Positions 1-64,000 of a stretch of DNA of 64,000 nt are shown here, one piece after another. A program made the translations under genes and the position numbers. Each line of letters begins with the position of its first letter. The first letter of the stretch is position 1. Source of the stretch: Fimbriimonadaceae bacterium (lineage in GTDB: Bacteria; Armatimonadota; Fimbriimonadia; Fimbriimonadales; Fimbriimonadaceae). The DNA lies in assembly GCA_024710805.1 (NCBI GenBank), contig JANJUB010000169.1:1-64000 (forward strand), written 5' to 3'. The notes under the pieces are model-generated. The model was not told the DNA's origin, did not search any database, and worked only from the letters and a program-made list of their open reading frames with translations.

Positions 1-1
1 G

Positions 2-175
2 ACGCTCGAGTACGATGCGTACAACTGGAACTTCGGCGTCGCCTACCGTCTGGGTGCCCTGCGGCGGATCAGCGAAGAAACCTACGACAAGCCCGCGCGA
101 ACCGCGGACGCCCATGCCTTTGTCGGTCTAGTCAGAGGCAAGCTCCTCTTCTGGGGACTCAACATCACCTTCTGA
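2..175 (+). CDS. C-terminal part of a CDS entering from the left edge; ends ...GKLLFWGLNITF*, possibly outer-membrane/surface protein
   Basis: Open frame from base 2 to TGA at 173-175 with aromatic C-terminus; overlaps the convergent gene on the minus strand. Confidence 0.5.
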   Translation, partial: TLEYDAYNWNFGVAYRLGALRRISEETYDKPARTADAHAFVGLVRGKLLFWGLNITF

Positions 176-562
176 GTCTGATAGGCCGGCCCACCAGTTC
201 AAAATGTTGGTCCACACGAGGCAAGCCCACCCCGCGATAAAGGCCACCCCGCCGATTGGCGTGATCATGCCGAATCGGGGCTCCCAGAACACCACCAGCG
301 CATAAAGGCTGCCGGAAAACAAGAAGACTCCGATCGAGAAGCACCAGCCCGCGGCATTGAGCCCGCGGGATTCGCCCGCGACCCGTATCCAAACCGCCAC
401 GATCAGCAGAGCTAAGGCATGGATCGCCTGATACTGAACCCCGGTTTGAAAGACCGCAAGCTGTTCTGAAGAAACCCGACCGCGCAACGCATGGGCACCG
501 AACGCGCCCAAGGCCACGGCAAGCATGCCGAAAACCGAGCCGAGCGTCGCCCAGCCGCTCAC
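128..562 (-). CDS. DUF423 family small membrane protein
   Basis: Multi-TM ORF with 'LGAFGAHALR' and 'GSLYALVV...ITPIGGVAFIAGW' motifs typical of DUF423/YgdD. Confidence 0.85.
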   Translation of the reverse strand: MSGWATLGSVFGMLAVALGAFGAHALRGRVSSEQLAVFQTGVQYQAIHALALLIVAVWIRVAGESRGLNAAGWCFSIGVFLFSGSLYALVVFWEPRFGMITPIGGVAFIAGWACLVWTNILNWWAGLSDSEGDVESPEEELASD

Positions 563-1329
563 GGCTTGGCTTCCTCAGGGGGAGCCGGATAGTTGTGCTT
601 AAGGGCGACCGGAGCTTCAGCCGCTCCTTTCTTCATGCGCAGGTTGAGCATTTCGACCAGCAGCGAAAAGGCCATCGCGAAATAGGTGTAGCCCTTGGGA
701 ATGTGCTGTCCGGCACCTTCCGCGATCAGGTTTGCACCGATCAGCACGAGGAACGCAAGCGCGAGCATCTTGACCGTCGGATGCTTCTCGACAAAGTCGC
801 TGAGCTTGCCGACGAAGATCAGCATGAAGATCACCGACACGATCACCGCTGCGACCATCACCTCGATGTACTTGACCATGCCCACTGCCGTAATCACCGA
901 GTCGATGGAGAAGACCAAGTCGATGACGAGAATCTGAGCGACCACCGCGGACATCGTCACCGTCTTGCCGATATTCGCCGTGGCATGATGCTCTACTCCC
1001 TCTAGCTTGTTGTGGATCTCCATGGTTGCCTTGCCGATGAGGAACGCGCCACCGAGCAACAGCACGAGGTCACGGCCAGACACCCCATGGCCCATGATCG
1101 AGAAGAGGTCGCTGCTCATCTTCATGATCAAGCCGATCGAGAAGAGAAAGAGAATTCTCGTGACCACGGCCAAGCCCAAGCCGAGCTGGCGGGCTTTGGC
1201 CCGCTGCTCCGGCGGAAGCTTCCCCGCGAGAATCGAAATGAAGACGATGTTGTCGATGCCAAGCACGATTTCCAGCGCGGCGAGGCTGAGAAAGCCGATC
1301 CAAACTTGGGGGTCGCGCAGCAGTTCCAT
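559..1329 (-). CDS. TerC family integral membrane protein
   Basis: 'ALEIVLGIDNIVFISI' and 'DLVFSIDSVITAVGM' TerC motifs. Confidence 0.9.
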   Translation of the reverse strand: MELLRDPQVWIGFLSLAALEIVLGIDNIVFISILAGKLPPEQRAKARQLGLGLAVVTRILFLFSIGLIMKMSSDLFSIMGHGVSGRDLVLLLGGAFLIGKATMEIHNKLEGVEHHATANIGKTVTMSAVVAQILVIDLVFSIDSVITAVGMVKYIEVMVAAVIVSVIFMLIFVGKLSDFVEKHPTVKMLALAFLVLIGANLIAEGAGQHIPKGYTYFAMAFSLLVEMLNLRMKKGAAEAPVALKHNYPAPPEEAKP

Positions 1330-1503
1330 GATGTCGGCGCGAAGAATACCGAGAACCCGTCACTCTCAACCTAGCGCCGTTTGGGCGGGTAGGCTTTCCG
1401 GCCTAGACACGTTCGGCGTGAGATAGACGTCGTAACGATAGGGAAGTGGCGGCGTCAGATGGGTGAACTCCAAAGAAACAACACTGAGGAGGGAGAAAGC
1501 CGA

Positions 1504-2115
1504 ATGGTATCTGCAACCACTGCCCGCGCAACGATCAACCCCGGGATGACCTTAGATTCCAGCGATTACGCCCTAGTGCGGCGCGCACGGGATGGCGACT
1601 ACGAGGCCTTCGAACAACTCTTCGATCGCCATCGTCTTCTGGTTTATCGTTTTGCCTATCAGATGGTGCATCGGCGCGACGATGCCGAAGATATCGTACA
1701 GGAGGCCTTCGTCCGCGCTTACCAGAACCTGCACAAGTATCGCGACGAGGCCAAGTTCACCACTTGGCTTCTCCGGATCGTGACCAACCTTTGCACCGAT
1801 CAGGCTCGAATGCGTAACCGACGGGACGCGCTGGAGCAGCAAGAGTCGGCGGGCGCGCTCACATGGATGACGCAGATCGAAGGTCCGGATCCCGTCGAGG
1901 AACTCGAGACTGATCGGCGGCGAATTGCCCTCCGCAAGGCGCTCAATGCCTTGCCCGTCCATCATCGAACGATGATTATCCTGCGCGATCTGGAAGAAAG
2001 AGAGTATCCGGAGATCGCCCAGATTCTGGGTTGCACCGTTGGTGGAGCCAAGTTGCGGGTCCTCCGCGCTCGGCGTGCCCTGAAAGAACGAATTGCGCCG
2101 TTACTCGGCGACTAA
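1504..2115 (+). CDS. ECF RNA polymerase sigma factor
   Basis: Region 2 'YRFAYQMVHRRDDAEDIVQEAFVRAYQNL' and region 4 'LPVHHRTMIILRDLEEREYPEIAQILGCTVGGAKLRVLRARRAL'; purine-rich RBS upstream of ATG 1504. Confidence 0.93.
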   Translation: MVSATTARATINPGMTLDSSDYALVRRARDGDYEAFEQLFDRHRLLVYRFAYQMVHRRDDAEDIVQEAFVRAYQNLHKYRDEAKFTTWLLRIVTNLCTDQARMRNRRDALEQQESAGALTWMTQIEGPDPVEELETDRRRIALRKALNALPVHHRTMIILRDLEEREYPEIAQILGCTVGGAKLRVLRARRALKERIAPLLGD

Positions 2116-2119
2116 TGCC

Positions 2120-2887
2120 ATGAAGCGAAAGAACGAAGAACTATTGATCGAGTTGGCCTTCGGAGACTTGGATGCCGCCGAGGCTGAGCGCCTCCGCTCC
2201 GAGTTGGCGAACGATCCGACTCAGCAGGCAACGCTGCGATCCTACGAGGAGTTGCGCGCGTCCATCGGCGGTTTGCGAGACGTGCCTGAGATGCAGCTGA
2301 GCCGCGAGCGGCTTCGCGATGCCATCCTTGCCGGCGGCCTTCGCGAAACGCGTCGTCATGACCGATGGGCTTGGCTGGGTGCCCCGGTAGCCATCGCCGC
2401 GGTCGCGTTCGCCTTTACAATGGTTTTCCGTCAGCCGAGCATGCCTTTGCCGAGCGGCGTGGCGCTAGCCACAAACGCGGCCGAGGAGCCCTTCGCGTTG
2501 ATGGATCCGACGTTGGATCGCAACTCGGGTTCGGTCGCGGGTCTGTTTGGCAACGAGGAACTGAAGCCGCTTGCGTTCTCTGAGCGAACCGAGCCTGCGG
2601 TCGAGAAGCCGAAGATCACCGCCCCGGCGGAGAAGCGAGTGCGGGTCGCCCGAGCAGAGCCGAAGACGCAAGTCAAACCCGCTCCGGTCGTGACCGAACC
2701 AGGACCCGCCGCCGCAACCTTGGCATCGGCCAGTACGCCTCCGGCCACGGACGCGGGGGTGATGACGGCCGGCGTCGCCGAAGAATCGTCCGAGATCATT
2801 GTGCTTACCGCCGAGACCGACATCGACACGGGAGCCCGCCGAGCAACGTCTATGGAGTCATCTTCGAATGTGGTCATTGGCGGCTAG
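2120..2887 (+). CDS. putative anti-sigma factor, single TM
   Basis: Directly follows sigma gene; acidic N-terminus 'ELLIELAFGDLDAAEAERL', one TM, Pro/Ala-rich C-terminus. Confidence 0.65.
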   Translation: MKRKNEELLIELAFGDLDAAEAERLRSELANDPTQQATLRSYEELRASIGGLRDVPEMQLSRERLRDAILAGGLRETRRHDRWAWLGAPVAIAAVAFAFTMVFRQPSMPLPSGVALATNAAEEPFALMDPTLDRNSGSVAGLFGNEELKPLAFSERTEPAVEKPKITAPAEKRVRVARAEPKTQVKPAPVVTEPGPAAATLASASTPPATDAGVMTAGVAEESSEIIVLTAETDIDTGARRATSMESSSNVVIGG

Positions 2888-3893
2888 TCTTCCCTTACTC
2901 GCGATCGCCTGGTCGGGACAACAGCTCGACACGAGCGAAGCTTCGGTGCTAAAGCGCATCGAAGGTGCGCTCGTCAAGTTGTTGCAGAACAACCAAGTTG
3001 TTGGGACGGGGGTGCTGATCGATACCCACGGCCATTTCATGGCCCATCGCTCGGCCACCGGCGGACCGATGATGTTCGGACGTCTCTCCTCCGGTGAGAT
3101 CATCCAACTGAACCTTGTTTCGGTCGATGACATCACGCAGCTTGCGTTGCTCAAGGCGAGCGGTTGGGTTCCGGTAGGACGGACCCCGATTTCGGTCGCG
3201 ACTTCATCCCCGAACGTCGCTCTTCCGGGGGCCGCGTTTGCGCCCACGCGACGTGCCCAGGGTTCAGAGAACAGCCGCCTGATCATCGTTTTGCCCGATC
3301 GGGCCGTACCCGGTGAACTCGTGCGCACCGACTTGGTTGGGGTTCTGTCGCCTTCGCGGCGAGGCATGACCCTCAGTGAGATTCGGTTCGAGGCCGGCCC
3401 TTCGACCCTCGGTGGGGCGCTCGCATTTACCTACGACGGCCGGCTGATCGGCGTGCTTGGGGCAACGCTCGAAGCTCCGCCCTCTGCGTCGGCTCAGCAA
3501 TACGTTCGCAACAAGATGGCGGAGTTTGGCGCCGCACGCACCTTTGGTCCGAACTCGCTCACGATCGGCTACTCCGTATCGCCCGTGGTCGTGAATCGGG
3601 TCGTCGACGGCTTCCGTAGCCCCCAACGCATGGTCGAGCACCCGGCGTTGGGACTCATGTGCCGCGACGCGACCACCGGCGGGGCCCTGATCGACTCCGT
3701 CGTGCCGAACTCGCCTGCCGCGTTGGCGGGATTGAAGCCGGGAGATACGATCGTCGAGTTCTCGGGAGTCACGCTGGGCGACCAGTTGGATTACACCCGG
3801 GCGCTCCAGCAGAGCAACGTCGGCGAGGTCGTCACCATCAAGGTGCGGCGAGGCAACGAACTCCTAACGGTTACGGTCAAGGTCGGACGCTGA
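2868..3893 (+). CDS. HtrA/DegS-like trypsin-fold plus PDZ protein, catalytic residues apparently lost
   Basis: 'VVGTGVLIDTHGHFMAH' and C-terminal PDZ 'GALIDSVVPNSPAALAGLKPGDTIVEFSGVTLGDQLDYTRALQQ'; serine motif reads 'STLGGAL'. Confidence 0.7.
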   Translation: MWSLAASLPLLAIAWSGQQLDTSEASVLKRIEGALVKLLQNNQVVGTGVLIDTHGHFMAHRSATGGPMMFGRLSSGEIIQLNLVSVDDITQLALLKASGWVPVGRTPISVATSSPNVALPGAAFAPTRRAQGSENSRLIIVLPDRAVPGELVRTDLVGVLSPSRRGMTLSEIRFEAGPSTLGGALAFTYDGRLIGVLGATLEAPPSASAQQYVRNKMAEFGAARTFGPNSLTIGYSVSPVVVNRVVDGFRSPQRMVEHPALGLMCRDATTGGALIDSVVPNSPAALAGLKPGDTIVEFSGVTLGDQLDYTRALQQSNVGEVVTIKVRRGNELLTVTVKVGR

Positions 3894-3946
3894 CGCGCGG
3901 GTAAACTGGACGTTCCGCCACAGTTGGTGTGGCGTCGAGATGCCCC

Positions 3947-5299
3947 ATGACCGTCACTCGTGAAGATCTGAACCCCTGCACTGTCAAGCTCAACGTCGTC
4001 TGCTCGGTCGAGCAGGTAAAGGAGGGCTTCGATCGCGCTTACAAGGAAGCCTCCAAGCGCGTCCGCATCCCCGGATTCCGTCCGGGTACCGCCCCCCGCG
4101 CCGTAGTCGAGAAGAACGTCGACATCGAGTGGGTGCATGAAGCGGCCGCCGATCAGATCGTCCGCTCAACCTTGAAGAAGGCCCTGAAAGACGAGTCGAT
4201 CGAGCCGTTCGTCACTCCGCAGGTCTCGCTTGAGAAGCTTGAGAAAGACACGAGCGAGTGCGTCTACACCGCCCAGATTGGCTTGCGTCCGGTCGTCGAA
4301 CTCGGCGACTATCGCGCTCTGAGTGCCCACCGACCCGTTCAAGCGACGACCGATGAAGAAGTCGAGGAGTACGTTAACGAACTCCGCCAGAAGAAGTCCA
4401 CGCGCGAAGCGGTGACCGACCGCGGAGTCGCTGAGGGCGATGTGGCCGTGGTCAACATCAAGGTCGATGGCGAAGAGGGTGACGGCCGTACGTTCATGAC
4501 GATCGCGGGCAAGACCTTTGAGGGCCTCGACCAGATGTTGCTCGGCATGCGCGCCGAGGACATGAAGTCGGCCGATCTCGAGTTTCCGGATTCGTTCCAA
4601 GAGAAGGACTGGGCCGGTAAGAAGTTTCACTGCCAAGTAACCGTCCGCTCGGTGAGCGCGGTGAAGATGCCGTCGCTCGATGACAACTTCGCCCAAGAAT
4701 ACGGTCAGATGAACATCGGCGAACTCCGCGGACGCATCCGCGAGCTCTTCGATCGCGCCAAGAGCGAGCAGGCTCAGCAGTTGGTGAATGAGCAACTGAT
4801 GGATAACCTACTGAGCATCAGCACGATCCATGTACCGGACTCGATGTGGGAGCAGGTTGCCCAGCAGCGTCTTGAGGACGTGTTCAAGGAGCAGAAAGAA
4901 GCCGGCAAGACGATGGAGCAGTTCGCTACCGAGAACGGCATGACCGTCGAGCAGTTCGTCGAGGCCGTTCGCCGCGAGGCCAAGCTGTATGTCGAGCGCG
5001 CTCAGGCCATCCAGACCATCTTCGTGACCGAGAAGATGAAGCTCACCAACGATGATGTCAAGGCTGAACTGCTCTCGATGTCCGCAGAGTTCCGCACGAC
5101 TCCCGACGAACTTCTGGCACTCTTGAAGAAGAACGACGCGATGCAGGAACTGACCCACCGAGCGATCAACACCCGCGTGATGGACTTCTTGAACAGCCAC
5201 GCAACCATCGCGAGCGAGGCCGCTCCCGCCGCCGCCGCGCCTGCGGCCGCTAAGCCCAAGGCTCCGGCGAAGAAGAAGGCCACCAAGAAGGCGGAGTAG
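3947..5299 (+). CDS. tig: trigger factor
   Basis: 'VPGF/IPGFRPGTAPRAVVEK' ribosome-binding signature, PPIase and C-terminal domains; Ala/Lys-rich tail. Confidence 0.92.
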   Translation: MTVTREDLNPCTVKLNVVCSVEQVKEGFDRAYKEASKRVRIPGFRPGTAPRAVVEKNVDIEWVHEAAADQIVRSTLKKALKDESIEPFVTPQVSLEKLEKDTSECVYTAQIGLRPVVELGDYRALSAHRPVQATTDEEVEEYVNELRQKKSTREAVTDRGVAEGDVAVVNIKVDGEEGDGRTFMTIAGKTFEGLDQMLLGMRAEDMKSADLEFPDSFQEKDWAGKKFHCQVTVRSVSAVKMPSLDDNFAQEYGQMNIGELRGRIRELFDRAKSEQAQQLVNEQLMDNLLSISTIHVPDSMWEQVAQQRLEDVFKEQKEAGKTMEQFATENGMTVEQFVEAVRREAKLYVERAQAIQTIFVTEKMKLTNDDVKAELLSMSAEFRTTPDELLALLKKNDAMQELTHRAINTRVMDFLNSHATIASEAAPAAAAPAAAKPKAPAKKKATKKAE

Positions 5300-5308
5300 A
5301 GCCGTCCT

Positions 5309-6205
5309 ATGGCAGTCTGGGATGCCGACATCGAGATCGACGTCGGCATCGCCCATGCTGCGGTGTTAGCTCAGTTCCCCGAGTTTGCCAAGGAGCAGCC
5401 AGGAGTTCTCGGCGAGGGTTGGGACAACCTCTGCATCGTGTATCCGAGCGGCGTTGCCTTTCGGTTTCCCAGGCGCAAGTCCGCGGTTCCCCTGATTGAG
5501 GTCGAAGTGGCGGTTCTACCGCTCGTTGCGCCCTCGCTGCCGTTGCCGATCCCGGTGCCCTTCTTCGTCGGACAGCCAGGCCGCGCCTACCCGCATCCAT
5601 TCTTGGGATACCGGTTGCTTCTCGGGGAGACGATGGATCGCGCCCCCTTGAACGATCCCTCGGCCGGCGCCCAGGCCCTGGGTGCATTTCTGCGTCACCT
5701 GCACCGGCTCGACCCAAAAACACTGCCTCTGCCTGGTGACCACATTCACCGGAAGGATCCGGAGCGCATCCGTGAACGATTCTTCGAGCGATGGACCGCG
5801 ATTCCTAGTGGAGAGCAAGCGCGGTGGGGAACCGTGCTGACCGAATGGGTACATGAGACGGCAACCTTAGTCAAGCCGAGCGACAAAGCGTGCGTCGTCC
5901 ACGGCGACCTCTATCCCAGGCATGTGTTGGTGTGCGATGGACAGGTGTCAGGTGTGATCGACTGGGGTGACGTGCATCTCGGCCACCCGGCGATGGATTT
6001 GTCGCTGATGGTCACCGGGTTCAACGCGGAGCATTGGCCCGCGTTCCTGCATGCCTATGGGCTTCCGACTTCGGAGGAAGACTTGCGCCACGCGCGGCTG
6101 CGGGCGGCGATGTACGGGGCGGCACTCCTGGCGTACGGGCTGGACACGTCGGACGATGCGATTGCGGCGTGCGGACGACAAATCTTGGATCGGGTGGCCC
6201 CATAG
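5309..6205 (+). CDS. APH-family phosphotransferase
   Basis: 'VVHGDLYPRHVLVCDGQVSGVIDWGDVHLGHPAMDLS' Brenner motif and metal-binding motif. Confidence 0.85.
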   Translation: MAVWDADIEIDVGIAHAAVLAQFPEFAKEQPGVLGEGWDNLCIVYPSGVAFRFPRRKSAVPLIEVEVAVLPLVAPSLPLPIPVPFFVGQPGRAYPHPFLGYRLLLGETMDRAPLNDPSAGAQALGAFLRHLHRLDPKTLPLPGDHIHRKDPERIRERFFERWTAIPSGEQARWGTVLTEWVHETATLVKPSDKACVVHGDLYPRHVLVCDGQVSGVIDWGDVHLGHPAMDLSLMVTGFNAEHWPAFLHAYGLPTSEEDLRHARLRAAMYGAALLAYGLDTSDDAIAACGRQILDRVAP

Positions 6206-6245
6206 CGCTTCCACAGTCGTCGCTGGCTTGAGCGATTGCACGGAG

Positions 6246-6348
6246 CAGCTTCAGTCTCTTGTAGCCGCCGGATGCCATTGTGCCGGCGTAGTTGAAGGCG
6301 TAGTTCGCTTCTGCGCGGGCACGAGTGCATCCCGCGGCTACGAAGCTG
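6246..6348. repeat. long imperfect palindrome / potential structured RNA or REP-like element
   Basis: Paired segments cagcttc/gaagctg, gtagccgc/gcggctac, ggatgc/gcatcc, gtgcc/ggcac, gcgta/tgcgc, gaag(g)cg/cgcttc around a 5-nt loop. Confidence 0.75.
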
Positions 6349-6375
6349 AATCAGTTTGCTTTACGGTCAAGTGCC

Positions 6376-7362
6376 TTAGTTGTCTCCGTAACCCTGCGGA
6401 TGGCGCTCGTGCCAACGCCATGCATCCCCTACAATCGTCGCCAACTCCGGATATCGCGGCGTCCATCCCAGTTCCGACCTCGCGCGATCGGAAGAGGCGA
6501 TGAGCTGAGCGGGGTCACCAGGGCGTCGGTCCGCCTCTTGATAGGGAACCTGTTGCCCCACCACACGAGAGACCGTGTCGATCACCTCACGCACCGAAAA
6601 CCCGTGCCCATTGCCCAAGTTGAACTCTCGTGAAACGCCCCCGTCGCGCAGATACTTTGCCGCCCGAAGGTGGGCATCGGCCAAGTCCTCCACGTGGACA
6701 TAGTCGCGAACGCAGGTGCCGTCGGGCGTTGGATAGTCGGTGCCAAACACTCGAAGTTCGCCGCGTCGCCCCGTTGCGGCGGCAATCGCGAGCGGGATAA
6801 GGTGCTCTTCCGGGTGGTGATCTTCCCCGATGGTGCCATCCCGGGCCGCCCCCGCCGCGTTGAAGTACCGCAGCACCACCGCGTGCAGGCCGTAGGCATG
6901 GTCGAACGCGCTCAGCATCTGTTCGACCATGAGCTTGCTCGTCCCGTAGGGACTGGTGGGGTGCTTAGAATGCTCCTCCTCAATCGGCAAGTGCTCCGGC
7001 TCGCCGAACACCGCCGCGGTGGAGGAGAAAACAAACTGCTTGACCTTGTAGGCGCGCATCGACTCCAAGAGGGTCAGAACGCCTACGGTGTTGTTCTCGA
7101 AGTACTTGGCGGGCTCGCGAACGCTTTCGCCCACCGAGATGTGGGCGGCAAAGTGCATCACGACGTCGATGGGGTGGGTATCGAAGACCTCGTCGAGGTC
7201 CGACCGCGAGCGCAGATCGCCCACCACGAAGGGGCTGTCGCCGACGCTCGCCCGGTGGCCGCTCGACAGGTTGTCGAAGACCAAGTGGGGAAGTTGCGCC
7301 TCTCGGAGCTGCTTGACCACGTGCGACCCAATGTATCCGGCTCCACCCACGACGAGAATCAT
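6376..7362 (-). CDS. galE: UDP-glucose 4-epimerase
   Basis: 'ILVVGGAGYIGSHVVKQL', 'SPYGTSKLMVEQML' (YxxxK), 'RYFNAAGA', C-terminal 'GWTPRYPEL'. Confidence 0.93.
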   Translation of the reverse strand: MILVVGGAGYIGSHVVKQLREAQLPHLVFDNLSSGHRASVGDSPFVVGDLRSRSDLDEVFDTHPIDVVMHFAAHISVGESVREPAKYFENNTVGVLTLLESMRAYKVKQFVFSSTAAVFGEPEHLPIEEEHSKHPTSPYGTSKLMVEQMLSAFDHAYGLHAVVLRYFNAAGAARDGTIGEDHHPEEHLIPLAIAAATGRRGELRVFGTDYPTPDGTCVRDYVHVEDLADAHLRAAKYLRDGGVSREFNLGNGHGFSVREVIDTVSRVVGQQVPYQEADRRPGDPAQLIASSDRARSELGWTPRYPELATIVGDAWRWHERHPQGYGDN

Positions 7363-7376
7363 GTTCGCGAGCGTAC

Positions 7377-7901
7377 CTACTGCGGACCGACTTCGAAGCC
7401 CGGCTCGACCGCGCGTAGGGCCCGCAGCTCCTCAATGCGCTTCTGCACCAGGCGTTTGCTCATGAACATCCCGAGCCGCACTTCGTACACGCTCCTCATC
7501 CGGCGGGACGCGATCGATTGCAGGATTGCGTAGCCCAGCACTCCCCCGCAAAGCGCACCGTTGATCCCGAGCAGCACCGACGCGGCGACCACCTGCCCCG
7601 ATGACCAGCCCATGCCGTCGCCGATTCGCCGAGTCGGCTGGTAGCACAAGAAGGCGATGGCGATGCACATTCCAATCAGCCCGCAGAAGATGCCGGCTTC
7701 CTTGGCTAGCCAGCTACCTCTCGAGGTCGGATGAGCGACCATCACGATCTGAAGCAACACCATGAGCGCGTTCGCGACGCAGATATTGGAGAGTCCGAAG
7801 TAACCGTCGGACAGCGCTTGCAGGAGATCGGGGTCCAGCCGCTCCTCGCCGGGCCGGTGATACCGCGCGTATCGAACTCCGTCGGGCGGAGTGTCGCTCA
7901 T
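7377..7901 (-). CDS. hypothetical membrane protein
   Basis: Multi-TM ORF between galE and hflX on the same strand. Confidence 0.6.
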   Translation of the reverse strand: MSDTPPDGVRYARYHRPGEERLDPDLLQALSDGYFGLSNICVANALMVLLQIVMVAHPTSRGSWLAKEAGIFCGLIGMCIAIAFLCYQPTRRIGDGMGWSSGQVVAASVLLGINGALCGGVLGYAILQSIASRRMRSVYEVRLGMFMSKRLVQKRIEELRALRAVEPGFEVGPQ

Positions 7902-7916
7902 GATCGGGATTCTAGC

Positions 7917-9164
7917 CTAAACCTGCGAGGACTCTGCGGGCACGGGCCACCGTTCGAACTTCTGCCGCATCTCGTGAACGAGTTCCGCTTCGATGTAGAT
8001 GCCGTCTTCCCGATACTCCAGTTTCAGCACCCGGCCGAAGTCGTAGCACTCCTGGATCGTGCTCGACTCAGAATAGGGAACCAGCGCGACGACTCGTCCG
8101 AGCAGCGACTGCACTTGATTGACGATCGCCTGAATGAGCCCGTCCATACCCTCGCCGGTGTGAGCGCTCATGGCGATCGACCCAGGCCACAGGCGCATCG
8201 ATTCTTCTATCGCGGCCCGGGCGACGTTGTCGAGAAGGTCGATCTTGTTGAAGACGAGGATGGTCGGCTTGTCGCTGGCGCCAAGGGCTTCCAGGGTCTC
8301 GAGCACCGAGCCGTGCTGCAGGTCCCACGCCGGGTGGCTGGCGTCGATGAGCAAGATCAAGAAGTCCGCGAACACGACTTCTTCGAGCGTTGAACGAAAC
8401 GCGGCGACCAGGTTGGTCGGCAGGTTCCGAATGAAACCGACAGTATCCGTCAGGAACAGCGCATAGCCTTCGGGCAGATCGACTTTGCGCGTGGTGGGAT
8501 CGAGGGTCGCAAAGGGCATCGCGTCGGCGAGCAACTCGGTTCCAGACATCCGATTCATCAGCGTGGATTTGCCCGCGCTGGTGTATCCGACAATCGAAGC
8601 GAAGGGGAAGGGGTGCTTCCGCCGGCTCGCGCGTTGCTGGCCCCGGTGGCGCCCGACTTCCTCGATCTCCTCGTTCAGCCTAGCGATCCGGTCGCGCACC
8701 ATCCGGCGGTCGGTTTCGAGCTTCGTTTCACCCGGACCGCGCATGCCGATGCCGCCCTTCTGGCGCTCGAACTTGGTGTACACCGCCATGAGCTTGGGCA
8801 TCATGTAGCTCAGCTGGGCCAGTTCGACCTGGAGCATGCCTTCGCGCGTCTTGGCTCGCCGCGCGAAGATGTCGAGGATCAATTGGGTGCGATCGACGAC
8901 TCGCTTCTGAAACGCCTCTTCGAGATTGCGCTGCTGCATCCCGCTGATTTCAGCGTCGATGAGCACCAGATCGGCACCCGTTTCCGCAGCAAGAAGCGCG
9001 ACCTCTTGGACTTTGCCCTTACCTAGATACGTGCCTTTGTAGGGTCGATCAAGACGTTGACGGATGCTGGCGACGGGCTCGACACCCGCCGCCTCACACA
9101 ATCCTTCGAGTTCAGCTTCGACATGAGGATCCTCAGACTCATCCTCATTCACGTACACGAGCAC
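7917..9164 (-). CDS. hflX: GTPase HflX
   Basis: 'KGKVQEVALLAAETGADLVLIDAEISGMQQRNLEE', 'GPGETKLETDRR', 'VGYTSAGKSTLMN', 'DTVGFIRNLP'. Confidence 0.95.
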   Translation of the reverse strand: MLVYVNEDESEDPHVEAELEGLCEAAGVEPVASIRQRLDRPYKGTYLGKGKVQEVALLAAETGADLVLIDAEISGMQQRNLEEAFQKRVVDRTQLILDIFARRAKTREGMLQVELAQLSYMMPKLMAVYTKFERQKGGIGMRGPGETKLETDRRMVRDRIARLNEEIEEVGRHRGQQRASRRKHPFPFASIVGYTSAGKSTLMNRMSGTELLADAMPFATLDPTTRKVDLPEGYALFLTDTVGFIRNLPTNLVAAFRSTLEEVVFADFLILLIDASHPAWDLQHGSVLETLEALGASDKPTILVFNKIDLLDNVARAAIEESMRLWPGSIAMSAHTGEGMDGLIQAIVNQVQSLLGRVVALVPYSESSTIQECYDFGRVLKLEYREDGIYIEAELVHEMRQKFERWPVPAESSQV

Positions 9165-9210
9165 GGCGCGCTCGATCGGAACCTCGTGACTGACCGCGCC
9201 CTTGGCCAGC

Positions 9211-10242
9211 TCAGCCTCCCCGCTTCTTGACCGGCTTCTTGGCCTTGGCTTTGGTCGGCGCGGCGGTCACTGGGGCCTGAACTGGATTCATCACGTGAAC
9301 CACAACGTTGTCGGCGATGTCCACGGTCAGCAGATACTTGCCGTCGGCGGTGAACACCAAGGGTGAACCCACACTTTTCTGCTCGGGAATCGTGGCGACC
9401 GGCTGATAGTTGAACGGATTCCAGACTTTGACCGTGCGATCGCTCGAGGAGGTCACGACCCACCTGCCATTCGGGGAGAAGATCGCATTGACAACCCAAT
9501 CCTCGTGACCCTTAAAGTTCCCGAGCCGCTGCATCGACTTCATATCGAAGAGCGAAGCGTTGTTATCGCGACCGGCACTGAGCCCTCGCGTCGCGGCAGG
9601 ATTGAAGTCGACCGCGAGTGCGCCTTGGCCACCATGGGCCGTCAGCCAGCCGCGCATGGTCTTCTGTTCGGTGTACAGCCGACTGCCTTGCTGGAGAGTT
9701 GCGATACCGACATCGTTGGTCTTACCGATGAACTTGGCACCGTAGTAGTTTGCGCCGTTACCGGGCAGGATAATCCGTTCCCGCTTTAGGTTCTTCAGAT
9801 CCCAGATTTTCACGACGTCGTCGTGGCCGGTGCTCACCAGTTGGTTCGAAGCCGAGTTGAAGTCGAGACACTGGATCGGTCGTGTATGCCCGGAGATTTC
9901 CGCCGTTCGAGCCCAGGTCTTGGTATTCCAAAGATAGATCTTCGCGCGCTCGTCTCCGCTCGCGATGCGCGTGCCGTCCCGACTCCATGCGATGGCCTGG
10001 ACCGGGCGGGTGTGCCCTTGCAGCACCTTGACCGTCTGACGGGTGGCGGCATCGATGATTCGGATGGTGTTGTCCTCCATCCCAAGCGCCACTCGGCTGC
10101 CCGTCGGGGCCGCCGCCATGCTGATCGCGCGAACCCCCAACATCGGACGGCTAGCAGCCATCCCAAACCCAACTGCAACCGGGGCCGGCGTCTGCGAAAC
10201 CCCAGCGAAAGCCAATGCAACTAATGATCCAAGCATAAACAA
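9211..10242 (-). CDS. WD40 repeat protein with signal peptide
   Basis: Repeated 'GHTRPVQAIAWSRDGTRIASGDERAKIYLWN', 'GHEDWVVNAIFSPNGRWVVTSSSDRTVKVWN'. Confidence 0.88.
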   Translation of the reverse strand: MFMLGSLVALAFAGVSQTPAPVAVGFGMAASRPMLGVRAISMAAAPTGSRVALGMEDNTIRIIDAATRQTVKVLQGHTRPVQAIAWSRDGTRIASGDERAKIYLWNTKTWARTAEISGHTRPIQCLDFNSASNQLVSTGHDDVVKIWDLKNLKRERIILPGNGANYYGAKFIGKTNDVGIATLQQGSRLYTEQKTMRGWLTAHGGQGALAVDFNPAATRGLSAGRDNNASLFDMKSMQRLGNFKGHEDWVVNAIFSPNGRWVVTSSSDRTVKVWNPFNYQPVATIPEQKSVGSPLVFTADGKYLLTVDIADNVVVHVMNPVQAPVTAAPTKAKAKKPVKKRGG

Positions 10243-10303
10243 CAGCCCTCCATGACCAGCCTTTCTACGGCCAATCGTTGGACGAGTGCTCCCATGATTC
10301 GTT

Positions 10304-11404
10304 TCAGAAGAGCGCCATCGGCATGATCACGCATAGATACGACTCGTCGTCGGTCGGGCGGAACACGGCGGCGCGCGAATTTTCGGTCATTTCGATGCGC
10401 ACCCCGGGACCCTTGACTACGCCGAGCGCGTCGCGGATGAATGTGCCGTTGAACGCGATCTCGATGTCTCCATTCTGCGGCAACATCGTGACCTGCTCCT
10501 TGGCCTCGCCCCGCTCGTCCGATCGCGCGGTGAGCAACAGCTGATCGCCGTTGCCGCTCATGCGGATGCGGAAAGCGTTGTCGCGAGCCAGAATGAGGAC
10601 ACGCTTGACGCGCTCCTGCAGCTGATCGACCTCGACGCGCCACGCGCGGGTGAACTCTGATGGAACCACTCGCTCCCAGTTCGGGTACGTGCCCGCCAGC
10701 AACTGGGATACGATGCGCGCGCCGGAGGACTCGACGCCGAGGCGCCCGCCGCCGAAGCGGATCGTGACTTCTTCATCGTCGCCGATCGGCAGGTTCTTGA
10801 TCGCGCGCAAGGCGCGCTCCGGAACAACCGCGGTGATGTTCGAACCGATCCCTTCTTGTGCGACTCGCTTTACTGCGAGGCGGTGCGTATCGGTCGCGAC
10901 CAGGGTCAGGGTGGTGCCGTCGTACTGGAACAGGACACCCGTCAGAATCGGGCGGTGGGAGTCGGTCGAGACGGCGAACAGCACGCTGTCGACCGCGTCC
11001 TTGAACATGCCCATCTTGAGGGTGAGTTCGCCCTCGCCGCCGAAACTCGGCGCTTCGGGGAAGTCGCTAGGCTCGTGAGTGAGCACTCGGTACTCCGACG
11101 CGCCCTGCTTGAGCAGCATGCCCTGGGTATCCGAGGTTTGCAGCTGAATGTCTCCGTCGGGGAGGTTGCTGACGAGGTCGTTGATCAACTTGGCAGGCAC
11201 GCAGATGGCGCCCTCCTCATCGGTCATGCACGGCACACGCCGCTCGACCCACATCTCACCATCGCAGCCAAGAACACGCATACCGGTGGCATCAGCCTCC
11301 AGCTTCAGGTTCTGAAGGATCGCGATCGGCGAGCGGCCGCTCGCCGCGGCATTGGCGGCGCTTACCGCCTCAAACAACTCCTTGCGGGGACAATCAACTC
11401 TCAT
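10304..11404 (-). CDS. dnaN: DNA polymerase III subunit beta (sliding clamp)
   Basis: 'MRVDCPRKELFEAVSAANAA', 'DTHRLAVKRV', C-terminal 'YLCVIMPMALF'. Confidence 0.94.
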   Translation of the reverse strand: MRVDCPRKELFEAVSAANAAASGRSPIAILQNLKLEADATGMRVLGCDGEMWVERRVPCMTDEEGAICVPAKLINDLVSNLPDGDIQLQTSDTQGMLLKQGASEYRVLTHEPSDFPEAPSFGGEGELTLKMGMFKDAVDSVLFAVSTDSHRPILTGVLFQYDGTTLTLVATDTHRLAVKRVAQEGIGSNITAVVPERALRAIKNLPIGDDEEVTIRFGGGRLGVESSGARIVSQLLAGTYPNWERVVPSEFTRAWRVEVDQLQERVKRVLILARDNAFRIRMSGNGDQLLLTARSDERGEAKEQVTMLPQNGDIEIAFNGTFIRDALGVVKGPGVRIEMTENSRAAVFRPTDDESYLCVIMPMALF

Positions 11405-11406
11405 AT

Positions 11407-11688
11407 TCAGCCTTGAATGGGTAGGTGCAGCTGCAGGTGCGTCGGGTCGGGCGATCGCTGCGCCTCGACTCCCTTCGCGTAAAGCCGCATCAGAACCCGT
11501 TGATAGGATTCTTCGGTGAACTCCGGCGCGGGTTCCGATCGAAGGGCCTCGACCGTTGCGCGCATCGTCAGCATATCCGTCTTCAGTTCCGGATCGGTCA
11601 AAGCGACCGCTTCCAGTTCGGCTTCGAGTTCTTCCGTGAGCTCTTGGCCAGCGTACAGGTCAACCAGTTTTCGGTAAACGTCGTTCAT
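11407..11688 (-). CDS. small protein downstream of and overlapping an ECF sigma gene, possible anti-sigma/regulator
   Basis: ATGA overlap with sigma stop; 'MNDVYRKLVDLYAGQELTEELEAELEAVAL'. Confidence 0.6.
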   Translation of the reverse strand: MNDVYRKLVDLYAGQELTEELEAELEAVALTDPELKTDMLTMRATVEALRSEPAPEFTEESYQRVLMRLYAKGVEAQRSPDPTHLQLHLPIQG

Positions 11689-12230
11689 CTGCGTATCTCC
11701 ATTGCGGCACCGAGCTTGTCTTTCAGAGCTCGACGGCCGCGGTAAAGCCGCGATTTCAGGGCCGGGACGCTGATCTTCAGCACCTCGGCGGCTTCTCGCG
11801 CGGGCATGTCCTCCAAATCGCAGAGGACCAAGGGGTCGCGGTACTCGATCGGCAGGTCTTGGAGAGCCTGCTGCACCGTAACGCGCAAGGTGGTTCGCTC
11901 CTCCGACCCGCTGTATTGGGCGTCGGCCGGGAGTTCGAGCAGCTTGTGCTGGCGCAGTTTGTCGATACACAGGTTGCGGGCGATGCGGAAGAGCCACGTC
12001 CTGAAGGCCCCGTCCGCACGCAACTCAGAGGACCGCCGCAAGACCCTGAGAAAGGTCTCCGACGTTGCATCCTCGGCATCGCTGCGATTGCCCAACATCC
12101 GATACGTGTATCGGAAGATTCGATCACCGTACATCTCATAGATGCCGCCCAACGCGTTGGGATCGCCCTTAGCAAGGGCGTCCAACCAGCGCTTCTCCGC
12201 TTGTGAGTCTCGCAAGGCGTCATTCGGCAT
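11685..12230 (-). CDS. ECF RNA polymerase sigma factor
   Basis: 'YTYRMLGNRSDAEDATSETFLRVLRR', 'LPIEYRDPLVLCDLEDMPAREAAEVLKISVPALKSRLYRGRRAL'. Confidence 0.92.
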   Translation of the reverse strand: MPNDALRDSQAEKRWLDALAKGDPNALGGIYEMYGDRIFRYTYRMLGNRSDAEDATSETFLRVLRRSSELRADGAFRTWLFRIARNLCIDKLRQHKLLELPADAQYSGSEERTTLRVTVQQALQDLPIEYRDPLVLCDLEDMPAREAAEVLKISVPALKSRLYRGRRALKDKLGAAMEIRR

Positions 12231-12352
12231 AGGGAAAGACGGACGCACCCTTCCGATGGATGCGCGGGCCGTATTTTACACACGTGGGACGCCCGCGGTT
12301 CTCCGGATGGGCGTGATTCTCGCGAATCTGTCAAACCTGATGCCGCGAATCC

Positions 12353-12823
12353 TCAGAACTTGCCGGATCGCAGGCGCTCGACCTCGCGCCGAGCATCGTC
12401 CTTAGCGAGCTGCTGTCGCTTGTCATACTGCTTCTTTCCGCGGGCGAGTGCGATTTCGACCTTGACTCGTCCGTTCTTGAAGTAGATGCGCGTCGGCACA
12501 ATCGTCAGGCCTTTTTCCAAGGCGCGTCGGTCGATGAGCGCAATCTCTTTGGCATGAAGCAGGAGCTTGCGATCGCGGCGTCGCTCCGGCTTGTAGGCGG
12601 TCGCGTGTTCGTAGGGTTCGATGTCGAGCTCCATCAGCCACGCTTCGCCGTTGTGGAAGCGCACGAAGGCATCCACCATGTTCACCCGGCCCAGCCAAAC
12701 GCTCTTGACCTCGGAGCCGACGAGGACGATGCCTGCCTCCCAGGTGTCCATCAACTCGTAGTCGTGCCGCGCTTTGCGGTTCACGATCGAGCGAGGTTCG
12801 TTGCTGGACTTCGACTTTGCCAT
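12353..12823 (-). CDS. smpB: SsrA-binding protein
   Basis: 'NRKARHDYELMDTWEAGIVLVGSEVKSVWLGRVNMVDAFV', 'RKLLLHAKEI'. Confidence 0.95.
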   Translation of the reverse strand: MAKSKSSNEPRSIVNRKARHDYELMDTWEAGIVLVGSEVKSVWLGRVNMVDAFVRFHNGEAWLMELDIEPYEHATAYKPERRRDRKLLLHAKEIALIDRRALEKGLTIVPTRIYFKNGRVKVEIALARGKKQYDKRQQLAKDDARREVERLRSGKF

Positions 12824-12881
12824 GGGCGGAACATTCTACCGTTCGGGGGTGTTATCTCCCGCGTAGGTAGAATTTACGCCC

Positions 12882-13703
12882 ATGAACCGCATTTCCTTCA
12901 TTCTTGCCGCGATCGGACTCGCGGCTGTGCTCTCCGGATGCAAAGGCGGTGATGAAAAGACCACCGAGCAAGGCGCTCAGACAGCCTCCACTGAGAAGCC
13001 GCCTACCGATGGTTTGAAGGAACTCATCAAGGAAGATATCAAGGTGGGCAAAGGCACGCGGTTCTATCCGAACGTGAAGCCGATCGCCCCGGGCGACCTC
13101 GTCTGGGTCATCTACACCGGCAAGTTCAAGGACGGCAAGGTCTTCGATACGAACGATCCCAAGCAGAAGGAAGGTGCCAAGCCGTTCGCGTTCACCGTGG
13201 GCGTCGGCCAAGTCATCAAGGGATGGGATGAAGGCATCATCGGCATGCTTCCCGGCGGAGAGCGGAAGCTCTCGGTGCCGTTCGCGATGGGTTACAACGA
13301 CCGCGAACTGCCCAACATCCCCAAGTATTCGGACCTTTACTTCGACGTCAAGGTCTTGGACTACGTCAAGGCCGAGGAAGAGCGGACCTACGGTGTCTAT
13401 GACCAGAAGAAGGGAACGGGTAAGGTCGTGACCCAGAACAGCGTGGTTCATTTGCACACGGTGATCAGCGACTGCGCGGGCAACTTGATCGAGGACAGCC
13501 GAAAGGCGGGTGACGCGATCAAAGTGACTCTGGGCAAAGAAGAGACCTTCCCGGTCATCGAAGATGGTCTGCTGGGCATGAAAGCCGGCGGTATCCGCGA
13601 GTTGGCGGTGCCTCCGATCCTCGGCTTCAGGACGGATCCTCAGTCGGGCATGGACGCGCAGACCCTGTTCTACGTCACGCTGATCTTGGAAAAGGTCGAG
13701 TAG
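12882..13703 (+). CDS. FKBP-type peptidyl-prolyl isomerase, lipoprotein, two FKBP-like regions
   Basis: Lipobox 'AAVLSGC'; 'GDLVWVIYTGKFKDGKVFDTN...FTVGVGQVIKGWDEGIIGMLPGGERKLSVP' and a second 'EDGLLGMKAGGIRELAVPPILGF'. Confidence 0.88.
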   Translation: MNRISFILAAIGLAAVLSGCKGGDEKTTEQGAQTASTEKPPTDGLKELIKEDIKVGKGTRFYPNVKPIAPGDLVWVIYTGKFKDGKVFDTNDPKQKEGAKPFAFTVGVGQVIKGWDEGIIGMLPGGERKLSVPFAMGYNDRELPNIPKYSDLYFDVKVLDYVKAEEERTYGVYDQKKGTGKVVTQNSVVHLHTVISDCAGNLIEDSRKAGDAIKVTLGKEETFPVIEDGLLGMKAGGIRELAVPPILGFRTDPQSGMDAQTLFYVTLILEKVE

Positions 13704-14226
13704 GCCCCCCCTTACTCGACCTTTCCAACCCGGCTCGAAACTCGTCTTCCAACCCGGCCTCGCGGAGACCGACGCGATCGACCGTCATCTCGTCGGAGCC
13801 GTACTTCACAATCCACGCGTCCTCCGTTTCCAGGGTGATCTCCATGAGCGTCCACGGAATGGTCACGGTCACGCCGTTTTGGTCGGTAACGCCCCAGCGA
13901 TCATCATCAAAGAAGGCCTCATGCATGCCGTCTCCAGACTCGCGGTATTGGCGGTCCATGGCATCCAGCGACTGGTGGTAGTGCACAAAGTAGTAGACCA
14001 ACATTGCACCCGCCGCGAATCCGAAAGGCAGGAAAAGGTAGGCCGTCAGGGGCTGATCGCCAGCAACTTGACGAATCTGGAACGCGAAGATGCTTAACAG
14101 CCCGCCAATGCAGAGCGAGTTGACTACCCACGCCCGAACCCAAGCCCCAAGATTCTCCCTGAGCCGTTGTCGGGCGAGATGTCGGTTGACCTTCCGGCGG
14201 AATCGACTCGTGTATCGGTGCTCCAT
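13675..14226 (-). CDS. YcxB-like membrane protein
   Basis: Two TM segments followed by 'GVTDQNGVTVTIPWTLMEITLETEDAWIV'. Confidence 0.55.
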   Translation of the reverse strand: MEHRYTSRFRRKVNRHLARQRLRENLGAWVRAWVVNSLCIGGLLSIFAFQIRQVAGDQPLTAYLFLPFGFAAGAMLVYYFVHYHQSLDAMDRQYRESGDGMHEAFFDDDRWGVTDQNGVTVTIPWTLMEITLETEDAWIVKYGSDEMTVDRVGLREAGLEDEFRAGLERSSKGGPTRPFPRSA

Positions 14227-14228
14227 CG

Positions 14229-15326
14229 CTAGTCCCTCGTCAACCGTTCAATTCTCGAATCGAGCGCCGGGTGCGAGATGAACGGCTCTTCCCAAGGCAG
14301 CCAACGGTCGGCGATGCCGCCCCGAAGATGGAGCTTGGTTAGCCCGGCGGCAATGGCGTCGGCGGACGTGAGTTCGGCCGCGTACTGGTCGGCCCGATAC
14401 TCGATCGCTTTCTTGGCCCGTGAACTGACGAATCCTCCGATCAACAGTCCGACCCGGCCCGCGAGCACCGCCGCCAAGAACTGGGCGACCGTCAAACTCG
14501 GACCCGAGGCGAGCAGCCCACCGATGAACCCAAGCCAGCCTAATCCGCTGCTCAGCCGGTTCAACTGCTGATAGCGGGGCACGTCGCCGTACTTGAGGTG
14601 CGCCAGTTCGTGCCCGACCACCGCCAGCACCTCTCGTTCCTCAAGGCTTGAAATCGGACCAAACAGAACCACGCGATTGCCCGACAAAGCCATTGCGTTG
14701 AAGAGGTTGCCAGGGACCCACCCTACCCAGCTGACCTTGATCCCCGAGCGCTCGATCAGCGCCCCGATGGCTGGCAGTCGGTCAAGTGCGCTGGGCTTGC
14801 GCGAGAGGTACGCGTAGGCGGCGGCGTTCGCGGCTGACCATGACATCGCGAGGGTGGCCAGGGCGACGATGATCTTGATCTCGAAGGTCGGCAGAAGCGT
14901 CGCCGCAACCAGGGCCACAACCAGCCCCAAGATGATCACTCCCAGAGCGATCCAGCCCACCATCGGATCCGGCTTAACTTCGGAACCGGTTCCCGTGAAA
15001 GGAGCGAGCTTGACGAAGCGGATTTGCCGTACCTTGTCGGCCACCACGATCGCGATCAGGATCATCGCCGCACCGAACACGAGGGTGGCTCGACCCGGCG
15101 GGTCGGCAATCCGGTCGGGAGGCGAGTACACCAGGGCCGCGAGCGTGAACACGGCGAAGCCCAGCTCAAACGCCAGCCGAACCGTACCGATCCTCGACCA
15201 AGTAAGCCAAATCCGCTTGAATCCAGCCGACGGGTCGCTGTCTGCGGCCACGGGAAACTGGCGCAAGTAGATGCACGCCATGACGCCGGCGAGACTCGCG
15301 GCCGCAAGCAACTCCCAGTAAATCAC
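14229..15326 (-). CDS. M48 family membrane metallopeptidase (HtpX-like)
   Basis: '[17 protein letters not shown]' HExxH; GTG start inferred at 15326. Confidence 0.88.
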
Positions 15327-15402
15327 CCCGCCAGTATAGGTCTCCAAAGGGCATGATTGACGATTCGTGCCCGCTAAAAGTCGCACGGAAATGTGGAAAA
15401 CG

Positions 15403-15432
15403 TCGAAATCGGAAGGCCCGACGGACTATAAT
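15403..15432 (+). promoter_or_regulatory. putative housekeeping promoter for ftsZ (TCGAAA - N18 - TATAAT)
   Basis: Perfect TATAAT at 15427-15432, 32 nt before the GTG start. Confidence 0.55.
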
Positions 15433-15463
15433 CCAGATTCGCGCCTGGCGTGAGAGGTTTATT

Positions 15464-16687
15464 GTGAGCAATCAGAATGCAGTGATCAAGGTCGTTGGCG
15501 TAGGCGGCGGCGGTTCGAATGCGGTGAATCGGATGATCGAGGCCGCCATTCAAGGCGTCGAGTTCATCGCGATGAACACCGACATTCAAGTGTTGGACCT
15601 GAGTGCGGCCGCCAAGAAGGTGCAGCTCGGTCTTAACCTCACCCGCGGGCTCGGCGCGGGCGGTAATCCTGAGATCGGCAAGTCGGCCGCTGAGGAGAGC
15701 AAGAACGAGATCCGCAAGGTGCTCGAGGGAGCAGACATGGTATTCATCACCGCCGGTATGGGCGGTGGCACGGGCACGGGCGCGGCTCCCGTCGTCGCTG
15801 ACCTCGCTCGCGAGATCGGCGCGTTGACCGTTGCCGTCATCACCCGTCCCTTCGGCTTCGAAGGTCCGAAGCGCTCGCGCATGGCCGAGAACGGCGTGAC
15901 CAGCCTGATGGGCCGCGTCGATACCATCATCACGATTCCCAACGACAAGCTGCTTCATGTGGTCGAGCGACGCACGACCCTTAAAGAAGCCTTCCGCGTC
16001 GCGGACGACGTCCTTCGCCAGGGTGTGCAGGGCATCAGCGACATCATCACGATTCCCGGCCAAATCAACGTCGACTTCGCCGATGTCCGTGCGGTCATGT
16101 CCAGCGCTGGCCCGGCGCTGATGGGTATCGGCTACGGTGTGGGCGATCAGCGCGCGCTCCAGGCCGCTCAGGGCGCGACGAACAGTCCGCTTCTTGAGCA
16201 GACCATCCACGGCGCGAAGGGTCTTCTCGTGAACATCACGAGCAGCGAGGACTTGACACTCACCGAGACTTCAGAGGCCATGGCCTACATCCAGAGCCTT
16301 TGCGACGTCGATGACGCCAATATCTTCTTCGGTACGGTCGTCGATCCGGAAATGGACGGTTCGGTTCGAATCACCGTGCTGGCTACGGGATTCAACCCGT
16401 ACTCGTCGGAAGGTCGCCGCGTCGCCGAGGCCACGTACTCGGCTCCGGTCGAGACACCGACGCCGGTAGCGACATCCGAGCCGGGTACTCCGACTCAGGT
16501 GACTCCTCCGGGTCCGCTGCCGCGCGTAGACGCCCGAAAGCCGTTCGTGTTCCCCCCGGTGAACATCACGGGCAGCGATCGCGCTGCGAACCGCACGGGC
16601 CAACAGGATCCGAGCGAAGTCTACGATGAGAGCGAGATCGATATCCCCGCGTTCATCCGCGAGCACCGCAAGCGCCAGGGCTCGTAA
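15464..16687 (+). CDS. ftsZ: cell division protein FtsZ
   Basis: '[13 protein letters not shown]', '[15 protein letters not shown]' tubulin signature; GTG start. Confidence 0.96.
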
Positions 16688-16696
16688 CGCACGTTT

Positions 16697-16737
16697 GAAG
16701 AGGGGCCCCACGACGATGGTCGTGGGGCCTCTCTTTT
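16697..16737 (+). terminator. rho-independent terminator downstream of ftsZ
   Basis: gaggggccccacgac-gatg-gtcgtggggcctctc followed by TTTT. Confidence 0.88.
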
Positions 16738-17545
16738 ATGCGTCCATCGCGGCTTCGATGGTTGCGTAGGTGAGTCCCAAGCTCTCCAACACGTAGGCGG
16801 CAAGCGACTCTCCTCGGTGCAGGATTGCCAGCACGAAGTGGTCGCCCGTCAACACCGCGTCCTTGCGGTCGGCCGCGATGCCCTGAGCATGCACCAGCAG
16901 TTCGGCAAACGTGATCTCGGTATCGAACCGGATATCGGTCTCAAGCAGCGCGTCGATCGTCCACGCCTGGATTCCCCGGTCGGCCAGAACGAAGCCCAGG
17001 CCGGGCGGCATGTCCGCGAGGATGAGTCCCAGGAGGAGTTCGGTGGCGTTGGTATCAAGTGCGTCCTCGGTTTCCTCCACCAGAGCATCGAGTGCCGAGC
17101 CCGCATCCTCCTTCAACATCGTCGGCAACAGAGAGCGGAGGTCATCGAGCGGAACGCCCAACTGGCTCAGGACCCGAGCGGCGAAACCGGCATCTTCGCG
17201 CCGCAATCCGAGCAGCAAGTGCTCCGTCCCAATGTAGTTGTGGCGGAGGGCCTTGGCCTCGTCGTAAGCGAGGTCGATCACGCGCTTGGCGCGCGGAGTC
17301 AGGGTCATCTCTTGCCGAACTTCGGCCTCCACGGCGCTACCCCCGGCGCTTTCTTCGATCATCTGGCGGATGGCTTGCGGGTCGATACCCAGCGCGAGCA
17401 GCATTTTGACTGCCGTGCAATCCTCGACATCGAGGAGCCCAAGCAGAAGGTGTTCGGTGCTGACATAGGCTTGTCCCAGCCGCTGCGCGTGTTCCTGCGC
17501 GAAGAACACGGACTGACGCGCGTTCTCGGTGAATCGTTGCCACAT
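16736..17545 (-). CDS. stand-alone Clp N-domain (ClpC/ClpA-type) protein without AAA+ module
   Basis: 'FTENARQSVFFAQEHAQRLGQAYVSTEHLLLGLL' and 'LTPRAKRVIDLAYDEAKALRHNYIGTEHLLLGL'; no Walker motifs before stop. Confidence 0.85.
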   Translation of the reverse strand: MWQRFTENARQSVFFAQEHAQRLGQAYVSTEHLLLGLLDVEDCTAVKMLLALGIDPQAIRQMIEESAGGSAVEAEVRQEMTLTPRAKRVIDLAYDEAKALRHNYIGTEHLLLGLRREDAGFAARVLSQLGVPLDDLRSLLPTMLKEDAGSALDALVEETEDALDTNATELLLGLILADMPPGLGFVLADRGIQAWTIDALLETDIRFDTEITFAELLVHAQGIAADRKDAVLTGDHFVLAILHRGESLAAYVLESLGLTYATIEAAMDA

Positions 17546-17756
17546 GGCGGTAAGTATAGGTTGGGCGGCGGATCGACGGCCCGCTCCAAGAGACTCAGCG
17601 GGGGATACCAACAAAGAAGAATCCACGCGCATCCACGAGCCAGACTCAAATCGCCAAATCCTTTGGGTCGTTCGGCACGTCTACGCCATCAGAGAGTGTA
17701 TGCTCTTCATTGGCGGACCCACGGGTCCGACCTTTTCAAGGAGGAACCGAAAGAGA

Positions 17757-18275
17757 ATGAATCGAAAGATTCTCGCAACCGTAATGGGATTCGCAGCCAT
17801 CATGATGGCTGTTCCCGCGGCCGCGCAGACGACGAAGCCCATGGGCCTCTCCATCCGCGCCGGTCTCGTGTTTCCCACCAGCGGCTATGGCCGGAGCGTA
17901 GGCAAGAACTGGTTCGGCGTAGGCGGCGAGTTCAAGATCCAAGACGCGAACTTCGGAACAATGGATAGAAGTTCGACGGGAATGATCACGATCTCAGCTG
18001 ACTACTACGGCAAGGGTGAAGCTAGCGCGGTCCCGGTCCTCGTCAACTACGTGGGCACCAACAAGGAGTTCTACTACTCGTTGGGTGCTGGTCTCGCGAT
18101 CACTCGTGATCGCAATGCGGGTAACAGCCGCAACAAGACCAACTTCGCCTACTCGTTCGGTCTGGGATACAACTTCCAGTCCGGCACCAACCCGCTGTTC
18201 GTCGAGGGACGTTTCTTCGGCAATAGCAACAGCAACCTGAACGGCATCGGCGTCTACGTGGGCGTCCGACTGTAA
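17757..18275 (+). CDS. secreted outer-membrane beta-barrel-like protein
   Basis: Signal peptide 'MNRKILATVMGFAAIMMAVPAAAQ', alternating aromatic strands, C-terminal 'GIGVYVGVRL'. Confidence 0.65.
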   Translation: MNRKILATVMGFAAIMMAVPAAAQTTKPMGLSIRAGLVFPTSGYGRSVGKNWFGVGGEFKIQDANFGTMDRSSTGMITISADYYGKGEASAVPVLVNYVGTNKEFYYSLGAGLAITRDRNAGNSRNKTNFAYSFGLGYNFQSGTNPLFVEGRFFGNSNSNLNGIGVYVGVRL

Positions 18276-18288
18276 GGACAGGAATTCT

Positions 18289-18330
18289 GGCCGTCATCGC
18301 CTGTGCCTAGCGGGTGATGGCGGCCTTTTT
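18289..18330 (+). terminator. rho-independent terminator
   Basis: ggccgtcatcgcc ... gggtgatggcggcc followed by TTTTT. Confidence 0.85.
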
Positions 18331-18398
18331 CGTATGTGGTCAGAACGAGACCGTTCCTCGACATTCCACATTCGACATCCAACATCCCGACCGCTAGT

Positions 18399-18425
18399 GA
18401 ACTTTCCAACCTGCCTTGCGTCGTA
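18399..18425 (+). promoter_or_regulatory. putative ECF-sigma promoter (GAAC-N16-CGTCGTA) ahead of ECF sigma gene
   Basis: GAAC at 18399-18402 and CGTCGTA at 18419-18425, 16-nt spacer. Confidence 0.5.
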
Positions 18426-18435
18426 ACGCACAGAT

Positions 18436-19062
18436 ATGGCAATGTCCATCGGAGCACCGGTCCTGAGCATGAAACGCACCGATCCGGCCACCGAACTCGC
18501 GTTGATCGAACGGTGTCGCCGGCAGGATGCGGAAGCGTTCGCGCGAATCGTCGACGCCTATCAGGCTCGCGTCTTCGGTTTTGTGCGCCGGATGGTCATC
18601 GACACCGACGAGGCGGCGGATATCGCCCAGGAGGTGTTCATCCGCGCTTACCAGTCTTTTGGCCGGTTTGATGGCCGTTCCTCGCTCCGCACCTGGCTTT
18701 TTCGCATCGCCCACAACCTTTGCGTTGACCGCGCACGCCGACTGGGTCGTGCGCCCGAGCGAACCACTCTCGACGCCGGCGGAGCTGACGAGGAAGCGGC
18801 TATGGACATCCCCGATCAGCGCTGGGATCCTCAGACGATCGTTCTCAACGACGAACTGATCTCCGTCATCGAGTCCGCCCTCTCCACGATGAGCGAGAAA
18901 CTGCGAAGCGTCTTGCTCCTGCATGACAAAGAGGATTTCGCCTATGACGAGATCGCTCAAGCGCTCGATGTGCCGATCGGCACGGTGAAGAGCCGGCTCT
19001 TTCTGGCACGAGCCCACCTGCAGAAGGCCGTGGGCACCTATTTGGATGGAGAATCGCTATGA
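18436..19062 (+). CDS. ECF RNA polymerase sigma factor
   Basis: 'FVRRMVIDTDEAADIAQEVFIRAYQSFGRFDGRSSLRTWLFRIAHNLCVDRAR', 'DKEDFAYDEIAQALDVPIGTVKSRLFLARAHLQ'. Confidence 0.94.
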   Translation: MAMSIGAPVLSMKRTDPATELALIERCRRQDAEAFARIVDAYQARVFGFVRRMVIDTDEAADIAQEVFIRAYQSFGRFDGRSSLRTWLFRIAHNLCVDRARRLGRAPERTTLDAGGADEEAAMDIPDQRWDPQTIVLNDELISVIESALSTMSEKLRSVLLLHDKEDFAYDEIAQALDVPIGTVKSRLFLARAHLQKAVGTYLDGESL

Positions 19063-19481
19063 AGAAGCACGACCCGACACCCGATCCGCTGGACCGCGAA
19101 GATTTGAACCAGATCGGCGGGTGGATTAAGGATCTCCCGGAAGATGAGCCGAGCATGGCGTGGCGCGCGGAACTAAACGCTCGTCTTGAAGCTCTGGCTC
19201 CCGCGCCGCAGCGTGTGCCTTGGTGGCGTAGTCGTCTCGTGTGGAGTTCGACCGCCAGCCTCGCTGCGATGAGCGCCCTAGCGGTGTTCGTCTTGCGTCC
19301 GACTGCGACGCCCGAGCGGGTGGACCTAGGTGGACTGACCGCGGCCGCGATCGTCAACGCCCACGTCGAGTCGGTCACGCGCCACGATTTGGGGCTGGCC
19401 ACGGCCACCGACTTAAAGGCGGACCAAGGTGCCCCCGAACCGCATTACGACTGGGACGTCGTCGATTTGGACTTGCTATGA
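19059..19481 (+). CDS. putative anti-sigma factor
   Basis: ATGA overlap with sigma gene; single TM 'LVWSSTASLAAMSALAVFVL'. Confidence 0.65.
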   Translation: MKKHDPTPDPLDREDLNQIGGWIKDLPEDEPSMAWRAELNARLEALAPAPQRVPWWRSRLVWSSTASLAAMSALAVFVLRPTATPERVDLGGLTAAAIVNAHVESVTRHDLGLATATDLKADQGAPEPHYDWDVVDLDLL

Positions 19482-20440
19482 ACCGGATTCTAACCTTCTC
19501 GATCTTGCTTGCAGTAGCTCCGCTGGCGGTCGCCCAGCGAACGGGTGAAAGCCGGCCCGGTGTCGATCAGATACCCCCGATTCTCCGGCAGGCGATTCGC
19601 AAGATGTCCTCCGTGCGATTCAGCGGAACGCGTACGGTTGAGGTTTTGGAAGGTTCGAATCGCGAGCGGCACGTCGAGTATGTGCTTCGCGATGGCCCTC
19701 GTACCCGCACCTGGTTCCCGAGTGCTTCACCCTACGCTGGCCAAGTGATCGTCGAGACGCCGCGGGAGCGACGCCACTACTACCCTGGACGCAACGAGAT
19801 CTACGTCACCCCGCCTCGACGCGAGGAAGCGGTCGCCCGTCTGATGAGACTTGGCCGCCGCAGCGGAATCCGGGTGACCGTCAAGGACGGGCCGGCTATC
19901 GCTGAGCGTCCAACGGTTCAAGTCTCGCTTCTCGAAGGTTCAGGGAACCCGATCCAGCATCTATGGATCGATCGCGAGCAGGCCGTGATCCTCAAGCGTG
20001 AGCTGTTCGACGCCGTAGGTACGAGAGTCGGCTTTTTTGAGTTCACCGATATCGACTACCGACCTCGGATCAATCCGGGAGACTTCGAGCTGGACCGGAA
20101 AGGGGCAAAGGTCGTAACGCCGGTTGATCAACTTGCTCGGCTCGCCAAACAAGGCGGCCTTAACGCCGTCCGCCTGCCGGATTCCGAGGGCTATCGGCTG
20201 GAATGGGTCCGGCGGCTTCCTGGCGGGCGCGTCACCGTGATTCAGCAAGCCTATTCGAAGGGCGACGTCAGCCTGTCGTTCTTCCATGCCGGAGCCGAAG
20301 TGAACCTACCGATGCTCCGCCGCACGCAGAAGGGATTTGAGTCGTTCTCGTGGACGCAGCAAGGCAATACGTACGCTCTGTTGGGCAATGTCGGAGCCGA
20401 TGAACTCCGCCGTCTGGCCCGCCTTTTGGGCTATCGCTGA
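19478..20440 (+). CDS. RseB/MucB-like (LolA-fold) periplasmic regulator
   Basis: Third gene of sigma/anti-sigma operon; signal peptide; 'SVRFSGTRTVEVLEGSNRERHVEYVLRDGPRTRTWFP' and 'LWIDREQAVILKRELFDAVGTRVGFFEFTDIDYRP'. Confidence 0.7.
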   Translation: MNRILTFSILLAVAPLAVAQRTGESRPGVDQIPPILRQAIRKMSSVRFSGTRTVEVLEGSNRERHVEYVLRDGPRTRTWFPSASPYAGQVIVETPRERRHYYPGRNEIYVTPPRREEAVARLMRLGRRSGIRVTVKDGPAIAERPTVQVSLLEGSGNPIQHLWIDREQAVILKRELFDAVGTRVGFFEFTDIDYRPRINPGDFELDRKGAKVVTPVDQLARLAKQGGLNAVRLPDSEGYRLEWVRRLPGGRVTVIQQAYSKGDVSLSFFHAGAEVNLPMLRRTQKGFESFSWTQQGNTYALLGNVGADELRRLARLLGYR

Positions 20441-20471
20441 AACGGTCCCCGCAGGTTCCGCGTCTTACTGA

Positions 20472-22784
20472 TTGCGCGTGGCGGTCAAATCAAGTGCTAA
20501 GGCGGGTACGGGCGGTCGCCAGAAGAGCCGCAAGCGAAAGTCGAGTCCTCTTTGGTGGCGTTGGACCAAACGATTCGGCGCGCTGGCCCTGTTGATCCTT
20601 CTCATGGGATCGGTCGTCGCTGGCATCTTCTTCATGATCGCTTTCCGGAAGGCAGGCGACAAGATCGATGCGCTCGCCACCAAGCTCGATCAGATCGAGA
20701 CTCCCGCGACGGTCATGTACGCCCGCGACGGGCAGACGCTTCTGTATCGCGCCAGCAGCCAGTATCGCAAGCTCATCAACACGTACGATGAGATTCCGAA
20801 GCTGGTCATCGACGCGACCTTGGCCGCCGAAGACAAGCGGTTCTTCGAGCATCGTGGCGTCGATCCCATCGCGGTCGGCCGTTCTCTCTTCCGGAACGTC
20901 GCCGAAGGTCGACAGGCCCAAGGCGGTTCGACGATCACGATGCAGCTGAGCAAACGGCTCTTCACCAGCACCGAGAAGTCGTTTGATCGGAAACTCGAAG
21001 ATGCGGCGTTGGCGATGCAGATCGAGCGGAAGCTCACCAAGAAGGAGATCCTGCGCGCCTATCTCAATCAGGTTTATTACGGTCAGGGAGCGTACGGTAT
21101 CCGAGCCGCCGCTGATGTCTACTTCGGCAGGAAGGACTTGGCAAAGCTGACGCCCGGCGAGGCGGCCATGCTCGCCCGCATGGTGCGGCGACCGAGCCAA
21201 GAGAACCCCTTCGCCAACATGAAGGTCGCCGTCCGCAACCGCGATGTGGTCTTGCGGATCATGCGCGAAGAGGGCATGCTCTCGGCAGCGGAGTACGAGA
21301 AGGCGGTCTCTGAAGAGCCCAAGTTACGACCCAAATCGTTCGGCTCGGGCGAGCGTATCTATGCCGCGCCGTACTTCACGAGATACGTGCTCGACACGAT
21401 TGCCGCCCAATACCCGGACGTCGATCTTGGCACGGCCGGTTGGACGATCATTACGACGCTCGATCCCGATATGCAGAACGCCGCCGAGAAGGCGGTTCAG
21501 GATCTGGTCAAGAAGTATCAGCGCCGCAAAGTCACCGCAGGTGCGTTCGTCTTGCTCGACGACAAGGGTCAGATTTTGGCGATGCAGGGCAACACGAACT
21601 GGGAGCGTGATGAGTACAACGTCATCGCTCAGGGTCGTCGTCAGCCCGGTTCGGCGTTCAAGCCGTTCATTTATGCGGCGGCGCTCTCGACCGGCGCCAT
21701 CAGCCCTGGAGACCGTGTTTCGAATGAAGCGATCGAGTGGCGAGATCCCGCGAGTGGCAAGGTCTGGCGTCCCAAGAACTCGGGTGGTGGCTCGGGCGGA
21801 ACCTTCAGCATCCCCGCGGCAATCGCAAACTCGAAGAACCTACCGGCCATCCATGTATCCTTCGAGGCGGGTCTGGAGACCTGCGCGCGCTACGCCCGCG
21901 ATGTCTTTGGCTTCAAGTCGCCGATCCAGCCCTTCCGCTCCATGGCTCTCGGCGTGAACGAGGTGTCGCCGCTTGAGATGGCGCAGGGCTACTCCGTGTT
22001 TATGCTGCGAGGCGACCGGGTAACGCCCTACGGGATTGCCCAAATCGTCGGGGCGGACAAGTCGATTGTGCGCACCTACGAGCCGCGGATCGTCAAGCAC
22101 ATCTTGGACGAGCGCGTCGCGGCTTACATGGATGCGTGTCTCCGTGGGGTGGTCACCGGGGGTACGGGCCGAGCTGCGGGCAGCATCAAAGACGCGCGCG
22201 GAAAGACCGGAACGACCCAGGAAGCTCGAGACGCGTGGTTCTGCGGCTACACGAACAACTTGATCGGCATCGGTTGGATCGCTAACGTGATCTACGACAA
22301 GGACGGCAACGCACGCTACCAAGAGATGAGCGACAGCGTCTTCGGCGGCACGGTTACCGTGGAGATGTGGCGCGACGTGATGAAGGTTGCCCAGAAGAAG
22401 CGGGGAACCGGTACGGCCCGCGAGGTGACCCCGCTGATGCGCGATTTGCCCGTCGAGGGCGAGGGTGCGGTGAAGCCGCCCGAGACGGTTGTCCCGCCGA
22501 CCGTTGTCCCCGAGGACGCGGTTCCGGACCCGCCAATCAGCACCGATCCAGAACAACGCGGCACGGACACCTCGGGTTCGGGCACGACGACCAACCCGCC
22601 GACCCAAGCCGAGCCGCCTCGCACCGACCCACCCACCAGGACGGAGTCCGAAGGTGAGGTGGTGAGCGTCGAGATTTGTGCGGATTCGGGCCAGAAGGCG
22701 ACGATCTACTGCCCCGAGACGGTAACGCGGCGGTTCAAGGGCGCCGATGCCCCGCGCCGTTGGTGCCGCAAGCACAGTCCGTAA
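20472..22784 (+). CDS. penicillin-binding protein 1A (glycosyltransferase/transpeptidase)
   Basis: 'AAEDKRFFEHRGVDPIAVGRSL', 'GGSTITMQLSKRLF', 'RQPGSAFKPFIYAAAL', 'KTGTTQEARDAWFCGYT'; Pro/Thr-rich tail. Confidence 0.95.
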   Translation: MRVAVKSSAKAGTGGRQKSRKRKSSPLWWRWTKRFGALALLILLMGSVVAGIFFMIAFRKAGDKIDALATKLDQIETPATVMYARDGQTLLYRASSQYRKLINTYDEIPKLVIDATLAAEDKRFFEHRGVDPIAVGRSLFRNVAEGRQAQGGSTITMQLSKRLFTSTEKSFDRKLEDAALAMQIERKLTKKEILRAYLNQVYYGQGAYGIRAAADVYFGRKDLAKLTPGEAAMLARMVRRPSQENPFANMKVAVRNRDVVLRIMREEGMLSAAEYEKAVSEEPKLRPKSFGSGERIYAAPYFTRYVLDTIAAQYPDVDLGTAGWTIITTLDPDMQNAAEKAVQDLVKKYQRRKVTAGAFVLLDDKGQILAMQGNTNWERDEYNVIAQGRRQPGSAFKPFIYAAALSTGAISPGDRVSNEAIEWRDPASGKVWRPKNSGGGSGGTFSIPAAIANSKNLPAIHVSFEAGLETCARYARDVFGFKSPIQPFRSMALGVNEVSPLEMAQGYSVFMLRGDRVTPYGIAQIVGADKSIVRTYEPRIVKHILDERVAAYMDACLRGVVTGGTGRAAGSIKDARGKTGTTQEARDAWFCGYTNNLIGIGWIANVIYDKDGNARYQEMSDSVFGGTVTVEMWRDVMKVAQKKRGTGTAREVTPLMRDLPVEGEGAVKPPETVVPPTVVPEDAVPDPPISTDPEQRGTDTSGSGTTTNPPTQAEPPRTDPPTRTESEGEVVSVEICADSGQKATIYCPETVTRRFKGADAPRRWCRKHSP

Positions 22785-22845
22785 CGTGTCACTCAAGCAC
22801 CGGTCGGGTCTGCGAGCGAGGGGCCAAAAGGAGGCAGGTTCAATC

Positions 22846-23259
22846 CTAGGTGCCTTCGGCGATCCGCTGCAGGGCACGGGTGAGGACCACCGCGCGTTCT
22901 GGCTTCATCTGGCTCAGCAGCTCGACCACCTTCTCCGTATCCATCTTCGCAAGGATCGGCGCGAGTTCCGCCTCACGCCACTTGTCGGTCAGCGGCAGCA
23001 GTGCCTTAAGGTCCATCTCGTTCCAAAGCTCCGCTACCGCGATGTGGCCCTTCTCGGGGTCACCGGTCTTCGGCGCTGGTTGGGGCTTAGGCTCCTTCTT
23101 GACGACCGGTTTCTTCTCTACGACCGCCTCGACCACCGGGGCGGGAGCCTTCTTCTTGGGCGAGAGCCCCGGAATCTGCACGACGCCCGCCATGCCCAAT
23201 CCGACCACCGCTCCACCCAGTACGAGCAACAAAACAACGATTATGATGACTTTGTTCAA
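22846..23259 (-). CDS. MotE/MgtE-N-like flagellar-associated protein
   Basis: N-terminal TM, Lys/Pro linker, 'LAPILAKMDTEKVVELLSQMKPERAVVLTRAL' MgtE-N-like repeat; at end of flagellar cluster. Confidence 0.65.
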   Translation of the reverse strand: MNKVIIIVVLLLVLGGAVVGLGMAGVVQIPGLSPKKKAPAPVVEAVVEKKPVVKKEPKPQPAPKTGDPEKGHIAVAELWNEMDLKALLPLTDKWREAELAPILAKMDTEKVVELLSQMKPERAVVLTRALQRIAEGT

Positions 23260-23882
23260 CTTGGGGCTCCTTGGTAGTAGGCCATGACTTTGCGCACGTA
23301 CGCCTGCGTCTCGGTGATGTTAGGAATCTGGTTGCCCGCTTGTTCGACCCGGCCCGGCCCCGCGTTGTAGGCGGCGAGCGCCAGTTCCGTCGAGCCGAAG
23401 CGGCCGAGCATCTGAGCGAGGTACTTGGCCCCGCCGTTCAGGTTCTGCACAGGGTCGAAGGGATCGGTGACTCCGAGCGACCTAGCCGTGTCTGGCATCA
23501 GTTGGGTGAGACCCATCGCTCCCGCCCGAGATCGGGCTCGGGGGTCGAATCCACTCTCAGCTGAAACAACGGCCTCCAACAGCTTGGCGTCGATGCCCGC
23601 TTCGCCAGCTGCGCGCTCGATCAGCGGCTTGAGGTGGCTCGACTGAAGTGCCGCCCCGCCGCCAAAGGGATTGAAAGGCCGTGCTCCGCCGATGTCACCG
23701 CTCATCTCGTTTGGGCGCCACTCGGCGAGCATCTGCTCGAACTCCGCAGCCGGCGCGCCGGTCGATCCGCCGGGCTTGAGCTGGCCGATGCGCGCCTGCA
23801 GTTCTTCCATTCGGCGCCGCGCTCCTTCGGGGCCAAGCAGTTCAAGACGCGTCCTCAAGCGGCTCGCCTCCCGTTCGTCCAT
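23256..23882 (-). CDS. lytic transglycosylase (SLT domain)
   Basis: 'LLEAVVSAESGFDPRARSRAGAMGLTQLMPDTARSLGV', 'ALAAYNAGPGRV'. Confidence 0.92.
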   Translation of the reverse strand: MDEREASRLRTRLELLGPEGARRRMEELQARIGQLKPGGSTGAPAAEFEQMLAEWRPNEMSGDIGGARPFNPFGGGAALQSSHLKPLIERAAGEAGIDAKLLEAVVSAESGFDPRARSRAGAMGLTQLMPDTARSLGVTDPFDPVQNLNGGAKYLAQMLGRFGSTELALAAYNAGPGRVEQAGNQIPNITETQAYVRKVMAYYQGAPS

Positions 23883-24274
23883 TCGTCGAGAAAGGCCTGT
23901 TCTTCCCGGTTTACTTCGTACATCCACTCGGAGAACGCCTTGTCGTGGAGCTTCTCGAGGGCTTGCACATCTTGCTTGCGAGCATTCCACTCGGCCAGGG
24001 CGCGCGCTTCATCCTCGATAAGGACCTCGATCACGATGGACTGCTCACGATGCCGAGCCTGCAGCAGTTCCAGCCGTTGCTCCCGCGAGAGTAGCTCGTT
24101 GATCGTCCGGGGGGTGCCGTTGAACAGATCGTGGCGTTCCTTCTCGATAACCATACGGGCAATCTCGGCTTCGAGCCGCGCAGTACGCGCTTCCAGATAC
24201 GCCTCTTTGGCCCACTCCTCGGTGAGGCGGCGGTACTCGAGCACCTTCTTGAGTCGAAAGTCGAACTGCTTCAC
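23855..24274 (-). CDS. fliJ: flagellar export protein FliJ
   Basis: 'VKQFDFRLKKVLEYRRLTEEWAKEA' and coiled coil; follows fliI. Confidence 0.8.
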   Translation of the reverse strand: MKQFDFRLKKVLEYRRLTEEWAKEAYLEARTARLEAEIARMVIEKERHDLFNGTPRTINELLSREQRLELLQARHREQSIVIEVLIEDEARALAEWNARKQDVQALEKLHDKAFSEWMYEVNREEQAFLDEWTNGRRAA

Positions 24275-25581
24275 GATACGATGTCCCTCATGTGATGCAC
24301 GGTGTCGGTGAACGACGTGGCTTGGTCCTTGGTCTGGCGAAGGAAGCCGTTGATCGAGTCCCACTTCTCGAGGGCGCGGTCGGCAAGGGGCTTTGTGCCC
24401 GGTTTGTACGCGCCAATGCTCACGAGGTCCTCGACGTCGCTGTACGCCGCGAGCAACTCGCGGATGTCGCGAGCCATTTCTTGTTGGGTCGGATCGGTGA
24501 CCATTGGAGCGACACGGCTAAGTGACTGCATCACATCGATGGGCGGATAGTGGCCCTTGCTCGTCAGCTTGCGGTTCAGCACAATGTGCCCGTCGAGAAT
24601 CGACCGGGCGGCGTCGGCGATCGGCTCGTTGGTGTCGTCACCTTCCACCAGCACGGTGTACAGGGCGGTAATCGCCCCGCGGTCGCTGGTTCCGGCACGT
24701 TCCATCAGCTTGGGCAGCAGGGCAAACACGCTGGGTGTGTATCCCTTCGTGCTGGGAGGTTCGCCGATCGCGAGGCCGACTTCGCGCTGCGCCATGCAGA
24801 AGCGGGTCACCGAGTCCATCATCAGCAGCACGTTGGCACCCTGATCGCGGAAGTACTCGGCGATGGCGGTTGCCGTCAGCGCGGCCTTGATACGGACCAG
24901 CGCTGGTTGTTCCGATGTCGCGCACACGATGATGGAGCGGCGGAGCCCCTCGGGTCCGAGATCGTGCTCGATGAACTCGCGCACCTCACGGCCGCGCTCG
25001 CCGACCAGGGCGATGACGTTGACATCGGCGGTGCAGTTTCGGGCGATCATGCCCAGCAGAGTGCTCTTGCCGACGCCCGACCCGGCGAAGATGCCCATAC
25101 GCTGTCCCTCGGCGAGGGTCAGCATGCCGTCGATCGCCCGCACGCCGGTTTCAAGCGGACGGTTGATCATGCGGCGGTTCAGGGCGTTGGGCGGGGTGGC
25201 GAAAATCGGATAGTAGCGCGAGCAGGGAAGAGGTCCCATGCCGTCCATGGGTTCGCCGAGCCCGTCGAGGGTTCGCCCGAGGAGTTCTGGACCCACCGGG
25301 ACGCGCAGACAATGCCCGGAACTCAGAACGGCGCAGCCCGCGCGGACGCCGGACAGTTCTCCGAGCGGCATCAGCAGAGTTCGATCGCCACGGAACCCGA
25401 CGACTTCGGCGCGGATCGGTTCGCCTTGGCCCGTCTCGATGAAGCAAAGATCACCTACGCGGGCGTTGGGGCCATGAGATTCCACCACGAGGCCGACGAC
25501 TTGGGTGACGCGGCCGCTCACCCGGTGCAGCGTAGCAGCTTCGATGCGCGCGCGAGCGGGTTGCAGGTTGGGAAGAATCAA
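24271..25581 (-). CDS. fliI: flagellum-specific ATPase FliI
   Basis: 'GIFAGSGVGKSTLLGMIARN', 'LLMMDSVTRFCMAQREVGLAIGEPPSTKGYTPSVFALLPKLMERAG'. Confidence 0.96.
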   Translation of the reverse strand: MILPNLQPARARIEAATLHRVSGRVTQVVGLVVESHGPNARVGDLCFIETGQGEPIRAEVVGFRGDRTLLMPLGELSGVRAGCAVLSSGHCLRVPVGPELLGRTLDGLGEPMDGMGPLPCSRYYPIFATPPNALNRRMINRPLETGVRAIDGMLTLAEGQRMGIFAGSGVGKSTLLGMIARNCTADVNVIALVGERGREVREFIEHDLGPEGLRRSIIVCATSEQPALVRIKAALTATAIAEYFRDQGANVLLMMDSVTRFCMAQREVGLAIGEPPSTKGYTPSVFALLPKLMERAGTSDRGAITALYTVLVEGDDTNEPIADAARSILDGHIVLNRKLTSKGHYPPIDVMQSLSRVAPMVTDPTQQEMARDIRELLAAYSDVEDLVSIGAYKPGTKPLADRALEKWDSINGFLRQTKDQATSFTDTVHHMRDIVS

Positions 25582-26231
25582 GCCTCATCCTCCAAGCGAA
25601 TCGCCCGTCGAGCCTGCTCAATCATTGACTCGATTGTCGCGTCGACATTGCCGCCGTCGGTCTCGATACGGCATCCAGCGGCAATCGATCGTTCCTCGAT
25701 GATGTCGATGCTGCGCAGGGAGAGCGAACCGTTCAGCAGTTCGGGCATCGCATGACGAAGCACGGGGGCATCGGCCGGATTGACCTTGAGCCGAGCATCC
25801 ATTGCGTGGGTGACTTCGCGGAGCGCGTCCTTCGCCATCGACACGGCAAGCTCGGGGTTGGATCGAAGCTCGGCTCCGACGAGTCTAATCGCGACCGCGA
25901 GTGCGAGTTCGGCGACCGGGTCGGCCATCTTGACGCTCCACGCATCGAGCGCGGCCTGCATCTCATCATCCAGACGGTGAAGCAACCCTTGGACGGCAGC
26001 GATGTGGTCGGCGAGACTCATCGTCAGCGCCTCTTGCTGCTCGTGTACATCTCGCGTCGCCTGCTCGAAACCGGCCTGATAGCCGCGGTCGAAGCCCTCG
26101 AGGCGAGCTGCCTCTCGCACCTCGTGAGGGGTGAGCGCCTTCGCCTTGCCGACCCCGGCGGGGATGGGCTGCAACAGGTCGGCGAACGCGTGAATCGTCC
26201 CCTGCGGGTTCAGCGCATTAGACAAGGACAT
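25578..26231 (-). CDS. fliH: flagellar assembly protein FliH
   Basis: Position between fliG and fliI; 'ALAVAIRLVGAELRSNPELAVSMAKDALREV'. Confidence 0.85.
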   Translation of the reverse strand: MSLSNALNPQGTIHAFADLLQPIPAGVGKAKALTPHEVREAARLEGFDRGYQAGFEQATRDVHEQQEALTMSLADHIAAVQGLLHRLDDEMQAALDAWSVKMADPVAELALAVAIRLVGAELRSNPELAVSMAKDALREVTHAMDARLKVNPADAPVLRHAMPELLNGSLSLRSIDIIEERSIAAGCRIETDGGNVDATIESMIEQARRAIRLEDEA

Positions 26232-27228
26232 CTTCCTCGCTGCCTCGCCCGACGGTGATTTCACCGGCTTCCTCCAGGCGTCGGATCACGCCGACGATCT
26301 TCTGTTGGGATTCCTCCACGACGCGAAGCCGCACCGGACCCATGAACTCCATGTCTTCCTTGAGCATCCCGACCGCTCGCTCCGACATGTTGCGGAAGAT
26401 CTTGCCCGACACTTCTTGGTTGACGCCCTTCAGCGCGGTGGCCAGCTCCTTCATGTCGACTTCCTTGAGCACCGACTGGATGGCCCGGTCGTCGAGTTGG
26501 ACGATGTCCTCGAAGACGAACATCATGTTCTTCACCGTTTCTGCGAGCTCGGGATTGGATTCGGTGAGCGATTCGATGATCAGCCGCTCCGTGGTTCGGT
26601 CCACGCGGTTGAGCAGATCAACCAGGGCCTTCGGACCGCCCGCCTGCGTCATCTCCTGGGCGAGCATGCTGGACATTTTCTTCTCAAGCACCTGCTCGAC
26701 CCGGCGGATGACTTCGGGAGGCGTCTGGTCCATCTGGGCGATTCGGCCCGCGACGTCGGCGCGCAGTTCGCCGGCAAGCCGCGAGAGCACGTCCGCCGCC
26801 GCGTTGAGCGGCATGTAGCTGAGGATCAGCGCGATCGTCTGCGGGTGTTCGTCCTGGATGAAACTGTAGAGCTGGGCTGGGTCGGCTTTCTTCAAGAACT
26901 CGAACGGCACCACCTGCATGGCCTGAACGACTTTGCCGATCATGCTTCCCGCCCGTTCGGGACCGTACGCCTGTTCGAGCAACTGCCGGGCTCGCTCCAC
27001 ACCGCCCTCGGCGATAAAGTCCTGGGCTACCGCCAGTTCATAAAACTCGTTGATGACGGCCTCACGCTGGTCGGCGGTGACACGGTCCAGTCGAGCCACT
27101 TCAAGGGTCAGGGCTTCGACCTCCTGCTCGTTCAACGACTTGATGACCGAGCTGGCGACTTCGGGGCCAAGGCACATCAACATGACCGCCGCCTTCTGTC
27201 GGCTGCTCAGGGCTTCTACCTTTCTCAT
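26218..27228 (-). CDS. fliG: flagellar motor switch protein FliG
   Basis: 'LSSRQKAAVMLMCLGPEVASSVIKSLNEQEVEALTLEVARL', 'FVFEDIVQLDDRAIQSVLKEVD'. Confidence 0.95.
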   Translation of the reverse strand: MRKVEALSSRQKAAVMLMCLGPEVASSVIKSLNEQEVEALTLEVARLDRVTADQREAVINEFYELAVAQDFIAEGGVERARQLLEQAYGPERAGSMIGKVVQAMQVVPFEFLKKADPAQLYSFIQDEHPQTIALILSYMPLNAAADVLSRLAGELRADVAGRIAQMDQTPPEVIRRVEQVLEKKMSSMLAQEMTQAGGPKALVDLLNRVDRTTERLIIESLTESNPELAETVKNMMFVFEDIVQLDDRAIQSVLKEVDMKELATALKGVNQEVSGKIFRNMSERAVGMLKEDMEFMGPVRLRVVEESQQKIVGVIRRLEEAGEITVGRGSEEDVLV

Positions 27229-28862
27229 CGTCGTTCCTCCAGCATCCAGCTCTTGATCAACAGACCCACGCTTTCGGGTCGGTCATGAGCCATCCGTTTC
27301 AACTGCTCAAGCGGTCGATTCATCCGCTCCTCGATGTCGCCGACATCTTCGACTTCGCCTATGTTTCGGCGGACCAGAGGTCGGGGAGACTCTCCGTCTC
27401 CGCCAATATGATCGTGGTGACTTCCTGCCTGATGCTCCTGGGCGGCGGCGATGGCCTCACCCAGCCCCGGAGGATTCGCGACCAGAGTGCCATTGGGCAA
27501 GGCATGAACCATCACGGTCTGCGCCTTGGCCGCCTTGGCGATTGCTTTGAGGACCACGAAGGCGACAATCAGCAGCGCAGCGACCGGCAAGAGGCTGACT
27601 ATCTGCTGCATCCGCTCCTGTCCTGCGGCTGCGGCGGCCGTCTTCTTGGCCTCTTCTTCGAGCGTCGTGTCGAATTTCATGCTCGTTACGCTGGCGGTGA
27701 ACCCGGCGTTTTCGCCGATGTAACTCTGCAGGTACTCCTCGACGGGTGTGGCGTCGGTGACCTTCTCTTCGTTGACCATCACCGCGACGGCGAGCTTCTT
27801 GATGCCGCCAATCGCCTTCTCGGTTTTGGCGTCGGTCTTGGTGTACGGGTACTCGGCCATCTTCTTGGTGCCGGTATAGCCGTTGGAGTTTGGCGTCGAG
27901 GGGGCCGCGGTTTCGGTCGGAGCCGTCGGATCGTTTGCCCCAACGCCGGAAGCGCCGGGCGTGGTCGAGGCGCCGCCACCAACTTGCTCGGTGGCTTCCT
28001 CGACGTACAGCGGGTTCTTGTTCGGCTTCAGTTCGGAGACTTCCTTCGTCTCGCGATCGAAGTCCATCTCGACGTTCACGGTCACCACCGAGTTGCCCCT
28101 CCCGATGACCGCGTCGAGCTTGGCTTGGATGTCACGCTCGCGGCGAAGGGCTTCGGCGCGCTCGGCTTCCAGTTTTTGGGTCGCCATGCCGCCGAGGCTG
28201 GCGTGCTCGCTTCCGTCGTAGAGCGCCCGGCCGGCGTTGTCGACCACGAACACTTTCGCCGGTTCGAGCCCGGGGACGCCATTGGAGACCATCATCGCAA
28301 TGGCGCGAGCCGATGACTGATCGATGCCGCCGGATTTCTCGTGGATGACGACGCTCGCGGTGGCGGGCTTCTTCTCGGCAGCAAAGGCGGTGCGCTCGCC
28401 CAGCGTGATGTGGACACGAGCACTCTCGACGCCCTCGATCTGCTCGATCGAGCGGGACAGCTCACCCTCAAGAATTGACTTGATTCGCTCACGCTCGACG
28501 GCGGGCGTGTTCATCATGCCCAGCTTGGAAAGCTCTTCGTTGCCCACATGCGCGGTCGCTGGCAGCTTGCCCGCGACGGCGAGCTTGGCGCGGACCTCGG
28601 CGAGTTGGCTCGAAGGCACCAGCACGTTGCCCTGGGTGTCGAACTCGACGGGGATGCCGAGCTTCTGAATCTCGGCCGTCACCGATCCGACTTCGGTCGG
28701 CGACAGGCCGCCGAAGGCCAGCGTCATCTTCGGCCGCGAGGCGAAGAAGAAGGTGCCCCCCAGTAAGACGACGAGGAAAATGCCGCCGAAGAGCGTCACC
28801 GCTCTTTGGGTTCGGTCGGCGGTCTCCCACCAAGTTCTTAGTTTTAGCAACAGTGCGCCCAT
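27225..28862 (-). CDS. fliF: flagellar MS-ring protein FliF
   Basis: 'SSQLAEVRAKLAVAGKLP', 'SIEQIEGVESARVHITLGERTAF', two TM segments. Confidence 0.94.
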   Translation of the reverse strand: MGALLLKLRTWWETADRTQRAVTLFGGIFLVVLLGGTFFFASRPKMTLAFGGLSPTEVGSVTAEIQKLGIPVEFDTQGNVLVPSSQLAEVRAKLAVAGKLPATAHVGNEELSKLGMMNTPAVERERIKSILEGELSRSIEQIEGVESARVHITLGERTAFAAEKKPATASVVIHEKSGGIDQSSARAIAMMVSNGVPGLEPAKVFVVDNAGRALYDGSEHASLGGMATQKLEAERAEALRRERDIQAKLDAVIGRGNSVVTVNVEMDFDRETKEVSELKPNKNPLYVEEATEQVGGGASTTPGASGVGANDPTAPTETAAPSTPNSNGYTGTKKMAEYPYTKTDAKTEKAIGGIKKLAVAVMVNEEKVTDATPVEEYLQSYIGENAGFTASVTSMKFDTTLEEEAKKTAAAAAGQERMQQIVSLLPVAALLIVAFVVLKAIAKAAKAQTVMVHALPNGTLVANPPGLGEAIAAAQEHQAGSHHDHIGGDGESPRPLVRRNIGEVEDVGDIEERMNRPLEQLKRMAHDRPESVGLLIKSWMLEERR

Positions 28863-28890
28863 GGTCTATTCCAGACCCTGGGGAGCTTCC

Positions 28891-29184
28891 TTAGACTTGC
28901 ATGCGATTGATCTCTTGGTACGCTTCCAGCAGCTTGTTCCGAACCTGCAGCGTAAGCTGCATGGACATGCCGGCGCGTTCCATGGCGATCATCACGTCGT
29001 GAGGCTCCACAGGTTGACCCGCAATCGCCGAGTTCTGCAGGTTGCGGGAGTCCGCTTGAGCCTGGTTGACCTCTTTGATTACGTCCATCAACGTTTGGGC
29101 GAAGTCATCGCCGTTGCCCCCGGCTGCGCCCTTGGCCTTATCGAGGCCCGGGGTCAGGTTCTGTCCGAGGTTGTGGATTCTCAT
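28891..29184 (-). CDS. fliE: flagellar hook-basal body protein FliE
   Basis: 'QPVEPHDVMIAMERAGMSMQLTLQVRNKLLEAYQEINRMQV'. Confidence 0.94.
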   Translation of the reverse strand: MRIHNLGQNLTPGLDKAKGAAGGNGDDFAQTLMDVIKEVNQAQADSRNLQNSAIAGQPVEPHDVMIAMERAGMSMQLTLQVRNKLLEAYQEINRMQV

Positions 29185-29189
29185 GGTGA

Positions 29190-29582
29190 TTACCGTCCGA
29201 TGTTCAAGGCACTGCGGAACATCGACTTGGCCGAGTTGAAGGCCGCGACGTTCGCTTCGTAGGCGCGAGACGCGCCCATCATGTTCACCATCTCAAAGAT
29301 GGGTTCGACATTGGTGTAGGTGACGTATCCGTCGACCGCATTCGGGTTGCCCGGTTCATAGACTCGGCGGAAGGGACGCTGTTCGGTGGGTTCCTGGATC
29401 ACTCCGCGGATTTCCACCCCGTCTTTGCCGGACTGCAGGATGACGTCGCGACGTCGATACGGCTCGGCGCCGCCCTTGATCTGCATCGAGTTCGCGTTGG
29501 CGATGTTCGACGAGATCACGTCCATCCGGAACCGCTCGGCGGTCATGCCGGAAGCGGCGATGCGCATGGCTTTACCGATCAA
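29190..29582 (-). CDS. flgC: flagellar basal-body rod protein FlgC
   Basis: 'AMRIAASGMTAERFRMDVISSNIANANS', 'YVTYTNVEPIFEMVNMMGASRAYEANVAAFNSAKSMFRSALNIGR'. Confidence 0.95.
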   Translation of the reverse strand: MIGKAMRIAASGMTAERFRMDVISSNIANANSMQIKGGAEPYRRRDVILQSGKDGVEIRGVIQEPTEQRPFRRVYEPGNPNAVDGYVTYTNVEPIFEMVNMMGASRAYEANVAAFNSAKSMFRSALNIGR

Positions 29583-29945
29583 CTAGCGGCCCTCCCGGAT
29601 CACGTTCTCGAGGCCGCGGAAGTAGCGGGCGCTCAGCTCGGTGAGCATTTGGTAGCGGAGTTCGGTTTCGGCGAGAGCGGCGACCTCGGTTTCGAGATCG
29701 ACCGAGCTGCCATCGACTCGGATCGAGCCGCGATCGGTCTTGCGGGTGCCCGAAGCATCGCCCGATCGTCCGCGGCCCATCTCTTGCTCGAGCGTCATGC
29801 CGAAGTCGATGTCTTGCCGCTTGTAGCCAGGCGTGTTGACGTTCGCCAGATTTTCACTCAGCAGCGTGTGCCGCGTGGTGGTCCGGTCGAGCGCTCGCTC
29901 TAGGTTCCGCGAATGGGGTCCGAATAAGTTGTCCAGTATGCGCAC
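29583..29945 (-). CDS. flgB: flagellar basal-body rod protein FlgB
   Basis: 'RHTLLSENLANVNTPGYKRQDIDFG'; GTG start inferred at 29945. Confidence 0.9.
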   Translation of the reverse strand: MRILDNLFGPHSRNLERALDRTTTRHTLLSENLANVNTPGYKRQDIDFGMTLEQEMGRGRSGDASGTRKTDRGSIRVDGSSVDLETEVAALAETELRYQMLTELSARYFRGLENVIREGR

Positions 29946-30150
29946 GGTCGTTTGCTCCGTCGCGCTTCCTTGTGCCGATGCGATCACCGATCCTTGGCGA
30001 TCCAACCGGGTGTTCTCCGGCCTATCAGTGGTATCGGCACGTTGCCCGGCAATTCTAAGGGGGTCCGTCGAGATTCGTGAAAGTTGTCGTGCGACCCGTC
30101 GTTTCAACGTTATGTGGTGATTCTCCTGCATTGCCAATCGTTAAGAGACT

Positions 30151-30567
30151 ATGGATGGATTGGATGTGAAGTGGCGGCTTCCGCAAACGGTCAGCTACAC
30201 CTTGTTGCGCGTCGTTTCCGGATTGATCTTGCTCCAGGCGGGAGGCATGAAGATCCTCGGCTGGCTCGGCGGTATGCCCGATGGCCGGACCCTTGCGGTG
30301 GGCAGCCAGACGTGGGTAGGCGGTTGGCTCGAACTCATCGGCGGCGCGTTGCTGATGGTGGGGTTGTTCACGCGGTGGACGGCGTTCGTGATGTCGGGCA
30401 TGATGGCGGTCGCGTACTTCCAGTTCCACCAGCCGAACGGCACTTGGCCCGCGCAGAACGGTGGCGTTGCGGCCGTGATGGTGTGTTTCGCGTGCTTGGT
30501 GATCTGGGCGTTCGGAGCAGGACCCTGGAGCGTGGACTCTCGATTCTCCAAGCGCGGCGAACTCTAA
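30151..30567 (+). CDS. DoxX family membrane protein
   Basis: 'LLRVVSGLILLQAGGMKILGWLGG', 'GGWLELIGGALLMVGLFTRW'. Confidence 0.88.
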   Translation: MDGLDVKWRLPQTVSYTLLRVVSGLILLQAGGMKILGWLGGMPDGRTLAVGSQTWVGGWLELIGGALLMVGLFTRWTAFVMSGMMAVAYFQFHQPNGTWPAQNGGVAAVMVCFACLVIWAFGAGPWSVDSRFSKRGEL

Positions 30568-30638
30568 GAAGTTGCAGCGCCACGTGGGGCAGGGATGTCT
30601 CGTGCCCTGCTCAGAGTCCAGCCGGTATCCTCTAGCCG

Positions 30639-32801
30639 ATGGCATACGAGGGTTGGAGTCAGGCGAAAAGCGTCTGTGTGATCGGAGCGGGGACCATGGG
30701 AAGCGGCATCGCCGCCCACCTCGCCAACCTGGGTTTCGAGGTCACCCTGCTCGACCTCACCGAGGAGAGCGTTCAAGCTGCCTTTGCCCGGGCGAAAGCC
30801 GCCAAGCCGCCGCACTTCTTCGTTCCTGAGACTGCCGACAAGATCCGGCTCGGTGGCATCGACAAAAACCTCGCCTGGGCGGCGGAGGCCGACTGGGTGT
30901 GCGAAGCGATCATCGAGAAGATGGACGCCAAGCGTGCGCTCTTCGAGAAGCTCGATGAACTTCTGCCCGAGACGACCGCAATTACGACGAACACGAGCGG
31001 TCTGCAGATTTCGCTCCTGGCCGAGGGACGCAGCGAGAGCTTCCGTAAGCGATTCTTGGGAACCCACTTCTTCAACCCGCCGCGCTACCTGAAGCTGCTC
31101 GAACTGATTCCGACGCCGGAGACCGACCCCGAGGCCGTCCGCGCGATGACCGAGTTCCTCGAGGACAAGGTCGCTCGCAGGGTGGTCGTCGCCAAGGACA
31201 CGCCCGGCTTCATCGCCAACCGGTTCGGCATGTGGGCGATGATCCATGCGATTCACGTCACCGAGAAACTCGGCCTCAGCATCGAGCAGGTCGATGCGAT
31301 CACGGGTCCGTTCCTGGGTCGTCCGCGCTCGGCGAGCTTCCGGCTGAACGACATCGTCGGCCTCGACATCATGCAGGACATCGCGAACAACCTGTATGAG
31401 CGATGCCCGCACGATCCCCAGCGAGAGCTGCTGGCGACACCGAACTCGATGAAGGTTCTTCTCGAGCGGGGCTGGATCGGCGAGAAGTCGGGTCAAGGCT
31501 ACTACCGACGCGAAGGCAAGGAGTTTATGGCGTTCGATCTCGTGACCCACGCCTATCGGCAACGTCAGGAGGCCTCGTTCCCTGAGTTGGATGCGATCGC
31601 CAAGGAACCGCTCGGCGTTCGCGTCGCGAAGGCGCTCGACATGCGCAACGAGGTGGGCGAGTTCTTGCGCCATCACCTGGTGCCCGTGCTGCAGTACGCC
31701 GAATCGCTGAAGGAAGAGATCAGCCACAGCGTGCTGGATTTTGACCGCGTGATGATGTGGGGTTTCGGGTGGGAGATGGGGCCGTTCGCGATGCTGGATG
31801 CCATCGGCGGCTCGACGACGCCGTACTACGCGGACGGCACGATGCGTGACTTCAGCGGTGCATACGTTGCACTTCCCAGCGAGCCGCAGTATCGGCAGAT
31901 CAAGGATTACCCCGTCGTCGAGAAGGGCGAGAACTTCAACCTGCGCGATCTGGGTGAGGGCGTTGTTGCCGTTGCGATCACCACCAAGATGGGCACGATC
32001 ACCCCGTCCTTGGTCGAGGAACTGCACGCCAAGCTCGACTCGCTCGATCGTTTCGTTCTCTGTAGCGAGGCGCGCCACTTCTCGCTCGGATTCGATCTGA
32101 CCCAGTTCCTCGCCAAGATCGACGCTGAGGATTGGGACGGGATTCTGCACGACCTTGACCGCCTGCAGCAGCTCGCTGTTCGATTGTCCGGCAAGCGAGC
32201 GGTTTCGGCGGTCCATGGCTATGCGCTCGGGGCGGGCTTAGAGCTCGCCTTCCAGTGCCCGACCGCGGTCGTACTTGCCGATGCGATGATTGGCTTCCCC
32301 GAGTCGAAGGTTGGTCTGTATCCGGGCGGCGGTGGAACGGCCGAGACGGCGCTTCGGAGTCAGGCCGACGGCGCAAAATCCGTCGTCGATACGGCGGTAC
32401 GTCTCGTCCTAGGTGACGTTTCGATCAACGCGGACCACGCGCGTAGTCTGGGTTATCTTCGACCGACCGACATTACCGAATACCACCCCGAGCGCCTGAT
32501 CACCCGGGCCCGCGAAGCGGCAAGGTCGGTCGAACCAACCGAGCGACCCCAGTGGGCTCTGCCGAGCGGTCCGCTGACCGGTATGCTCGACCGCGCCCTC
32601 GATGAACTCGTGGCGAAAGGAACCCTTAGCGACTACGATCGCCAGATTGGGGATCGGGTGAAGGCAGTGTTCACCAAGAGCACCAGCTTCGAGGATGCGC
32701 TGCTGAAGGAGCGAACGCTGTTCATTGAACTGACTCAGAAGGCGCTGACCCAAGCTCGCATTCGGCACATGATGGAAACCGGTAAGCCGTTGCGCAACTA
32801 G
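30639..32801 (+). CDS. 3-hydroxyacyl-CoA dehydrogenase / enoyl-CoA hydratase fusion (FadN-like domain order)
   Basis: N-terminal 'VCVIGAGTMGSGIAAHLANLGFEVTLLDL', 'FLGTHFFNPPRYLKLLELIPTPET', C-terminal crotonase 'HGYALGAGLELAFQC'. Confidence 0.93.
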   Translation: MAYEGWSQAKSVCVIGAGTMGSGIAAHLANLGFEVTLLDLTEESVQAAFARAKAAKPPHFFVPETADKIRLGGIDKNLAWAAEADWVCEAIIEKMDAKRALFEKLDELLPETTAITTNTSGLQISLLAEGRSESFRKRFLGTHFFNPPRYLKLLELIPTPETDPEAVRAMTEFLEDKVARRVVVAKDTPGFIANRFGMWAMIHAIHVTEKLGLSIEQVDAITGPFLGRPRSASFRLNDIVGLDIMQDIANNLYERCPHDPQRELLATPNSMKVLLERGWIGEKSGQGYYRREGKEFMAFDLVTHAYRQRQEASFPELDAIAKEPLGVRVAKALDMRNEVGEFLRHHLVPVLQYAESLKEEISHSVLDFDRVMMWGFGWEMGPFAMLDAIGGSTTPYYADGTMRDFSGAYVALPSEPQYRQIKDYPVVEKGENFNLRDLGEGVVAVAITTKMGTITPSLVEELHAKLDSLDRFVLCSEARHFSLGFDLTQFLAKIDAEDWDGILHDLDRLQQLAVRLSGKRAVSAVHGYALGAGLELAFQCPTAVVLADAMIGFPESKVGLYPGGGGTAETALRSQADGAKSVVDTAVRLVLGDVSINADHARSLGYLRPTDITEYHPERLITRAREAARSVEPTERPQWALPSGPLTGMLDRALDELVAKGTLSDYDRQIGDRVKAVFTKSTSFEDALLKERTLFIELTQKALTQARIRHMMETGKPLRN

Positions 32802-32897
32802 GCTTGGCTCGTGGACTTGCCAATCCGAGCCAACACTGCGCTCCAAAGCAAACCCGAGCGAACGTCTTGAACGCCTGCCCTCCGGCATAATCACGTC

Positions 32898-33575
32898 ATG
32901 CCCCTCACCAGCGCGATCGCCCTAACTCTCCTGATCGGCCAAGTCAATCCGGATGTCCGGGTCTATAAGAGAGGCAAGATCGAAGCGGAGATGAAGTTGG
33001 GCCGGGTGCCCGGTTCGAGTCCGCTCGCCAATCTTGCTCGAAGCACGGTTCGCCGCGCGGAGTCGAAAGACTACGACGAGTTTATGAAGCAGGCACGGGA
33101 AGTCGAGCGCGACTTCGGCTACGATTGGCCCGGATGCAGTTTTGAGTCCTCGTCGAAGGTTGCTTTCCAAGACGCGCGCGCCATCAGCATCGTGGTCGAC
33201 TGCTACCAGTATCTGGGAGGCGCGCACGGAATCGGGGTAACCCGGACGTACAACTTCGGGCTGGTTCAGGGCAAGCCCAAGGAACTGAGCCTGAAAGATG
33301 TGGTCGGCGCGGGCAACGTGGAGAAGGTCCAGATCCTGCTCATCGAGAAGATCGTCAAACACCCGCGTACCGCATGGAAGGATATGGGCTGGTTAACCGA
33401 GCTCAGTGAGGAGCAGCTCAACCGATTCTGGGTGAACAAGAAGGGGCTGACATGGGAGTTCAACCCGTACGAACTCGCCTCTTACGCGGACGGGCCGTTC
33501 ACATTTTCACTTTCTTGGGCCGAAATGAAGGGGTTGATCGCGAAGACCTCACCGCTCGGGCATCTGGCGCGGTAG
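32898..33575 (+). CDS. secreted DUF3298-like protein
   Basis: 'YQYLGGAHGIGVTRTYNFGLVQGKPKELSLKDVV' typical of DUF3298/RsiV C-terminal domain. Confidence 0.8.
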   Translation: MPLTSAIALTLLIGQVNPDVRVYKRGKIEAEMKLGRVPGSSPLANLARSTVRRAESKDYDEFMKQAREVERDFGYDWPGCSFESSSKVAFQDARAISIVVDCYQYLGGAHGIGVTRTYNFGLVQGKPKELSLKDVVGAGNVEKVQILLIEKIVKHPRTAWKDMGWLTELSEEQLNRFWVNKKGLTWEFNPYELASYADGPFTFSLSWAEMKGLIAKTSPLGHLAR

Positions 33576-33611
33576 GCTCGCGCTAAGCCAGAATCAGAAG
33601 CTCGGGTTAAC

Positions 33612-35009
33612 ATGAGGATAACGGGGATCATCCTAGCGGCGGGGAAGGGAACTCGAATGAAGTCGGAGTTGCCCAAGGGGTTGCACCGTGTGTGCGGCAT
33701 CCCGATGGCGGCTTTGGTCGGCCGCGCGATGATGGATGCGGGACTCGAGCGCCCGATCGTGGTCGTCGGCCATGGAGGCGACTTGCTCATCGAAGCCCTC
33801 GGCCCAGCCTACGATTACGCTTGGCAGCACGAACAGCACGGCACCGGCCACGCGGCAATGATGGCCGCGGATGCGCTGCGCGCCTCGGGTGCCGATCTTG
33901 TGGTGATCGCCCCGGGCGACACGCCCCTCCTCTCTGCCGCCGTGTTTGAGTCCCTGGTGGGCCACCATATCGATTCGGGCGCGCAGGGAACCGTCGCGAC
34001 CGCGATTCTTGGCGATGCCACCGGCTACGGTCGTATCGTCCGCGACGATCAGGGCCCGACGCGAATCGTCGAACACAAGGACGCCACCCCAGCGGAGCGA
34101 GAGATCAAGGAAGTCAATGCCGCGCTTTACGTCTTCGACGTGGCGACGCTCCTCGACATCCTCCCCACGCTGAGCAACGAGAACGAACAGAAGGAGTACT
34201 ACCTGACCGACGCGATTGCCGCCATCCGCGCCCGAGGCGGCAAAGTCGAGGGACTGGCCTTCGACGATCCGGACATCATGCGCGGGGTCAACGACCGGTG
34301 GCAACTCGCCGAAGCCGCGAAGGTGCTTCGGCAACGGGTGTTGAAGAAGCACTCGCTAAATGGCGTGACCATCGTCGACCCCGACACGACCTACATTGAG
34401 CCCGATGTGGTCATCGGCACCGACTCGACCCTCGAGCCCGGCACGATCTTGGAAGGCAACACCACGATTGGGTGTCGCTGCCATATCGGACCCAATACGA
34501 AGATTCTCGACTCCTCGATCGGTGAGGGCTGCGTCGTGCTGATGAGCCATCTTAACGGAGCGACGATGCTGAACAGCTCTCGTTGCGGCCCCTACGCGAA
34601 TCTGCGGCCCGGTGCGGTGATTGGGGAGCAATCCAAGATCGGCAACTTCGTCGAGGTCAAGAATGCGAAGCTCGGGGCGCGCGTGGCGGTGTCGCACCTC
34701 AGTTACCTGGGCGACGGCGAGGTTGGCGACGATACCAACATCGGCGCGGGCACGATCTTCTGCAACTATGACGGATTCTTGAAGCATCGTACGGTGGTCG
34801 GCGAAGGTGTCTTCGTCGGCTCGAACTCGACTTTGATTGCGCCGATCAACATCGGCGATGGGTCGATGATCGCCGCGGGTAGCGTGGTGACGAAGGACGT
34901 GCCAGCGGACGCGCTGGCGATGGGTAGGGCACGGCAAGAGGTGAAGGACGGATGGGTAGTGGAATGGCGTCGGCGACAGCAGGCCGAGAAGGACCGGAGG
35001 AAGTCATGA
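33612..35009 (+). CDS. glmU: bifunctional GlcNAc-1-P uridyltransferase / GlcN-1-P acetyltransferase
   Basis: 'ILAAGKGTRMKSELPKGLHRVCG' and left-handed beta-helix hexapeptides 'SYLGDGEVGDDTNIGAGTIFCNYDG'. Confidence 0.95.
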   Translation: MRITGIILAAGKGTRMKSELPKGLHRVCGIPMAALVGRAMMDAGLERPIVVVGHGGDLLIEALGPAYDYAWQHEQHGTGHAAMMAADALRASGADLVVIAPGDTPLLSAAVFESLVGHHIDSGAQGTVATAILGDATGYGRIVRDDQGPTRIVEHKDATPAEREIKEVNAALYVFDVATLLDILPTLSNENEQKEYYLTDAIAAIRARGGKVEGLAFDDPDIMRGVNDRWQLAEAAKVLRQRVLKKHSLNGVTIVDPDTTYIEPDVVIGTDSTLEPGTILEGNTTIGCRCHIGPNTKILDSSIGEGCVVLMSHLNGATMLNSSRCGPYANLRPGAVIGEQSKIGNFVEVKNAKLGARVAVSHLSYLGDGEVGDDTNIGAGTIFCNYDGFLKHRTVVGEGVFVGSNSTLIAPINIGDGSMIAAGSVVTKDVPADALAMGRARQEVKDGWVVEWRRRQQAEKDRRKS

Positions 35010-35971
35010 GCGGGAGCATGTCCGACATGAAACTCTTTGCCGGCAACGCGAATCCCGAGTTGGCGACGCGAGTCGCCGAGTATCTGGGAGTGAGCCTGGG
35101 CAGCATGACCGCGACCCGGTTCGCGGACGGCGAAATCCGCATCATGATCGAGGAGAGCGCCCGCGGCAGCGACGTGTTCATTCTCCAACCGACCTGCGCG
35201 CCCGCCAACGACAACCTGATGGAGCTGATGATCATGCTCGATGCGTTCCGTCGGGCATCGGCAAGACGCATCACCGTGGTCATGCCCTATTACGGCTACG
35301 CGCGGCAGGACAAGAAGATCAAGCCTCGCGAGCCGATTGCCGCCCGGTTGATTGCGGACATGATCACCATGGCGGGTGCCCATCGGGTGCTTGCGATCGA
35401 CCTCCACGCCGACCAAATCCAGGGCTTTTTCAACATGCCGGTGGATCACCTATATGGTGGCCCGCTCATCGGCCGTTACCTCGCCGACGAGGGCTATCGC
35501 GAACGTGACGATGTCGTCATTGTTGCGCCGGACGTCGGTTCGGTAGGTCGTTGTAAGGCCCTCGCCGAAATGCTCGGCTGTCCGTTCGTGGTGATTGCCA
35601 AGCGCCGTCCCGAGCCAAACAAGGTGGAAGTCGTCGAGATCATCGGCGAGTTCCAGGACAAGGTCTGCATCATCCTCGACGACATGATCGACACCGGTGG
35701 CTCAATCATCTCGGGCGCGGAGGCGCTGCTCTCTCGGGGAGCCCGGGAAGTGATCGCGACCTGTACCCACCCCGTGTTCTCGGGAACGGCTTTGCACCGC
35801 TTGCAGGACTCGGTGATTTCGCGGATCATCTGCCTCGACACGATCCCGATCGCGCGTGAGAAGCGGGTGGCGAAGCTCACCATTTTGGAGTCGGCGCCTT
35901 TGATCGGCGAGGCGATCCGGCGGATTCACCAGAACGAGTCGGTGAGTGTGCTTTTCAAAGAGTGGAACTGA
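35006..35971 (+). CDS. prs: ribose-phosphate pyrophosphokinase
   Basis: 'LFAGNANPELATRVAEYLGV', 'YGYARQDKKIKPREPIAARLIADM', 'DDMIDTGGSI'; ATGA overlap with glmU. Confidence 0.96.
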   Translation: MSGSMSDMKLFAGNANPELATRVAEYLGVSLGSMTATRFADGEIRIMIEESARGSDVFILQPTCAPANDNLMELMIMLDAFRRASARRITVVMPYYGYARQDKKIKPREPIAARLIADMITMAGAHRVLAIDLHADQIQGFFNMPVDHLYGGPLIGRYLADEGYRERDDVVIVAPDVGSVGRCKALAEMLGCPFVVIAKRRPEPNKVEVVEIIGEFQDKVCIILDDMIDTGGSIISGAEALLSRGAREVIATCTHPVFSGTALHRLQDSVISRIICLDTIPIAREKRVAKLTILESAPLIGEAIRRIHQNESVSVLFKEWN

Positions 35972-35980
35972 TGAGCCCTG

Positions 35981-36457
35981 ATGGACGAACTCCGCGAACC
36001 AGAATCCGCCGCGCATTCGTCTGAAGGGGAAACGTTTGAGTGGACGGTACGCCTATGGAAAGAGAACCCGAAACGACTAGGAGCCATCGCGCTGACCGCG
36101 CTGATTGCGGGCATCTTCGGGTTCTGGGCGTTGCGCCATCCGGTCGGGTTTCTCGTCGGCGTCGCGATGATCGGGCTGTCCTCGGCAGATTTCTGGATGC
36201 CGATTCACTTTCAGCTGACGCCTCAAGAAGCGAAGCGGCGGGTCGGTCCAAGTCTGAGTTCAATCGCATGGGCAGATGTCCAGCAGGTGCGAGAGGATGA
36301 ACTTGGTGCTAAACTATCGCCGCTACGCGATCCGTCGAGCCGGCTTGAGTCCTTTCGAGGAATCTATCTGCGGTACGACGGGAACCGCCAGGCGGTCATT
36401 GAGCGAATCCGTAGTCAAGTAGGGGAGTCATGCAAGATCTCTGGGCCGAAGAACTGA
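35981..36457 (+). CDS. hypothetical membrane protein, YcxB-like
   Basis: TM pair then 'IHFQLTPQEAKRRVGPSLSSIAWADVQQV'. Confidence 0.55.
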   Translation: MDELREPESAAHSSEGETFEWTVRLWKENPKRLGAIALTALIAGIFGFWALRHPVGFLVGVAMIGLSSADFWMPIHFQLTPQEAKRRVGPSLSSIAWADVQQVREDELGAKLSPLRDPSSRLESFRGIYLRYDGNRQAVIERIRSQVGESCKISGPKN

Positions 36458-36732
36458 CGGAAGACGAGACCGCTGCCCTGATTGAGAAGGCGGCGGCGGC
36501 GATTGAAAAGCGCGGCATGGTTACGCCCGCTGTCCTCATGTTTGAGATGCACAAGCCGTTGGCCTTCATCGGAGCCCAAACGGCGATCACATTTTCTCCG
36601 TTCATCGTGCCCTTTCTGGGGTTCGATAACGTCAACGACTATACTCGCCTGTTTTCCAAGCGGGAAAACATCGAGCGACTGCTCGCGCGGCTGGATCGCG
36701 GTGTGGCGATCCAAGGGGCTACGGAGGGTTAA
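36430..36732 (+). CDS. conserved hypothetical, first gene of unknown membrane operon
   Basis: 'RGMVTPAVLMFEMHKPLAFIGAQTAITFSPFIVPFLGFDNVNDYTRLFSKRENIERLLARLD'; 1-nt overlap with next gene. Confidence 0.75.
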   Translation: MQDLWAEELTEDETAALIEKAAAAIEKRGMVTPAVLMFEMHKPLAFIGAQTAITFSPFIVPFLGFDNVNDYTRLFSKRENIERLLARLDRGVAIQGATEG

Positions 36733-37601
36733 TGCAATACTTTGACACCGGAAAATATCAGGTGCTCTTCGTGTTGGTCATGGTGGCTTTCATCCTGATC
36801 AACATCTTTAGAGCCCAGAATAAAGACATCTTCATTCGCCGCATTGCGGGACTGAACGCGATCGAGGACGCGGTCGGCCGCGCCACGGAAATGGGCAAGC
36901 CCGTTCTGATGGTGCCTGGCTTGGGCGCGTTGAACGCGATCTCCGTTCAGGCGTTGAACATCTTCGCGCACATCACGCGAACCGCCGCGCGGTTCGCGAG
37001 TCCGATCCGTCTCTGTTGCGGTGAAGCCGCGGTCTTCGCGGTGGCGCAAGAGGTCATCCGCGACGTCTACCAGTCAGAAGGCGTGCCGGAGCGGATGGAC
37101 GGCGACAGCGTGCGCTTCGTCAGCGACCGCCAGTTCGCTTTTGCGGCCGGCGTCTCGGGCATCATGCTCCGTGAGCAGACGGCGGCGACCTTCTTTATGG
37201 GCGAGTTCTTCGCCGAGTCGCTGATCTTCGCCGAGACCGCGAACTCGATTGGCGCGATTCAGGTTGCCTCATCGACGGAGAACACGCAGACGCCCTTCTT
37301 CATCGCAGCGTGCGACTACGTTCTCATCGGTGAAGAGTTCTACGCCGCAAGCGCTTACCTCACCCGAAAGCCCGTTCTCGTCGGAAGTCTGGTCGGGCAG
37401 GACTGGGGCAAGATGCTCATCGCCTCGCTCATCCTATTCGGCATTGGGCTTGAGTCGTCTCAGCGCAAGGGTTGGGTCGAGCAGATGGAAAGCGATCCCG
37501 CGGCGAAGACCTCGATGATGCGGTTGTTCTCGCCCGAACCGCCGGATCCCGCGACGAAGCCGGTTCGCCAGAAGCATCCGGAGGAAGGTGAAGCACAGTG
37601 A
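36732..37601 (+). CDS. DUF6754-like membrane protein
   Basis: 'MGKPVLMVPGLGALNAISVQALNIFAHITRTAARFASPIRLCCGEA' ... 'LIGEEFYAASAYLTRKPVLVGSLVGQDWGKMLIASLILFGIGLES'; family name from memory. Confidence 0.65.
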   Translation: MQYFDTGKYQVLFVLVMVAFILINIFRAQNKDIFIRRIAGLNAIEDAVGRATEMGKPVLMVPGLGALNAISVQALNIFAHITRTAARFASPIRLCCGEAAVFAVAQEVIRDVYQSEGVPERMDGDSVRFVSDRQFAFAAGVSGIMLREQTAATFFMGEFFAESLIFAETANSIGAIQVASSTENTQTPFFIAACDYVLIGEEFYAASAYLTRKPVLVGSLVGQDWGKMLIASLILFGIGLESSQRKGWVEQMESDPAAKTSMMRLFSPEPPDPATKPVRQKHPEEGEAQ

Positions 37602-38497
37602 TCCCCTGGTCTTTTGAAAGTGGCAGTACTCCGCTCAAGATCGCGATCTTCGTGACGCTTGCGTTGGGTTTTGGCCTCTTCTTCGCATTGATGAAGACGC
37701 CGCCGAGGCTCCGGCCAAAGATTGCGGCGACGTTCACGTTCCTTGCCGGTTTGCTCTACGTTGGCATCTGGCTTTGGCCTACGGCCCACGGCCGCGAGGC
37801 TGGGGACATCCCCGCAAACTTCACCGAGGGTGTTGCGTTCTGGCTGGAGGACACGCAAAGCCAGTTCCAGAACCTAAGCAACATTCTCACCTCGTTCCTC
37901 CTGCTCATGGGTGTGTTCTCGCTGGTCCGGCTCCACGCCACCCGAGTCTCCAAGCAGCAGCGAGACTGGCCTTTCAGCCTGGTTCTGCTCATCTGCGTCG
38001 CCCTCATGACGTTCATCGGCTACTGGGACTGGCTGACCGTCATGAACATGAAGCCCGAAGAGCTTGAGGCGATGAGGGACGTAACGAACCAGCCGTTCGC
38101 GGTCTGGATGAAGGACCTGCTCTTCGATGGCCTGCTGCAAACGATGGAGGCGGCGATGTTCTCGATCATCGCGTTCTACATCCTTTCGGCCGCCTATCGT
38201 GCGTTCCGCGTTCGATCGGTCGAGGCGACGATCTTGCTCGCGTCGGCGATCATCGTCATGCTGGGCTTGCTCGGTATGGCTGAGAACTATTGGTCGATCA
38301 TGATCGACAATATGGGCGGGCTTGAAGACCCGAACGCCTTGGTCAACAACTTGCGGCTTGAAGCGATCACGCAGTTCATCCGCGACAACCTGCAGACGCC
38401 TGGTCTGCGCGCCATCGACTTCGGTGTCGGTGTCGGCGCGCTGGCGATGGCCCTGCGACTCTGGCTCAGCCTCGAGCGAGGAGGGTCGACTAGCTAA
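37598..38497 (+). CDS. hypothetical polytopic membrane protein
   Basis: Multiple TM helices; ATGA-type overlaps with both neighbours. Confidence 0.75.
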   Translation: MIPWSFESGSTPLKIAIFVTLALGFGLFFALMKTPPRLRPKIAATFTFLAGLLYVGIWLWPTAHGREAGDIPANFTEGVAFWLEDTQSQFQNLSNILTSFLLLMGVFSLVRLHATRVSKQQRDWPFSLVLLICVALMTFIGYWDWLTVMNMKPEELEAMRDVTNQPFAVWMKDLLFDGLLQTMEAAMFSIIAFYILSAAYRAFRVRSVEATILLASAIIVMLGLLGMAENYWSIMIDNMGGLEDPNALVNNLRLEAITQFIRDNLQTPGLRAIDFGVGVGALAMALRLWLSLERGGSTS

Positions 38498-39459
38498 TGG
38501 CAACTCCACAAAAAGTTCCGGGCAGCCTGAACATACCGCGTGAGGCGCTGTTCGCCGCCCTATTCGTCGTCTGTTCGGTTCTGGTCTTTGTCAGCATCGA
38601 ACTTCCCAACCGAGTGAGCAATAACTCGGCGGATCTGTACAAGGTCCTGAAGGGGATCGACAAGACCAAGCCGGTTATCCTGCAAAGCGACTGGACGAAG
38701 AGCACGCGCGGCGAGAGCGGCGCGCAGTTCGACGCTCTGGTCCGCATCCTCATTCGAGAGCGGGTGAAGATCGCGCTGATGTCGGGTGCGGATCCGCAAG
38801 CACCAGAGGTCGCCCGTGAGGCGATTCGCAGAATTGCCGTGGAAACGGAGAAGGTCACGGGCCAACCCTACAAGCAGTGGGAAGACTGGGTCTTCATCGG
38901 CTTCTTCCCTGGCATCGAGGCCTCGCTCCAATCGTTCTCCAGCAACCTTCGGAATGCGCTGTCGGCCAACAAGGACAGCGACACGGCGGGCGTCAAGCGG
39001 TCGGTCATGGAATCGCCGGTCTTCAACGGGATCAACCGGATCGAAGACATCAGCGCGTACATCATCGTCACCGCCTCGAAGACAAGCCGGATCGCGATCG
39101 AGCGGCTTTCGGGCAAGGTCACGATGCTCGGGCTGGTCACCGGCGTTATGGGTCCCGAGACCTACAACTACTACCAGAGTGGCCAGTTGAGCGGGTTGGC
39201 GATCGGGCTGAAGGGTGCCTACGACATGGAGTCGATGATGGCCTACGGTCTGAACACGCCCGATGGGGAAGGAGTGATCAAGGTGAGCAACGCCAAGGTC
39301 ACCGACCCGATCGAGGGTTACACCGGTGAGCAATATGTCAACTTGGCGAATGGCCAGAAGTACATCGTGCCCTTGCATGGCGCGATCATCCTGCTCATCA
39401 CTGCCATCGTGCTTGGAAACATCGAGACCATTCGGCAGCGCCGACGGAGGAACGGATGA
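38497..39459 (+). CDS. hypothetical protein with N- and C-terminal TM helices and large soluble domain
   Basis: 'ALFAALFVVCSVLVFVSIEL' near N-term and 'HGAIILLITAIVLGNIETIRQRRRR' at C-term. Confidence 0.75.
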   Translation: MATPQKVPGSLNIPREALFAALFVVCSVLVFVSIELPNRVSNNSADLYKVLKGIDKTKPVILQSDWTKSTRGESGAQFDALVRILIRERVKIALMSGADPQAPEVAREAIRRIAVETEKVTGQPYKQWEDWVFIGFFPGIEASLQSFSSNLRNALSANKDSDTAGVKRSVMESPVFNGINRIEDISAYIIVTASKTSRIAIERLSGKVTMLGLVTGVMGPETYNYYQSGQLSGLAIGLKGAYDMESMMAYGLNTPDGEGVIKVSNAKVTDPIEGYTGEQYVNLANGQKYIVPLHGAIILLITAIVLGNIETIRQRRRRNG

Positions 39460-40190
39460 ACCCGGAAACCTATTCGCTCATCAAACTCACGCTAGGCGTC
39501 ATCGCGACGTTCGGTCTCTATAGCGTTCTCTATCGGGAGAACAAGTTCTATCGGTTCTGGGAACACGTGTTCTTGGGCCTGGCCGGCGGATGGGCGCTCG
39601 TTGCCCTCTGGAAGGAGACCCTCAAGCCGAGTTGGTACGACAAGATGGCTGGCTCCATCCCCGAGGCGGGTGGCGAGGGCACCCCAGGCTACTTCGTCTG
39701 GGCCATCCTCCTGCCGATCGGCATGATGGGCTACATGGTCTTCAACAAGAAGCACGCCTGGATGAGCCGGATTCCGATCGGCATCATTCTCGGTATCTGG
39801 TCGGGACAGCAGCTGCTCAACTTCTGGCGAACGTATTCGCCGCAGTTCCGCAGTTCGATGCCCACCATCGTTCCCACCCGGTGGGAGTTCATGCAGCCCG
39901 CAGCCACGCCCGAGAACTTCACGGACTTGGCCCGTCACACGTACATCAGCGAAGCGATCGGCAACTTGATCGCGGTCATCACCGTCTTGGCGGTCCTCAG
40001 CTACTTCATCTTCAGTATCGAGCTGAAGAGCAAGTTTATGCAGGGCGTTACCAAGTCGGGCCGCTACCTGCTGATGATCGGCTTCGGAGCGATCTTTGGA
40101 TCGACGGTCATGATGCGGTTCACGCTGCTCATCGACCGCATGTACTTCATCTGGGTGGAGTGGATGTCTCAGAGGCTGCTTGGCAACTGA
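39456..40190 (+). CDS. hypothetical polytopic membrane protein
   Basis: Several TM helices; overlaps upstream gene by 4 nt. Confidence 0.75.
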   Translation: MNPETYSLIKLTLGVIATFGLYSVLYRENKFYRFWEHVFLGLAGGWALVALWKETLKPSWYDKMAGSIPEAGGEGTPGYFVWAILLPIGMMGYMVFNKKHAWMSRIPIGIILGIWSGQQLLNFWRTYSPQFRSSMPTIVPTRWEFMQPAATPENFTDLARHTYISEAIGNLIAVITVLAVLSYFIFSIELKSKFMQGVTKSGRYLLMIGFGAIFGSTVMMRFTLLIDRMYFIWVEWMSQRLLGN

Positions 40191-40923
40191 GGTAACCCTA
40201 CACGCCGTCGTGTTGAGGCGCCGGGACGCTGGAGAGAGCGACCGGCGCCTCACGCTTTTAACCCGAGAAGAAGGCATCGTCGAGGTGCTCGCAAAGGGCG
40301 CTCGCCGCGCTGGTTCTCGTCTCAGCGGATGTTCCGAGCCGATGAGCGCCTCGATCCTCCAGATCGCTCGCGGCAAGCGGATGGCGTATGTCACCCAATC
40401 GCAGCCGATCTCGTCGTTCCCAGGATTACGATCGGACTTCGAGCGGCTCAGTTGGGGACTCGCGCTGTGCGAACTGGTCGTCGGCATTCTGCCGCACGAG
40501 CACCCGGCCGCCGAGGAGTTCAGTTTTGTCGTTCGCGCCTTGCACGACCTTGAGACTCACGAGCGACCCCGGGTGGCCTTCGTGTGGGCGACCACGCACT
40601 TGCTCGATGTCGCGGGCTTCTCGCCGAGCTTCGACGCCTGCGCGGTCACCGGTGCGGAGGTTCAAGAGGCGCGTCCCTTCGTGTCGCCCCACGCAGGCGG
40701 CTACGTGGTCGCCGGCGAGGCCATGCGATTCACTGACCGGCTCCAAACGACGGCGGAGGTGATTTATGGTTTGGCCGCCATCGAAGGGTGCGAGTCGCCC
40801 CCTCCGAAACTGAAGTACACGACCGAGACGATTCGCCTGCTCTTCCAGTTCTGGCGTGCGGTTGTCGACAGGCCGCTACCCGCCTTCGAGGCGGCTCTCG
40901 GCTTGCTCCTTGAGCCCGGCTAG
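40180..40923 (+). CDS. recO: DNA repair protein RecO
   Basis: 'AVVLRRRDAGESDRRLTLLTREEGIVEVLAKGARRAGSRLSG'. Confidence 0.92.
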   Translation: MATEVTLHAVVLRRRDAGESDRRLTLLTREEGIVEVLAKGARRAGSRLSGCSEPMSASILQIARGKRMAYVTQSQPISSFPGLRSDFERLSWGLALCELVVGILPHEHPAAEEFSFVVRALHDLETHERPRVAFVWATTHLLDVAGFSPSFDACAVTGAEVQEARPFVSPHAGGYVVAGEAMRFTDRLQTTAEVIYGLAAIEGCESPPPKLKYTTETIRLLFQFWRAVVDRPLPAFEAALGLLLEPG

Positions 40924-41448
40924 CTCGAAGGTCATTTGGTCGGCTTCGGGCATGGGATGCGCGAGCGGGGGTAGCTCCTTAAGGCTGTTCAGCTTAAACT
41001 GATGCAAGAACTGCTGCGTGGTGCCGTAAAGCAGCGGACGCCCGGGCGCCTTGCGCCTGCCGACTTCCTTCACCAGCCGACGCTCGACAAGCGCGCGAAC
41101 CGAGTAGTCGCTCTGGACGCCCCGGATTTCATCGATCTCCGCCATTGTGAGGGGTTGGCGATAGGCGACGATCGCAAGCACTTCCATCAACGACCGGGAG
41201 AGCCGCTGTCGTTGCGGCTTCAAGAAGTTGCCGATCATTTCGGCATGCTCCGGCTTGGTGCAGAGCTGGTACCCGCCGGCGATCTTCACCACCTGAAGCG
41301 CACCCGATTCCTCGTGCCGCTGAGCTAAGATATCCAGCGCCTGCTCGGCCTGACCCTCCGTCACTTCGGCGGCGCGTGCGAGCGCAACGAGGGGAACCGG
41401 GCTGTCCGCCACGAACAGAAGCGCCTCGATCACGTCAACCAGCGACAT
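40876..41448 (-). CDS. scpB: segregation and condensation protein B
   Basis: 'VIEALLFVADSPVPLVALARA', 'RLSRSLMEVLAIVAYRQPLTMAEIDEIRGVQSDYSVRALVERRLVKEVGRRKAPGRPLLYGTT'. Confidence 0.94.
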   Translation of the reverse strand: MSLVDVIEALLFVADSPVPLVALARAAEVTEGQAEQALDILAQRHEESGALQVVKIAGGYQLCTKPEHAEMIGNFLKPQRQRLSRSLMEVLAIVAYRQPLTMAEIDEIRGVQSDYSVRALVERRLVKEVGRRKAPGRPLLYGTTQQFLHQFKLNSLKELPPLAHPMPEADQMTFELAGLKEQAESRLEGG

Positions 41449-41479
41449 TGCGATGGATTGTAGCGGATACAATGCCCCC

Positions 41480-44191
41480 ATGAAGCGGCTGGTGGGACTC
41501 ATCACAGGATTGGCGGCGACCGCGCTGGGCTTTGCGCAGTTCACGATCGACGAGAAGAAGGGAATCGAGCAGGCCCTGTACATCGGGAACCTGACGCTGA
41601 AGGACCTGAACTTCGCTCGGCGTCCATTTGCCGACAAGTACCGAATCCCACTTGTCAACCAGGCGATCGATCAGCCGATCGAGGCTTCGGATGCGCTTAT
41701 GAACGCCCATGCCACCGCTGGCCGGGCGAACACGCCTGGCCTGCTCTCGCTTTCTCGGCAGCTGCTGGGGGATTCGTTGGTGGTGACCTTGCCCGAGGCC
41801 CCGAAGCTGAGCGGGGATGTGCCCAAAGAAGTACCCGCCACCGTGGCTCCTCTCGTTCGCCGCTTGGCCGAGGCGGTTGCGGGCGCCAATGCCGCCGTAC
41901 GGAAAGCGACGGAGAAGCTGAGCGCCGAGGAACAGCGGCTGCTGTTGGAGAGCTTGCCGCAGTGGGCGGTCGAAGAGCCCTCGGTCAAGTTCGAGTTCGT
42001 CAGCAAGCCGATGGCGACGCAAGCCGAGATCTTGCGGATGATCGATCAGGTGGATCTGCGCATGATCTTTGCCGCCGCGGAGCGGATGGCGCGGACCATC
42101 GAGGGCATCTTGCCCGACCTGCGCCGCATTGGCGGAGGGTCCACGTGGCAGGGATCCCAGAAGTTCCGACTGGGCGAAATGGTGATCGTTGTCGCCGGTG
42201 TAGGGGATGACGTCCACCGCGATCGTGACGCTCGCCTCGTGATCGACCTGGGTGGTAACGACCGGTACCTGGGTCGGGCGGGCGCGGGGCCGGGGTATGC
42301 GGCGCTTCTCATCGACCTCGCCGGCGACGACTTCCACAAGGCCCCGGACATGGGGCCGGGCAGCGGCCTGATGGGTATCGGGATGGCCTACGACCTCGGT
42401 GGCCACGACAACTTCCGCGGCAAGTCCCTGGCCTTCGGATCCGGCTTGGCGGGAGTGGGGGTCTTCTTCAAGGACGGCGGCAACGATACGTACCAGTCCG
42501 AGACGCTTTGCCAGGGCTTCGGCCAGTTCGGTATCGGTCTTCTGATGGACGCCCGCGGCGATGATCAGTTCGAGGCTCAGCTGTTTGCCCAAGGAGCCGC
42601 CCGGACGGCGGGCTTGGGTTGGCTGGTCGATGGCGCGGGGGATGACACCTACCGGGCCGGGGGACGCATTCTTAACTCGCCCCTCTTTGCCGATGTGCAC
42701 TACTCGTTCGCTCAGGGATTTGCCAGCGGCTACCGCGAGGACACCGGCGGCATCAGCGGCGGCATTGGTCTGCTGACGGACCGTGCTGGCGACGATGCTT
42801 ACATTGCCGAGACGTATGCCCAGGCGGCGAGCTATTGGTTCGCGCTGGGATCCCTGCAGGATTCGAGCGGCCACGATACCTACCGTGCCTACCATTACGC
42901 CCAGTCCAGTGCCATGCACATGTGTGCGGCGTACCTGATCGACCTCGCGGGCGACGACATCTACGCGACCAGCTTTGGCGCGAGCCACGCCATCGGCCAC
43001 GACTACGGCACGGCCGTGCTCTTTGACCGCGCCGGGAACGACATTTACGCCGCCCGCGACAGCCGTCCGGGGATCGGCAATGCGAACGGCCTAGGCTTGT
43101 TCGTCGATGCGGCGGGCGAGGATCGCTACGCGGGACCACCCGCAGCGGGCAATGGCGCACGGGGCAGCGGCTCGCTCGGCTTGTTCGTGGATCTCGACGG
43201 TCCTGACCAGTACCGCACGGGTCTTGCCGATGCCCAGGCTTCAGTGCGCGAAACGTGGGCGGTCGCCTATGACCAAGAATCGAAGGCGGTCGAAGTTCCC
43301 GCTGGCCAAGACCCGGCCCAAGCGCCACCCAAGGCCGGATCGGCTCCGCGTCCGACCGATGCCGAACTGCAGCAGATCTACGCGAAGGCCACGCAGTGGG
43401 GCGTCGGAACCGCGCAGCAGGAGGTTCGCGAGAACGTCCATAAGCTCATCTCCATCGGCATGCCCGCCCTAAAGTGGATGATCGAATACAAGCTGCCCAA
43501 GGCGTCGCGCCTTGAGCAGCGGGCGTTCACCGATGTCGCGAATGCGCTCGAAGCCGAGGGGCGTACGGCCATTGCTGAGCGCTTGAACAGCGACGATGCC
43601 AACGAAGTTCGGGTTGCGCTGGGCATTCTGCTCGACGCCAACGCCAAGGAAGCCGCACCGTACTTGGCCAAAGCCTTGAAGAACAAGGATACGCAACGAC
43701 TTGCCGCCCGCATGGCGGGGGTAGCCCAGAGTCGGGAGTCCGTACCGGAGCTGCAGGTGCTCGCGGGTACGGCGGAGGATCAGCTGACCGTGCTCAATGC
43801 GGTGATCGCGCTGGCCCAGATCGCCGACGCCCAGAGCTTGGGAACCGGGCAGGCGCTGATGACTCACGACAGTCTGCCGATTCGCAAAGCGGCGATCGCG
43901 CTGGTCGCCAAGTTCAGCGAGGCCCTGACGATCGCGAAGACGATGACCCTCGACCCGGATGAGCGGAAGGCGCGAATCGGGGTGGAACTGCTCGGGGCCA
44001 TCGGCTCCGACGAGGCGTTGAATGTGGTTGGACCGCTGCTGACCGACGAGCGCGTCGGCGTGCGGATCCAGGCGCTCATCGCGTTAGATGGACGTGCCCC
44101 GGCCGCATGGCAGCAGGCCGTCCTCGATCGACGGAAGGATCCAAGCCCGCTCGTGCGGGCGATCGCGATCCGCATCGATCCGGGCCGTTAG
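41480..44191 (+). CDS. large secreted protein with about 11 'DxxGDDxY' repeats and C-terminal HEAT-like repeats
   Basis: Signal peptide; repeats e.g. 'LLIDLAGDDFHKA', 'FFKDGGNDTYQSE', 'LMDARGDDQFEAQ', 'LVDGAGDDTYRAG', 'LTDRAGDDAYIAE'; C-term 'VRVALGILLDANAKEAAPYLAKALKNKD'. Confidence 0.8.
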   Translation: MKRLVGLITGLAATALGFAQFTIDEKKGIEQALYIGNLTLKDLNFARRPFADKYRIPLVNQAIDQPIEASDALMNAHATAGRANTPGLLSLSRQLLGDSLVVTLPEAPKLSGDVPKEVPATVAPLVRRLAEAVAGANAAVRKATEKLSAEEQRLLLESLPQWAVEEPSVKFEFVSKPMATQAEILRMIDQVDLRMIFAAAERMARTIEGILPDLRRIGGGSTWQGSQKFRLGEMVIVVAGVGDDVHRDRDARLVIDLGGNDRYLGRAGAGPGYAALLIDLAGDDFHKAPDMGPGSGLMGIGMAYDLGGHDNFRGKSLAFGSGLAGVGVFFKDGGNDTYQSETLCQGFGQFGIGLLMDARGDDQFEAQLFAQGAARTAGLGWLVDGAGDDTYRAGGRILNSPLFADVHYSFAQGFASGYREDTGGISGGIGLLTDRAGDDAYIAETYAQAASYWFALGSLQDSSGHDTYRAYHYAQSSAMHMCAAYLIDLAGDDIYATSFGASHAIGHDYGTAVLFDRAGNDIYAARDSRPGIGNANGLGLFVDAAGEDRYAGPPAAGNGARGSGSLGLFVDLDGPDQYRTGLADAQASVRETWAVAYDQESKAVEVPAGQDPAQAPPKAGSAPRPTDAELQQIYAKATQWGVGTAQQEVRENVHKLISIGMPALKWMIEYKLPKASRLEQRAFTDVANALEAEGRTAIAERLNSDDANEVRVALGILLDANAKEAAPYLAKALKNKDTQRLAARMAGVAQSRESVPELQVLAGTAEDQLTVLNAVIALAQIADAQSLGTGQALMTHDSLPIRKAAIALVAKFSEALTIAKTMTLDPDERKARIGVELLGAIGSDEALNVVGPLLTDERVGVRIQALIALDGRAPAAWQQAVLDRRKDPSPLVRAIAIRIDPGR

Positions 44192-44209
44192 GCCCGGATC
44201 AATCCGGCC

Positions 44210-45778
44210 CTACTTGCTCTTGCTACTGGCGGGCGCTCTTTGTTGCCCAATCTGCCGCTCGTCCTGTTCCATGCCTCGCTCAAAGCCGAGGCCGTAGAAC
44301 TCGGGATGCTGGTAGCGGCCCCGCTCGAACGACTCCTTCTCCACGACGTCCTTCGTCGGGCGATTGCGCACATACAGATCATTGCGGTCCGCGTCCACGC
44401 GCCACGACACTTCGGTGTTTGGCGCATTGGTGCGAATCAGGAAGCGTCCATCCTTGATCTTTGTCGCAACCTTGGCCATCACAAAGTCGTTCGTGTTCTC
44501 GCCGTCAACAACCGTCAGCTGATACTTAAAGTTCCGGTTGATCTCGCTGAAGTAGTCGGGCAGCGTCACCCAGGCATGGCCTTGCGCGTCCGTGACCACG
44601 TTGCCAACATAGAAGTTCTGCGGCATCGGACTCTCCGACGAGTAGTGGAGCAGATACTTGTTCTCGGGGTCGAGGGGGTGGTCGATCCGGAACGACTTGG
44701 TGCCGCTTGCCCCCGTGTTGCCGACGCTGTATACGCCGTAGCCTGAAGGGCTGTTGCTTTGGCCTCTTACGCCGTAAGAGACGCCGCCACCGTTGCTGGC
44801 AAATCCGAGCATTGCGCGGCCGTCGGGGCTGTCGACTTGGGCCCGGACCCCGTGCGTGAACCCAGAATTAGCCTTTGACCAACCAAAGAGGGCGCGACCA
44901 TCTGTGCTGAAACTCGTGCCATAGACGCCGGTCGTGAAACCCGTGGTGGCAGAGGCGAAGCCTTCTACGCCGCGTCCGCTGGTGCTCTCGACGACGCCAA
45001 GGACCCCGACGGTTAGACCAGCGGCTGCCAGAGCTGAGCCCCTGACTCCCGTCGAACCTCCCGTATTCTGACCATGGATGATTGGATACACGCTGCCCGC
45101 AATCAACTCCAAGGGCTTAGGCACGGATTTCAGGTAGGCACTTGAGTGCGATCCACCTAAGTGGCTGGCGTCAACATTCGTGAGCCCCGAGCCGTTGCCA
45201 GAAATCGTCCCCGTCGCGTGCAGGTTGCCCACGGAATAGACTCCAAAGCCGTTCGCACTGCTGGACTGGCCCATCACTCCGTAGTTCACTCCGCTGTTCG
45301 AGGTGGTGAATCCATAGACGCCTCGACCGGTCGTGCTCGCCGTTTGTCCCCACACGCCGGTTGCGTTACCGGTTGTGGCGGGAGCGACGCCGGTCACGCC
45401 GCGACCGCCAGGGCTGTCAGCTTGGCCCCAAACACCGTGGGTCGTCCCGCTCGTCGCACTCGCCCTACCGTACAGAGCACGACCGAGAACGCTGTCCGAC
45501 CGGAAGAAGCCGCCGAAGCTAGCCCCCGTAGTCGAGGTCGCATTGCCAACGATCACCTGCGCGGTCGGACTTGAATCGTTCGCTTGGATAGAACTAGCGA
45601 TCATTCGGCCGCTAATGTTGGCGTGGCCGGCTTGCTGTGTGCCCGGAGTGTTCGGCTGAAGTAGGACGGGTGTGCCCTGACCGTAAAGGTACGTCGCGCC
45701 GGCGACCGCCGTCGTTGCGGCCAATGTCAATAAACTGGTTCGAGTCATCGTAACCCCCCGTGAGCGCCGAGCGGTCAC
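44210..45778 (-). CDS. secreted repeat protein resembling tail-fibre/head-fibre style beta repeats
   Basis: Repeats 'GVxGxxxSxxGRGVxGFAxATTGxTxGVYGxxxS' across residues ~70-330; conserved C-terminal domain 'YLLHYSSESPMPQNFYVGNVVTDAQGHAWVTLPDYFSEINRNFKYQLTVV'. Confidence 0.75.
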   Translation of the reverse strand: MTARRSRGVTMTRTSLLTLAATTAVAGATYLYGQGTPVLLQPNTPGTQQAGHANISGRMIASSIQANDSSPTAQVIVGNATSTTGASFGGFFRSDSVLGRALYGRASATSGTTHGVWGQADSPGGRGVTGVAPATTGNATGVWGQTASTTGRGVYGFTTSNSGVNYGVMGQSSSANGFGVYSVGNLHATGTISGNGSGLTNVDASHLGGSHSSAYLKSVPKPLELIAGSVYPIIHGQNTGGSTGVRGSALAAAGLTVGVLGVVESTSGRGVEGFASATTGFTTGVYGTSFSTDGRALFGWSKANSGFTHGVRAQVDSPDGRAMLGFASNGGGVSYGVRGQSNSPSGYGVYSVGNTGASGTKSFRIDHPLDPENKYLLHYSSESPMPQNFYVGNVVTDAQGHAWVTLPDYFSEINRNFKYQLTVVDGENTNDFVMAKVATKIKDGRFLIRTNAPNTEVSWRVDADRNDLYVRNRPTKDVVEKESFERGRYQHPEFYGLGFERGMEQDERQIGQQRAPASSKSK

Positions 45779-45813
45779 TGCCCATATTAGCCCACTGTCG
45801 AAGTCATCTCAGC

Positions 45814-46173
45814 CTATTCGCGTTCAACATTCAGCGTCACGCCGGCTTGCTGGGCGATAACGGGCATCGGCGGGTAGGGCTTGGCAACGGTGATCGAGAC
45901 CTGTTGGACCCGCTTAAAGCGGGCGAGGATGGCGTCGGCGATCACTTGGGCGAGCCGCTCGACGGTCGACACCCCTGGCCGCATTCCATGTTCAAGAACG
46001 AGCAACCCGATCTGAGCGTAGTCCACGGTGTCCTCGACTTGATCGCTTTGGGAGGCACTCTCGTCGACTTCCAGTTCGACATCGACGAGATATCGGTGGC
46101 CGACCGCCCGCTCGGCGTCCGGGACCCCATGGTATCCATAGAACTCGATTCCGTGTAGAAATACTTGCGCCAC
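45814..46173 (-). CDS. folB: dihydroneopterin aldolase
   Basis: 'VFLHGIEFYGYHGVPDAERAVGHRYLVDVELEVDE'; GTG start inferred. Confidence 0.9.
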   Translation of the reverse strand: MAQVFLHGIEFYGYHGVPDAERAVGHRYLVDVELEVDESASQSDQVEDTVDYAQIGLLVLEHGMRPGVSTVERLAQVIADAILARFKRVQQVSITVAKPYPPMPVIAQQAGVTLNVERE

Positions 46174-46255
46174 GTGGTTCAGTCTAGCGGATTCGAAGCA
46201 GGCAACATCGGCCCTTCTTGTGCTAAACTCTACTACTAGCTTGGCGTGACCGGAA

Positions 46256-46277
46256 GGTGGCACTAGCCGCCTTTTTT
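46256..46277 (+). terminator. leader hairpin + T6 upstream of nusA, putative attenuator
   Basis: ggtggc-acta-gccgcc followed by TTTTTT, 24 nt before the nusA start, between divergent folB and nusA. Confidence 0.75.
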
Positions 46278-46300
46278 GTTACCCGAGGAGGTCGATGAAT

Positions 46301-47353
46301 ATGGATGTCCTGCTACAACTGAAACAGATCGCGCAGGAACGGGATCTCCCCGTGGACGAACTGCTGAGGGAGATCGAAGAGGCGCTCGCGGTCTCTTATA
46401 AGAAGTTCATCGGCATTCCCAATGACGTGCCGATCGATGTGACCGTCCAGGTCGCTGGCCCGAAGGGCATCACCGCGAGCATCGCCAAGGAAGTCGTCGC
46501 CGTTGTCGGCGATGCCGGTTACCAGATGTCGCTGACTGATGCCCGCAAGAAGAAGCCGGAAGTCGAGATCGGTGACTTTGTTGAAGTGCCGGTCGATCCC
46601 GACCGATTCGGTCGGATTGCGGCCGCGACCTTCAAGCAGGTTTTGAGTCAGAAGATGCGCGAGGCCGAGACTCGGCAGATTCACGACGAGTTCCACGAGA
46701 AGATGGAGCAGGTCGTGTCGGGTGTCGTTTCGCGCCGCGAGGGCCAGAGCGTCTACGTTCAGGTGGGCAAGGTCGAAGTTGAACTACCCAAGCGCGAGCA
46801 GGTACCGACCGAGCCTTACCGCATGAATGACCGCCTCATGGTCTACGTGCTGCGCGTCGACGACACCACGCGCCGAATGCGCGTCCTCGTGAGCCGCACC
46901 CATCCGAATCTTCTCCGCCGCTTGTTCGAGTTCCATGTCCCGGAGATTGCCGAGGGCGTCGTGGTGATCCAATCCGTTGCCCGCGAGCCGGGCCAGCGAA
47001 GCAAGATCGCGGTTTCCAGCACCGATGAGCGCGTCGATGCCGTCGGCGCGTGCGTTGGACCTCGTGGCAGCCGCGTGCAGTCGATCGTCGAGGACCTGTA
47101 CGACGAGAAAGTCGACATCGTGCCGTTCAGCGAAGATCCGAAGGCGTACATCGAAGCCGCGCTCAGCCCGGCGAAGGTGAACGCGATCAAGCTGAACGAG
47201 GATGAGAAGAGCGCGTACTGCATCGTGCCGGACAGCCAGCTCTCGCTTGCCATCGGCAAGGGTGGGCAGAACGTCCGCCTCGCCGCCCGCCTGACTGGCT
47301 GGAAGATCGATATTCGAAGTGAGGCCCAAGCGGCCGAGGAGGGTCGTAAGTGA
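46301..47353 (+). CDS. nusA: transcription termination/antitermination protein NusA
   Basis: 'AVSYKKFIG', S1 'REGQSVYVQVGKVEVELPKREQ', KH 'DAVGACVGPRGSRVQSIVEDLYDEKVDIV', 'LAIGKGGQNVRLAARLTGWKIDI'. Confidence 0.95.
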   Translation: MDVLLQLKQIAQERDLPVDELLREIEEALAVSYKKFIGIPNDVPIDVTVQVAGPKGITASIAKEVVAVVGDAGYQMSLTDARKKKPEVEIGDFVEVPVDPDRFGRIAAATFKQVLSQKMREAETRQIHDEFHEKMEQVVSGVVSRREGQSVYVQVGKVEVELPKREQVPTEPYRMNDRLMVYVLRVDDTTRRMRVLVSRTHPNLLRRLFEFHVPEIAEGVVVIQSVAREPGQRSKIAVSSTDERVDAVGACVGPRGSRVQSIVEDLYDEKVDIVPFSEDPKAYIEAALSPAKVNAIKLNEDEKSAYCIVPDSQLSLAIGKGGQNVRLAARLTGWKIDIRSEAQAAEEGRK

Positions 47354-47394
47354 CCCGTTGGCCCCAAGATCTTGGGGGGGAGGTATGACCCCGC

Positions 47395-47640
47395 GTGGCC
47401 ACCTCTCCTCAGCGGACGTGTATCGCCTGTAGGCAACGTCGCGATCAGCGAGACCTCGCCCGGTTCGCGCTGATCGAAGGCCAAATTCGTCGACTAGAGC
47501 ACGGCCCCTCCCAGGGTCGTAGCGCTTACGCCTGTCCGACTCCCCAATGCCTCGAGCGCGCGTTGAATGTAAAGACGCTTTCTCGGGTTTTTCGGAAGCC
47601 CGTGTCCCCCGATTCGATTCCGAATCCGACCGCCTTGTGA
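47395..47640 (+). CDS. ylxR: YlxR family RNA-binding protein
   Basis: 'QRTCIACRQRRDQRDLARFAL', 'GRSAYACPTPQCLERAL' between nusA and infB. Confidence 0.9.
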   Translation: MATSPQRTCIACRQRRDQRDLARFALIEGQIRRLEHGPSQGRSAYACPTPQCLERALNVKTLSRVFRKPVSPDSIPNPTAL

Positions 47641-47656
47641 ACGAGTGAGCACCTGC

Positions 47657-49567
47657 ATGACCATTTCCATTTCCGATCTCAGTAAAGAATTCCAACTGAA
47701 ACCCAGCCAGGTGTGCTCGGTCCTCGATGACCTCGGGGTCGAGCACGAGCAAACCGAGTTTGAGGGGGATCAGGACGTGCTCGAACTCCTTCGCGGTGCG
47801 CTTGCCGACATGAAGGGAAGCAAGGTGATCACGCTCAAGCCGAACAGCACCCCCCGTGACATCGCCGCCGCGCTCGATGTGCCCCAGCCCGAAGTTCAAA
47901 AGACCCTCATGATGAAGATGAAGGTCATGGCCACCCTCACGACGACGCTCAAGCCCGACGTCGCCGAGAAGTTGGTCAGCGAGTTCGGCTACGAAGTCCA
48001 ATGGGCCGACGCCCCCAAACCCAAGCCCGCGGTTGCCGCTAAGCCGGCCAAGAAGCCGACGGGCGCGCAGGTTCGGCCGCCGGTGGTAACGATCATGGGC
48101 CATGTCGATCACGGCAAGACCTCGCTCCTCGACTACATCCGCAAGGCCAACGTCGCGGCGAAGGAGCATGGCGGCATCACCCAGCACATCGGTGCGTATC
48201 AGGTCGAACTTCCGGAAGGGAAGATCACGTTCCTCGACACCCCCGGCCACGCCGCGTTCACCGCGATGCGTGCTCGCGGTGCCCAGGTCACCGACATCGC
48301 CGTCCTGGTTGTGGCTGCGGACGATGGCATCATGCCCCAGACCATTGAAGCGATCAACCACATCCGCTCTGCCGAAGTGCCGATGATCGTCGCCGTCAAC
48401 AAGATTGACAAGCCCGGCGCAAACGCCGACCGAATCCTCACCCAGCTCACCGAGCATGAGGTCGTTCCCGAGGCGTTCGGTGGCCAGACCCCGGTCGCCA
48501 AGGTGTCGGCTCTGACCGGAGAGGGCGTGCCCGAACTGCTCGAACTCTTGCTTCTTCAGGCGGAAGTCATGGAACTCAAGGCCGACCCGAAGGGCAAGGT
48601 CGAGGGCACCGTCATCGAGGCCAAGCTGGACAAGGGCCGAGGCCCGGTGGCGACGATCTTGGTGATGGAAGGCACGGTCAAGCGCGGCGACGCGATGCTC
48701 GTAGGCAATACCTTCGGGCGCATCCGCACCATGACGAACTACCTGGGCGAGACTGTTGAGACCGCAGGGCCGTCGACGCCCGTCGAGATTCTCGGCCTCA
48801 GCGACGTTCCGCAGGCCGGTGACCATATCGAGATCGTGGCCGACGAGCGCACCGCTCGAGGAATCGCCGAAGGTCGGGCGATGGTCGATCGCGAGAAGTC
48901 CTTGAAGACGCCGAGCCGAGGCATGTCGCTCGCCGACTTGCGGCGACGCATGAACGAAGGCGAGGGCAAGGATCTCAACCTGATCGTCCGTGGCGACGTC
49001 CAGGGTTCGGTCGAAGCCGTCAAGGGCATGCTCGAGAAGATCGAGAGCGACGAGGTTACGGTCAAGGTTTTGCACAGCGGCGTCGGTTCGATCTCCGAAG
49101 GCGATATCCTGCTGGCAAGTGCCTCGGGCGCGATCTGCGTTGGCTTCAACGTGAAGCCGGAAGCTGGCGCCAAGAAGGAAGCCGAGCGGCGCAAGGTCGA
49201 AATCCGAACCTATACGATCATCTACGAACTGATCGAAGACATCGAAGCCGCCGTTAAGGGCATGCTCGAGCCGAAGTTCCGCGAGGAGTACCTGGGAACG
49301 GTCGAAATCCGACTGGTCTTCAAGCTCACCAAGTACGGCCTGGTCGCCGGTTCGCACTGTACCGACGGCAAGATCACCCGCAACTCGCGCGTCCGCGTGA
49401 CGCGGGATAAGGAGGTCGTCTATGAGGGTAAGGTCGCCTCGCTCAAGCACGTGAAGGAAGATGTGCGCGAGATCACCCAGGGCTTCGACTGCGGCATCCA
49501 GTTCGACAACTGGACCGGCTTCAAGGAAGGCGATGTCGTCGAGGCGTACGAGCTGGTCCAGATCTAG
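47657..49567 (+). CDS. infB: translation initiation factor IF-2
   Basis: '[41 protein letters not shown]', '[36 protein letters not shown]', C-terminal IF-2 domain. Confidence 0.97.
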
Positions 49568-49575
49568 GTTCGCCG

Positions 49576-49788
49576 ATGCGCATCAACTCCGAGGGCATTC
49601 CGCGCGATGAGCTTCTTTGGGCGCTGACCCAGCCGGAGCTCATCCGCCAGTCCCGGCGGATTGACTCGTGTTTGCTGTGCCGCCGGCCGCACGTGAACGA
49701 GGCCGCGCTCTGCGACTGCTGCTGGGCGACCCTCGACGATGAGGAACTGCGGCTGGCCACGCGGTGGACGATGGGGATCCGTCCGTGA
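49576..49788 (+). CDS. small Cys-rich (zinc-finger-like) hypothetical protein
   Basis: 70 aa with 'CLLCRRPHVNEAALCDCCWATL'; stop overlaps next start. Confidence 0.65.
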   Translation: MRINSEGIPRDELLWALTQPELIRQSRRIDSCLLCRRPHVNEAALCDCCWATLDDEELRLATRWTMGIRP

Positions 49789-50627
49789 TGACTGAGTTTG
49801 TGGTCGGCGGCATCGTCGCCGTCCTGTTCTGGGTCACCGTGATCTCGATCTTCAAACTCAAGAAGGACAAGCCGAAGTACTTTGCCGCTTGCGAGTTCTG
49901 GGTTTACCTGCCCCACGAGAAGCTTCCCAGCCAAGAAGCGGTTATGACCGCCATGGTCGCCCAGAACCCGCACGCGCGTCCCGGATTCACGCCGATTGGC
50001 TCCAAAGAGGGAATCCTCTTCAGCGATATCCGCCTGCATGTGTCGCACGTGCTGCGCAGCAAGAACCCGCACACCTTTCGCCCCGATCTTTTCGAGGATG
50101 GAGTGGATGTCTCCGCCGGCACCCTAGCCGCGCTCGCTGAGTCGCAGAGCTTCGTCAAAGTTCGCTATGTAAGCGAGGTGCCGCTGTCGGATCATCGCCA
50201 CCTGACCTTCATGCTTCACTTCGCTGATGCCTACGCTCGGCTGGGAGGAGCGACCGCGGTTTACGACGTGGTGAGCGAGGTGCTGTATACGCCAGAGCAG
50301 TTCCATGCCCGGATCGGCGAGCACGCCGACACCACGCGGCCGGAACTTCACGTCCGGATCGCATGGAACCCGACCACGGGAGCAGCGCGGACCCTCGGTC
50401 TGATCAAGGTTGGTCTGGTGGAACTGGAAACCGCTCCGGCGAGTGCCGACTTGCGCCAGCTGGTAGTCGAAGTCATGCGCGAGGCCGCCCACCGGTATTG
50501 GGAGGTCGGCAACGCCGAAGGGCCGATGGTGGTGGAGTACTTCGGCGATCGATTTGAGGTGATCCCCAAGCCCAAGAAAGGCGGCGGCAAGGAGGTCCAT
50601 ATTGTGAGGATCCAGGCCCGCTTATGA
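49788..50627 (+). CDS. hypothetical protein with N-terminal TM
   Basis: ORF between small Cys-rich gene and hisF with TGA/ATG overlaps on both sides. Confidence 0.7.
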
Positions 50628-51382
50628 GGTCGATCCGCGTCATCCCGTGCCTAGACATTCGAGATGGCCGGGTGGTGAAAGGCGTCAACTTCGTCGAATT
50701 GCGAGACGCTGGCGACCCGGTGCAACTCGCTTCGTTCTATGGTCGTGAGGGCGCCGATGAGCTGGTGTTTCTCGACATTACGGCGAGCCACGAGGGCCGG
50801 GCGCCCGTCATTGCGCTGGCCGAGCGGGTAGCCGAGCAGGTCTTCATTCCGTTTACGGTCGGGGGCGGCATCCGGACGGTCGACGCGATTCGCGATGCCC
50901 TGTTGGCGGGCGCCGACAAGGTGAGCCTGAACACGGCGGCGATCCAACACCCCGAACTCATCTCTGAAGCCGCGGAGCGATTTGGTTCGCAGTGCGTAGT
51001 GGTTGCGATCGACGCAAAGATGACTTGCGAGGGGTGGCACGTGTTCACCCACGGCGGACGACGCGACACGATGATGGATGCGGTGGAGTGGGCGGCTGAG
51101 GCGGTGCGTTTGGGGGCAGGGGAGATTCTGCTGACGAGCATGGACGCCGACGGCACGCGGGATGGCTATGACCTCCTGCTGACTCGGGCGGTTGCAGATG
51201 TGGTGCCGGTTCCGGTGATCGCGAGCGGCGGGGCGGGGAAGTCGTCTCACCTGGTGGATGCGGTGGTCGAGGGCCACGCAGACGCGGTGCTTCTTGCTGG
51301 GATTTTGCATGACGGGGTCACCACGATCCGGTCGCTAAAGGATGCGATGGCGGATTCTGGCGTGCCGGTACGGTTGACCTAG
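50624..51382 (+). CDS. hisF: imidazole glycerol phosphate synthase subunit HisF
   Basis: '[32 protein letters not shown]', '[11 protein letters not shown]', '[11 protein letters not shown]'. Confidence 0.95.
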
Positions 51383-51384
51383 GG

Positions 51385-51466
51385 GCGAGGCACGAACTTC
51401 CTCGCGCCTGGTGGCTTCAGACTCTTAGGGGATGATCACGAGGGGCGTGGATGGTTCGTGCCACGC
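51385..51466. repeat. REP-like inverted pair (degenerate left arm 51385-51414, right arm 51437-51466)
   Basis: Right arm cacgaggggcgtggatggttcgtgccacgc; left arm begins gcgaggcacgaac, matching its reverse complement. Confidence 0.6.
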
Positions 51467-51534
51467 CATGCCCTGGTCTACGCCGGTACGAGCCAACCGG
51501 CGACTACCGTTCACTCAAACGGTATTGTCTAGCC

Positions 51535-51945
51535 ATGAATGGGATCGACGTCAGTGACGATGGACTTGTTCTCTCACCCTATCTCCACGACTCGGTCCTC
51601 GTTGAAGCTCGGTTGTGTCCAGAGGTCGAACTCACCTTCCGGCGAGAAAGCGCATGCTTCAAGGTTACCGCTCTGGAGGACTCGCTTCTCTGGTGTTCAG
51701 GCCTGTCCTTGGGTGGGATTGTGTCGCAGACCTTCGCCTTCAAAAGTCATGCTGAACTCGAACGGGTGGTCAGTCAGGCGCACAGTGACCTATCCGTCGA
51801 CTCCCTGATGCGAGGCATCGAAGTGATGCAACTCAAGCCCTGCGGTCTGTTCTTCTTGATGAACTACCTTGACGACGTTGTTCTCTTCGTCAAGGACCTC
51901 TCGAAGGTTCGTTGGAGCGAGGTTCCGGCGTCAGGTTCAGAGTGA
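51535..51945 (+). CDS. orphan hypothetical protein
   Basis: 136-aa ORF, ATG at 51535; no recognised family. Confidence 0.55.
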   Translation: MNGIDVSDDGLVLSPYLHDSVLVEARLCPEVELTFRRESACFKVTALEDSLLWCSGLSLGGIVSQTFAFKSHAELERVVSQAHSDLSVDSLMRGIEVMQLKPCGLFFLMNYLDDVVLFVKDLSKVRWSEVPASGSE

Positions 51946-52023
51946 GAAAGATGATCACCTCGGGGACTGCGGGGCATCGGCGAGTGCGGTTCCCGCGATC
52001 GCGCCAAGTGTTATGATGAATGG

Positions 52024-52359
52024 GTGCGAGTCGAGGCGCAAATCGCAGTTGTGACGATTTCGGTTGCAGTCCTGTCAATGACCCATCCGTCTGCCCTACG
52101 GGCATCCTCTTCACTGTCGTGGTCGCCTTGGTCTGCGTTTCAAGGACGGCCTCGTGAGTTCTTCGAGAGGGTTTCCGACCTTCTTAGAGGCTGTCTGCTC
52201 GGGGGTGCGTTTGGAGGTGCCTACTGCGCTCTGTGCCTGAGACTACCGGTTCCGTGGTCTATCTTGGTCGGGTCTTTCTGCGGGGTGGTCTTCTTCATGC
52301 TGTTCCGTCAATTCCTCAAGGCTCTCTTCGGCCTCTTGGGCTCTAGGCTAAGTGAATGA
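52024..52359 (+). CDS. orphan small membrane protein
   Basis: Hydrophobic 'GCLLGGAFGGAYCALCLRLPVPWSILVGSFCGVVFFMLF'. Confidence 0.45.
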   Translation: MRVEAQIAVVTISVAVLSMTHPSALRASSSLSWSPWSAFQGRPREFFERVSDLLRGCLLGGAFGGAYCALCLRLPVPWSILVGSFCGVVFFMLFRQFLKALFGLLGSRLSE

Positions 52360-52360
52360 G

Positions 52361-52456
52361 CACGAGGGGCGTGGATGGTTTGTGCCACGCTTCGCAGGCT
52401 TTGACCGCCCGTGTGCAATGTTCTTCGCGCGGCACGAGCCATCCACGCCCTTCGTG
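52361..52456. repeat. REP-like inverted pair, two ~30-nt arms with 36-nt loop
   Basis: cacgaggggcgtggatggtttgtgccacgc (52361-52390) versus gcgcggcacgagccatccacgcccttcgtg (52427-52456), about 26-27/30 complementary allowing wobble. Confidence 0.8.
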
Positions 52457-52572
52457 GCGCTGTAGATAGCCTCCACAATCCTGAGGTCGTCGGTGGGCTC
52501 GTCCCGACGCGGGAGGTCTCCGCTTTGTCGGGCCTCTGTGGCGGCGACGAAGCGCCGCCCTCCCAAGGACCT

Positions 52573-53745
52573 TTACGCGGCTTTGAGGATGGACGGCGGC
52601 AACAGCTTCGGCACCAGCTCCGTCTCCGAGGCATGCGCCAGCACCACGCCACGCTCGATCGTGTTTTCTAGTTCGCGCACGTTGCCCGGCCAGCGGTAGC
52701 CCTGGAGCTTCTCCAAGGTCTCTTCAGATAGATTCAGCAGCGGTCGCTCGTTCTCGGCGCAATACTTGTGCAGGAAGTGCTCGGCGAGAGGCTGGATGTC
52801 TTCGATCCGCTCGCGCAGCGGCGGAATGTGCAACTCCACCACCTGAAGTCGATACAGCAAGTCGAGGCGGAAGATGCCCTCGTCGACGGCCTGTCGGAGG
52901 TCGCGGTTGGTGGCGGTCACCACGCGCACATCGACGCGCGTCGGCTTGCTGCTGCCGAGGCGCTCGAACTCGCGCTCCTGCAACACGCGGAGCAGCTTGA
53001 CCTGAATCGCCATCGGAATCTCGCCGATCTCGTCGAGGAACAACGTGCCCTTGTCGGCGAGTTCGAACCGGCCGGGCTTGGTGCCTTGCGCCCCGGTAAA
53101 CGCGCCCTTTTCGTAGCCGAACAGCTCGCTTTCCAAAAGAGTCTCGGGCAGAGCCGCGCACGACACCGCGACAAACGGCTTCGATGACCGGCTCGAATGC
53201 TCATGGAGCGCCTTGGCAACCACTTCCTTGCCCACGCCGCTTTCGCCGGTGATCAGCACCGTGGCGCGGGAATCCGCCACCTGTACCGCGGTCTCGAACA
53301 CCTCGCGCATTGCGGGCGACTCGGCGATGAACCTCGGTGAAGGTGTGGCCTTTGCGGAGGGCTTCGAAATGCGCACGGGCGTCGGCTCGTCGATCGCGGC
53401 GGCGACGATGCGCTTCAAGGCGTCGAGATCGAACGGCTTGGTGACGTACTCAAACGCACCGTCGCGGATGGCTTGTACGGCTTGGGGGATCGTGCCGAAC
53501 GCGGTCATGATGACAACCGGCAAGTCAGGCCGGGTGGCCTTGACCTCGCGCAAGAGTTCATAGCCGGTCACTCCCGGCATCGTCACGTCAGTGACCACGC
53601 AATCTGGCGATTCCGTGTCGATCATCTGAAGCGCCGACGGCACGTCCTCGGCGGTGACCGCCACATAGCCGACCTTCTCGAAGGCCATCTGCAAAATGCG
53701 CCGAATGTTCGGCTCGTCGTCGACGATCAGGAGCTTTGTTTTCAT
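52573..53745 (-). CDS. sigma54-dependent NtrC-family response regulator lacking a C-terminal HTH
   Basis: Receiver '[14 protein letters not shown]', AAA+ '[21 protein letters not shown]', 'GAFTGA', '[24 protein letters not shown]'; ends '[15 protein letters not shown]'. Confidence 0.92.
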
Positions 53746-55244
53746 GCCGCTTGGTCCCATCCAAAATCGAGTTCAAAGGTGGTGCCGACGTCCGGGGTGC
53801 TTTGCACCCGCACATCCCAGCCGTGCGCGTCGGCGATCTTCCGCACGGTAGGCAGACCTAGCCCCGTACCGCTGGGCTTGGTGGTGAAAAATGGGGTGAA
53901 CAGCTTCTCCAGGTGGTGAGGCTCGATGCCGGCTCCGGTGTCGTGGACCGACAGATGGGGGCCGTTGACGACAAGCGTCACCTCACCCCCAGGGCGACAC
54001 GCCTGCAGCCCGTTGAGGATCAGGTTGCGCAGGATCTGCTCGAGGCGGAGCGGGTCGCCTTTCACGACAGGCGCAGGCCGTTTGACCTGGAAGTCGAGGC
54101 CAACCGAGCGCTTGATGAACTCGGGCCGGTGCAAATCGCACACGTGCGCGGCGACCTCGGCCGGGTCGAAGTCCTTGAGGTTGAGGGCCAAGGGCCGCGA
54201 GAACTCGAGGAACTGATCGCACAGGGCGTTGAGCTTGAGAGCCTCCTCCTCGATGATCTTGCCGTACTCGCAGGCTTCGTCGGAGGTGCTTTGCACCATC
54301 TGGGCGGCACTTCGGATTCCCGTGAGAGGATTGCGGATTTCGTGGGCAACGGCGGCGGTCATTTGACCGATCTCGGCAAGTCGTCGAACGCGGGCCAGTT
54401 CTCGGTTGGCCCGTTCGTGCTCGGAGATGTCTTGAATTGCGAGGGTGACGCCGCCATCCGGCAAGGGTGAGGCGACGACGCTCCACGCCAAGTCGGTTGC
54501 GGAGTCAAATGCGCGACGCGAGATGCGTTCGCCTTCGCTGGCCGTGTAGAACGCCTGCTCGAGCGTCACGCGGAGGACAACCGGTATCTGCTTGAGGATG
54601 TGCTTGAGCAACACCCCTTGTTGAAGAGTTTCTCCGAAGACCTGTAGGGCCTGCGGATTCCAGCCGACGACCTCCTCGTAGGGAGTCACGACGAGCACAC
54701 CGACGCCGAGGTTGGCGATGATTGCGTCGAGTTTTTCAGACGTGGCGCGGCTTTGGGCCACGGCTTGGTTCATTCGGGCGAAGAGTCGGGCATTGTGGAT
54801 CGCGAGGCCGATGTAGCGGGCGATCGAGGCAATGAGGTCGAGGTCTTGGTCGTCGTAGGCGGGCATCCCGTCGGTTCGGGCCACATTGAGGACGCCGATC
54901 GGACCGCTCTCCGGGGTCATAAGGGGCACAACGACTGCGGAGCCCCCGTCGGGCAGGTCTCGCTGGTCGACCAAGATCGGACGCCCATCGCGGAGAGCTC
55001 GTCCGGCGATGCCTTCGCCCTCGCGGAGAAGCGTGTGCGTAGGCACGCGAGACGTATCGCCGGCCTGCCCCGCCAAAATGTAGCCTCGTGAGAGATCGTC
55101 CTTGAGGAAGAGTGTGGCGCGAGCTGCTCCGAACCACTCGATGGCGCACCCTAAGGCATGTTCGAGAAACGCGCCAAGGTTGGTTTCACCTCGGTACGCG
55201 TCGAACAGGGTGGTCAGGTCCCGCTCGGGGAGAATGGACGCCAT
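53742..55244 (-). CDS. GAF/PAS sensor histidine kinase
   Basis: 'AAVAHEIRNPLTGIRSAAQMVQ' H-box; 'HDTGAGIEPHHLEKLFTPFFTTKPSGTGLGLPTVRKIADAHG' HATPase; overlaps response regulator. Confidence 0.93.
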   Translation of the reverse strand: MASILPERDLTTLFDAYRGETNLGAFLEHALGCAIEWFGAARATLFLKDDLSRGYILAGQAGDTSRVPTHTLLREGEGIAGRALRDGRPILVDQRDLPDGGSAVVVPLMTPESGPIGVLNVARTDGMPAYDDQDLDLIASIARYIGLAIHNARLFARMNQAVAQSRATSEKLDAIIANLGVGVLVVTPYEEVVGWNPQALQVFGETLQQGVLLKHILKQIPVVLRVTLEQAFYTASEGERISRRAFDSATDLAWSVVASPLPDGGVTLAIQDISEHERANRELARVRRLAEIGQMTAAVAHEIRNPLTGIRSAAQMVQSTSDEACEYGKIIEEEALKLNALCDQFLEFSRPLALNLKDFDPAEVAAHVCDLHRPEFIKRSVGLDFQVKRPAPVVKGDPLRLEQILRNLILNGLQACRPGGEVTLVVNGPHLSVHDTGAGIEPHHLEKLFTPFFTTKPSGTGLGLPTVRKIADAHGWDVRVQSTPDVGTTFELDFGWDQAA

Positions 55245-55287
55245 CTACCGTTTGATTGTCGGAAGATGGCGCGCGGGTTCGCAGGCG

Positions 55288-55659
55288 TTACTGCGGTTTC
55301 CAGAAGGTTCCGACGGCGAACAGGATGCCCAAGAGCACGGCAGCTCCGATGCACACCCGGCTGGCGGCTTTGCCCGACTCGAAACTCTGGCTCAGCTTCA
55401 TTTCGTCTCGATGCGCCAATCGACGCATTTCGCCGACTTGCAGCTTCTCGGCGATCTCGGTGACTTCGGGCCACCTTCGGCGAGCTTCACCCAGGTGGCT
55501 AGGGCCAGGATCGCGTTCGAGGATGGAACGCAGCTTGCGCAGCTCGTCGCGGCTCGCCCCGATCCGGAGGGCCAAAAAGTAGAGAAGACCGGCCCCGACA
55601 ATGGCGACGATCATGCCGATCATCGCGATCGGCGTAACGGTTTGCAGAATTTCTTTCAT
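55288..55659 (-). CDS. hypothetical two-TM protein
   Basis: TM segments at both ends with charged linker. Confidence 0.55.
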   Translation of the reverse strand: MKEILQTVTPIAMIGMIVAIVGAGLLYFLALRIGASRDELRKLRSILERDPGPSHLGEARRRWPEVTEIAEKLQVGEMRRLAHRDEMKLSQSFESGKAASRVCIGAAVLLGILFAVGTFWKPQ

Positions 55660-55712
55660 AGCCCTCGTTGAGTGGTCGTGTTCTTACCCCGAAATCGTTC
55701 GGAAGTGTGCGT

Positions 55713-56192
55713 TTAGGTTCCGGTGACCAGGGCGTAAAGGATCGTCCCGAACACAAACGCGACGAGTGGGGTCCAGACGAAGAGCCAAGTCGACGGCCCC
55801 GGAATCAGCACGGAGCGCTTGCCTCGGTATCGAATGACCACCTCGGTCCCTTCCGGATAGTCGGCCAGGAGCTCGCGAGCGCGGAGCACGCCCGCCTCGA
55901 TGTTGTGTCCAAACTGGACCGTGTTGCCCCAGCGCTCTTCTCCGTCGACGGTATAGGTGTAGGTGAGTTTCGCGAAGACATGGATCGTCCGATGCGATGG
56001 CACCCGGGTCTCATTCCAACTCGCCGTGATGACTCCGGGAGCCCGAGGCCATCGGCAAGCGGCGTAGCCGAGAATGAGCTGCGACAGGAGCCAAACGAGC
56101 GCAGCCCCGGTGATCAACAGCCCGATCGATCCGGGGACCCATCGCTCGGCCCAGTGTTGCTGGGCCGCCAGCGAGTTCAGGATCGATTCCAA
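55713..56192 (-). CDS. DUF3592 domain membrane protein
   Basis: 'APGVITASWNETRV...FAKLTYTYTVDGEERWGNTVQFG...YPEGTEVVIRYRGKRSVLIPG'. Confidence 0.75.
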   Translation of the reverse strand: MESILNSLAAQQHWAERWVPGSIGLLITGAALVWLLSQLILGYAACRWPRAPGVITASWNETRVPSHRTIHVFAKLTYTYTVDGEERWGNTVQFGHNIEAGVLRARELLADYPEGTEVVIRYRGKRSVLIPGPSTWLFVWTPLVAFVFGTILYALVTGT

Positions 56193-58468
56193 TCGGGCGG
56201 CTCCACGCCATGCAGCCAGCGGACGAAGAAGTCCCGCCGCTTCCGCTCGCCATAGACGCCGCCATCGGTGTGGTCCATGCCGGGCAAAACGATCAGATCG
56301 AACTCTTTGCGGGCGCGCATTAGCGCGTCGGCGAGGCGCAGGGTGGACTCCGGCGGTACGTTGCGATCGAGCTCACCGACCAGAAGCAGCAGTCGGCCCT
56401 GCAGCTTCGCCGCGTTTGTGATGTTGCTCTGTTCGTCGTAGTGCGGTCCCACTGGATAGCCCATCCAGTGCTCGTTCCACCAGAACTTGTCCATCCGGTT
56501 GTCGTGGCAGCCGCAGCTCGACACACCCACTTTGTAGAACTCGGGGTGGAAGAGCAGTGCGCCGGTCGAGTTCTGGCCGCCCGCGGAGGTGCCGTAGATG
56601 CCGACCCGGGTGTCGTCGACGTAGGCGTACTTCTTCGCGAGGCTCTGAATCCACAGCTTTCGGTCCGGGAATCCGGCATCGGCGATGTTCTTCCAGCACA
56701 CGTCGTGGAAGGCCTTGCCGCGGTTGCGGGTGCCCATGCCGTCCATCTGCACGACGATGAACCCAAGCTCGGCGAGCCGTTGCATGCGCGTGATCGGCGT
56801 GTAGTTCTTGGGGACGTGGCTGTCGTGGGGACCGGCGTAGATGTTCTCGATCACCGGATACTTCTTGGTCGGGTCGAGGTTGGTCGGACGGACGACGATG
56901 CCCCAGATGTCGGTCTTACCATCGCGCCCCTTGGCGGTGAATACCTCGATCTTGGGAAGCTTGAGTTCGGCCAAGCCGGAGACGTCCGCGTCCTCCAACT
57001 TCATGACGAGGTTTCCGAGCCGGTCACGAACTTCATGAACTGGGGCCTGGTCCACGCGCGAGAACGAGTCGACGAAGAAGGTGAATCCCGGCGACCACTG
57101 AGCGCGGTGAGTTCCGTGGCCGGCGGTGATGGGCGTGATCACGCCGCCCGCAAGCGGAACGCGGTAGTAATGGATGTGATACGGATCCTCGCCGGGACGG
57201 CGGCCATTGGCGGCAATGATCACATAACCCTGGTCCTCGTCGATGTGCTCAACCGAGCGGACGACCCACTCGCCCTTAGTGAGTTGCCGCTTGACCGCGC
57301 CGGTGGCGGCGTCGATGGCATAGAGATGGCCCCAGCCGTCGCGCTCGCTGCGCCAAAGAACCTCATTGGCCTTGGTGAGCGGTCGGTAAATGGTGCTCGT
57401 CGTATCGACAAAGGTGTTGCTCCTCTCGTCGATCTGCGTGAAGACGGTGCCATCGGGGTTGCCGATGATCACGCGATAGCGCTGGTATCCGCGATCGGCA
57501 AACTGAAGTCGGAAGCGATCGTCGGGAAGCCACTGCAAGCGAGGCGGAGAGGCCCAGGGCTGTCCCCCGCCGAGGATCGGCTCGACGTCGAGCTTCTGTT
57601 CCTCGCCCGTCTCCGGGTTGCAGATCCACATTTCGTAGCGGTCGAGTTCGTCACCTGGCTGGTCGTAGAGACGCCGTTCGAGCGTGGCTCGGCCGCCGTT
57701 TCGGGGCGACGACGAGATCAGGAAGACCTCCTTGCGGTCTCCGTCGAGGCGCCGCTTGGCGACGACAAACTTCGAGGAGCGCGCCCACTCATAGTCCGCC
57801 ACGTTGGCGACCTTGAAGGTACGAGTGGGGCCATCGGGGGCGGTGGCCTTGACGCTCAGGCTGCCCTCCTTGATCTCGGCTCTCCACTTGTTGTCGGGTG
57901 AACGTCCGTCGCGGCTGCGCGGACCTTGCTCGTACTCGGGGCGCGCGAGTTCCCACGGATAGACGGGTCGATCCTCGGGTTCCTCGATGGGCGCGGGCTC
58001 GGGCGGAGGGGTCCCCGTGAGGGGCTCAAGCTTTGCGGTGGCTCGGGTCCATCGCCATCGCTTTTGGCTGGCCGTGAACTCGACCGTGCTCAGGTCGGCG
58101 GCGACGTTCAGCGAGGTCAGCGGAAGAGTCTCCGCGTTGAGCGTGGAGCTCGTGGCCTCGCCGAGGGCCTTGGCGAGCGCGGCATGGTCGAAGAGCGGGC
58201 CCTTGGATCTCGTTTTGAGATTGGCGAGGATGAACTGGTGTCGATTTCGCGCATCGGCCCGGCGGTACCACAGGGCATCATCGCCGACCCACGTGGCGGT
58301 GAGGGTGACGTTGAGAGCCCGCCCATCGGCATTGAGGTCGTCTGCCCGTTTGTAGGCCTCGGCAAGTTCGGCGGGGGTGGGTCGGTAGGCTTGGGCATTC
58401 GCTCCGCCAACGACACAAAGCAACGCAACCGCAAGGAAAGTGCGCATGGGCCATTTTAGCCCGAACAC
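56177..58468 (-). CDS. S9 family (DPP IV-like) prolyl peptidase, secreted
   Basis: Signal peptide; 'RVGIYGTSAGGQNSTGALLFHPEFYKVGVSSCGCHDNRMD' and 'LLLVGELDRNVPPESTLRLADAL', 'VLPGMDHTDGG'. Confidence 0.88.
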   Translation of the reverse strand: MFGLKWPMRTFLAVALLCVVGGANAQAYRPTPAELAEAYKRADDLNADGRALNVTLTATWVGDDALWYRRADARNRHQFILANLKTRSKGPLFDHAALAKALGEATSSTLNAETLPLTSLNVAADLSTVEFTASQKRWRWTRATAKLEPLTGTPPPEPAPIEEPEDRPVYPWELARPEYEQGPRSRDGRSPDNKWRAEIKEGSLSVKATAPDGPTRTFKVANVADYEWARSSKFVVAKRRLDGDRKEVFLISSSPRNGGRATLERRLYDQPGDELDRYEMWICNPETGEEQKLDVEPILGGGQPWASPPRLQWLPDDRFRLQFADRGYQRYRVIIGNPDGTVFTQIDERSNTFVDTTSTIYRPLTKANEVLWRSERDGWGHLYAIDAATGAVKRQLTKGEWVVRSVEHIDEDQGYVIIAANGRRPGEDPYHIHYYRVPLAGGVITPITAGHGTHRAQWSPGFTFFVDSFSRVDQAPVHEVRDRLGNLVMKLEDADVSGLAELKLPKIEVFTAKGRDGKTDIWGIVVRPTNLDPTKKYPVIENIYAGPHDSHVPKNYTPITRMQRLAELGFIVVQMDGMGTRNRGKAFHDVCWKNIADAGFPDRKLWIQSLAKKYAYVDDTRVGIYGTSAGGQNSTGALLFHPEFYKVGVSSCGCHDNRMDKFWWNEHWMGYPVGPHYDEQSNITNAAKLQGRLLLLVGELDRNVPPESTLRLADALMRARKEFDLIVLPGMDHTDGGVYGERKRRDFFVRWLHGVEPPDWNRS

Positions 58469-58517
58469 TCCCGCGTTTGACGCAGTCTCTGGTGGGTTGC
58501 GAAGGGTGCGGATGCGA

Positions 58518-58796
58518 TCAAGCTGCGCAATCCAGCGTGGCGGTTCCTAGCACCCCTCGTGAGAACATTGAGATCAAGCAGATGGCAAACAGCGATAGAA
58601 AGCCGTAGCGCAAGAGCCGAAATCCAAGGTCCTCGTCGACCTTGGTCGACCACCCATGGCGAATGCCTGTGTAGAACGTCGTTGGTTGCGGCGGAGGCGA
58701 CTCCAGCGGGCACGATCGAGCGCACTCACGACAGTTCGCCCCAGAGTCTGCGGTTCCGCAGTCCGGGCAAATCCAAGGGCTCGAAAACTCGGCCAT
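58518..58796 (-). CDS. small zinc-ribbon membrane protein
   Basis: 'WICPDCGTADSGANCRECARSC' plus a TM helix. Confidence 0.6.
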   Translation of the reverse strand: MAEFSSPWICPDCGTADSGANCRECARSCPLESPPPQPTTFYTGIRHGWSTKVDEDLGFRLLRYGFLSLFAICLISMFSRGVLGTATLDCAA

Positions 58797-58864
58797 CTGA
58801 TGTTAGAACGGGCGGCTGCTCTCGTTGGTTGCCGCGGAAGGGGCTATCCGGACGGGGCAACCCT

Positions 58865-59092
58865 CTACGGTCGGTTCATGCACGGACCGACGATGATGAT
58901 GATAGCGACAACTAAGACGCTCAGGACAACGCGCGCGGCCATGCGAGAGAGGGGATCGCCATGCTTCAAACCCTGAAACCAGAACACAGGCTCGACCGAA
59001 CGGGCGTCGACGGGCGGAGTCGCTGCGCACTTCGTACAAATCCCTCCGTTATTCGGGGAGCCGCAATCGGGGCAGATCCAGGGCTCTGGCAT
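58865..59092 (-). CDS. small zinc-ribbon membrane protein, paralogue of neighbour
   Basis: 'PWICPDCGSPNNGGICTKCA' plus TM 'VVLSVLVVAIIIIVGP'. Confidence 0.6.
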   Translation of the reverse strand: MPEPWICPDCGSPNNGGICTKCAATPPVDARSVEPVFWFQGLKHGDPLSRMAARVVLSVLVVAIIIIVGPCMNRP

Positions 59093-59139
59093 AAGGCTGG
59101 CTCCCCACACGAGGGTGTGTGGGGAAGATGGTCAACCGA

Positions 59140-60480
59140 TTACCGACGCCAACTGGTTCGGAAGTCGGTGATGATGAACCCGTTCCGATCTTCTTCGAGA
59201 CGATAGTTGTGATACACCGACGAGCGGCGGCCCCACGGGTCCGTGTACTCGTGACGCGCGGTCACCTGGACCTCATCTCGCCACGTTCGCACTCGCTCGA
59301 TCTCGTAGCGGACCGTGCGCGTCGTCTCGATGTTGTCCAGCATCAGATCATAGAAGTCGTCCGCCTCCAATGAGTAGGTGTACGTGTCATCCATGTAGAT
59401 GTTGATCCGACCCCGACGGGGGATCAATCGGCCGAGAGCCCGGCGGTCGCGTCGCTCGAAAGCGTTGACGAGATCTCCAATCGCCTCATCGACGTAGTTG
59501 GAGTCTCGGTTGTTGCCCCAACCCGAGTCCCAAGAGCTGCCTCGGTAGTTACGGTTCCAGTTGTAGTTGTTGCCGTTGTTCCAGTTCCACGACGTGTTGC
59601 CGATGTAGAAAATCCGCGTCAGCGACACGTAGCCGGGGAGGTGCGGGTAGTAGTACCACGGCGAGAACGAGCAGTTGTTGCCGTAAGGCGAGAACGAGTA
59701 GTGGGGATAGTAGAAGTAGTCGTCGCGCCAATCACGGTAGTAGCTGGAATAGCCGTCGCGGAAGCGCGTGTTCACCCGGACCTGCTCCGAGCGCAGCACC
59801 TGGCTCATGATCGATCCCTTTTGAAGGATCGTGGTCGGAGCTTGGCCGATATCGAATCGGTCGCCGCGGTTGTTGCTGCTGCCGTAGCTCGTGCCACCGA
59901 GTCGTCCGCGATCGGTGCCCTTGCCGAGCGATCCTTGCGAGCGATTCGTGGTGCTGCCGCTCTGCCCAAAGCCGCCGCCGGAGGTCCCTTGGCCCTTGTT
60001 GCCGAGGCCGCTGTTGCCGCTGCCTTGACTTCCGAAGCCGCCGCCAGAGTTCCCCTGGCCTTTGTTGCCGAGGCCGCCGCCTTGGTTGCCCTTGCTTTGG
60101 CCGCCGGAACCTTGGTTGCCCAAGCCTCCGCCCGAGCCGCCGCTGCCTTGACCCTTGTTGCCTAAGCCGCCGCCACCTTGGTTACCCTTGGTCTGACCGC
60201 CGCCCTGGTTACCTAATCCGCCCCCGCCCTGGTTGCCTTGACCCTTGTTGCCGACGCCGCCGCCTTGGCCCTTGCTTTGGCCGCCGGAACCCTGGTTGCC
60301 CAGCCCGCCGCCTCCGCCACCGCCTTTGCTTTGGCCACCGGAGCCCTGGTTACCCAACCCGCCACCGCCTTGGTTACCCTTACCCTTGCCCTGTCCGCCG
60401 GTCTGGGTGCTTTGAGCGGCAACGCTCGAGAACGCGAGCGCGATAATACTCATGGCCGAAATCGTGCGAAACCAACTCAT
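59140..60480 (-). CDS. secreted Gly/Gln/Lys-rich low-complexity repeat protein with Tyr/Trp/Asn-rich middle and folded C-terminus
   Basis: Signal peptide; repeats of 'GGGLGNQGSGGQSKG' then 'YYRDWRDDYFYYPHYSFSPYGNN'. Confidence 0.8.
   Translation of the reverse strand: MSWFRTISAMSIIALAFSSVAAQSTQTGGQGKGKGNQGGGGLGNQGSGGQSKGGGGGGGLGNQGSGGQSKGQGGGVGNKGQGNQGGGGLGNQGGGQTKGNQGGGGLGNKGQGSGGSGGGLGNQGSGGQSKGNQGGGLGNKGQGNSGGGFGSQGSGNSGLGNKGQGTSGGGFGQSGSTTNRSQGSLGKGTDRGRLGGTSYGSSNNRGDRFDIGQAPTTILQKGSIMSQVLRSEQVRVNTRFRDGYSSYYRDWRDDYFYYPHYSFSPYGNNCSFSPWYYYPHLPGYVSLTRIFYIGNTSWNWNNGNNYNWNRNYRGSSWDSGWGNNRDSNYVDEAIGDLVNAFERRDRRALGRLIPRRGRINIYMDDTYTYSLEADDFYDLMLDNIETTRTVRYEIERVRTWRDEVQVTARHEYTDPWGRRSSVYHNYRLEEDRNGFIITDFRTSWRR
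59975..60395. repeat. intragenic degenerate tandem repeats encoding GGLGNQGxGGQSKG units
   Basis: Recurring ccgccgccttggttgcccttgctttggccgccgga-type units. Confidence 0.8.
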
Positions 60481-60539
60481 TTCTTGATGGACTCCTCTAC
60501 GTGTGTTCGACGAGCGCGACAGCGCCGCGTTTCATTCAG

Positions 60540-61094
60540 TTAAAACTGTACTTTGACCGCCTCGCGTTCCGTCGGGTTTTCGATCAAGAACAGTTCGCGC
60601 GGTTTGAATCCGCCGGCCGACGCAAAGATGCTCGAAGGGAAGGTTTCGAGTTTCGTGTTGTAGGCGGTGGTTGCGTCGTTGTAGTACTGCCTCGAGAAGG
60701 AAATCTTGTCTTCCGTGCCCCGCAGCTCTTCCTGCAAGTTCAGCATGTTGGCGCTGCTCTTGAGGTCAGGATAGGCCTCGGCGAGGCCGAACAGTCCGGT
60801 GAGCGCCGCCCCAACCGCGGCTTCGGCGGTGGCTTTCTCGCCGACCGATTTTGCGGAGAGTGCCTGATTGCGCGCCTGGATCACGCGCTCTAGAGTGTCC
60901 TTCTCATGCGCCATGTAGCCCTTCACAGTCTCGACGAGGTTGGGGATGAGGTCGTAGCGTCGCTTCAGCTGCACCTCGATCTGGGCCCAGGCATTGGCCG
61001 AGCGTTGCCGCGCGATCACGAGTCCGTTGTACAGAGCGATTGCCCCGAACAGAATCAGGACGAGAACGACGATGATGATAATCAGCGGGGCCAT
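60540..61094 (-). CDS. LemA family protein
   Basis: 'LYNGLVIARQRSANAWAQIEVQLKRRYDLIPNLVETVKGYMAHEKDTLERVIQARNQA'. Confidence 0.95.
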   Translation of the reverse strand: MAPLIIIIVVLVLILFGAIALYNGLVIARQRSANAWAQIEVQLKRRYDLIPNLVETVKGYMAHEKDTLERVIQARNQALSAKSVGEKATAEAAVGAALTGLFGLAEAYPDLKSSANMLNLQEELRGTEDKISFSRQYYNDATTAYNTKLETFPSSIFASAGGFKPRELFLIENPTEREAVKVQF

Positions 61095-61115
61095 GGAGTC
61101 ACCTCTAACGGGTTG

Positions 61116-61511
61116 CTACGGTTTACGGGCGGGGTTTGCTTCAGGTTTCGGTGTCAGTCGCAAAGGTGTAGGGTCGGGACCTCGGGAATCGGTGAAGATG
61201 AGGTCCTCGCCGTCGAACTCGGCGAACGATCCTTCGCCAAGCAGTGACTCCCCTTCGGAGGGGATCAAGTCTCGTCCCGCTGCTTGCTGGGGAGTAAAGG
61301 TGATCCGCTTGCCCGCGACTTCGTACTTGCCCTCGACGGGCAGCGAGTGGATGATGATCGAATAACGCCCGGTGCGTTCCAGCTTCAACTCGACGCGGCC
61401 AGCGGTGCCGACGATGTGCTCGGGTCCCTCGAGTTTTCGCGTCCCGACCCAGGTTCCTTCGAACCCCGGCTTGGTGCAACCTACCAGCCAGGCAATCAGC
61501 CCGACGGCCAT
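61116..61511 (-). CDS. hypothetical lipoprotein
   Basis: '[27 protein letters not shown]' lipobox. Confidence 0.65.
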
Positions 61512-61521
61512 AATGATTCGA

Positions 61522-63759
61522 ATGGCCGTGATCACGCCCGAAGTCTACTCCTCGATGGGCCTGAACGACTTTGAGTACGAGCGAATCGTCTCGCTCCTCG
61601 GTCGCGAACCCTCGATCACCGAACTTGGCATGTTCTCCGTGATGTGGAGCGAGCACTGCGGCTACAAGTACAGCCGCCCGGTGCTGGCGCTCTTCAAGAA
61701 GTACAAGGAGGCCATGGAGGGTGAGGGGCACGAGAATGCCGGCGTCGTCGACATCGGCGACGGCTGGGGAGTGACCATGAAGGTCGAGTCCCACAACCAC
61801 CCTAGCGCGGTCGAGCCCTACCAAGGGGCCGCTACAGGAGTCGGCGGCATCATCCGCGACATCTTGACGATGGGCGCGAGGCCGATCGCCGCCCTGAACT
61901 CACTTCGTTTTGGTCCGATTGTGCCCGACGGCACGACTCCCGACGCGGTGGTCCGACGCAATCGGTACCTCTTCGAACATGTGGTGGCGGGCATCGCCGG
62001 CTACGGGAACTGCGTCGGCGTGCCGACGATCGGCGGGGAAGTGAACTTCCACCCGCGCTACTCGGGGAATCCGCTGGTCAACGCGATGTGCGTAGGGATG
62101 CTTCGGCTGGATGAGATCACCACCGCGGCCGCCCAGGGCGACGGCAATCCGGTCATCTACATCGGTTCCGCCACCGGCAAAGACGGAATCCACGGCGCGA
62201 GCTTCGCTAGCAAGAAGCTGAAGGATGACGCGGTCGAGGATCGGCCCAATGTCCAGATCGGCGATCCGTTCGCCGAAAAACTGCTCATCGAAGGGACACT
62301 GGAGGCACTCAAGACGGGAGCCATCGTCGCCATTCAGGACATGGGCGCGGCGGGCCTGACGTGTTCGACCGTTGAGATGTCGAGCAAGGGCGGGGTCGGC
62401 ATGGAGATCGACCTCGACAAGGTGCCGATGCGCGAGAGCGACATGAGCGCCTACGAGCTGATGCTCAGCGAGAGCCAGGAGCGGATGCTTGCGGTTGCCG
62501 AGAAAGGCCGGGAGCAGGAAGTGCTCGACGTGTTCCGCAAGTGGGGGCTTAAGGCCGAGGTCATCGGCTACGTCAACGAGCAGGGCGAGACCACCGTGCG
62601 CCGAAACGGAGAAGTGGCGGCGAGTCTCGATGCGACCTTCCTAACCGACCACTGCCCGACCTACGTGCCGCCGTTCGAGGTGCCTGAGTATCACCTCGCT
62701 GCGCAACGATTCATGCTCAATCGAATCCCCGATGCGGATTCGCATCAGAGTCTGCTGACCTTGCTCGCCGCCCCGAACATCGCCAGCAAGCGGTGGGTGT
62801 ACCAGCAGTACGACCAGCAGGTGCAGACTCAGACCGTCGTCCTACCGGGCCACGGCGACGCCGCAGTTGTTGCTCCACGAGGCACGTCGAAGGGTTTGGC
62901 GCTCACGATCGATGGCAACGCGCGACACGTGTATCTGCATCCGTACGTGGGCGGGCTGCGCGCGGTTTGTGAGGCGGCTCGGAATGTGGCCTGTGTGGGT
63001 GCTCGGCCGGTTGCGGTCACCGATGGCCTCAACTACGGCAACCCACAACGCCCCCACGTGTATTGGCAGTTCAAGGAGTCCGTTCTTGGCATCGCCGAGG
63101 CGTGCGAGATGATGGATACGCCGGTGATTTCCGGCAACGTGAGCTTCTACAACGAGAGCGATCTCGGTGAAGTGCTGCCGACTCCGCTCATCGGGATGCT
63201 GGGCGTCCTCGAACGTGCCGATCGTGCCGTCGGTCACCGGGTTTACGGTGGCCTCCAGCTTGGGGTGATCGAAGTGCCGTTGCCGACCGATCCGCAATCC
63301 GGACTCGGTGGCAGCGAGTATCTGGCCGCGGTTCATGGCATCGAAGACGGACTTCCCACGGCTCCGGATATCCAAGGTGAAAGGCGCCTTTGCCAAGCAC
63401 TGGTGCAGATGATCGAGCGAGGCGTGATTGCCGGTGCGCACGACATCGCGGATGGTGGGGTCGCCGTCGCACTTGCCGAGATCGCGATCAGCAGCGGAGT
63501 CGGGATTGTCGCCAAGCTGCCAGCGGAGGGTAGGCGCGATGTGGCCCTCTTCTCCGAGGCTCCGGGACGGGTCATCGTGGCCTTTGATCGTGAGGTGGGA
63601 GACGAGATTGCAGAGTTCGTACGCGACGCGGAGTTACGTTGGTGGGAACTTGGCGCTACCGTAGCCTCTTCAGACGTCTTAGAAATTGACGGTGTCCGTT
63701 GGCCGTTGTCAGAGTTGGCCGATGCGTTTGAGGGGTCGATCCCTCGTGCGATGGCTTAG
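61522..63759 (+). CDS. purL: phosphoribosylformylglycinamidine synthase subunit PurL
   Basis: '[18 protein letters not shown]', '[36 protein letters not shown]', '[15 protein letters not shown]'. Confidence 0.96.
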
Positions 63760-63801
63760 CGTCTGGCATGCAACGTGCATTAGAAGGCTAGTAGGAACTA
63801 T

Positions 63802-64000
63802 ATGAAACGGTTGTTGATTATTGCGTTGGCGGTAGCTTCCTTCAGCACGGTGTGGGCGCAGACTCCACCCGTTGATCGGGAAGTTCAAAAGAAGGTCATC
63901 GCCGCCGCCGACATGTACAAGTCCGGCAACGTCGATGCCGCCCTGAAGGCCTTTGAAGAGCTGTATGCGGCCCATCCTGAGAATAGCGATGTCCTCGCTT
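63802..64000 (+). CDS. secreted TPR-like protein, truncated by window edge
   Basis: 'MKRLLIIALAVASFSTVWAQTPPVDREVQKKVIAAADMYKSGNVDAALKAFEELYAAHPENSDVLA'. Confidence 0.65.
   Translation, partial: MKRLLIIALAVASFSTVWAQTPPVDREVQKKVIAAADMYKSGNVDAALKAFEELYAAHPENSDVLA

Follow-up and report, generated by a model that had tools for sequence, protein, structure and literature searches.

DUF6754 (PF20539) is a protein family without an assigned function, and a literature search found no paper mentioning it. PF13941, filed as 'MutL/GlmL', is described as a putative glutamate mutase chaperone, and the literature search returned no relevant paper on this family in a membrane-operon setting. Further points of comparison are the RnfC/NqrA barrel-sandwich proteins and the Rossmann-like nucleotide- and sugar-binding folds. 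In the window, the whole 64,000-nucleotide stretch of Fimbriimonadaceae bacterium DNA that was analysed, one protein matches almost the full DUF6754 model (304.9 bits against a cut-off of 27, E 4.7e-91, profile positions 4-250 of 257), and the DUF6754 label given in the original prediction is correct. Unlike the family as described so far, however, this protein belongs to a set of four membrane subunits that travel together and are linked to an ATPase.

Gene content and boundaries of the run

The DUF6754 protein had been placed in a run of five overlapping + strand ORFs at positions 36430-40190, and these ORFs are present, with overlaps of 1, 4, 1 and 4 nt between successive genes from g1 to g5. 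The start of the run, however, was placed too late: a sixth gene, g0, lies one gene earlier and overlaps g1 by 28 nt. The six genes are as follows, with substitution ratios calculated against a same-genus locus.

g0, 35981-36457, + strand: 158 aa, hydrophobic segment at about residues 37-68, conserved W21, W97 and R126; dN/dS 0.08
g1, 36430-36732, + strand: 100 aa, invariant E39, P43 and P57; dN 0
g2, 36732-37601, + strand: DUF6754 protein, Rossmann-like domain between two TM helices, AlphaFold pLDDT 89; dN/dS 0.03
g3, 37598-38497, + strand: polytopic protein, conserved H113 and a conserved Y200-R201-x-F203-R204-x-R206 ... E209 loop; dN/dS 0.01
g4, 38497-39459, + strand: Rossmann-like domain between two TM helices, basic C-terminal tail, AlphaFold pLDDT 89 and pTM 0.87; dN/dS 0.06
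g5, 39456-40190, + strand: polytopic protein, invariant E36, R221, R228 and YFxFS motif, H37 mostly conserved; dN/dS 0.02

All six genes are under strong purifying selection (dN/dS 0.00-0.08), and because their families also recur across phyla, g0-g5 are real genes. The topology is as first described for four of the proteins: g3 and g5 are polytopic, g4 has a TM helix at both ends, and g1 is small and mostly soluble. The N-terminal TM helix expected in g2 was also found, but it is not the only one, and a second is present at the C-terminus (AlphaFold helix 214-244). A scan of the g0-g5 interior detected no sigma-70-like promoter and no usable terminator, which would be in line with a single transcript for the run but is not proof of one. 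The family of g0 is present in 31 loci of the set examined early on and, in Armatimonadota, is conserved at the head of the run, and g1 is located upstream of the MutL gene, described below, in other phyla. In the best explanation, g0 and g1 are accessory to a membrane core formed by the other four.

No gene other than g2, including g1 and g3-g5, matched a Pfam or NCBIfam family above cut-off, and profile searches revealed no known family or characterised complex beyond DUF6754. A PDB sequence search with g2, g4 and the soluble partners MutL and Y gave nothing convincing. An ABC transporter was considered and rejected, since no ABC ATPase profile matched in g0-g5 or in the soluble partner pair and the associated ATPase is of the ASKHA type. 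A weak TMD0_ABC match was seen in g3 (E 0.35, below cut-off). Phage or plasmid origin was also rejected, as no match was found in viral contigs, phage records or plasmid records.

Conservation across phyla and association with MutL and Y

The original prediction was a stoichiometric membrane complex of no recognised type, which conserved gene order in distant genomes would support. The order g2-g5 is kept in Armatimonadota and in at least 11 other phyla, and the homologues co-occur as a unit and are not scattered; together with the lack of a profile match to any characterised complex, this supports the proposal. Across 80 loci, DUF6754 is accompanied by g3 in 77, g4 in 76 and g5 in 73, with order and strand conserved, and g2-g3-g4-g5 are strictly contiguous in 67 of the 80, the remaining loci being partly cut by contig ends or holding paralogues. 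Pairwise distances of the g2-g5 proteins correlate with r of 0.83-0.91, against a shuffled maximum of 0.16. The system is near-universal and mostly single-copy in Armatimonadota, and its hosts also include Nitrospira-group nitrifiers, anammox bacteria, Methylomirabilota and many candidate phyla.

Two soluble genes lie directly 5' of the core in deep Armatimonadota, Nitrospira, anammox and other genomes: MutL, an ASKHA ATPase assigned to PF13941, and Y, a barrel-sandwich/KOW protein. The arrangement g1-MutL-Y immediately upstream of the core is found in deep Armatimonadota, Nitrospirota, Methylomirabilota, Latescibacterota and Planctomycetota. In one locus (L166) g0-g1-g2-g3-g4-g5-MutL-Y are contiguous, and in another (L139) MutL and Y are fused. 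The genome of the window encodes both proteins elsewhere, outside the run, and a profile search located its MutL at G000:C14:44641-46140 (PF13941, E 3.9e-129). Neither MutL nor Y has predicted membrane segments.

Gains and losses of DUF6754, g4, MutL and Y coincide. In Nitrospirota, DUF6754, Y and MutL occur in an identical 22 of 118 genomes, although such counts ignore shared descent and these 22 may be one clade. Among 179 good Armatimonadota genomes, the same 13 are without DUF6754 and without g4, and the 10 genomes lacking Y all fall among these 13; the losses correspond to about six events, the system having been lost in a concerted manner in about six lineages. Of 36 DUF6754 genomes of other phyla, all have Y and 35 have MutL. 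Because MutL and Y are encoded apart from the core operon in several lineages, their physical contact with the core is inferred from this phyletic co-occurrence. Their near-constant company with the four membrane genes points to a membrane machine.

The name and Pfam description of PF13941 would instead have MutL serve glutamate mutase or another B12 radical mutase, with its link to the DUF6754 operon being incidental. The partner ATPase does match the full MutL/GlmL model and keeps its ATP-binding motifs, and DxGSTTT, DxGGATTD and GSGG are present in 38 of 38 MutL proteins. However, glutamate mutase E (PF06368) is above cut-off in only one of 54 genomes, nearly all of which have MutL, and the same genome contains a classical GlmL match as well; PF06368 is likewise absent from the genome of the window. 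The partner ATPase is about 600 aa long, whereas the two best-scoring matches to the model, from loci L152 and L153, are 464 and 483 aa. L152 belongs to the single genome in which glutamate mutase E was detected. Moreover, many phyla have MutL within the operon, and the two are lost together. A link of MutL to glutamate mutase, missing from 53 of the 54 genomes, was therefore rejected, and the mutase-partner explanation as a whole is extremely improbable.

Y contains a highly conserved NGATQIRAGVIRPE stretch, a barrel-sandwich-like N-terminal region and a KOW-like C-terminus (weak SPT5 match). The N-terminal region gives weak barrel-sandwich matches to RnfC_N (21.9 bits against a cut-off of 25.6) and, in a fusion protein, to NQRA_N (27.7 against 25), and Y might on this basis be the RnfC/NqrA-like soluble subunit of an Rnf/Nqr-like redox or ion-pumping complex. 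This is very unlikely, given that the RnfC_N match is below the Pfam cut-off and that no Rnf/Nqr membrane-subunit Pfam match was found in g0-g5. A conserved iron-sulphur Cys pattern is also missing, with no conserved Cys in g3, g5 or Y and a single one in g2. Y differs from RnfC/NqrA proteins in lacking conserved Cys, in its NGATQIRAGVIRPE stretch and KOW-like C-terminus, and in being unaccompanied by Rnf/Nqr membrane subunits.

Predicted architecture and candidate functions

AlphaFold models of g2 and g4 have the same layout, in which a Rossmann-like domain sits between two membrane helices. The charge bias around TM1 is opposite in the two proteins, and from these charge patterns the g2 domain is predicted to be cytoplasmic and the g4 domain extracytoplasmic, on opposite faces of the membrane. 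A Foldseek search of both models against the PDB gave no match at E 0.001 and only generic Rossmann-type matches. Like Rossmann-like nucleotide- and sugar-binding folds, the models are alternating alpha/beta domains, but TM-scores are only about 0.2-0.4, and both domains are flanked by membrane helices and predicted to lie on opposite faces. Sequence-level homology between g2 and g4 or between g3 and g5 was not significant in hhalign, where g2 and g4 aligned in the same register with a probability of 3.7%.

We tentatively propose, with somewhat less than even confidence, that the g0-g5 run encodes the membrane core of a complex, so far undescribed, that sits in the inner membrane, is coupled to an ATPase and has the transport or assembly of an envelope component as its most likely task. 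MutL would bind and hydrolyse ATP, and Y would connect it to the cytoplasmic face, that is, to the g2 domain. The polytopic g3 and g5 would form the path through the membrane by way of the conserved charged residues of g5, while outside the membrane the g4 domain and, where present, an Fn3-type domain of g2 would handle the substrate, so that an envelope component may be moved or assembled across the inner membrane. The outside Rossmann-like domain and the strong conservation of g2 also fit an enzyme or a sensor.

In a membrane enzyme, the Rossmann-like domain of g2 would act on a membrane-associated substrate and MutL and Y would activate or repair it, by analogy with radical-enzyme reactivases. 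MutL is related to hydantoinase/reactivase ASKHA proteins, and g2 carries a dense set of polar residues that are near-invariant across phyla (R36, R50, E53, Q134, E162, E168, Q177, Q186, C194, D195, Y196, E202, Q223, D224 and K227). No catalytic family, however, emerged from profile, PDB sequence or PDB fold searches, and two extra polytopic subunits exceed the needs of such an enzyme, which makes this explanation unlikely.

A membrane sensor or regulator, in which the g4 outer domain and the g2 Fn3-type domain would bind a ligand and signal through g3 and g5 so that the g2 cytoplasmic domain controls MutL and Y, is rather unlikely too. It would account for two domains of like layout on predicted opposite faces, for the signal-peptide-like N-terminus of 106 of the 123 longer g2 relatives and for the N-terminal Fn3 domain detected in two. 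Yet no member has a kinase, cyclase or DNA-binding output domain, and the g2 domain has a higher median identity than that of g4 (49% against 35%), a pattern that suits a catalytic or coupling core and not a divergent ligand sensor.

Transport or assembly of an envelope substrate remains the leading, though unproven, function. Flanking genes vary between groups (TonB/ExbBD, aroK-aroB, thioredoxin-reductase-like, Memo) and support no particular substrate; glmU-prs preceding the run and recO following it are limited to close relatives. A link to LPS was rejected: of 47 genomes, which included both carriers and non-carriers of the system, 44 have LpxC, so its presence does not follow that of the system.

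The predicted machine of g2-g5, MutL and Y appears undescribed so far. It is possible, if doubtful, that it represents a new class of transmembrane machine, in which an ASKHA-fold ATPase, and not an ABC, AAA or rotary one, drives a four-subunit inner-membrane core that carries a pair of Rossmann-like domains, one on each face, in a dozen mostly uncultured phyla as well as Nitrospira and anammox bacteria. These genes are annotated today as 'unknown function' plus a misleading 'MutL'. Joining DUF6754, three unnamed membrane families, Y and MutL in one predicted machine corrects how PF13941 is interpreted in these genomes and provides a concrete target in biogeochemically important organisms, the function of which becomes testable in cultured relatives.

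Organization and identity of the gene run

The five coupled plus-strand ORFs of the original prediction are all present, with successive overlaps of 1, 4, 1 and 4 nt, and are preceded by a sixth ORF that starts approximately 10 nt after prs:

35981-36457, + strand: g0, the sixth ORF, of a conserved family, overlapping g1 by 28 nt
starts 36430, + strand: g1
starts 36732, + strand: g2, DUF6754 protein
starts 37598, + strand: g3, polytopic membrane protein
starts 38497, + strand: g4, two-TM protein
starts 39456, + strand: g5, polytopic membrane protein

All six genes exhibit dN/dS values of 0.00-0.08 against one same-genus locus, and purifying selection on them is strong. No promoter-like site or usable terminator was found inside the run, which weakly suggests a single g0-g5 transcript. 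The DUF6754 label of g2 is confirmed by a full-length profile match (E 4.7e-91), and none of g0, g1, g3, g4 and g5 scores over the curated cut-offs of Pfam or NCBIfam.

Elsewhere in the window, a 912-aa ORF (41453-44191) with many D-x-x-G-D-D-x-Y-type repeats followed by HEAT-like repeats looks like the gene of a repetitive surface or scaffold protein.

Distribution and gene order of g2-g5

DUF6754 is present in 220 of 251 sampled Armatimonadota genomes (166 of 179 if only good genomes are counted), whereas all 14 control genomes lack it. A single scan across 84,980 species genomes recovered over 580 relatives, and locus comparison used the best 80 of these. These 80 loci derive from Armatimonadota, WOR-3/Stahlbacteria, Poribacteria, Coatesbacteria, Cloacimonadota, Latescibacterota, Edwardsbacteria, Nitrospirota, Planctomycetota (anammox genera included), Methylomirabilota, Fermentibacter-type bacteria and Zixibacteriota, and the true phylum range may be wider. 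Among them, g2 is accompanied by g3 in 77, g4 in 76 and g5 in 73, with the exact g2-g3-g4-g5 run in 67; some of the g3-g5 absences are contig ends. Median gaps along the run are 12, 2 and 0 nt, and the g2-g5 protein distance matrices correlate pairwise at 0.83-0.91, compared with at most 0.16 when shuffled. Two complete sets lie side by side or head to head at some loci (e.g. L095, L129, L133 and L145), so Edwardsbacteria, Zixibacteria and Coatesbacteria may have paralogous or hetero-complex versions.

In Stahlbacteria/WOR-3 (L084, L085, L089, L112), the core run is continued by DUF4388, ExbB, ExbD and TonB genes. DUF6754 proteins of Cloacimonadota (L127, L132, L149) reach approximately 1000 aa through an N-terminal extension of 750 residues, and the preceding gene at L127 pairs a Glyphos_transf match with TPR repeats.

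Co-inheritance with MutL and Y

Deep Armatimonadota carry two genes inserted between g1 and g2: X, an ASKHA ATPase of approximately 600 aa that matches PF13941 'MutL' (E 4e-126), and Y, a protein of approximately 375 aa whose N-terminus is barrel-sandwich-like. The same arrangement, g1-X-Y-g2-g3-g4-g5, is also seen in Nitrospirota, Planctomycetota, Methylomirabilota and Latescibacterota, and one locus (L166) reads g0-g1-g2-g3-g4-g5-X-Y. Both partners lie outside the operon in the window's genome, where Y has a single match (E 3.2e-147) and MutL is a profile match:

G000:C14:44641-46140: MutL, outside the operon

The ASKHA ATP-binding motifs are complete in 38 of 38 MutL sequences. A fused MutL-Y protein of 920 aa occurs as an extra paralogue (L139:17480-20242), and open frames of 920-1071 aa matching both proteins are found in several genomes; long fusions of this kind are indicated in G274, G275, G278, G280 and G284.

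MutL and Y are inherited, gained and lost jointly with the core. Among the 179 good Armatimonadota genomes, the 13 without DUF6754 are exactly the 13 without g4; the 10 without Y are a subset of these, and MutL is absent or under cut-off in the same 10 and two more. Three of the 13 (G023, G055, G106) retain MutL and Y, and because their assemblies are fragmented, the operon may sit in assembly gaps. The concerted absences span approximately six lineages: genus g16 of family f1 (1.5-Mb genomes), f8, parts of f11 and f13, genus g112 of f16, and f26. DUF6754, Y and MutL occupy the same 22 of 118 Nitrospirota genomes, and 36 DUF6754 genomes of other phyla contain MutL in 35 and Y in all 36, non-operon cases included. 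Naive probabilities of such identical sets (1e-19 and 1e-24) are overstated because genomes share descent, the proper unit being the count of independent gain or loss events.

Two 1.5-Mb genomes of the window's own family (G181, G185) lack the whole system and LpxC too, and their lineage is apparently reduced.

Predicted anatomy and role

Confident AlphaFold models of g2 and g4 (pLDDT 89 each) predict the same layout, in which an alternating alpha/beta Rossmann-like domain lies between two membrane helices, and sequence homology between the two was not shown by hhalign (probability 3.7%). Basic residues follow TM1 in 87% of 154 g2 proteins and precede it in 82% of 147 g4 proteins, and 106 of 123 g2 relatives with an N-terminal extension, some with a recognised Fn3, have a signal-peptide-like start; the g2 domain is therefore predicted to lie inside and the g4 domain outside. 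E36, R221, R228 and a YFxFS motif are invariant in g5, and g3 has a conserved arginine-rich loop.

In the proposed mechanism, g2-g5, MutL and Y would touch each other, MutL may power or gate the membrane core through Y, and the core may move or assemble an envelope substrate; LPS synthesis, marked by LpxC, does not track the presence of the system. The system may instead be a sensor or a membrane enzyme, and a redox pump is unlikely because neither a Cys nor a cofactor pattern is conserved.

Profile, PDB sequence and fold searches matched the g0-g5 system to no characterised complex: no convincing match came from querying PDB sequences with g2, g4, Y and MutL, and Foldseek-type searches of the g2 and g4 models against the PDB gave none at E 0.001. 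The term DUF6754 is absent from the open-access literature searched. The nearest existing annotations are a domain without assigned function and an ATPase whose name reflects a different role, and g2-g5 with MutL and Y are a predicted system that appears undescribed in the open-access literature searched. Glutamate mutase subunit E is over cut-off in only one of 54 genomes tested, which also has a classical GlmL match, so PF13941 serves something else in these genomes, most plausibly the g2-g5 membrane system.
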